In this document: one piece after another, positions 1-24,170 of the stretch
Position numbering within the stretch: the stretch's first letter is position 1
How the letters are laid out: every line of letters starts with the position of its first letter
DNA from: a virus
Length of the DNA stretch: 24,170 nt
Virus record (IMG/VR): IMGVR_UViG_3300005519_000012
Span: 1 to 24,170 of that record
Strand: one strand, 5' to 3'
Notes under the pieces: model-generated
Told to the model about the DNA's origin: nothing
Databases searched by the model: none
The model's input: only the letters and a program-made list of their open reading frames with translations
Position numbers and translations under genes: made by a program

Positions 1-310
1 CTTCGAACTCAACCGCAGCCTGGAAGATGCACTGGTGCGCGGCGTGCCGCTGTATTTCACCACCGACGTCCAGCTTCATCTGCGGCTTGTTCGGATCGAT
101 TGACCCTTTCCCTGTTGCCAACCACCAAGCATCGACGCTCAGATACTGCGCGGCCATCAACAGATTGGCACCCTCAATCTTTTTTGTTTTTCCGGTCAGC
201 CAGTCGCTTACGGAAGGCGGCTTGACGCCGCAAGCCTTTGCGAGACCAGCCTGGGACAGACTTTGATCGCGATTAAGTGCGATTTGAAGTCGTTCTGAAA
301 GTGTTGTCAT
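1..310 (-). CDS. CI-like phage repressor, N-terminal part (cut by left edge)
   Basis: A leftward open frame starts with ATG at 310-308 and runs off the window edge; 103 residues are visible. Residues about 1-60 form a lambda-repressor-type helix-turn-helix, with SLSQAGLAKACGVKPPSVSDW as the core and the recognition helix around KPPSVSDW. The stretch after it (AAQYLSVDAWWLATG) is the usual continuation of CI/C2-like repressors before the linker. A C-terminal S24 self-cleaving peptidase domain would be expected to the left but is not in view. An AGGA ribosome site lies about 7 bases before the ATG, inside the first operator-like repeat, so repressor binding there could also control its own expression. 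The divergent Cro-like gene and phased operators support the role of lysogeny master repressor. Whether it is intact cannot be judged. Confidence 0.85.
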   Translation of the reverse strand, partial: MTTLSERLQIALNRDQSLSQAGLAKACGVKPPSVSDWLTGKTKKIEGANLLMAAQYLSVDAWWLATGKGSIDPNKPQMKLDVGGEIQRHAAHQCIFQAAVEFE

Positions 311-372
311 TAGGTAATCCTAACAGTTATTAAGTTAGGTATGCCTTGACAATCAATATAAGGAATGCCTAA
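310..372. promoter_or_regulatory. Three phased operator-like inverted repeats in the immunity region
   Basis: Three 14-base inverted repeats with half-site TTAGG and a 4-base centre are visible: TTAGGTAATCCTAA (310-323, perfect halves), TTAGGTATGCCTTG (335-348) and TAAGGAATGCCTAA (359-372). Their centres are 25 and 24 bases apart, so all face nearly the same side of the helix. This is the arrangement of a lambda-type three-site operator between divergent cI and cro genes. The leftmost site covers the repressor start codon and Shine-Dalgarno. The other two overlap the -35 and -10 of the rightward promoter. Binding by the CI-like and Cro-like proteins is inferred from position. Confidence 0.75.
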
Positions 373-375
373 CAT
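346..375 (+). promoter_or_regulatory. Candidate rightward early promoter (PR-like)
   Basis: A perfect -35 TTGACA at 346-351 is followed after 18 bases by TAACAT at 370-375, a moderate -10. The -35 overlaps the second operator repeat and the -10 overlaps the third, as expected for a repressor-controlled early promoter that transcribes the Cro-like gene starting at 404. A leftward promoter for the repressor should lie in the same interval, but no equally clear hexamers were found for it. Confidence 0.55.
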
Positions 376-403
376 TGGGTAACTTCTCAATCGAGGCTCT
401 TCC

Positions 404-604
404 ATGAATGAATTCGCAAACCAGGTGATTGATCGGCTGTTCGGCACAAATGCCGTGGCGAAGATCTTTGAGATCAAGCCCGCGTCCGTTTCGGAATGGC
501 GCGTCAACGGCATCCCCAAGGCTCGCCTTCAGTACCTGCGCCTCGCATACCCGGAAGCGTTCGAGGGTATCGAGGCTCCCGATCCCGACAAGGTGATGCC
601 ATGA
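404..604 (+). CDS. Cro-like HTH regulator
   Basis: A 66-residue protein with a short helix-turn-helix of the Cro / YdaS-like type: TNAVAKIFEIKPASVSEWR places the recognition helix at KPASVSEW, followed by NGIPKARLQYLRLAYPEAF, which is typical of Cro-like proteins. GAGG at 393-396 gives a Shine-Dalgarno 7 bases before the ATG. It is the first gene on the rightward strand, divergent from the CI-like repressor, with the three operators in between. It is therefore expected to repress repressor synthesis and turn down early transcription in the lytic cycle. The similar KP(P/A)SVS(D/E)W recognition helices of the two proteins are consistent with both reading the same operators. Confidence 0.85.
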   Translation: MNEFANQVIDRLFGTNAVAKIFEIKPASVSEWRVNGIPKARLQYLRLAYPEAFEGIEAPDPDKVMP

Positions 605-619
605 CCGCCGTGCGAAGGA

Positions 620-943
620 TTATTTCGGCGATAGCCGCATTTTCAAAGCGCGCCAAATACTTGATCCCGCGCCGACACCGGACGATTGGCCCGATAGGCA
701 TCCTTTCAGCTCTGCGGAGCGATCAGTCAGTGCAGCAACTGCGAGATCACTCTTATCCGAACCTAGCAAGCGCGCTTGAGCGGCGGCTAGATTCATATCG
801 AAATTCGCCTCAAAGCCATCTGGATCTGGATGCGTCCGAATTAGCGCCGCAAGGGCGCACTGCTGAGCCTCTATGAGACCGAACAACACATCAATTTGCC
901 ATTCGGCCGGCGGTTTCGCTGGTGGTTGGCTCTTCTTTTCCAT
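620..943 (-). CDS. Hypothetical protein, antisense gene between cro-like and cII-like
   Basis: A leftward frame of 107 residues begins with ATG at 943-941, preceded by AAAGGA at good spacing. The frame could be opened 29 codons earlier, but this internal ATG has the only good ribosome site. The N-terminus is Lys/Pro-rich (MEKKSQPPAKPPAEW), then a mostly helical Ala/Leu-rich body (ALAALIRTHPDPDGFEANFDM). No domain is recognised. The gene lies antisense to the rightward early transcript, so early lytic transcription would oppose it and expression in the lysogen is more likely. The competing rightward frame from 601 (ATGA-coupled to the Cro-like stop, 91 residues) is Arg-rich and lacks its own ribosome site, so I judge it the shadow. 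Confidence 0.6.
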   Translation of the reverse strand: MEKKSQPPAKPPAEWQIDVLFGLIEAQQCALAALIRTHPDPDGFEANFDMNLAAAQARLLGSDKSDLAVAALTDRSAELKGCLSGQSSGVGAGSSIWRALKMRLSPK

Positions 944-1011
944 GCGCGTTCCTTTCGTGACCGATATCGGCCGGTGTGAGAGCCCCGATTGTGGCATGGC
1001 CGTGAACGCGC
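944..1011. promoter_or_regulatory. Inverted repeat flanking a palindrome upstream of the cII-like gene
   Basis: GCGCGTTC at 944-951 and its exact complement GAACGCGC at 1004-1011 flank a spacer that contains the perfect 10-base palindrome CCGATATCGG at 961-970. The block fills the gap between the antisense gene start and the cII-like gene. It could be an operator, part of an RNA hairpin or an activator site. No clear promoter hexamers or direct repeats of the TTGC type bound by lambda CII were seen. Confidence 0.35.
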
Positions 1012-1039
1012 TCCCTTTCATCAAAAACAAGGTGCCTTC

Positions 1040-1360
1040 ATGAGCACAGACACAGTGTCACCCGGCACGCTGGAAAGCACCCGCAAGATCGCTGCACAGC
1101 TCGAGAGCGAGATATTGCGGCGCCTTGCGGAGGTGAAGCAGGCGCATGCAGCGGATTGCATGGGCGTGCACGCGAGCACCGTGAGCCGCCTCGTCTCGGA
1201 CAAGCTGCCGGAACTGACGCTGTTTCTGGCGGCAGTCGGGCTGCAGGTTGCGCCGGCCGACGCGCTGATGATCAGCCAGGACGAGCTGTACGCCATTGAG
1301 CAGATGGCCGCCAAGTACCTGGTCAGCAAAGTCGAGATGCGCAGGGGGATGGCCAAGTGA
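1040..1360 (+). CDS. CII-like transcriptional activator
   Basis: 106 residues from the ATG at 1040, with AAGGTG as ribosome site; an upstream in-frame ATG at 989 has no such site. The pattern follows the bacteriophage CII family. An N-terminal helix (LESEILRRLAEVKQAHAADC) is followed by a helix-turn-helix (MGVHASTVSRLVSDKLPEL) and a C-terminal helix (LYAIEQMAAKYLVSKVE) of the kind that forms the CII tetramer. Lambda CII has the same order and a similar length (97 residues). Third position after CI and Cro fits. The inferred role is to activate repressor and integration genes early in infection. A target promoter was not identified here. Confidence 0.75.
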   Translation: MSTDTVSPGTLESTRKIAAQLESEILRRLAEVKQAHAADCMGVHASTVSRLVSDKLPELTLFLAAVGLQVAPADALMISQDELYAIEQMAAKYLVSKVEMRRGMAK

Positions 1361-1692
1361 CACGCCCGCCAGTCCTGCGCGAGGCAATCCTCGCCGCCCT
1401 GAGAGAGCACGGGTCTCTGACGTCGAACGAGATTGCCCTTCATGTCTTCGGCGATCCGAAAGCCAATGCGCCGGGCGTCCGGAAGGCGATCTGGTTCATG
1501 GTCGACATCGGATTTATCACCTGCGACAAGTCGCACCCGCGCCGCCACGTGTATTCGCTGTCCGATGACGAACCGGTGCGCCGCACCGTGCGGCCGGCCG
1601 ACAAATTTAAGCTACCGACCAAATTGAAGCGCGCCGGCGCCATGAATCCTATGGCCTGGTCCATGCGTCATCTGCTGGGGGCGTCATGCTGA
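1357..1692 (+). CDS. Winged-helix DNA-binding protein
   Basis: 111 residues with a GTG start whose last bases overlap the preceding stop (GTGA at 1357-1360), so translation is probably coupled to the cII-like gene. Residues about 7-70 look like a winged helix: LREAILAALREHGSLTSNEIA, a recognition helix around NAPGVRKAIWFMVDIGFI, then a beta wing (HPRRHVYSL). The tail is basic and without recognised motif. It may be a phage early regulator or assist replication. The fold assignment is by pattern only. Confidence 0.65.
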   Translation: MTRPPVLREAILAALREHGSLTSNEIALHVFGDPKANAPGVRKAIWFMVDIGFITCDKSHPRRHVYSLSDDEPVRRTVRPADKFKLPTKLKRAGAMNPMAWSMRHLLGASC

Positions 1693-1772
1693 TTTTTTTT
1701 GCCCGGCTGCGTAGGACTCCGCTGTCATCCGCGTCGGTGCATTCCTGCGAGCGTGCGGGGCGTGCGCAATGA
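1686..1772 (+). CDS. Possible 28-residue coupled micro-ORF
   Basis: ATG at 1686, four bases after a GGGGG run that would serve as ribosome site, overlaps the end of the winged-helix gene. The frame ends with TGA at 1770-1772, overlapping the methyltransferase start (ATGA). It would bridge translation from the upstream gene to the methyltransferase, which has no good ribosome site of its own. The peptide (MLIFFARLRRTPL at its start) has no recognisable function. It could be only a coupling device or chance. Confidence 0.35.
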   Translation: MLIFFARLRRTPLSSASVHSCERAGRAQ

Positions 1773-2842
1773 CCGTGCAAATCCTCGTCGGTGACGCACT
1801 CGAGATCCTTCGGACTTTGCCGAGTGATTCGGTCAACTGCGTGGTGACGTCTCCCCCGTATTGGGGGCTGCGCGACTATGGCGTTGACGGCCAGCTCGGT
1901 CTTGAGCCGTCGCCGGCGGCGTTCATTGCGAATCTGGTCGCAGTGTTCGAAGAAGTGCGCCGCGTCCTGCGTCCCGATGGCACCTGCTGGGTGAACATGG
2001 GCGACAGCTATTCCCACGGCGGCGGGGGCTCTAAGGGTGATGCCCGTTGGCCGAAAGAGGCGGAACACGGAAATATCACGCCCCGCCACATGAAGGCGGC
2101 CAGCGGCATGAAACCAAAAGACCTGATGATGATGCCGCATCGGGTGGCCATAGCGATGCAAGACGCGGGCTGGTACGTGCGCCAGGACATCGTCTGGGCA
2201 AAGCCGAATCCCATGCCGGAAAGCGTGCGCGACCGCTGCACCAAGTCTCATGAATACATTTTCCTGCTCACCAAGTCTGAGCGGTATTTCTTCGATCAGG
2301 ATGGCATCTGCGAGCCGGTATCCCCGAATACTCATGCCCGCCTGTCTCAGGACGTCCAGAACCAGATCGGCAGCGAACGCGCCAACGGCGGCGCCAAGAC
2401 CAATGGCCCGATGAAGGCTGTAGGGCGCGGAGTGGGCTGGGGCCATGGTACAGACGCTGAGCAGCGCCAGCGCGGCCGCGTGCGCAAGCTGGCGGAAGCT
2501 GGCAGCGGCACCAAGAACAACGGCAGTTTCGACCAAGCCATGGCCATCATGCCGAGCGTGCGCAATAAGCGCAGCGTCTGGAGCATTGCCACGCAATCTT
2601 TCAAGGAAGCGCACTTCGCTACCTTCCCACTCGAGATCCCCACCATTTGCATAAAGGCAGGCTGTCCCGTTGGCGGTGTGGTGCTCGACCCATTTTTCGG
2701 CGCCGGCACCACCGGCCTGGCCGCAGACCGATTGCAGCGCGACTGCATCGGCATCGAACTCAACCCTGCCTATGCAGAGATGGCGCGCCAACGCATTCAA
2801 GGCGACGCCACGCTGCTGGCTGACGTACAGGTAGCTGCATGA
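1769..2842 (+). CDS. Orphan DNA methyltransferase, beta class (N6-adenine or N4-cytosine)
   Basis: 357 residues. The catalytic motif TSPPYWGLRDYG (about 27-38) comes first and the S-adenosylmethionine-binding motif DPFFGAGTTG (about 307-316) last, which is the beta-class order, with a variable target-recognition region between. The IELNPAYAEMARQRI stretch after motif I is typical. SPPY occurs in N4-cytosine enzymes but also in some adenine enzymes, so the modified base is not settled. No restriction endonuclease lies beside it, so it acts alone, probably to protect phage DNA from host restriction or to mark it. The start codon overlaps the micro-ORF stop, and the end overlaps the replication gene (ATGA at 2839-2842), placing it in the early operon. 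Confidence 0.9.
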   Translation: MTVQILVGDALEILRTLPSDSVNCVVTSPPYWGLRDYGVDGQLGLEPSPAAFIANLVAVFEEVRRVLRPDGTCWVNMGDSYSHGGGGSKGDARWPKEAEHGNITPRHMKAASGMKPKDLMMMPHRVAIAMQDAGWYVRQDIVWAKPNPMPESVRDRCTKSHEYIFLLTKSERYFFDQDGICEPVSPNTHARLSQDVQNQIGSERANGGAKTNGPMKAVGRGVGWGHGTDAEQRQRGRVRKLAEAGSGTKNNGSFDQAMAIMPSVRNKRSVWSIATQSFKEAHFATFPLEIPTICIKAGCPVGGVVLDPFFGAGTTGLAADRLQRDCIGIELNPAYAEMARQRIQGDATLLADVQVAA

Positions 2843-3981
2843 CCGAATTACCAACCCCATTGACTCCGGCCGACTGCGACCTCACGGGCTACCGCTTCAT
2901 GCCCCTGGATGTCGTGCGCCTGAAAGGCTCAGAGCTGGCCTCGAGCTATTCCCCGGAAGCATGTTGGGCTGCCATGTTGCTGTGGTGCGCATCCTGGCAG
3001 CAGATACCGGCAGGGTCAATTCCGGACAATGACGAGTGGATTGCGAAGCAGGCCGGCTACTCGGTGCGCGGAAAAATTGACCGTACTTGGAAGAATGTGC
3101 GCGCGGGTGCGATGCACGGTTGGGTGAAATGCTCCGATGGTCTGCTGTATCACCCAACGGTTTCCGAGAAAGCACTCGAGGGTTGGATTGGCAAGCTTGT
3201 GAGCCGTTTAGCCGGTGGTATCGGCAACTCCAAACGATGGGGTACCGAGTTCGACGCATCGACCGTGAAGGCCCAGATTATCGAGGCTTGCGCCCATTTG
3301 CAGTCCATCGCGCCGCAGTCCGAAATGCTCACCAAGAAGCAAATTATCGCCATCCTCGCGGGATCGCCCCCCGATAAAAATAACGTCGCCCCCCGATCAG
3401 ATATTCCGTCGCCCCCCGATGGAAAAAGTGTCGCCCCCCGACAGCTAGATTTATCGCCACCCGATCGCAATAGAGATGGAGATGGAGAAGGAGATATAAA
3501 AACAATAAAGACATCTCATACCTCCAGCTCAGTAAGCGATGCCCAGGCCAAGGACCGAGACGATTCGATTTTGCCGAAGAGCGCCGAAAAGCCGAAGCGG
3601 CATATCGCCATTGCGGTGCTGCTGCGCAACCTCGGCGTCAGGCCCATGACCGCCTCGCACCCGCTTGCCATCGAGTGGGGAGCGAACGAGAAGGTGACCG
3701 ACGCCTTGCTGACCGAGGCCATGGAAGACGCCCGTCGCTACAAGCCGACCGGTGACGTTTCGCCGAACTACCTCGCCCCGATCCTTGCCGACAAGCTCAA
3801 CCCGCCAGCGGCCAAGGTCGACAACGCGTGGAAGCGCACCGATGCCGGAATCGACGCCAAAGGCCGGGAGTTGGGCATGCAGCCGCGCCCGAAGGACAGC
3901 TACGCCGAATACCGCGCCAGGATCGAGGACGAGCTCCGCAAGCGCGCACAGCAGAAACCTGACCACGGGGAGGCTGCATGA
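2839..3981 (+). CDS. DUF1376-type phage replication initiator (O-like)
   Basis: 380 residues. Residues about 20-115 match the DUF1376 pattern: MPLDVVRLKGSELASSYSPE, then WAAMLLWCASWQQIPAGSIP, DDEW-like NDEWIAKQAGYS, and a W-x-V segment with a winged-helix look. The middle (about 174-230) is low complexity, rich in SPPD and VAPR and then Gly/Asp. The C-terminal part (about 245-335) is a helical domain ending with a charged tail. Lambda O and related initiators share this plan: N-terminal DNA-binding domain, flexible middle encoded by the origin iterons, and C-terminal domain for the helicase loader. Here too an iteron array lies inside the middle of the gene. No helicase or loader gene was recognised next to it, so a host DnaB/DnaC-type protein or an unrecognised neighbour would be recruited. 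Confidence 0.7.
   Translation: MTELPTPLTPADCDLTGYRFMPLDVVRLKGSELASSYSPEACWAAMLLWCASWQQIPAGSIPDNDEWIAKQAGYSVRGKIDRTWKNVRAGAMHGWVKCSDGLLYHPTVSEKALEGWIGKLVSRLAGGIGNSKRWGTEFDASTVKAQIIEACAHLQSIAPQSEMLTKKQIIAILAGSPPDKNNVAPRSDIPSPPDGKSVAPRQLDLSPPDRNRDGDGEGDIKTIKTSHTSSSVSDAQAKDRDDSILPKSAEKPKRHIAIAVLLRNLGVRPMTASHPLAIEWGANEKVTDALLTEAMEDARRYKPTGDVSPNYLAPILADKLNPPAAKVDNAWKRTDAGIDAKGRELGMQPRPKDSYAEYRARIEDELRKRAQQKPDHGEAA
3364..3530. repeat. Candidate phage replication origin: five iterons plus purine/AT-rich tract
   Basis: The 12-mer TCGCCCCCCGAT occurs at 3364, 3386 and 3409, as TCGCCCCCCGAC at 3431 and as TCGCCACCCGAT at 3454. Spacing is 22, 23, 22 and 23 bases, about two helical turns, with A/T-rich spacers. 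Immediately after come a purine-rich and then A/T-rich tract (about 3470-3530, including GATATAAAAACAATAAAG) that could unwind. Copies 1, 3 and 5 are read as SPPD and copies 2 and 4 as VAPR, because the spacing shifts the frame. The DNA word is therefore what is conserved, not one peptide. Position inside the initiator gene is as in lambda ori. Confidence 0.75.
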
Positions 3982-4421
3982 CCCACGACGTCGACACCGG
4001 CAAATGCGCGGCCTACGGCTGCCCGTGCGCCGGCACCTGCCGCAACAGCACCTCCGGAGGAACGCAGTGGGTCTGCGCCTTCCACATCGCCACCGACGCC
4101 GGCGACTGGCAGCGCGTGACGGCGGAGCTCAACCGCCTGAGCTGGCTGCTCGACGTCTGCAACGGAATTCGGCTGTACGCCGGCAGCGAGCGCTGGGAGA
4201 AGGTCTATCGCGCCATCCAGCGCGACATCGTCAGCCATCAGCGCAGTGACCTGCTGTTCGACGCTGCAACCGACAACACCGTCAACGCCTGGCTGACGCG
4301 CCTGGACACCGAGATCAGCCGTGCCGTCGGGCAGTTCCGTCAGGCCGAAATTCTCACCAGGCCGGCGCAGCCGCCTGACCCCCTGAAGCGGCTGCACCTG
4401 TCGGTGCCTGCCCGCGCTTAA
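3978..4421 (+). CDS. Hypothetical phage protein with Cys/His cluster
   Basis: 147 residues starting in an ATGA overlap with the replication gene. The N-terminus carries Cys10, Cys15, Cys17, Cys21, Cys33 and His36 in a pattern (C-x4-C-x-C-x3-C-x11-C-x2-H) that suggests a small metal-binding module. The rest (NRLSWLLDVCNGIRLYAG, then helices) is not recognised. Placement directly behind the replication protein makes a replication-accessory role possible, but nothing in the sequence proves it. Confidence 0.7.
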   Translation: MTHDVDTGKCAAYGCPCAGTCRNSTSGGTQWVCAFHIATDAGDWQRVTAELNRLSWLLDVCNGIRLYAGSERWEKVYRAIQRDIVSHQRSDLLFDAATDNTVNAWLTRLDTEISRAVGQFRQAEILTRPAQPPDPLKRLHLSVPARA

Positions 4422-4459
4422 CCAAACTTAACCGCAGCACCCACAACAGGAGAATTGCT

Positions 4460-4696
4460 TTGAAACATCAAAACATCCAGCAGCGCGTCATCACCGTCGT
4501 CGCCGAGCAGTTCAACCGCGAGCCGGAATCCGTGACGCCGGCGTCGAACTTTGCCGAGGACCTTGACGGCGATTCACTCGACCAGGTCGAACTGATCATG
4601 CAGATCGAGGACGAGTTCGAAATCGAGATCACCGACGAAGCCGCCGACAAGATCCGCACGGTGCAGCAGGCGATCGACTACATCGCGGCGCTGTAA
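4460..4696 (+). CDS. acpP: Acyl carrier protein
   Basis: 78 residues, full length for the family, starting with TTG at 4460 behind AGGAG (4448-4452). The phosphopantetheine attachment motif DGDSLDQVEL is present with Ser39. The acidic helix II and III residues match bacterial AcpP closely in pattern (EDEFEIEITDEAADKIRTV, then QQAIDYIAAL). The apo form would be charged by the host ACP synthase; no synthase, acyltransferase or ketosynthase lies in the window. It sits in the early operon between the Cys-cluster protein and small hypothetical genes, so it would be made early in infection. It may divert acyl groups, modify a phage product or bind a host enzyme; which of these is unknown. Confidence 0.92.
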   Translation: MKHQNIQQRVITVVAEQFNREPESVTPASNFAEDLDGDSLDQVELIMQIEDEFEIEITDEAADKIRTVQQAIDYIAAL

Positions 4697-4703
4697 CCAC
4701 GCC

Positions 4704-4922
4704 ATGAAAAGCGCCTGGGACCGCGTCAAGTTTCGCGTCAGCGCCTGGCACGACGTTGTGCCGGAGCCTGGCGACGAGCTGGTGACGCGCACCGGGCGCC
4801 GGTATCTGGTCCTGTCCGCCACCGCAAAGTCTGTGACCTGCCTGGTGCTGCCGGCGGAGTCTCAACCCGCTACCGGGAAAGTTTTCTGGTGGATGTGGGA
4901 CAGCAGGAATAGGGCGGCATGA
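4704..4922 (+). CDS. Small hypothetical early protein
   Basis: 72 residues, starting 8 bases after the acyl carrier protein stop. The body (VPEPGDELVTRTGRRYLVLS, then SVTCLVLPAE) looks like a small beta-barrel of SH3-like type, by hydrophobic alternation only. It ends in an ATGA overlap with the next gene at 4919-4922, so it belongs to the same translationally coupled string. No family recognised. Confidence 0.65.
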   Translation: MKSAWDRVKFRVSAWHDVVPEPGDELVTRTGRRYLVLSATAKSVTCLVLPAESQPATGKVFWWMWDSRNRAA

Positions 4923-5092
4923 AGCGCGGCGGCCGCTACGACCTGACCAAGCTTGCCGACTGCGTGCGGCTGGTCAGGTCCACAGCGCCGCGCAAGGACT
5001 TGGCGCAGGCAATGCTGGCGGTCATCGAGCGCACGCCAGGCGCACCGGGAAGAGACGCAGTTTTGACGAAAATGAAGGAACAGACCCCATGA
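4919..5092 (+). CDS. 57-residue hypothetical early protein
   Basis: A short frame linked by ATGA overlaps on both sides (4919-4922 and 5089-5092), which is the main evidence that it is a gene. The protein is basic and probably all-helical: KRGGRYDLTKLADCVRLVRS, then a central helix DLAQAMLAVIER and a Lys-containing tail. No domain recognised. A nucleic-acid-binding role is possible from its charge, but only a guess. Confidence 0.6.
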   Translation: MKRGGRYDLTKLADCVRLVRSTAPRKDLAQAMLAVIERTPGAPGRDAVLTKMKEQTP

Positions 5093-5598
5093 CACATAAC
5101 CTGACCCCATACCGCACCGGTTGCGTAGTCCAGGCCGGCCGCATCACCGACGTGTACCCGGAAGGTATGCGCAACACCAAGCTGGAAGTCCTGAACCTGC
5201 ACAGCAAGCTCGTGATCGTCGACGTCGGAGCCGACTGGTTTTATTTCAACCGCCCGGAAGCCGGCGGCTACTTCGTGGATTTCGGCGCAGGCCACACGGC
5301 ATTCATCGCGAAGTGCCACTTTGAACGCCTGTTCGGCGGGAAGCGTGAGGCAGAACGTGCGAGCGACGGGATTGCAACAATGCCGCCGCTGATGGTCTTC
5401 GACCCCAAGGACGGCATGCGCGAGGTCTACCCATCGGAAGCGCGCCAGTACCGTGAGTGGCATGGCAAGGTGGCCTGGCTGTACAACCCGTTCACCGGCG
5501 ACGCGCGCACGCCGCAAGACATCGGCACGGATCCGTTCGGGATGCTGATCGTGGCGCCGGCGAAGGACACCGCGCCGGCCGAAGGACTGCACGTATGA
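5089..5598 (+). CDS. Hypothetical early protein
   Basis: 169 residues, ATGA-coupled on both sides. Beta-rich N-terminal half (RTGCVVQAGRITDVYPEG, KLVIVDVGADWFYFNRPEAG) and a Pro-rich second half (ATMPPLMVFDPKDGMREVYP). No catalytic motif, signal peptide or membrane segment is seen. Unknown function; its place in the coupled string indicates early lytic expression. Confidence 0.65.
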   Translation: MTHNLTPYRTGCVVQAGRITDVYPEGMRNTKLEVLNLHSKLVIVDVGADWFYFNRPEAGGYFVDFGAGHTAFIAKCHFERLFGGKREAERASDGIATMPPLMVFDPKDGMREVYPSEARQYREWHGKVAWLYNPFTGDARTPQDIGTDPFGMLIVAPAKDTAPAEGLHV

Positions 5599-5807
5599 AC
5601 CGCCTTTTGAGCTGGGCAGAGATTTGTGCCACGCCAGAGTTTGAGCACCGCATCCGTGCCTTCAACATTGCAGTTGGCGCGGCCACCCAAGAATTCGAGC
5701 GTTCTGCGCCAGTGATGGCTGCGGCAACCCTCAACGGCGGCACGCTGATCTGCATCAGCTGCGGCGCCAAGACCAACGCGCGCGGCGTGCTGCCGTGCGG
5801 GCATTAA
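5595..5807 (+). CDS. Small hypothetical protein with C-terminal Cys cluster
   Basis: 70 residues from the ATG at 5595, chosen over an upstream in-frame ATG at 5457 because it gives the ATGA overlap seen throughout this operon. The C-terminus has LICISCGAKTNARGVLPCGH, a CxxC followed by C-x-H like half of a zinc ribbon. The last bases overlap the end of the convergent minus-strand gene. Function unknown. Confidence 0.6.
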   Translation: MNRLLSWAEICATPEFEHRIRAFNIAVGAATQEFERSAPVMAAATLNGGTLICISCGAKTNARGVLPCGH

Positions 5808-6061
5808 AGGGTGTCGCGATGCAGAGAGCGAAACGGATACCAGATGCCTTCCGACTCAGCCGTCTTCCCGAGGTAGCGCACGTACATCCCGTTGCACTCC
5901 ATGCACGCATAAGGGACTTCGTGTGGTTTCAGCCAACTCGGGTGCAAACGCGCGAACACCAGTTCGGATGCGTCGGCCGGATTGGGGTCGAACAAATCGG
6001 GAAGATCGATAGCCGCCGAGCAGGGGCGGAAGGTTTCGCAGAAGGAGCAGCTTTTAGACAT
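5804..6061 (-). CDS. Hypothetical zinc-ribbon-like protein on the opposite strand
   Basis: 85 residues starting with ATG at 6061-6059; a longer frame from 6121 is possible, but the residues it adds look like translated leader. The protein has two CxxC pairs, KSCSFCETF near the start and YACMECNGMY in the middle, which together suggest a zinc ribbon. The ribosome site is weak (GGAA about 9 bases before the ATG). It interrupts a rightward operon and converges with the preceding gene, a layout common for phage cargo genes with their own promoter. An imperfect inverted repeat TCCCGATC...GACCGGGA (6095-6116) lies in its leader and could be an operator. Confidence 0.6.
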   Translation of the reverse strand: MSKSCSFCETFRPCSAAIDLPDLFDPNPADASELVFARLHPSWLKPHEVPYACMECNGMYVRYLGKTAESEGIWYPFRSLHRDTL

Positions 6062-6195
6062 TTGGAGGTTCCATTTCTTGTTGTTGTTTGGAAATCCCGA
6101 TCTGAATCGACCGGGAAGCAACCACTGTACCTGACCACCTCACGATCGCGAAATTGTTTCTCCGCATACCGTCAACTGTCCATTGGAGTTTACCC

Positions 6196-6678
6196 ATGAA
6201 GCCCATCACGCTGACCCTGCCGTATCCAGTCTCGGCGAACGCCTACTGGGCAACGCGCATCATCCCGGCCAAGAACGGCAGGCCGGCCATGGCGATCACC
6301 TACGTCACGAAGGAAGCCGATGCCTACAAGCAGGACGTCGGCTGGCGTTGCAAGTCGGCCGGCCTGCGCGCGCCGATCACCGGCCGCGTGCAGATCGATG
6401 TGCGCCTGTATCCGGCACGCCCGCAGGATTGGCAGAAGCGCCAGCGCCAGGTCGGTGCCGTGTGGGATGACACCGTCCGTTGCATCGACCTGGACAACGC
6501 CAACAAGGTGCTGCTCGACGCGCTCAAGGGCGTGGCGATGGATGACGACAAGTGGGTCCGCCGGATCGTCGCTGAGCGCATGGAGCCGGACGAGCACGGC
6601 GCCCGCGTCATCGTCACCATCACGCCGCTCGCGGTGGTGCAGCCGCAGGAATCGCTGTTTGCGGAATCGATGGCATGA
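6196..6678 (+). CDS. rusA: RusA-family Holliday junction resolvase
   Basis: 160 residues from the ATG at 6196, behind GGAG at 6184-6187; an upstream ATG at 6154 has no ribosome site. The N-terminus LTLPYPVSANAYW is the family start. The catalytic block CIDLDNANKVLLDALKGVAMDDDKW supplies Asp98, Asp100, Lys104 and an Asp in 116-118, matching the Asp-x-Asp, Lys and later Asp of E. coli RusA. RusA enzymes cut four-way junctions formed during phage recombination and packaging. Length is longer than E. coli RusA (120) through an insertion before the catalytic block (RLYPARPQDWQKRQRQVGAV) and a C-terminal tail. Confidence 0.9.
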   Translation: MKPITLTLPYPVSANAYWATRIIPAKNGRPAMAITYVTKEADAYKQDVGWRCKSAGLRAPITGRVQIDVRLYPARPQDWQKRQRQVGAVWDDTVRCIDLDNANKVLLDALKGVAMDDDKWVRRIVAERMEPDEHGARVIVTITPLAVVQPQESLFAESMA

Positions 6679-6875
6679 CCAACTTGCACAAAATCGCAAA
6701 CCTGCGCGCGCGCCAGCTCCGGCGTCATCGCATCAAAAACAAGCTGTACGGCGGCCGCGCGCGCTGCACGACGTTCCGCGAGATCGCGCGCATCTACGCC
6801 GATCACGCTGAGTTGTGGGGCGGTCGCGGCGCACCGGTCTTCCACCTGGACATGCGCGGAGTCGCGATCCCATGA
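6675..6875 (+). CDS. Small basic hypothetical protein
   Basis: 66 residues, coupled to RusA by ATGA (6675-6678) and to the next gene by ATGA (6872-6875). The N-terminal half is strongly basic (NLRARQLRRHRIKNKLYGGR) and the second half contains a possible helix-turn-helix-like stretch (TTFREIARIYADHAEL). DNA or RNA binding is plausible from charge. No family is recognised. Confidence 0.65.
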   Translation: MTNLHKIANLRARQLRRHRIKNKLYGGRARCTTFREIARIYADHAELWGGRGAPVFHLDMRGVAIP

Positions 6876-7414
6876 CCCTGCGCCACTGGCAATACCGCGA
6901 CCCGCTGGCGCAGCTGCTGGAGCAGGAGGCGCGTACCTGCAAAGGCTGTGCTTTCGCCGTCAAGGTGTTCGACAGAGACACCTGCAGCAAAGGCAAAAAA
7001 CACGGCACACGATGCCGGCAATACATTGAACGAGAGGGAACTGCGATGCTACAACGTGCGAAAAAACCGGAGCCCGCCAACTGGCGCCAGCAGGATGGCA
7101 GCGAACTCTGCCTTGACCGGTGGGCCTGGTGGATGACCCTGAACGACCGGGACCTGGGCATAAAGGGTGGCGACCGGACGGCCAGCGAGAGCGACGCTGC
7201 CGCGATCAAGCGCGATATCGAGATCGCGGAAGCGACCGATGCGATGATGCACGGCATGCGGCCGATCCACCAGTGGGCGTTCAAGAAGAAGTTCGGCTTG
7301 GCCAGGGTATGGAACTATCCCCACGCCGATTTGGCGGTCGTCTACGCCGAGGCCGTTGCGATTTTGGAACCACGGCTCAAGAAAAATATTGCAACGCGAA
7401 CGCTGTTCGGGTAA
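6872..7414 (+). CDS. Putative Q-like late regulator with N-terminal Cys module
   Basis: 180 residues from the ATG at 6872. Residues 1-58 form a Cys module (ARTCKGCAFAV, DTCSKGKKHGTRCRQY) that resembles small stand-alone phage proteins. Residues 59-180 (LDRWAWWMTLNDRDLGIKGG, RPIHQWAFKKKFG, VVYAEAVAIL) resemble the W-rich start and helical end of phage antitermination Q proteins, by pattern only. An internal ATG at 7046 has GAGGG at 7034-7038, so a separate 122-residue protein may also be made. Support for the Q role comes from context: last gene of the early operon, followed by a terminator, tRNAs and then late genes separated by many terminators. Confidence 0.45.
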   Translation: MTLRHWQYRDPLAQLLEQEARTCKGCAFAVKVFDRDTCSKGKKHGTRCRQYIEREGTAMLQRAKKPEPANWRQQDGSELCLDRWAWWMTLNDRDLGIKGGDRTASESDAAAIKRDIEIAEATDAMMHGMRPIHQWAFKKKFGLARVWNYPHADLAVVYAEAVAILEPRLKKNIATRTLFG

Positions 7415-7427
7415 ATTTCGCTCACAG

Positions 7428-7505
7428 GCCGTTTTCGCTCGTCCAGAGAAATGTAAAACGGCTTTGCACAAAGCCCTGATCGCCCCCCCGATCGGGGCTT
7501 TTTGC
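7428..7505 (+). terminator. Hairpin followed by strong intrinsic terminator after the early operon
   Basis: AAAGCCCTGATCG (from about 7469) pairs with CGATCGGGGCTTT around a C-rich loop, with one G-T wobble, and is followed by a T run to about 7504. An upstream inverted repeat GCCGTTTT (7428-7435) / AAAACGGC (7455-7462) forms a separate hairpin. It ends the early transcript and might be the first terminator overridden by the Q-like protein. Confidence 0.85.
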
Positions 7506-7585
7506 ATTCTGGGACCAGAAGACCAGATATCAGCGGATGCCAGAGCAGCCAAACCGCGCCGGACGCTGTCACCGGCAAGAACAGG

Positions 7586-7661
7586 CGCAGGGTAGAGCAG
7601 TCGGCAGCTCGTCAGGCTCATAACCTGAAGGTCGCTGGTTCGAATCCAGCCCCTGCAACCA
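7586..7661 (+). tRNA. Initiator-type tRNA-Met (CAT anticodon)
   Basis: A full 76-base cloverleaf with encoded CCA. Acceptor 7586-7592/7651-7657, D stem GAGC/GCTC, anticodon stem TCAGG/CCTGA with loop CTCATAA (anticodon 7619-7621), T stem GCTGG/CCAGC with loop TTCGAAT. It has initiator marks: a C1 x A72 mismatch at the top of the acceptor stem, a purine-pyrimidine A11:U24 pair, and G30:C40 and G31:C39 in the anticodon stem. The third of the usual G:C pairs is A29:U41. Overall it reads as a variant of bacterial tRNA-fMet, not of elongator tRNA-Met. Confidence 0.9.
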
Positions 7662-7688
7662 TTTTTTCGATCACCACCAGGAGCATGC

Positions 7689-7958
7689 ATGTCAGGCCTT
7701 GTCCTCAACCGCCACGAGGTGGACTATGTCGACCTCACCACAATCGGCACCGTCACAATCCAGCCCGATGGTGCCGGCGGCATCAAGATCCTGGTCGACG
7801 GGTTCGAATTCGGCCACGCGGATAGTTGCCGCGAGACCGTAACGAAGGCGCTGGCATGGGCGCGGGACGTGCTGAACACCGAAGTGCAGGCGAATCGCCT
7901 GATTCCAGGCGGCCATTTGACCGCCATTGCCGGCACCGCAGAAGAAGCCGGCGAGTAA
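7689..7958 (+). CDS. Hypothetical protein between the two tRNAs
   Basis: 89 residues from the ATG at 7689, with AGGAG at 7679-7683; the ATG at 7685 is in another frame. The protein is beta-rich at first (YVDLTTIGTVTIQPDGAGG, IKILVDGFEFGH) and helical later (VTKALAWARDVLNTEV). No domain recognised. It begins 27 bases after the tRNA-Met and ends 8 bases before the tRNA-Gly, so one transcript may carry all three, with the tRNAs released by processing. Confidence 0.65.
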   Translation: MSGLVLNRHEVDYVDLTTIGTVTIQPDGAGGIKILVDGFEFGHADSCRETVTKALAWARDVLNTEVQANRLIPGGHLTAIAGTAEEAGE

Positions 7959-7966
7959 CCATCATC

Positions 7967-8040
7967 GCGTCCATAGCTCAGTGGCAGAGCAGCAGCCTTC
8001 CAAGCTGAATACCAGGGTTCGATTCCCTGTCGACGCTCCA
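7967..8040 (+). tRNA. tRNA-Gly (TCC anticodon), with stem mismatches
   Basis: 74 bases with encoded CCA. Acceptor GCGTCCA/TCGACGC, D stem GCTC/GAGC, anticodon loop CTTCCAA (TCC at 7999-8001), T stem CAGGG/CCCTG with loop TTCGATT, discriminator T as usual for bacterial tRNA-Gly. Two mismatches are visible: C x C at position 6-67 of the acceptor stem and G x A at 27-43 of the anticodon stem. It may still work, or it may be decaying. It would read GGA (and GGG) codons. Confidence 0.85.
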
Positions 8041-8072
8041 TACGTCTCCTCCATCCCTCGGGTTGGACTTCC

Positions 8073-8107
8073 GCCCGCAGCCGGTCACACGGTCGCGGGC
8101 TTTTTTT
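8073..8107 (+). terminator. Intrinsic terminator after the tRNA block
   Basis: GCCCGC (8073-8078) pairs with GCGGGC (8095-8100), followed by seven T. It ends the tRNA transcript. The T run touches the stop codon of the convergent gene to its right. Confidence 0.8.
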
Positions 8108-8384
8108 ATTCCCACTCTTCGGGCGCGTCGCGGACGTTACGTACAGCCTGTTTGAGGGTCCCGCGCTTGAACGTGAAATGTCCTTCCGTTTTCTCTGGAT
8201 CGTGGTAGAGCATCAGGATTTCAGGATCGGTGTCCGACATCGCGGCTCGGAAATTTGTGAGCTGGATATCTCCCTTCGCTGGGGTGAGATTCACAAGCGC
8301 AACACAATCATCGTAGGTGAACTGGCCGCTGAAGTTGTCGACGCCATTGATTTGCTTGCAACTAACGGTTGCTGTCTTAGTCAT
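8106..8384 (-). CDS. Hypothetical cargo protein on the opposite strand
   Basis: 92 residues, ATG at 8384-8382 behind GGGGA six bases upstream. The sequence (ATVSCKQINGVDNFSGQFTY, DPEILMLYHDPEKTEGHFTF) looks beta-rich and soluble, with no signal peptide or membrane segment and no recognised family. It reads against the phage transcript, converges on the tRNA terminator, and is visibly less GC-rich than the structural genes. This suggests a separately acquired gene expressed from the prophage. Confidence 0.65.
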   Translation of the reverse strand: MTKTATVSCKQINGVDNFSGQFTYDDCVALVNLTPAKGDIQLTNFRAAMSDTDPEILMLYHDPEKTEGHFTFKRGTLKQAVRNVRDAPEEWE

Positions 8385-8457
8385 GTGTTTCCCCTATTTA
8401 ATCCTTTGGTGGGTGCCAAATTCTAACTGGATTGGCGCACCAGGATGGAGAGAGTTC

Positions 8458-8540
8458 ACCCGATAGCCGGTTCACTCGGGGTAAAGGCCGGCAGCCGCTG
8501 ACGTAGAAGGCCTGACTCCTTCCCCAGAATATCGGGTTTT
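8458..8540 (+). other. Candidate structured RNA or regulatory element in a 219-base gap
   Basis: The gap between the minus-strand gene and the DUF2158 gene (8385-8603) has no gene. ACCCGATA (8458-8465) pairs exactly with TATCGGGT (8530-8537), followed by TTT. Inside, AGCCGG/CCGGC-type and GGGG...GGCC / GGCC...CCCC pairings are possible as alternatives. The closed stem and T-run could be a terminator-like leader or a small RNA. No match to a known riboswitch was recognised. A further imperfect pairing GGTGCCAA/TTGGCGCACC lies to its left (about 8412-8443). Confidence 0.3.
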
Positions 8541-8569
8541 CGATGGCGCGGGCGGCGGCACTCTGAGGC

Positions 8570-8575
8570 TATAAT
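8570..8575 (+). promoter_or_regulatory. Perfect -10 hexamer ahead of the DUF2158 gene
   Basis: TATAAT at 8570-8575 lies 28 bases before the ATG at 8604. No good -35 is present at 16-18 bases upstream, where the sequence is G/C-rich, so it may need an activator or be weak. With the terminator behind the gene, it makes the DUF2158 gene a free-standing unit. Confidence 0.5.
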
Positions 8576-8603
8576 CTAAACTCCAACAATAATCGGAGGG
8601 GTT

Positions 8604-8795
8604 ATGGCTGAAATCAAAAAGGGGGATGTTGTTCGCTTGAAAAGCGGAGGTCCACAGATGACGGTTGAAAAGGTCGGCAATTACTCAGGTATGGCGATGG
8701 GGCCAGAAAAAGGAGCCTTATGCGTCTGGTTCGATGCAAATAAGCCGGTTTCCAAAGTCTTCGATATTGAGATTTTGGAAAACGAAAACGACTGA
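8604..8795 (+). CDS. DUF2158 (YodC-like) small protein
   Basis: 63 residues with a strong ribosome site (GGAGGGG). The pattern KKGDVVRLKSGGPQMTVEKV, then CVWFDANKPVSKVFDIEIL, is that of the YodC/DUF2158 family, small SH3-like proteins of unknown function often carried by mobile elements. A promoter -10 in front and a terminator behind (8816-8837) make it a classic independent cargo gene between the early and late regions. Lower GC than neighbours. Confidence 0.8.
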   Translation: MAEIKKGDVVRLKSGGPQMTVEKVGNYSGMAMGPEKGALCVWFDANKPVSKVFDIEILENEND

Positions 8796-8815
8796 TCCGT
8801 TAAATTTGTATTTTT

Positions 8816-8837
8816 AGCCGCCTATGGGCGGCTTTTC
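8816..8837 (+). terminator. Intrinsic terminator behind the DUF2158 gene
   Basis: AGCCGCC (8816-8822) pairs with GGCGGCT (8827-8833) around TATG, then TTTT. It lies 13 bases before the terminase start, so late transcription entering from the left must read through it. Confidence 0.85.
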
Positions 8838-8849
8838 TATTGGTGGAAC

Positions 8850-9446
8850 ATGGGCCGCAAATCAGCACTCACGCCGGAGCAGTGGCTTGAGATCGAGCGG
8901 CGCCACGTGCTGGAGGGCGAGTCGATCAACGCTCTCGCCGCCGAATTCAAAGTCAACGAATCCTCACTGCGCCGCCGGCTCAAGCCGCGCGCCGAGGGAA
9001 AAACAGGTGGCACCGAGCAACTGAAAGACCTGGCGAAGAACAAGGCCAGGATCGACGCCGAGCAGGAGGCCATTCGGAAGCAGATCGCCGCGCTGCCCTA
9101 TGCCAAGCAGGACATCGTTCAAGACTTGGCCCAGAAGCTACGCAGCACCAGCGAACACCTGGCGTCGGCCGCCGAGCTCGGCGCCGCAACAGCGCATCGC
9201 CTTTCTCTTCTCGCAAACCAGCAGCTGGACCTGGTGGACGACGTTGACCCGCTCAAGAGTCTGCGTGCGCTGCAGGGCGTCGGCACGCTCACCAAGCTCG
9301 CCAACAGCTCGAGCGAGATCGGCATGAACCTGCTGCGCGCCAACAAGGAAGCGATGCAGCCCGACGACGAGCCGCCTGGCCCGGTCGAGGTGACATTCGT
9401 CACGAAAGACGCCCGGAAGCCAACCAATGAGGAAAATCAGCTTTGA
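8850..9446 (+). CDS. Terminase small subunit
   Basis: 198 residues. The N-terminus is a helix-turn-helix (LTPEQWLEIERRHVLEGESI, then NALAAEFKVNESSLRRRLK) suited to packaging-site recognition. The rest is helical (residues about 60-150, charged and coiled-coil-like), consistent with oligomer formation. It overlaps the large-subunit gene by 20 bases, the usual order. GGTGG five bases before the ATG serves as ribosome site. The family is assigned from the HTH and the position before terL. Confidence 0.8.
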   Translation: MGRKSALTPEQWLEIERRHVLEGESINALAAEFKVNESSLRRRLKPRAEGKTGGTEQLKDLAKNKARIDAEQEAIRKQIAALPYAKQDIVQDLAQKLRSTSEHLASAAELGAATAHRLSLLANQQLDLVDDVDPLKSLRALQGVGTLTKLANSSSEIGMNLLRANKEAMQPDDEPPGPVEVTFVTKDARKPTNEENQL

Positions 9447-10716
9447 CCTGAACGTGCCGCAGACTGCCTTTTTGCAGCTGCCGCACAAGTTCAAGGCATA
9501 CGTGGCCGGCTTCGGCTCCGGCAAGACGTTCGTCGGCTGCGCCGGCATCTCGCGGCACTTCTGGCGCTGGCCTGGTGTGAATCAGGGCTACTTCGCGCCG
9601 ACCTATCCGCAGATCCGGGACATCTTCTATCCAACGATGGAGGAGGTCGCGTTCGGCATGGGCCTGCGCACAAAGGTCAGGCAGGCGAACCACGAGGTGG
9701 ACGTCTTCGAGGGGCGGCGGTACCGCGGCACGATCATCTGCCGCTCGATGGAGAAGCCGGAAACCATCGTCGGCTTCAAGATCGGACATGGCCTGGTCGA
9801 CGAGCTCGACGTGATGACGCGTGTCAAGGCGCAGACAGCCTGGCGCAAGATCATTGCGCGGATGCGGTACAAGGAAGACGGGCTGCTCAACGGCGTCGAC
9901 GTAACGACGACACCCGAGGGATTCAAGTTCGTCTACGACCAGTTCGTCAAGGCGTTGCGCGAAAAGCCGCACCTGCAGGGGCTGTACGGCTTGATTCAGG
10001 CGAGTACCTACGACAACGAGCTGAACCTGCCAGATGACTACATTCAGTCGCTGTTCGATTCGTATCCGCCGCAGTTGATATCGGCGTACCTGCGCGGCCT
10101 GTTCGTGAACCTGGCCAGCGGAAGCGTGTATCCCGACTTCGACCGCAGGCTGAACCACACCGACGCAGTGCTGCTGGAGCGCGAGCCGATCCAGGTGGGA
10201 ATGGACTTCAACGTCCTGAACATGACCGCCTGCATCAACGTCGTTCGAGACGGCAAGCCTTTGACGGTCGATGAGCGCGCCAAGGTGCGCGACACGCCGG
10301 CCATGGCCAAGATCCTCAAGGAAGATTTCAAGGACAAGGGCCACCATGTCACGATCTACCCTGACGCCTCCGGTGGCAACACCAGCACGAAGAATGCCAG
10401 CGAGTCGGACCTTTCGATCTTGCGGCAGGCCGGCTTCACCGTTGAGGTGAACCCGTCCAATCCGTCGGTGAAGGATCGGGTCAACGCCTACAACGCGATG
10501 ATCCTGAACGCTGCCGGCGAACGCCGCTGGAAAATCAATACCGACCGGTGCCCGGTGACAACCGAAGCACTGGAACAGCAGGTCTGGGGGGCTGATGGTC
10601 AGCCAGACAAAAAGAGCGGCCACGACCACCCGAACGACGCCAACGGCTACTTCCTGGTGAAGCGCTGGCCGATTGTGAAGAACACCATGCAACGAGTGAC
10701 CATAGGCGGAGTGTAA
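9427..10716 (+). CDS. Terminase large subunit (packaging ATPase and nuclease)
   Basis: 429 residues. Walker A GFGSGKT at 28-34, Walker B with catalytic Glu in GLVDELD (about 122-128), and the coupling segment TTTPEGFKFVYDQF. The C-terminal RNase H-like nuclease is marked by GMDFN (258-262), YPDASG (311-316) and the last acidic motif in GHDHPNDANGYF (398-409). The length is normal. It pumps DNA into the prohead through the portal encoded next, and cuts the concatemer. The stop overlaps the portal start (TAATG). Confidence 0.95.
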   Translation: MRKISFDLNVPQTAFLQLPHKFKAYVAGFGSGKTFVGCAGISRHFWRWPGVNQGYFAPTYPQIRDIFYPTMEEVAFGMGLRTKVRQANHEVDVFEGRRYRGTIICRSMEKPETIVGFKIGHGLVDELDVMTRVKAQTAWRKIIARMRYKEDGLLNGVDVTTTPEGFKFVYDQFVKALREKPHLQGLYGLIQASTYDNELNLPDDYIQSLFDSYPPQLISAYLRGLFVNLASGSVYPDFDRRLNHTDAVLLEREPIQVGMDFNVLNMTACINVVRDGKPLTVDERAKVRDTPAMAKILKEDFKDKGHHVTIYPDASGGNTSTKNASESDLSILRQAGFTVEVNPSNPSVKDRVNAYNAMILNAAGERRWKINTDRCPVTTEALEQQVWGADGQPDKKSGHDHPNDANGYFLVKRWPIVKNTMQRVTIGGV

Positions 10717-12164
10717 TGGGCGTCAAGTATCAGCATCCTGACTATGTGGCGATGGCGCCGGCGTGGAAACGCTGCCGCGATGCTGCCGCTGGCCAGAGCG
10801 CCGTCCATGCCGCTGGCGAGGAGTACCTGCCGCGCCTGAAAGATCAGGACGATACCGCCTACAAGGCGTTCGTCAGGCGTACGCCGTTCTTCGGCGCGAC
10901 CTGGCGCTCGATTGAGGCCATGCTTGGGCTGCTTTTTCGGAAACCGCCGACGATCAGTGTTCCAGACAAGGGTGCTGAGCTGCTCGCGGATGTCACGCTG
11001 AGCGGCACGCCGCTGACGGTTCTGGCGAAGACCCTCAGCGAGGAGGCGATTACGGTCGGGCGCGTCGGCCTTTTCGCGGATTACCCGGAAACCAAGCCCG
11101 GCAGCACGCTTGCGGATGCGAAGCGCCAGAATTTACGGCCATCGCTGGCCATGTATTGCGCCGAGTCGATCATCAACTGGCGGTTCGCCAAGGTAGAGAA
11201 CACGTATCAGCTCACCATGGTGGTGTTGGTCGAGCAGCGACTGGACCCGGTCGACGAGTTTGAAGACAAGCCGGTGGAGCAATACCGCGTGCTCGACCTC
11301 GAGACCGGCACCGATGGCGCCGTACGTTACCGCGTGCGCGTGTTTGAGGTCCAGAAGGACAAGGACGGCAAGGACAAGGATGTCCAGATCGGTCCCACGG
11401 TCTACCCGAGCATGTCCGGCAAATCCCTCACCAAGATTCCGTTCTGGGTGATGGGCGTCGACGACCTCACGCCGGCCTGTGACCTGCCACCATTGATCGA
11501 TCTGGTGGATATGAACCTGGCGCACTACATGGTCAGTTCAGACTATGAGCATGGGTGCCACTTCGCGGGCCTGCCAACGCCGGTGATCAGCGGTTACACC
11601 GCTGAGAATGGCCCGAACGGCGAGGCTCCTGAAAAGCTATATATCGGCAGTGCGGCTGCTTGGATATTCCCGAGCCCTGAGGCCAAAGCGACTTATCTTG
11701 AGTTCACTGGTCAGGGTCTCGACGCACTGGAAAAGAACCTCGAGCGCAAAGAAAATCAGCTCGCTGTACTCGGCGCGCGATTGCTGGAGGCGCCGAAGAA
11801 GGCGGCGGAGGCAGCCGAAACGGCCGGTATTCACCGGGCCGGAGAAAATTCGGTGCTGGCTAGCACAGCGCAGACTCTGTCCATGGGAATAAAAAGGGCG
11901 CTTGCCGTCTTCTTCGAGTGGGCGCAGATTCCCGGCGAGATCAGTTTCGAGATCAACCGCGATTTCTTTCCGATGCCGATGTCTTCCGACGACTTGGTGG
12001 CGCTTACCAACGCGCTCCAGACCGGCTCGATCAGCTTCGAGACCTATTTCGCGCAGCTTCAGGCGGGCGAGGTCATTGTCGCCAGCCGAACAGTGGAGGA
12101 GGAGGACTCCGCTCGTTTGAAGAGCGCGCCCGATCCGTCCAAGACGTCGAAACCATCCACGTAG
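10716..12164 (+). CDS. Portal protein, DUF4055 family
   Basis: 482 residues. The start HPDYVAMAPAWKRCRDAAAG, followed by GEEYLPRLKDQDD and FVRRTPFFGATWRSIEAMLG, is the DUF4055 pattern. The middle (DLPPLIDLVDMNLAHYMVSSDYEH) and the late helical stretch (ALEKNLERKENQLAVLGARL) match portal clip and stem regions. The C-terminal tail is charged and ends in Ser/Thr/Pro. Position directly after the large terminase supports the portal role: a dodecameric ring at the vertex through which DNA passes. The gene is followed by a terminator before the scaffold gene. Confidence 0.85.
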   Translation: MGVKYQHPDYVAMAPAWKRCRDAAAGQSAVHAAGEEYLPRLKDQDDTAYKAFVRRTPFFGATWRSIEAMLGLLFRKPPTISVPDKGAELLADVTLSGTPLTVLAKTLSEEAITVGRVGLFADYPETKPGSTLADAKRQNLRPSLAMYCAESIINWRFAKVENTYQLTMVVLVEQRLDPVDEFEDKPVEQYRVLDLETGTDGAVRYRVRVFEVQKDKDGKDKDVQIGPTVYPSMSGKSLTKIPFWVMGVDDLTPACDLPPLIDLVDMNLAHYMVSSDYEHGCHFAGLPTPVISGYTAENGPNGEAPEKLYIGSAAAWIFPSPEAKATYLEFTGQGLDALEKNLERKENQLAVLGARLLEAPKKAAEAAETAGIHRAGENSVLASTAQTLSMGIKRALAVFFEWAQIPGEISFEINRDFFPMPMSSDDLVALTNALQTGSISFETYFAQLQAGEVIVASRTVEEEDSARLKSAPDPSKTSKPST

Positions 12165-12196
12165 CGCCGCCAGGCGGTGCTGCACCCTGAGTCTCA

Positions 12197-12219
12197 AGCC
12201 CGGTCAAGCCGGGCTTTTT
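12197..12219 (+). terminator. Intrinsic terminator between portal and scaffold genes
   Basis: AGCCCGG (12197-12203) pairs with CCGGGCT (12209-12215) around TCAAG, followed by TTTTT. The 100-base gap around it contains no other clear signal except AAGGGG ahead of the next start. Confidence 0.85.
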
Positions 12220-12270
12220 CGTTTCCGCGCGGCGAAGCCGCAAACATCAACCATCCCAAGGGGATAAATC

Positions 12271-13068
12271 ATGCATCTTTCCATCAGCAAACTCCTGAAA
12301 CACCTGCTCATCAACTTTTTCCGCTTCAACGCCGCCGATGACGGTGGTGGAGGTGGCACGGCGCCGGTAATCACTCCTGAAATCCAGGCTGTGATCGACG
12401 CCGCGGTGGCCGACAGCGTGAGGGGCCTCAAGGCCAAGAACGACGAGCTGATCGGCGCCGAGAAGAAGCTCAAAGAGCAGATGAAGCAGTACGACGGCAT
12501 CGACCCGGTCAAGACCAAGGAAATGTTGGCCCGCCTGGAAAACGATGCCGAAGCAAAGCTCATTGCTGACGGGAAGATCAACGAGGTCATCGAAGCGCGC
12601 ACCGAAAAGCTGCGTGCAGAGCTTGGCCGGCAGGTTAAAGAAGCCCAGGAAGTAGCGGCGGCAGAAGCAAAACGCGCCACCGCCTACGAAGGCCGCGTGC
12701 TGGATGACGCCTTGCGCGCAGCAGCCACGACCGCCGGGCTGCATCCCCATGCGATCGAAGACGCCCTGTTTCGCGGGCGCGCCATGTTCAAACTCAACCA
12801 GGACGGCCAGGCCGTACAGCTGGGAGACGATGGGCAGCCGGTTCTGGGGAAGGATGGCAAGAGCCCCTTCAGCCCGTCCGAATGGCTCGACAGCATGAAA
12901 GAGAAGGCACCGCACTGGTTCCCAGCCGGGAATGCCGGTAGCGGTGGTGGCGCAGGTGGCTTAAAGGGCCAGCAAGGTGCCAAAACAATGCAACGCAGTC
13001 AATTCGATCAACTGGACCCCGTGGCCAAGAAGGCGGCCATGGATGCAGGTACAGCGCTGGTCGACTGA
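12271..13068 (+). CDS. Scaffold-like prohead protein
   Basis: 265 residues with AAGGGG at good spacing. After a short hydrophobic-basic start (SKLLKHLLINFFRF) and a Gly run, residues about 35-150 are charged, helical and coiled-coil-like (KAKNDELIGAEKKLKEQMKQ, EARTEKLRAELGRQVKEAQE). A short C-terminal segment after a Gly-rich linker (MQRSQFDQLDPVAKKAAMD) is of the type that binds coat protein. Composition and location immediately before the coat gene fit a scaffolding protein that shapes the prohead and then leaves. The family is not proven. Confidence 0.65.
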   Translation: MHLSISKLLKHLLINFFRFNAADDGGGGGTAPVITPEIQAVIDAAVADSVRGLKAKNDELIGAEKKLKEQMKQYDGIDPVKTKEMLARLENDAEAKLIADGKINEVIEARTEKLRAELGRQVKEAQEVAAAEAKRATAYEGRVLDDALRAAATTAGLHPHAIEDALFRGRAMFKLNQDGQAVQLGDDGQPVLGKDGKSPFSPSEWLDSMKEKAPHWFPAGNAGSGGGAGGLKGQQGAKTMQRSQFDQLDPVAKKAAMDAGTALVD

Positions 13069-13089
13069 TTGCTCCCTCAAGCACTACGA

Positions 13090-13114
13090 AGCCCGCTCTC
13101 TGCGGGCTTTTTTT
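13090..13114 (+). terminator. Intrinsic terminator between scaffold and coat genes
   Basis: AGCCCGC (13090-13096) pairs with GCGGGCT (13102-13108) around TCTCT, with a seven-T run. It lies only about 15 bases before the coat start codon. Confidence 0.85.
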
Positions 13115-13129
13115 ATGGGCGCTTCAATC

Positions 13130-14407
13130 ATGAAAAAAGCACTTCAGTTGTACACCGTCGTCGCAGCCGCGATCGCCGGATTCTTCGCGGGCATGGCCGA
13201 GATCGCGTTCTGCCACTTGCACAACCACATGGCACGACAGGGCATGATCCTCGGCGCCAACACCCTGACCGGGCTGATCCCAACGATCTATAACGCGGCC
13301 GACGTCGTTTCCCGTGAGCTCGTCGGGCTGATTCCGGCGGTCTCGTCCGACATGCAATTCACGCGGGCGGCGGTAGGTCAGGTGGTTTCGTCCCCCGTGA
13401 CTGGGGCAGCAACCGCCACCGATATCACGCCGGCCGTGACGCCACCGAACGATGGCGACCAAACTGTCAACGCGATCAACATGACGATCACCAAGGCGCG
13501 CCGCGTGCCGATCCGGTGGAACGGCGAAGAAAAGCTCGGCCTGGACAACAACGGGGCAAAGTTCAACATCATCTTCCGCGACCAGGTTGCGCAAGCTATG
13601 CGCACGCTGACCAACGAGGTTGAGTCGGACCTCGCGGCGTTGCACGCGTTCGCGTCGCGTGCCTACGGTACGGCCGGCACCACGCCGTTCGCCAGCAATC
13701 TGGGCGATCCAGCACAAATGCGCAAGATCCTGGCCGATAACGGCGCACCACCGACCGACATGCAGCTGGTCATCGACACCTCGGCGGGCGCCGCCATGCG
13801 CACTCTGGCGCAGCTGACCAAAGCGAATGAAGCAGCGGACACTTCGCTGCTGCGCCGCGGTGTGCTGCTGGACATCCACGGTTTCGCGATTCGCGAATCG
13901 GCCGGTATCAAGACCTCGGTCGCAGGTACCGGCTCGGGCGCGACCACGAATGCGACCGGCTACCCTGTGGGCGCGACAGTGATCACGTTGGCATCTGCGG
14001 GTACTGGCACGTTGCTGGCCGGGGATGCTGTCTCGTTTGCCGGCGACACGAACAAGTATCTGCTGGGCAGCGGGGACGCCGACACTTCCAACGGCGGCAC
14101 CATCACCCTGGCGGCACCAGGTCTGCGCAAGGCAATCCCTGCCGCAGCGACAGCGATTACCGTGGTCGCCGCTGCTACGCGCAACATGGCATTTGCCCGC
14201 TCGGCGATCCAGCTCGCAACCCGCGCGCCGGCGCTGCCGCCGCAGGGTGACAGTGCAGTTGATCGCCAACTGGTGACCGACCCGGTGAGCGGCCTGACGT
14301 TCGAAATCGCGATGTACGCCCAATATCGTCAAATGCAATACGAAGTGTCGATGGCATGGGGCGTGAAAGCGGTGAAGACGGAACACATGGGGATTCTGCT
14401 CGGCTAA
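13130..14407 (+). CDS. Major capsid protein, P22 coat-like family
   Basis: 425 residues as called. ANTLTGLIPTIYNAADVVSR, then ELVGLIPAVSSDM and ITKARRVPIRWNGEE, is the signature of P22-type coat proteins. A later segment (TVITLASAGTGTLLAGDAVSFAG) corresponds to the inserted domain of that family. About 40 residues precede the normal family start and contain a hydrophobic run (TVVAAAIAGFFAGMAEIAF, 9-27). Internal ATGs at 13229 and 13244 would remove it, but neither has a ribosome site, and the ATG at 13130 is also weak. Coat protein forms the capsid shell on the scaffold encoded upstream. A terminator follows. Confidence 0.85.
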   Translation: MKKALQLYTVVAAAIAGFFAGMAEIAFCHLHNHMARQGMILGANTLTGLIPTIYNAADVVSRELVGLIPAVSSDMQFTRAAVGQVVSSPVTGAATATDITPAVTPPNDGDQTVNAINMTITKARRVPIRWNGEEKLGLDNNGAKFNIIFRDQVAQAMRTLTNEVESDLAALHAFASRAYGTAGTTPFASNLGDPAQMRKILADNGAPPTDMQLVIDTSAGAAMRTLAQLTKANEAADTSLLRRGVLLDIHGFAIRESAGIKTSVAGTGSGATTNATGYPVGATVITLASAGTGTLLAGDAVSFAGDTNKYLLGSGDADTSNGGTITLAAPGLRKAIPAAATAITVVAAATRNMAFARSAIQLATRAPALPPQGDSAVDRQLVTDPVSGLTFEIAMYAQYRQMQYEVSMAWGVKAVKTEHMGILLG

Positions 14408-14438
14408 TAGCTGAATCGAGACCCGTGTTGCTTCAAAT

Positions 14439-14468
14439 CATCCGGGGCTGCGGCCCCGGATGTTTCCT
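14439..14468 (+). terminator. Intrinsic terminator behind the coat gene
   Basis: CATCCGGGGC (14439-14448) pairs perfectly with GCCCCGGATG (14453-14462) around TGCG. The tail TTTCCTTA is short on T, so termination may be partial, or the hairpin may protect the coat messenger. Confidence 0.7.
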
Positions 14469-14493
14469 TATGCCTTTTCAGGAGTGAGAAAAA

Positions 14494-14748
14494 ATGAGCG
14501 ATTCGACGGAAACGATCAAAATCAAACCGTCGCACGAGTCTCAAGGCGACTACGTGCTGATCAACAAGTCTGAGTTCGACGAGACGGTCCACGAACTCTT
14601 CGACTCCGACGGCGTGACCAAGAAGACATCGGACGGCATGAACGTGGACCAGATCAAGGCCGCATTGGCCGAAAAGAAGATCGCCATCCCCGACGGTGTG
14701 ACCAAGAAGACCGAGTTGGCCGCGCTACTGGATAAATTTCAGACCTGA
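14494..14748 (+). CDS. Small virion-region protein with C-terminal HeH/SAP-like segment
   Basis: 84 residues behind AGGAG. The N-terminal half is charged (ETIKIKPSHESQGDYVLINK). The C-terminal 35 residues (MNVDQIKAALAEKKIAIPDG, then VTKKTELAALLDKF) have the helix-extended-helix look of small phage HeH/SAP-like domains. The motif GVTKKT occurs twice (about residues 40-45 and 68-73). Position after the coat gene suggests a head-associated or connector accessory role. It overlaps the end of the convergent gene by 10 bases. Confidence 0.65.
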   Translation: MSDSTETIKIKPSHESQGDYVLINKSEFDETVHELFDSDGVTKKTSDGMNVDQIKAALAEKKIAIPDGVTKKTELAALLDKFQT

Positions 14749-15656
14749 GGAGCTAAAACGGACGGGTCGCGAATAACTTCATCAAGCTGGCAAAAAAGAA
14801 ATTCAGCCGCCGGGGAAAAACGTAGATCAGAAAACGCTCCGCTCGCTTTCAGCTGAGGCCAGTCCGACCAGGATTGTTGACTGAACGCGACATGGTAAAG
14901 AGTGAGGAGGCGCTCGGCATGCCCGATTCGCGAATTCATGATCCCTTTGTATGTGACTTTGGTCCGATCGGGAATTTCTTGCGCTTCCAGCCAAAGCAGG
15001 AGCTCAATGAGAGTCAGTGCGACCGGGTTGACGGAAGTCCAGTGAAAATTTGTGATGCTCTGCCAGGCCGAATGTACGTTTAAGTAGCCATGTCGAAGCA
15101 TATCCGGCGCCATTGGGTTGGCGAACGAAAATGTTGGATCTCGTGCCTCTGGATGATCATTGCCCAAATCGACCAGCAGGTAATCGCCGGTGTTGTTGTA
15201 AATGATACTGTTGAGCGCATCGGCCCCTTGACTTTTTCCGGAGCGGGCAGCTGCCACTACCTCAAGATAAAATTTTACGAGAGAAAAAAATGTCGCTTCA
15301 AACCGCGACAGATTTGCTGTTTCCTGCTGGGCGGCAAGAATTTTTCGAGTCTCCGCGAGGTCTTCTTTCGCGGTTCGTAGCTCATCTTTTTGCATTCTGA
15401 TGGTAAAGAACAACGCGATGATCGTGACGAGGCCGATCGCGGGGTTCAAGATTCCCCCGAAATAATCACCAACTTGGCCGAGCTGACTCATGCCATAGGG
15501 CGGCGCATGGAATTTTGCCACCACCAGAAAGCCAATCAATAGCATGGCGACCGCACCAACAAACAGTGTTGCACCGTATAGCAATTTTTCCTCGATAGAC
15601 AGCTGGGAGTAATAGTTGCGCGCTCGGCTTACACGGCCATTAACGTTTTTTGTCAT
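14739..15656 (-). CDS. Membrane protein resembling putative phage abortive-infection proteins (putAbiC-like)
   Basis: 305 residues from the ATG at 15656-15654, behind AGGAAG; an upstream ATG at 15716 lacks such a site. Two membrane segments (about 25-47 and 69-86) enclose QVGDYFGGILNPAIG. A charged coiled coil follows (MQKDELRTAKEDLAETRKIL), then SRFEATFFSLVKFYLEV. This order, with GDYFGG-LNP and F-E-x-T-F-F, is the N-terminal signature of the putAbiC family. The C-terminal half is not clearly recognised. It lies leftward inside the head genes, is less GC-rich than its neighbours and has its own ribosome site, so it is probably lysogeny-expressed cargo for excluding other phages. That activity is inferred from family resemblance only. 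Confidence 0.7.
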   Translation of the reverse strand: MTKNVNGRVSRARNYYSQLSIEEKLLYGATLFVGAVAMLLIGFLVVAKFHAPPYGMSQLGQVGDYFGGILNPAIGLVTIIALFFTIRMQKDELRTAKEDLAETRKILAAQQETANLSRFEATFFSLVKFYLEVVAAARSGKSQGADALNSIIYNNTGDYLLVDLGNDHPEARDPTFSFANPMAPDMLRHGYLNVHSAWQSITNFHWTSVNPVALTLIELLLWLEAQEIPDRTKVTYKGIMNSRIGHAERLLTLYHVAFSQQSWSDWPQLKASGAFSDLRFSPAAEFLFCQLDEVIRDPSVLAPQV

Positions 15657-15736
15657 TGTCGCTTCCTGTTGTTTTTCTGAGGGAACTATCTTAAACGAAC
15701 CTCGGGGCGACAGCATTTTCCGTAGAGAGAGTATTT

Positions 15737-16141
15737 ATGCCCCTGACCGCCGCGCAACTGACCGACACACGCCGCTACATGGGATACCAAGTGGCCGGAA
15801 CGACCATGCCGATCACCGGCGACAGCGACATCGTCTATGGGGCGTTCGGCATGGTGACGATGTCGCTGTTCACCCGCTTGACGACTTTGACTGCCAGCGA
15901 GGAACAGGTGCTCACCGATAAGTTCCTGACCCGCCTGAATGAGCTCGAGGACGACATTTTTGGGTCTCGCGACAACCTCGACACGTCGAAGGCGGCAGTG
16001 TGGGTGCACAACGATCTCGAAATCGCAGACCGATCTGCCTTGTACAAGCGCATTCGCATGGAGATGTGCCGGTTCATCGGCTTTGCCGCCGGCCCCGGGC
16101 TGTGTGGTGGTGGCGCGTCCGTCTCTTTGGTGCGCGCGTAA
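15737..16141 (+). CDS. Head-tail connector-region protein
   Basis: 134 residues. The start TAAQLTDTRRYMGYQ and a central helical part (TASEEQVLTDKFLTRLNELE, KAAVWVHNDLEIADRSALYK) resemble small head-completion proteins by layout. It is the first structural gene after the interrupting minus-strand gene and is coupled to the next by TAATG at 16139-16143. The exact family was not identified. The position between coat and tail-completion genes is the main evidence. Confidence 0.6.
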   Translation: MPLTAAQLTDTRRYMGYQVAGTTMPITGDSDIVYGAFGMVTMSLFTRLTTLTASEEQVLTDKFLTRLNELEDDIFGSRDNLDTSKAAVWVHNDLEIADRSALYKRIRMEMCRFIGFAAGPGLCGGGASVSLVRA

Positions 16142-16785
16142 TGGATGCCGTAAAACTCCAGAACAAGATTTACGCCGGCTACGGTAAGGCTGCGCTACGC
16201 CTGGGCTTGGACAACACGCAATATCGCCCCGTCGGCGCCGGCGATCCACTCGCCACGCCGTTCGCCACGCTCAAGGCAAGCTACAACGCCGAGGACATGA
16301 CGTACGGCAAGGCGAATAAATACGGCGTGTCGGTCTGGTGGGGCCTCTTCGATGGACGGGTGACGCAGGCCGGCGACTACCTGGTGGGTCCGCAGGGCAT
16401 TTTCTTCATTGCGAGCCAGCAGCTGCACCTGCCGATCCAGTGCGTGCAGTGCAATCGCAGGGTCCGCCTGACGCGCATGCCTGACGACGGCACGGTCGGC
16501 GCCGGCGGCTATCGCGGCAACTGCGCCGGCGAGGCGCAGGACCAACTGGGCGCGCTCGGCTGGCCGGCATCGGTGCTGCTGAAGGGGCGCATGGAAAACA
16601 CCGGCTCCGACCTGCCGGGCGCAACCAAGAACGTGGGCTGGCAGATCCTGCTGCCGGCGTCGGTCCCGATCATCATCAACGCCAGCGACATGCTGGTGGA
16701 CGATCTCGGCCGCCGGTACGCAGTGCAGGGCGCCGAACAGACGGACATGGGTTGGCGCTTGACGACGGTAGAGGAACATCTGTAA
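16141..16785 (+). CDS. Head-tail joining or minor tail protein
   Basis: 214 residues from the ATG at 16141, chosen for its TAATG overlap with the previous stop. Beta-rich, with a CVQC pair (Cys101, Cys104) and LLPASVPIIINASDMLVDDL followed by GRRYAVQGAEQTDMGWRLTT. That C-terminal pattern is typical of phage stopper or neck proteins that sit between connector and tail terminator genes. TAATG couples it to the following gene. Assignment rests on order and general pattern. Confidence 0.55.
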   Translation: MDAVKLQNKIYAGYGKAALRLGLDNTQYRPVGAGDPLATPFATLKASYNAEDMTYGKANKYGVSVWWGLFDGRVTQAGDYLVGPQGIFFIASQQLHLPIQCVQCNRRVRLTRMPDDGTVGAGGYRGNCAGEAQDQLGALGWPASVLLKGRMENTGSDLPGATKNVGWQILLPASVPIIINASDMLVDDLGRRYAVQGAEQTDMGWRLTTVEEHL

Positions 16786-17627
16786 TGGCCGATTTCACGG
16801 ACGTCGCGAATACGCTGGTGGCGCTGATCGCCGGCATCGTCTACCCCAACGGGACGGCGGCGCCTTCGGTCACCGGGGCGCCGGTGAAGATTTACCAGGG
16901 CTGGCCTGACGCGGTCCAAATTCAGAAAGACCTGCAGGCGGGTGTCGTCAACATCTCGGTGTTCCCGCTGCCGACCGAAAAGCTGCTGCCGTACCGGAAC
17001 ATGGAATGGCAGCAGTTGTCGATCACGCCTGCCACGATCACGCTTGAGGTCACGCCGTCAAGGGTGACTTTCAGCGGCGCGGCCGCCGCTGGCCAGAACA
17101 TCGCCGTGCTGGCTGACCGCGTGCCGTTCGTCCTGGCAGTTCAGGAGACCGATACGCTCAACAGCATCGCCGCCGCCTTCGCGACGCTGGTCAGCGCGGT
17201 GCGCGCGGCGTCGAGCTCCGGCCCTGTCCTGACGGTACCGAACGCGCATGCACTGGTGGCGCGCATCGGGACGCTCGGGACGAGCATCCGCGAGCTGCGG
17301 CGCACCGACAGGACGTTCCAGATCACCATCTGGGCAAATTGCTTTGACCAGCGCGACCCGCTGGCGAAGTTGCTCGACGCGGCGCTGATGCGCAGCTACC
17401 GCCTCGAGCTTCCGGACGGCACGCAGGGAATCGTGCGCTACCGCAGTTCAGCGCAGGACGACGGCAAGCAAAAGCAGGGGCTGTACCGGCGTGATTTCAT
17501 GTATAGCGTCGAATTTGCGGTAACCGAGACCTTGACCGACACCCAAGTCGTGACGGAGCAAACCGGCGTATCGGTTGTACCGCTTCCGGATAGTGCACCA
17601 GTCGGCCAGATCATCATCAATTCGTGA
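16785..17627 (+). CDS. Putative tail terminator / completion protein
   Basis: 280 residues from the ATG at 16785 (TAATG overlap). VANTLVALIAGIVYPNG and VKIYQGWPDAVQIQKDLQAG at the start, and TFQITIWANCFDQRDPLAKL later, are of the type seen in phage tail-completion proteins. Residues about 95-150 look like an insertion similar to phage structural repeats (ITLEVTPSRVTFSGAAAAGQ, then AVQETDTLNSIAAAFATLVS). The place just before the sheath gene is where tail terminators of contractile phages are often found. Confidence 0.55.
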   Translation: MADFTDVANTLVALIAGIVYPNGTAAPSVTGAPVKIYQGWPDAVQIQKDLQAGVVNISVFPLPTEKLLPYRNMEWQQLSITPATITLEVTPSRVTFSGAAAAGQNIAVLADRVPFVLAVQETDTLNSIAAAFATLVSAVRAASSSGPVLTVPNAHALVARIGTLGTSIRELRRTDRTFQITIWANCFDQRDPLAKLLDAALMRSYRLELPDGTQGIVRYRSSAQDDGKQKQGLYRRDFMYSVEFAVTETLTDTQVVTEQTGVSVVPLPDSAPVGQIIINS

Positions 17628-17634
17628 GGAAACC

Positions 17635-17805
17635 ATGAAGCTTGTTGTGAAGCACGCCTTTGCCGGCTACCAGGTGGGCGAACAGATCACCGATCCGACA
17701 ACGGTCGACGCCATCGTCGCCGGCGAGCACCTGCATGACGTCATCAAGGTTGGCGTGACCGCTCAGGACGTCGCAGCGGTCACGAAGCTGCCGAAGACGA
17801 AGTAG
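17635..17805 (+). CDS. 56-residue hypothetical structural-region protein
   Basis: Starts with the ATG at 17635 behind GAGGAAA. MKLVVKHAFAGYQVGEQITD, followed by a short helical end, resembles the very small proteins that often sit before sheath genes of contractile phages. Its shape suggests a small beta domain. No function can be assigned. Tandem terminators follow. Confidence 0.7.
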   Translation: MKLVVKHAFAGYQVGEQITDPTTVDAIVAGEHLHDVIKVGVTAQDVAAVTKLPKTK

Positions 17806-17827
17806 CACCGCAGCACCCCATCACCAA

Positions 17828-17850
17828 CCCCGCCTTGTGCGGGGTTTTTT
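17828..17850 (+). terminator. First of two tandem terminators before the sheath gene
   Basis: CCCCGC (17828-17833) pairs with GCGGGG (17839-17844) around CTTGT and is followed by six T. Confidence 0.85.
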
Positions 17851-17855
17851 CATTT

Positions 17856-17879
17856 AAAGCCCCGTTGAAGGGGCTTTTT
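17856..17879 (+). terminator. Second tandem terminator before the sheath gene
   Basis: AAAGCCCC (17856-17863) pairs with GGGGCTTT (17870-17877), with more T after it. It ends only a few bases before the sheath Shine-Dalgarno, so sheath translation and termination signals nearly touch. Confidence 0.8.
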
Positions 17880-17893
17880 CTTTGGAGGCTTCG

Positions 17894-19435
17894 ATGCCAG
17901 TTGTCCAACAGGGTCAAATCAATACGACGGCATTGATCGTCCCCGATCTCTACGTTCAAATCGTACCGCCGCAGGTCGCGCTGCTGAACGGTGTGCCGAC
18001 CAATATCCTCGGCGTGGTCGGCACCGCGACATGGGGCCCGGTCAATTCGCCGTCCATCGGTGGCACCATGGCTGATTATTCCCGCATTCATGGCCAGATC
18101 CAGAACCGCAAGTACGACATGGGCACCGCAGTGGCAGCCGCAGTGCTGCAAGGCGCTGCGAACTTCCGGTTCGTTCGCGTAACGGACGGCACCGACGCCG
18201 CCGCCAGCACCATTGTGCAGACCAGCTGCATCACGCTGACCGGAAAATACACCGGGACTACCGGCAACGCCTTGCAGGCCACGCTCGCCGCCGGCAGCGC
18301 GCCGAACACCTCGCGCATCACGCTGGCGCTGCCAGGATTCCAGCCCGAAGTCTTCGACAATATCCCCGGCACTGCCAATGCACTCTGGGTGAACATGGCG
18401 GCCGCGATCAACAACGGGAATGGCGCGCTGCGCGGCAAGTCCGAGCTCGTGGTCGCGACTGCGGGCGCCGGAACCGCGGCGCTGGCCCCGGCGACAGTGA
18501 CATTTTCTGGCGGCACCGACGGCGCTACCACGATCACCGGCAGCGTGTTGGTGGGTGTCGACACCACCACGCGCACCGGCATGTACGCGCTGCGCAACAC
18601 CGGATCCTCGATCGCGCTGCTGGCGGACTGCGACGACTCGACAACATGGACGAATCAGGTCGCATACGGCTTGTCCGAGGGGACCTACATGATCGGCGTC
18701 GGCCCCGCCGGTGACACGATCGCGAACGCCGTGTCGACCAAGGCAACCGCCGGCATCGACAGCTATGCATTCAAGCCGCTGTTCGGCGACTGGGTCTATT
18801 TTCTCGACACCGTCAACGGTGTGACGCGCCTGATCTCGCCACAGGGCTTCGTGGCCGGCTTGCTTGCCAACCTGTCGCCTGAGCAATCCTCGCTGAACAA
18901 ACAGCTTCAGGGCATCGTCGCGACGCAACGCACCATTCAGAACCGCGTCTACAGCTCCGCTGAGCTGCAAGCACTGGGGCAGGCGGGTATCGACCTGGTC
19001 ACCAATCCGGCGCCGGGCGGCAACTACTTCGCCGCGCGCTTCGGACACAACTCGTCGAGCAACGCCGTGATCAACGGCGACAACTACACCCGGATGACGA
19101 ACTACATTGCCTACACGCTGGCATCCGGCATGGGCAAGTTCGTCGGGAAGTTGCAGTCGCTTCAAAAGGACGATCCGACCCGCTCCGGCGCCAAGGCACA
19201 GGTCGATGCCTTCCTGGCCGGTATGAAGCAATCCACCTCCGGTACCGGCCTCGGCATGATCGACGACTTCTCGACGATCTGTGACCTGACGAACAACACG
19301 CCGAACCGCATCGCGCTCGGCTACATGCAGATGGACGTGAAGGTCCGGTACCTGTCGGTGGTCGAGAAGTTCCTGATCAACCTGGAAGGCGGGCAGTCGG
19401 TCCAAGTCGCCCGCGTTTCCACAGCCACGGCGTAA
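17894..19435 (+). CDS. Tail sheath protein (contractile tail)
   Basis: 513 residues from the ATG at 17894 behind TTTGGAGG. The N-terminus VPTNILGVVGTATWGPVNSP and FRFVRVTDGTDAAAS are the sheath signature. The C-terminal part (MTNYIAYTLASGMGKFVGKL, then a beta end LIDDFS-like MIDDFSTICDL) matches the domain that interlocks neighbouring subunits. The middle contains an immunoglobulin-like or variable insertion (about 110-230). Presence of a sheath shows that the phage is a myovirus-type with a contracting tail. Length is ordinary for the family. Confidence 0.9.
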   Translation: MPVVQQGQINTTALIVPDLYVQIVPPQVALLNGVPTNILGVVGTATWGPVNSPSIGGTMADYSRIHGQIQNRKYDMGTAVAAAVLQGAANFRFVRVTDGTDAAASTIVQTSCITLTGKYTGTTGNALQATLAAGSAPNTSRITLALPGFQPEVFDNIPGTANALWVNMAAAINNGNGALRGKSELVVATAGAGTAALAPATVTFSGGTDGATTITGSVLVGVDTTTRTGMYALRNTGSSIALLADCDDSTTWTNQVAYGLSEGTYMIGVGPAGDTIANAVSTKATAGIDSYAFKPLFGDWVYFLDTVNGVTRLISPQGFVAGLLANLSPEQSSLNKQLQGIVATQRTIQNRVYSSAELQALGQAGIDLVTNPAPGGNYFAARFGHNSSSNAVINGDNYTRMTNYIAYTLASGMGKFVGKLQSLQKDDPTRSGAKAQVDAFLAGMKQSTSGTGLGMIDDFSTICDLTNNTPNRIALGYMQMDVKVRYLSVVEKFLINLEGGQSVQVARVSTATA

Positions 19436-19453
19436 GCGCCTTTTAACCACAAC

Positions 19454-19475
19454 AAGCCGCCTTCGGGGGGCTTTT
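19454..19475 (+). terminator. Hairpin with T-run between sheath and tube genes
   Basis: AGCCGCC pairs with GGGGGCT around TTCG with one internal G x G mismatch, then TTTT. It is weaker than the others, and sits directly before the tube ribosome site. Confidence 0.65.
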
Positions 19476-19491
19476 CAATTTGGAGGCATCA

Positions 19492-19929
19492 ATGCCAGTA
19501 GGCGGCCAAACCGTAGGTAAAGATATTCGCCTTGTCATCGTGACCGGGAGCGGGACACTTGATGTTCCACCAGCAGCCATCACCGGCTTTTCAGCGGCCC
19601 CGGAAAACCGCGTCGATCAACGTCAAGGTTTTGACGGCGAGACGCGGCACCTGGTGACGCCGGGCCCATGGAAGGGCTCGATCGACATCGACCGTTTCAA
19701 CAGTGCGGTCGAGGATTTCTGGGCGCAGATCGAAGCGAATTACTACGCCGGCGTGAACACGCCATACGGGACGATTCAAGAAACGATTCAGGAGCCGAAC
19801 GGCGGCATCACTCAGTTCCGCTATGAAAAAGTCTCGCTCGACCTGAAGGACCTGGGCTCGAAAACGGCTGACAAGGCGGTGACGATCAAGCTCGATTTCC
19901 ACGCGTCGCGTCGCACGAAGATTCAATAA
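19492..19929 (+). CDS. Tail tube protein
   Basis: 145 residues from the ATG at 19492 behind TTTGGAGG, the expected gene after the sheath. Beta-rich: DIRLVIVTGSGTLDVPPAAI, a middle helix (SAVEDFWAQIEANYYAGV) and a strand end (TQFRYEKVSLDLKDLGSKTA). The size is normal for contractile-tail tube proteins, which stack as rings inside the sheath. The assignment is from position, size and fold pattern. Confidence 0.8.
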   Translation: MPVGGQTVGKDIRLVIVTGSGTLDVPPAAITGFSAAPENRVDQRQGFDGETRHLVTPGPWKGSIDIDRFNSAVEDFWAQIEANYYAGVNTPYGTIQETIQEPNGGITQFRYEKVSLDLKDLGSKTADKAVTIKLDFHASRRTKIQ

Positions 19930-19980
19930 CCAAGCACGGCGGCGATTCTGCCGCTGGCGCTTACCAATAAAGGAAAATCG

Positions 19981-20349
19981 ATGTCCACAGTTGAGATCAT
20001 CAAGCCATCCGACCAGATCGTCGCAGAGGCAAACCAGGTAATCGTTTTAGGCAGCGGCGTCTTGAAGGTAGGAATTAAGAACCCAGGACCGCTGGCACAG
20101 TTTGAGCTCGTCCGGATGATCGGCGCTGAAGCTGCGGCGAACACGACTTACGTGATGATGGTCATGCCGATGATGTGGGTTGTCGATATCAACGGCGAGC
20201 CGGTTCCGCGTCCGAAGACCCCGCGCGAGCTCAATGCCCTGATCCTCCAGCTGGGTCAAGAGGGTATTTCTCTCCTCTCGCAGCACTTCACTGAAATCGC
20301 CAAGCAGGACGACGGTGACGACGGCGCGGGTGACGCGGTAAAAAACTAG
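19981..20349 (+). CDS. Tail assembly chaperone, short form (gpG-like)
   Basis: 122 residues in the zero frame. Helical body with PRPKTPRELNALILQLGQEG, then a very acidic end (KQDDGDDGAGD) just before a slippery A AAA AAC and a TAG stop. It lies between the tube and the tape measure, the standard site for the chaperone pair that coats the tape measure while the tube forms. It corresponds to gpG of lambda-type phages by position and by the frameshift arrangement, not by sequence identity that I can claim. Confidence 0.8.
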   Translation: MSTVEIIKPSDQIVAEANQVIVLGSGVLKVGIKNPGPLAQFELVRMIGAEAAANTTYVMMVMPMMWVVDINGEPVPRPKTPRELNALILQLGQEGISLLSQHFTEIAKQDDGDDGAGDAVKN

Positions 20350-20402
20350 CGCGGAATCCCGAATTTCAGGAAATCTGCTTCCTGATAAAAAACGGGGTTC
20401 CG
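20340..20402 (+). promoter_or_regulatory. Programmed -1 ribosomal frameshift signal
   Basis: The heptamer A AAA AAC (20340-20346) is in the zero frame as X XXY YYZ, right before the TAG stop. Five bases later CGGAATCCCG (20352-20361) pairs with CGGGGTTCCG (20393-20402) over 10 base pairs with one G-T wobble. Inside the loop CAGGAA/TTCCTG (20367-20384) forms a second hairpin. Spacer and stem are the standard design for -1 frameshifting. Confidence 0.8.
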
Positions 20403-20519
20403 TTCGATGTGGCGCATAGCGTCGACGTCATCGTGCGTAAGGCATACGCGATCACCTTTCGCGAATTGAGCGGCGACAAATTCGAGTTCGAAACCGGAAA
20501 GTGGGTAGAGCCGACATGA
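20340..20519 (+). CDS. Frameshift extension of the tail assembly chaperone (gpGT-like T part)
   Basis: After a -1 shift at AAAAAAC, the frame continues 57 codons from 20346 to a TGA at 20517-20519, giving a fusion of about 179 residues with the upstream protein. The downstream frame has no start codon or ribosome site of its own but reads as real coding sequence (NPEFQEICFLIKNGVPFDVA, VDVIVRKAYAITFRELSGDK, ending KWVEPT). It ends in an ATGA overlap with the next gene at 20516. Without frameshifting, the stretch from 20350 to 20515 would be unexplained. Confidence 0.8.
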   Translation, partial: KKLARNPEFQEICFLIKNGVPFDVAHSVDVIVRKAYAITFRELSGDKFEFETGKWVEPT

Positions 20520-20986
20520 GAGAGTTTCAAGATATCGGGTCGTTCATGCTGCATCTTGCTGCCATGCAGATTGCTGTGCAGCATGAAGCAGAAAAAGGCC
20601 TGGGCAAGGCGATCAAGATCATCACAGCCGCCGCGAAGGCGGAACTTGGTCACTATCTCGAACAGGTAGGGCCATTCCCGGCATGGGCGCCGTTGGCTGA
20701 AAGCACCCTGAAATATCATGAATCGATGGGTGTCGGCGAGTCGCCGTTGTTGGTGACCGGCGGGTTGTACGCCAGCATCAAGGATGAACACCAGGGTAAC
20801 GAGGCGGTGTCCGGCACCGAGTCGGATATCGGCGCATACCAAGAGTTTGGCACGCGCAAGATTCCGCCGCGCCCCTTCATGGGTCCAGCAGCAATCACAA
20901 GCCAGGAGCGCATCGAGGCGGTCATGGGCGCGGCAGGTGTGAAGGGGATGTTGTACGGCACGGGCTCGTCCATGCTCCCGCTGTAA
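20516..20986 (+). CDS. HK97 gp10-like tail protein
   Basis: 156 residues from the ATG at 20516 (overlapping the frameshift product stop). LHLAAMQIAVQHEAEKGLGK is helical. The later block PLLVTGGLYASIKDEHQGNE, then IGAYQEFGTRKIPPRPFMGP, is the conserved end of gp10-like and virion morphogenesis proteins (Y-x-E-F-G-T-x-x-x-P-x-R-P-F). These proteins join head and tail or complete the tail. Its place between the chaperone and the tape measure is slightly unusual but known in contractile phages. Confidence 0.75.
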   Translation: MREFQDIGSFMLHLAAMQIAVQHEAEKGLGKAIKIITAAAKAELGHYLEQVGPFPAWAPLAESTLKYHESMGVGESPLLVTGGLYASIKDEHQGNEAVSGTESDIGAYQEFGTRKIPPRPFMGPAAITSQERIEAVMGAAGVKGMLYGTGSSMLPL

Positions 20987-20989
20987 TGG

Positions 20990-21235
20990 TCAGCCGAAGA
21001 ACACAGCCTTGAAGACCACCAGCATGACAAGCAGGACAGCCACGCAGACGACTATCGCAATCAGGCTGACCGAGGCCAACAGGATTCGCATCGGCGCCGG
21101 CATCGAATACTTGAAAAACCGGGTCGAAGCCGCGTCGGCTGTGCGCTGATCGGCCGGCACAGGCCGCGCGCGCGGGTACTGCACCGAATCAAATCGATCC
21201 GCAGCCCATTCGTGGATGCGCGTAAATAAACTCAT
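20990..21235 (-). CDS. Small leftward membrane protein
   Basis: 81 residues from the ATG at 21235-21233, with GGAA six bases upstream; the frame can be opened further, but only by reading into the tape measure gene. Residues about 49-75 form one long hydrophobic segment (ILLASVSLIAIVVCVAVLLV and onward), preceded by a basic, Pro-containing cytoplasmic-looking part. It could be a superinfection exclusion protein or other membrane cargo; a holin is less likely, as it is on the wrong strand and has no endolysin nearby. Its start is nine bases from the tape measure start, in divergent orientation. Confidence 0.65.
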   Translation of the reverse strand: MSLFTRIHEWAADRFDSVQYPRARPVPADQRTADAASTRFFKYSMPAPMRILLASVSLIAIVVCVAVLLVMLVVFKAVFFG

Positions 21236-21244
21236 AGGATTTCC

Positions 21245-23188
21245 ATGTTCGACGCCTACAAAGTCGCGGTGAAACTGTCGCTGGTAAACAATGTTAGCAC
21301 GGGTCTGGCGGCGATCACCTCTCAGCTCGGCAGCGTCAACAAGGGCTTCATTTCTGCCCAGGGGAACGCGGCGCTGTTGGAAAAGCGCCTGATGAACATT
21401 AAGCAGCTGGCATTGGTCGGCGGCGGTATGGCTGCGCTCGGCTTCGGTGGCCTGGCTCTGCTGAAAGCACCGATTGAGGCCGCGCGCCAATACGAACTGG
21501 CTTTTACCAAATTCAAGACGATGAATTTGGGTGAGTCGGTGAACCGCCAGGCCGATCAGTTCGCGCGCAGCGCCAACGTCCTGGGCGTCTCGGCGAAAGA
21601 GCTGATGAGCACCATGGCCGAATCGGTGGGGTTGTTCGGCAGTTTCGACGTCGCCAAGCGGTTGTCGCCGCAGTTGGCACTATTGAATAAGGCGAACAGC
21701 TCGATTTTTGGCGGAAAGCTCGATCACCTCGATGAGGGCAGCACGCGCGCGCTGATGAAATTCATCGACCGCCGCGGTGGAACGCATGACGAGGCGACTT
21801 TCATGCGAAACCTGAATCTGGCGCAACGCATGGTGACGGGTTCCGGCGGATTTGTGAAATTCCGCGATCTCGACCAGTTCTCCCAGCAGGGCGGAACGGC
21901 TTTTCGAGGTCTCAGCGACGACGGCATTTTGAACATGTCGTTGCTGCTGCAGGAACAGGGCGGAGCGCGCGCCGGAACTGCCATGATGTCCATGTACCAG
22001 AACCTGATCGCCGGCCGCGGTACAAAGACATCACAAGCTGTTGCGGCAAGTTTGGGGCTGGGAAAGATCGTGCAGACCTCAATCGGCAGCGTAGGGGGTA
22101 AAAAGCAAACGCGAAATCACTTGGAACTCAACAGCGATTTTGCATCGTTGCTTCAGTCCGACCCTGCGTCCGCATTGCGGCAGTTCGTAATTCCTGCAAT
22201 CCAAAAGAAGTACGGCGCTGACGTCAGCGACAACACGATTATCAAGGTCGTGAACGATATGTTGTCGAACCGGACTGCATCCGGCCAGGCATCCATCATG
22301 ACGACCCAAGTTTTGCAGCTCATGCGCGATTCGAACCTTGCCCGGAATGCAATGGGTGTCGACCAAACGATCAACGCCTATAAGAACGATCCAAACAGCA
22401 AATTTGCGGAGCTTCAGGCTCGGTACAACGGCCTTATGGTCGAGCTTGGCATCAGCATCCTGCCGAGCGCGATCAAAGGTCTGACGTCTCTGATCGATCT
22501 GGTGAAAGCGATGACCAGCTTCACCCAAAGCTATCCGGGGCTCACGCGGGCACTGGCAGTTGGATTCATCGGTCTGTCCGCCGCCATGGCTTTCAGCGGT
22601 AGCGTCCTGTTGCTGACCGCTGGCTTTCGAGGTCTTGCGCTGGCAACGAGTATCCCGGGTCTCGCCGGCGTGTCAGGCGGCTTCGCTGCGATCGGGAGGG
22701 CATTACTATTCCCCGGTGTTGGTGCCGGAGGAGCTGCCGGCCTGGCGACGCTTGCTGGCTCACTCGGTGGCGTCGCTGCCGGCATGCTGGTGCTTTATGG
22801 TGCGACCCAAGCTCTGTTCAGCGCGCTTGACTGGCTACTGCCAAATAAGGTCGATCCCAAGACTGGACGCAAGCGAGCCGGTCGTAGTTCCTTTGTGGTG
22901 CCTGGTTGGGATGAGAATAAAGCAAAGGAAAGCGCGACCGATCCGCATGCGGGCGAACACTTTGTTCGCAGCGGCCGCGGCGGGTACTGGGTAAAGAACG
23001 ACGCGAGCGTTGCGCCGTCCTCCGCCATCAAGGCGCCGACTACTATCAACAACACGATCGTGATGCCGGATGGCCAGGTGCTAGCGAGAGTCGTGACCAA
23101 AGAGCAGGTGAAGGCAGGGGCACGCCCGCCAACCGGCCCGAATTCCTTCGATGGATCAATGAACCCCCGTACTGTAGGCGGTCGGTAA
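21245..23188 (+). CDS. Tape measure protein
   Basis: 647 residues, the largest protein of the window, between the chaperone genes and the baseplate genes as usual. A start with KVAVKLSLVNNVSTGLAAIT and a helical body, then a hydrophobic block (about 430-530: ALAVGFIGLSAAMAFSGSVL, GVAAGMLVLYGATQALFSAL) of the type found in tape measures that insert into the host membrane. The C-terminus is polar (INNTIVMPDGQVLARVVTKE). At the known 0.15 nm per residue, the tail would be near 97 nm long. Its ribosome site AGGA lies within the nine-base gap to the leftward gene. Confidence 0.85.
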   Translation: MFDAYKVAVKLSLVNNVSTGLAAITSQLGSVNKGFISAQGNAALLEKRLMNIKQLALVGGGMAALGFGGLALLKAPIEAARQYELAFTKFKTMNLGESVNRQADQFARSANVLGVSAKELMSTMAESVGLFGSFDVAKRLSPQLALLNKANSSIFGGKLDHLDEGSTRALMKFIDRRGGTHDEATFMRNLNLAQRMVTGSGGFVKFRDLDQFSQQGGTAFRGLSDDGILNMSLLLQEQGGARAGTAMMSMYQNLIAGRGTKTSQAVAASLGLGKIVQTSIGSVGGKKQTRNHLELNSDFASLLQSDPASALRQFVIPAIQKKYGADVSDNTIIKVVNDMLSNRTASGQASIMTTQVLQLMRDSNLARNAMGVDQTINAYKNDPNSKFAELQARYNGLMVELGISILPSAIKGLTSLIDLVKAMTSFTQSYPGLTRALAVGFIGLSAAMAFSGSVLLLTAGFRGLALATSIPGLAGVSGGFAAIGRALLFPGVGAGGAAGLATLAGSLGGVAAGMLVLYGATQALFSALDWLLPNKVDPKTGRKRAGRSSFVVPGWDENKAKESATDPHAGEHFVRSGRGGYWVKNDASVAPSSAIKAPTTINNTIVMPDGQVLARVVTKEQVKAGARPPTGPNSFDGSMNPRTVGGR

Positions 23189-23190
23189 AA

Positions 23191-24153
23191 ATGGCAGATA
23201 CAACTCTTTATCTCGGTGATTTCCAGTTCACCGGGATGGAGGTCCCTGAGCGCATTCCGCTCGGCGGGTCTCAGGCCATGGTCATTCACAAGTTCCCGGG
23301 TGGTGCGCGCGCCATCCGCACGATGGGGCGCGACGACGATCCGATCGAGTGGAGCGGCATTTTCACAGGCCAAACCGCGCTGGAACGCGCCCGTTACCTG
23401 GACACGCTGCGCGTACAGGGCAATGCGCTGCCACTGACTTTCTTCGACTTCTCGTACAGCGTGGTCATCCGCCGTTTCCGCTTCAACGTGGAAAAGGCAT
23501 ATCGGATCACGTTCACGATCGAGCTGGAGGTGGTCAAGGACTTTACCCAGCCGCAGGATAGCTTTCCACTGTCTGATTTTGATACGCCTATCGGAGAGGA
23601 TTCGGCGACGGCACAGGGCCTGGGCGCCGAGATAGGCGACGGCACATTATCCGACCTGCTGAACAGGATGGACGACGCCATCAAGCAGGTTTCCGACTTT
23701 GCCAAGGCGACGCAGGAGACGATCAACAGCGTGTTGGCGCCTGTGACGGCCGTCGTTGCGCGTGTCAACACGTTGATCGCAAGCGCCACCAACACGATTA
23801 ACAACGTGACGACGCTGGGCGGCATTCTGCCAAACAACCCTATCGCGCAGCAAGCGGCCAGGCTGACCGGGCAAGTGACCGCCTTCACTCAGTCGTCGGC
23901 GTTGTATAACCTGCAGTCGGTCACAGGGCGCATTTCGTCGAACCTGAACCTGATCAACGGTGGTCCGAACGTGCGCACGGTTGCGGTCGGCAGCGGCACC
24001 CTCTACGACGTCGCTGCCACCGAGTGCGGCGATCCGGAGAAGTGGACCGCCATCGCGCAGGCCAACAAGGTTGTTGACCCGCAGATTTCCGGCATCACCT
24101 TCCTGACGATCCCGAACAACCCGCAAGATACCGGCGGCGTATTCACGAAATGA
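23191..24153 (+). CDS. LysM-like tail / baseplate protein
   Basis: 320 residues. An N-terminal beta domain (TTLYLGDFQFTGMEVPERIP, EWSGIFTGQTALERARYLDT, then FFDFSYSVVIRRFRFNVEKA) resembles phage proteins that follow the tape measure. The middle is helical. The C-terminal part (TVAVGSGTLYDVAATECGDP, EKWTAIAQANKVVDPQISG) is a LysM-like domain like that of gpX-type baseplate adapters. It would connect the tube or the baseplate hub. The end overlaps the next start (ATGA at 24150-24153). Confidence 0.75.
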   Translation: MADTTLYLGDFQFTGMEVPERIPLGGSQAMVIHKFPGGARAIRTMGRDDDPIEWSGIFTGQTALERARYLDTLRVQGNALPLTFFDFSYSVVIRRFRFNVEKAYRITFTIELEVVKDFTQPQDSFPLSDFDTPIGEDSATAQGLGAEIGDGTLSDLLNRMDDAIKQVSDFAKATQETINSVLAPVTAVVARVNTLIASATNTINNVTTLGGILPNNPIAQQAARLTGQVTAFTQSSALYNLQSVTGRISSNLNLINGGPNVRTVAVGSGTLYDVAATECGDPEKWTAIAQANKVVDPQISGITFLTIPNNPQDTGGVFTK

Positions 24154-24170
24154 TCAACGATTCGATTGTG
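24150..24170 (+). CDS. Start of the next tail gene (cut by right edge)
   Basis: Seven codons (MINDSIV) from an ATG overlapping the previous stop. By order this should be a baseplate hub (gpD-like) gene, but the visible part is too short to test. Confidence 0.5.

Follow-up and report, generated by a model that had tools for sequence, protein, structure and literature searches.

A phage-borne initiator-type tRNA gene ahead of the terminase of a temperate myovirus

The window, by which we mean the whole 24,170-base virus fragment analysed here (IMG/VR record IMGVR_UViG_3300005519_000012), encodes a tRNA that, judged from its sequence, is a real and intact phage tRNA of the initiator type. The gene is of a kind already known from many phages. 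With moderate confidence we read it as a functional initiator tRNA of a temperate myovirus, which lies on a short cassette upstream of the terminase and late genes and would add fMet-tRNA for phage synthesis. The coordinates of the gene and its neighbours are given in Table 1.

Table 1. Features at the tRNA locus of the window
Feature	Position	Strand	Basis or remark
Non-coding block directly 5' of the tRNA	7415..7578	+	94.5% identical to L253
tRNA-holding cassette	7579..7674	+	In the window; absent from sister virus L253
Initiator tRNA gene, tRNA-fMet(CAU), 76 nt	7586..7661	+	ARAGORN, Rfam RF00005, fold, profile, homologue in L300
Encoded CCA of the initiator tRNA gene	7659-7661	+	
89-aa open reading frame between both tRNA genes	7689..7958	+	
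Companion tRNA-Gly(UCC) gene	7967..8040	+	ARAGORN, Rfam, relatives; common at the locus in relatives

ARAGORN calls a tRNA-Met(cat) at 7586-7661 on the plus strand, and Rfam RF00005 matches this gene over its full length (66.2 bits, E 1.3e-12). Minimum-free-energy folding gives a cloverleaf with anticodon CAU in which position 1 is unpaired (z = -2.2 against shuffles). The acceptor strands CGCAGGG/CCCTGCA leave C1xA72 without a Watson-Crick pair, followed by G2:C71 and C3:G70; the discriminator is A73, and the D-stem GAGC/GCTC yields A11:U24. Formylation is favoured by C1xA72 together with G2:C71, C3:G70 and A11:U24, and G:C pairs in the anticodon stem help a tRNA to pass the checks of the P site (PMC7949028). 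In the anticodon arm of the window tRNA (TCAGG CTCATAA CCTGA) the two pairs adjoining the loop are G30:C40 and G31:C39, and the outer pair is A29:U41 rather than G29:C41. The initial annotation had described the mismatch at 1:72, A11:U24, the CTCATAA loop and two of three G:C pairs with A29:U41 as the third, and each of these can be read directly from the sequence. Three results exclude a chance origin of the tRNA features: the covariance-model score, a homologue five substitutions away at the same locus of a second virus contig (L300), and the comparison with nucleotide profiles.

These profiles rest on small reference sets, 13 chromosomal initiators and 6 elongators, drawn from the bacterial genomes with related prophages and from sampled Gammaproteobacteria. 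The window tRNA scored 71.2 bits against the initiator profile and 25.5 bits against the elongator profile, a difference of +45.7 bits that places it with the initiators of these chromosomal sets, which hold no isoleucine-2 tRNAs. Held-out controls separated cleanly, with initiators at +61 to +71 bits and elongators at -35 to -70 bits. The assignment to the initiator type made in the initial annotation is thus upheld by the identity elements, by this score and by the unpaired 1:72 of L300. A tRNA for elongator methionine or for isoleucine-2, similar to an initiator in appearance only, would fit with the loss of one of the three G:C pairs and with a D-loop one base shorter than that of the host initiators. 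The presence of C1xA72, A11:U24, G30:C40 and G31:C39 speaks against this, as does the profile difference (from profiles without an isoleucine-2 set), and we regard such an identity as extremely improbable.

PHROGs matches in the window comprise a DNA methyltransferase, a replication protein, RusA, terminase, portal and scaffold, and further a major head protein, tail sheath, tape measure and acyl carrier protein; Pfam identifies a CII-like regulator. This gene set points to a temperate, contractile-tailed phage, and the window is therefore a fragment of a temperate myovirus. Prophages of Janthinobacterium, Duganella and other Burkholderiales supply its terminase relatives at 78-82% identity, and the host is therefore likely to lie within Burkholderiales, as judged from the prophages nearest to what is only a fragment, and is probably a bacterium related to Janthinobacterium. 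The phage encodes its acyl carrier protein at 4460-4696 (PHROG 5934, E 5e-20). A 325-aa protein with hydrophobic N-terminal segments, which matches a family without functional annotation (PHROG 8999), is encoded on the minus strand at 14739-15716, moron-like and against the direction of the head and tail genes that surround it.

The tRNA recurs at the same place in L300, a contig of 49.9 kb, where the alignment reaches 93.8% identity over 113 bases and 71 of the 76 tRNA bases are identical. At position 1 L300 has G where the window has C, both unpaired with A72; the substitutions at 17 and 57 lie in loops, and at 50 and 62 U replaces C and leaves G:U pairs in the T-stem. A29:U41, the fold and the open 1:72 (now GxA) are all kept, and the flanking genes are ~80% identical. 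With the pattern used, L300 was the only further copy of the same tRNA found in IMG/VR. A second sister virus, L253, has ~14 other bases in place of the ~96-base tRNA stretch, and its flanks align with those of the window at 79% and 77%. Given this clean absence between aligning flanks, the tRNA behaves as a cassette that is gained or lost cleanly. A host gene at a prophage border was rejected as an explanation: the tRNA has phage genes on both sides and is found again in L300.

The open reading frame that separates the two tRNA genes has no Pfam or PHROG match; it is present in L253 at 70% identity, and in L300 it does not lie between the tRNAs. The non-coding block upstream of the tRNA is 94.5% identical to L253, compared with 74-79% for the flanking genes, and contains a terminator-like stem-loop with a T run at 7482-7498. 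From its sequence this block is a possible late-operon leader, and by analogy with lambda pR'-tR' it could comprise a late promoter with leader and terminator. A simple scan found no strong promoter for the tRNA. Just upstream of the terminase genes, 105 bases with no long open reading frame assigned (8456-8560) are 92-96% identical in L253, L003 and L300, within surroundings at 40-75%. This stretch has no Rfam match and may be a cos or pac site, or some other element acting as DNA or as RNA.

As to the origin of the gene, it was compared with the chromosomal initiators of the presumed host clade. Those of Janthinobacterium, Duganella and Bordetella resemble it in CTCATAA, A11:U24, G30:C40, G31:C39 and, in most, A73, but they are only ~86-87% identical, have G29:C41 and a longer D-loop. 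Janthinobacterium chromosomal initiators (L233, L248 and similar) have U1:A72 and no C1xA72 mismatch, in contrast to the phage gene. Among 394 genomes of Janthinobacterium's family, none had an initiator of the AGG/CCU pattern (A29:U41), and an A29:U41 initiator of the presumed host family was accordingly rejected as the source. The identity, the G29:C41 of the hosts and this absence together indicate that the gene was not copied recently from a host. Elsewhere the variant does occur. In 274 sampled Gammaproteobacteria the GGG/CCC initiator pattern was found in 245 and AGG/CCU in 4, and these 4 have an A29:U41 initiator without any GGG/CCC match, in line with the earlier suggestion that A29:U41 is close to changes seen in the initiators of other bacteria. 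G29:C41 is therefore usual in initiators and not required. In virus contigs, the 68 non-redundant copies away from locus ends, among the IMG/VR matches listed to the initiator pattern, had A:U at 29:41 in 29 cases, G:C in 24, U:A in 14 and C:G in 1; this set was restricted to the CTCATAA loop and one particular D-stem, comes from a scan that includes host genes at prophage ends and is not host-matched, so that the contrast between viruses and bacteria is a lead rather than a test.

Among 101 terminase relatives the usual tRNA at the locus is Gly(TCC), and a CAU tRNA occurs in at least six of them, some loci being incomplete. Three from the same phage group as the window phage (L073, L211 and L219) are initiator-like, with CTCATAA as loop, a purine at 11 paired with a pyrimidine at 24, and U:A, CxA and A:U, respectively, at 1:72. 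A further three CAU tRNAs (L045:1235-1309, L081:4114-4190 and L222:4435-4512) combine an open 1:72 (CxA or AxA) with C11:G24 and the unusual loop TTCATAC. They have GGG/CCC next to the loop, and the profiles place L045 and L222 nearer the initiators and L081 in between.

Initiator-like tRNAs are not rare in phages: at least 255 phage records match the window tRNA at E below 1e-5, their initiator status having been checked for part of them only. They are also found in strictly lytic or unrelated phages, among them Janthinobacterium phage Donnerlittchen and T4-like phages of Vibrio and Aeromonas. Of 17 initiator-like tRNAs read from isolate phages, 8 have altered loops (TTCATAA, CCCATAA or TTCATAT). 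The closest parallel in layout is the block of Pseudomonas phage D3 (AF165214.2, 53398-54222: Met, Gly, Asn, Thr), a temperate phage like that of the window, in which Met is followed by two small open reading frames, Gly (codon GGA), Asn and Thr. The order Met-Gly(UCC) is shared, and the D3 Met tRNA has A11:U24, an open 1:72 (CxU), 82.9% identity to the window tRNA and a nearly identical T-arm. It differs in its loop, CCCATAA (C33), in G29:C41 and in the two further tRNAs behind, and the small open reading frames of D3 and the window gave no significant protein match. U33 is near-universal in tRNAs; C33 within CCCATAA was seen in Met tRNAs of two unrelated phage groups (L291:2501-2576, which is phage D3, L295:801-876 and L287:800-876). 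Members of the Bradleyvirinae (Janthinobacterium phage Donnerlittchen, Xanthomonas phage DoCa5 and Stenotrophomonas phage QDWS359) likewise carry a terminase-adjoining gene with initiator determinants, but there it lies downstream of the terminase and has the loop CCCATAA or TTCATAA. A tRNA-fMet has also been reported in Sinorhizobium phiLM21-like prophages, which resemble the window phage in being temperate and in having a single initiator-annotated gene in some members only (PMC12429752); they differ in phage group, which is unrelated, and in host class.

In the mechanism that we propose for an added supply of initiator, the tRNA would be transcribed during lytic growth together with tRNA-Gly(UCC), charged by the host methionyl-tRNA synthetase and, because 1:72 is open, formylated by host Fmt. 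Host IF2 would take it to the ribosomal P site, and the tRNA would raise or restore the fMet-tRNA supply for the surge of late phage translation, at a time when the host's own pool may be limiting or partly destroyed. A29:U41 would be a tolerated change, because the two pairs adjoining the loop stay G:C. The identity elements, the +45.7 bits and the changes in L300, all of which lie in loops, are G:U-compatible or keep 1:72 open, argue for a functional gene, as do the exact absence in L253, the initiator-like genes in L073, L211, L219 and other phages, and the existence of A29:U41 chromosomal initiators. Against it stand the missing first of the three conserved G:C pairs and the lack of a strong promoter in the simple scan. 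Most relatives also lack this tRNA at the locus, so that it is dispensable. Of the three roles raised in the initial annotation, the sequence alone does not separate a boost to phage translation starts from replacement of a cleaved host tRNA; the third, an altered choice of start codon, finds no support, since the anticodon and loop are canonical.

The tRNA might instead serve counter-defence, by replacing a host initiator cut by a VapC-type anticodon nuclease for which its altered anticodon stem would make it a poorer substrate. VapC of Bosea has tRNA-fMet as a substrate, and related enzymes target the anticodon stem-loop (PMC8522696), and phage tRNAs have been proposed to evade such nucleases by loop changes (PMC10264068). 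Consistent with this, pair 29:41 sets the anticodon stem of the window tRNA apart from the stem found in the presumed host clade, and loops are altered in the isolate phages counted above and in the locus relatives L045, L081 and L222. However, the window loop is CTCATAA as in the hosts, with only 29:41 differing, so the usual cleavage site is intact and the case for counter-defence is weakened for this gene. Moreover, phages are reported generally to avoid encoding tRNA-fMet where VapC-LT2 threatens (van den Berg et al., PMC10264068), and no nuclease was matched to the window phage or its host. We consider this role unlikely. A broader and rather improbable version is that phage initiators have been released as a class from chromosomal constraints (at 29:41, at loop positions 32, 33 and 38, and at 11:24), keeping G30:C40, because they must evade those host nucleases that cleave the host's own initiator. 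If true, the window gene would be a class member whose nuclease escape lies in the stem.

The patchy presence among relatives and the clean absence in L253 would also suit a selfish or transient passenger, picked up by recombination and without present function; yet in L300 five substitutions have left the fold, the open 1:72 and A29:U41 intact, with flanking genes ~80% identical, and we consider a passenger quite improbable. A further alternative is tRNA-dependent lysogeny, in which integration breaks the host initiator gene and the phage copy replaces it. This mechanism exists, having been shown for some mycobacteriophages with other tRNAs (PMC10865867), and the phage is temperate, as its CII-like protein indicates. 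But L300, with the tRNA, and L253, without it, have integrases that share 93% identity, and a tRNA-Pro(TGG) gene marks the end of the L253 prophage; the tRNA thus seems not to stand in for a host gene disrupted by integration. In these sisters no attB overlapping a host gene of the same isotype was found, the window itself being a fragment without an integrase, and in two Variovorax genomes with an initiator-like tRNA in prophages the host initiator is intact on another contig. Replacement of a broken gene is thus not supported and is very improbable.

What phage tRNAs do is still a matter of debate, and codon usage in its ordinary sense cannot account for an initiator, because it serves every gene. 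The window gene shows which initiator features phages keep (the open 1:72, A11:U24 and G30:C40) and which they change (29:41). L300, with the gene, and L253, without it, share an integrase type and offer a natural comparison between initiator supply and counter-defence. The gene is ordinary in kind and useful as a test case.

Follow-up and report, generated by a model that had tools for sequence, protein, structure and literature searches.

The window analysed here, the whole 24,170-base virus record, contains terminase, portal, scaffold, P22-type coat, tail sheath and tape measure genes, a set that marks the phage as contractile-tailed, with a coat of the P22 type. No integrase or other lysogeny gene was found in this 24 kb fragment; an integrase is present in four of five related records, which suggests that the lineage is probably temperate. 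The features at the locus under study are the following.

12977..14407, (+): major capsid protein, P22 coat type (PF11651, 2.2e-10; phrog_283, 3.9e-98)
14439..14462, (+): terminator-like hairpin after the capsid gene, 10 pairs followed by TTTCCTT
14494..14748, (+): small head-region gene, left flank of the insertion site (phrog_19159)
14739..15656, (-): putAbiC-type gene, 305 aa, from its open reading frame and homology
15657..15736, (-): 80-nt leader of the putAbiC-type gene, reaching to the divergent head gene and containing AGGAAG
15688..15698, (-): TCGTTTAAGAT, candidate promoter element with TAAGAT as -10, 31 nt before the ATG
15737..16141, (+): phage gene of 134 aa, right flank of the insertion site (phrog_14539), probably a head completion or connector gene

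The original prediction described a leftward gene with two membrane segments, GDYFGG-LNP and FEATFF marks, lying among head genes on the opposite strand, and each of these points held. The minus-strand frame starts with an ATG at 15656, ends with a TGA at 14741-14739, is preceded by AGGAAG as ribosome-binding site and has family homology; the translation contains GDYFGGILNP and FEATFF together with two hydropathy peaks. It is located antisense between rightward head genes, with the P22-type coat gene upstream and the phage-specific families phrog_14539, 14605 and 13532 downstream, and its 3' end overlaps that of the small gene by 10 bases. An alternative frame from 15716 would comprise 325 codons, without the AGGAAG signal. 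Because antisense shadow frames longer than this gene (420, 430 and 556 codons) are common in the GC-rich window, the length of a frame alone proves nothing, and we regard 14739-15656 as a real gene on account of its homology (PHROG 8999 and tblastn, see below).

Variable cargo at a junction in the head genes

The putAbiC-type gene has a GC content of 0.507, the minimum of all 918-base windows, compared with a window mean of 0.601, and a GC3 of 0.54 compared with 0.69-0.84 in the phage genes. Related loci were collected via the capsid and flank genes; for the flank gene, a survey covering 399 genomes from one order and 385 from one class turned up only distant relatives. In ~30 related loci the gap between the small gene and the 134-aa gene is at most 33 bases, i.e., the junction is empty, and in two further loci the distance from the capsid gene to the flank gene is only 249 bases. 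One locus (L011) carries a homologue at the same junction and in the same orientation, with 37% identity over 304 residues. Three others carry unrelated sense-strand inserts of 1.4-2.1 kb at this junction, as listed.

L053:4403-5773, sense: GDSL lipase/acylhydrolase (PF13472, 8.4e-13)
L012:8160-9956 and L013:8359-9864, sense: unrecognised proteins of ~500-600 aa

The junction therefore tolerates varied cargo. The survey of the locus in relatives that had been envisaged thus bears out the status of the gene as cargo, together with its foreign GC content, and the separate acquisition proposed on the basis of its low GC content (50.7% vs 60.1%) is additionally backed by the empty site. A comparable situation is found at the defence hotspots of P2-like phages and P4-like satellites (PMC9122126), where a small, high-turnover locus also lies between two conserved phage genes; these differ in lineage and site, and here the defensive look is limited to the antisense insert, one of four kinds at the junction.

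The neighbouring genes of the window and of L011 are mosaic, with 51% identity for the capsid, 34% for the small gene and 68-91% for the other genes tested, such that a single old insertion is indistinguishable from two separate events. The diverged pair of homologues at the same site and the series of empty sites nonetheless amount to a clean natural experiment, in which what would be a single-gene defence cargo has been loaded without breaking the head operon. A second variable junction was observed between the 134-aa gene and a 261-aa gene, where L096:2729-3154 and L081:10083-10541 carry a sense-strand gene whose product starts with MTVIAWDG-TLAADKR and resembles, by eye, a proteasome-like (Ntn) hydrolase.

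A distant member of the putAbiC family

PHROG 8999 matched the N-terminal 107 residues of the window protein (E 4e-21), and tblastn hits to homologues of the N-terminal part came from phages and plasmids, with several carrying the annotation "putative phage abortive infection protein". The window protein itself matched no PADLOC, Pfam or NCBIfam model and stayed below the gathering cut-off of PF16872, putAbiC (22 bits). Scans of genomes with single proteins or with pair patterns gave no close relatives and alignment patterns were required, one alignment used for scanning proving too diverse; the alignment-based scans yielded 80 chromosomal and 73 viral loci, and an iterated profile yielded 161 distinct members. 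The members share with the window protein a transmembrane hairpin with GD(F/Y)FGG-LNP, more generally GDxxGG-LNP, a long helix ending in FExTFF and a C-terminal helical domain. When 10 members were scanned with PF16872, eight matched, each over the C-terminal 70-90 residues. Thus, the suggestion that the N-terminal half carries the abortive-infection signature has to be corrected, since the named putAbiC domain is C-terminal and the conserved N-terminal hairpin lies outside the Pfam model.

The predicted organization of the protein is as follows.

Residues 1-23: cytoplasmic, followed by TM1 (~24-50) and a short outer loop, predicted
GDYFGGILNP and TM2 (~62-88), then a long helix through FEATFF (119-124), predicted
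Residues ~137-305: C-terminal helical putAbiC-like domain

The hydropathy peaks span ~23-53 and 65-88, and from the charge pattern, with five K/R before TM1 and none in the loop, both termini would be cytoplasmic. An AlphaFold model of the whole protein (pLDDT 87, pTM 0.70) consists of the transmembrane hairpin, a helix of ~80 residues from TM2 through FEATFF and a helical C-terminal domain, which modelled alone gave a pLDDT of 86 and a pTM of 0.81. Fold searches produced no match above background against the PDB, for the whole model and for the C-terminal domain, or against BFVD, for the whole model, an absence that does not equal a new fold; an HMM profile search of PDB sequences gave one chance match (E 1).

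The C-terminal half had been described as unrecognised and as the possible site of a new effector, a view that did not survive the profile tests. A first-round profile, built from the C-terminal halves of 23 typical members and excluding both the window protein and its L011 homologue, placed both ahead of every one of 2,000 shuffled decoys, with values of 8e-9 for the homologue and 0.008 for the window protein. In a second round, with the profile enriched with further members and both proteins again excluded, the window C-terminal half scored 9.7e-4 and the homologue 1.1e-11, while the best of 2,000 shuffled decoys reached 1.3. Since a profile made without it recovers it above the decoys, and since residues 202-275 of the homologue score 17.2 bits against PF16872 (below the 22-bit cut-off), the C-terminal half of the window protein is, as judged from these alignments, a diverged putAbiC domain. 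A new effector domain in this half was rejected on the basis of both decoy-controlled tests. The family reading of the original prediction, a putAbiC-type membrane protein, is accordingly upheld by PHROG 8999, the tblastn annotations and the C-terminal profile, and by sequence comparison the window protein is a distant new member, too diverged for the Pfam model, of a known, poorly studied family of suspected defence proteins. A search of the open literature found no paper naming putAbiC or PF16872.

The divergence extends to RAQLS, the most conserved C-terminal motif of the relatives and a frequent, although not universal, one among members, which reads NSRIG in the window protein and DVQIS in the L011 homologue; given this degenerate motif, the activity of the window protein could be altered or lost. 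Conserved residues of the window protein include E120, Y236 and E248. Additionally, R249-x5-H255 fits the R-x4-6-H pattern of HEPN proteins, and because most relatives have N at the position of the H, these two residues are probably not a conserved catalytic pair; the fold searches gave no match. Of the members with 200 aa or more (146), a typical C-terminal domain is recognisable in 86 and not in the other 60. Because the first profile places the window protein among these 60, true domain exchange is at most this frequent.

Proteins of the putAbiC type are common in proteobacteria, phages, plasmids and cassette arrays. A Vibrio alginolyticus plasmid carries a putAbiC gene (L006:2860-3714) within an array of the kind typical of Vibrio integron cassettes, in which DUF3265 genes are repeated, and a Vibrio inovirus provides a further mobile context. 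A human gut phage (MT836345.1; L004:1340-3984) has two putAbiC genes close together on one strand. The antisense placement recurs in a Shewanella phage (MZ568827.1; L003:2948-5774), where a gene encoding a putAbiC-type N-terminal hairpin lies antisense between Mu-like head genes, next to a gene for a reverse transcriptase (RVT_1) and a regulator of the Cro/C1 type; the C-terminal half of the hairpin protein is not recognisable as putAbiC, and the region is possibly a multi-gene defence insert.

Function and alternative readings

Typical relatives of the window protein matched the PADLOC models of lactococcal AbiP (best 1.8e-12) and AbiC (best 1.7e-8), their values ranging from 1.8e-12 to 1e-7, and the L011 homologue reached 0.0085 with AbiC; the window protein differs from AbiP and AbiC in lacking a direct match, and the lactococcal proteins belong to Gram-positive systems. 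Both AbiP and AbiC of Lactococcus are plasmid-borne. These matches of the relatives and the properties of AbiP and PdpSau make a membrane-anchored abortive-infection effector the most likely function. AbiP is cited in PMC10127798 as a membrane-anchored protein that binds nucleic acid. In the same paper, PdpSau, a membrane protein encoded by Staphylococcus aureus prophages and similar to AbiP by modelling, causes Kayvirus infection to abort, the membrane being damaged and replication of the phage DNA stalling (PMC10127798). The window protein is likened to PdpSau by description, as a prophage-type, membrane-anchored protein compared with AbiP, and differs from it in having two TM helices in place of a single N-terminal one at 5-27.

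We therefore favor, with a probability of about 0.6, the reading of the putAbiC-type gene as a moron, a single antisense accessory gene at a variable head-operon junction that would encode an AbiP/AbiC-like membrane-anchored abortive-infection effector. The protein would be produced at a low level from a promoter in its own leader in the prophage state, its membrane-held C-terminal domain would be triggered when a phage enters, by one of the early products or the nucleic acid of that phage, and the domain would then arrest replication of the phage or damage the membrane, such that infection aborts.

The leader gives a weak hint of such a promoter. An identical 11-mer TCGTTTAAGAT lies 35 nt before the ATG of the L011 homologue, with no other copy in the window or in 254 loci (among which L094, L100 and L182 are the same contig as L011, and L001 is the window), and the two leaders aligned with a score of 49.5 compared with 21.9 for 300 shuffles (sd 6.0, maximum 43.5). 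No convincing -35 hexamer accompanies TAAGAT in the leader, and a scan with the sigma-70 consensus detected no strong promoter, none in the leader and one promoter-like site inside the gene on the same strand. The element, shared by two sequences only, may also reflect common descent without function. A terminator-like hairpin followed by seven T lies inside the gene (window 15291-15310, minus strand); it is formed by the FEATFFS codons and is probably a by-product of that motif.

The main rival, which we consider unlikely on balance, is superinfection exclusion, where the two-helix protein would block DNA entry of related phages and the C-terminal domain would be a scaffold or docking part. 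A small inner-membrane protein on a phage of a probably temperate lineage suits this role, and the family is best conserved in its GDxxGG-LNP hairpin, while no canonical C-terminal domain is recognisable in 60 of the 146 members. However, relatives also occur on plasmids, in cassette arrays and on chromosomes, and the C-terminal domain of the relatives resembles AbiP/AbiC.

The drift of RAQLS to NSRIG here and to DVQIS in the L011 homologue could also mark a decaying or repurposed member that has lost its defence function, and the same-site homologues share 37% identity while their neighbours, the mosaic capsid and small genes excepted, mostly share 68-91%. We judge this improbable, as the protein retains an intact 305-codon frame, a good ribosome-binding site, a full-length alignment with its homologue and a confident model, and an arms race also predicts fast change. 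Position among structural genes is what would recommend a virion- or lysis-related membrane protein of the phage itself, a reading made very improbable by the opposite strand, the foreign GC content, the absence from the junction in nearly all relatives and the relatives outside phages.

Returning to an abortive-infection effector, a more elaborate and rather doubtful version would have the P22-coat myovirus lineage and the Mu-like Shewanella phage independently placing antisense putAbiC-type genes with their own promoters in the head operon, where antisense transcription could both arm the defence and silence the head genes, and where the diverged C-terminal domain would have a changed trigger or target. 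A tally of neighbour strands over the family loci revealed no general rule of antisense placement. Among the chromosomal neighbours of these loci (top 25 families, rough gene calls), no enrichment of PADLOC matches emerged, as such matches occurred both near the family gene and farther off.
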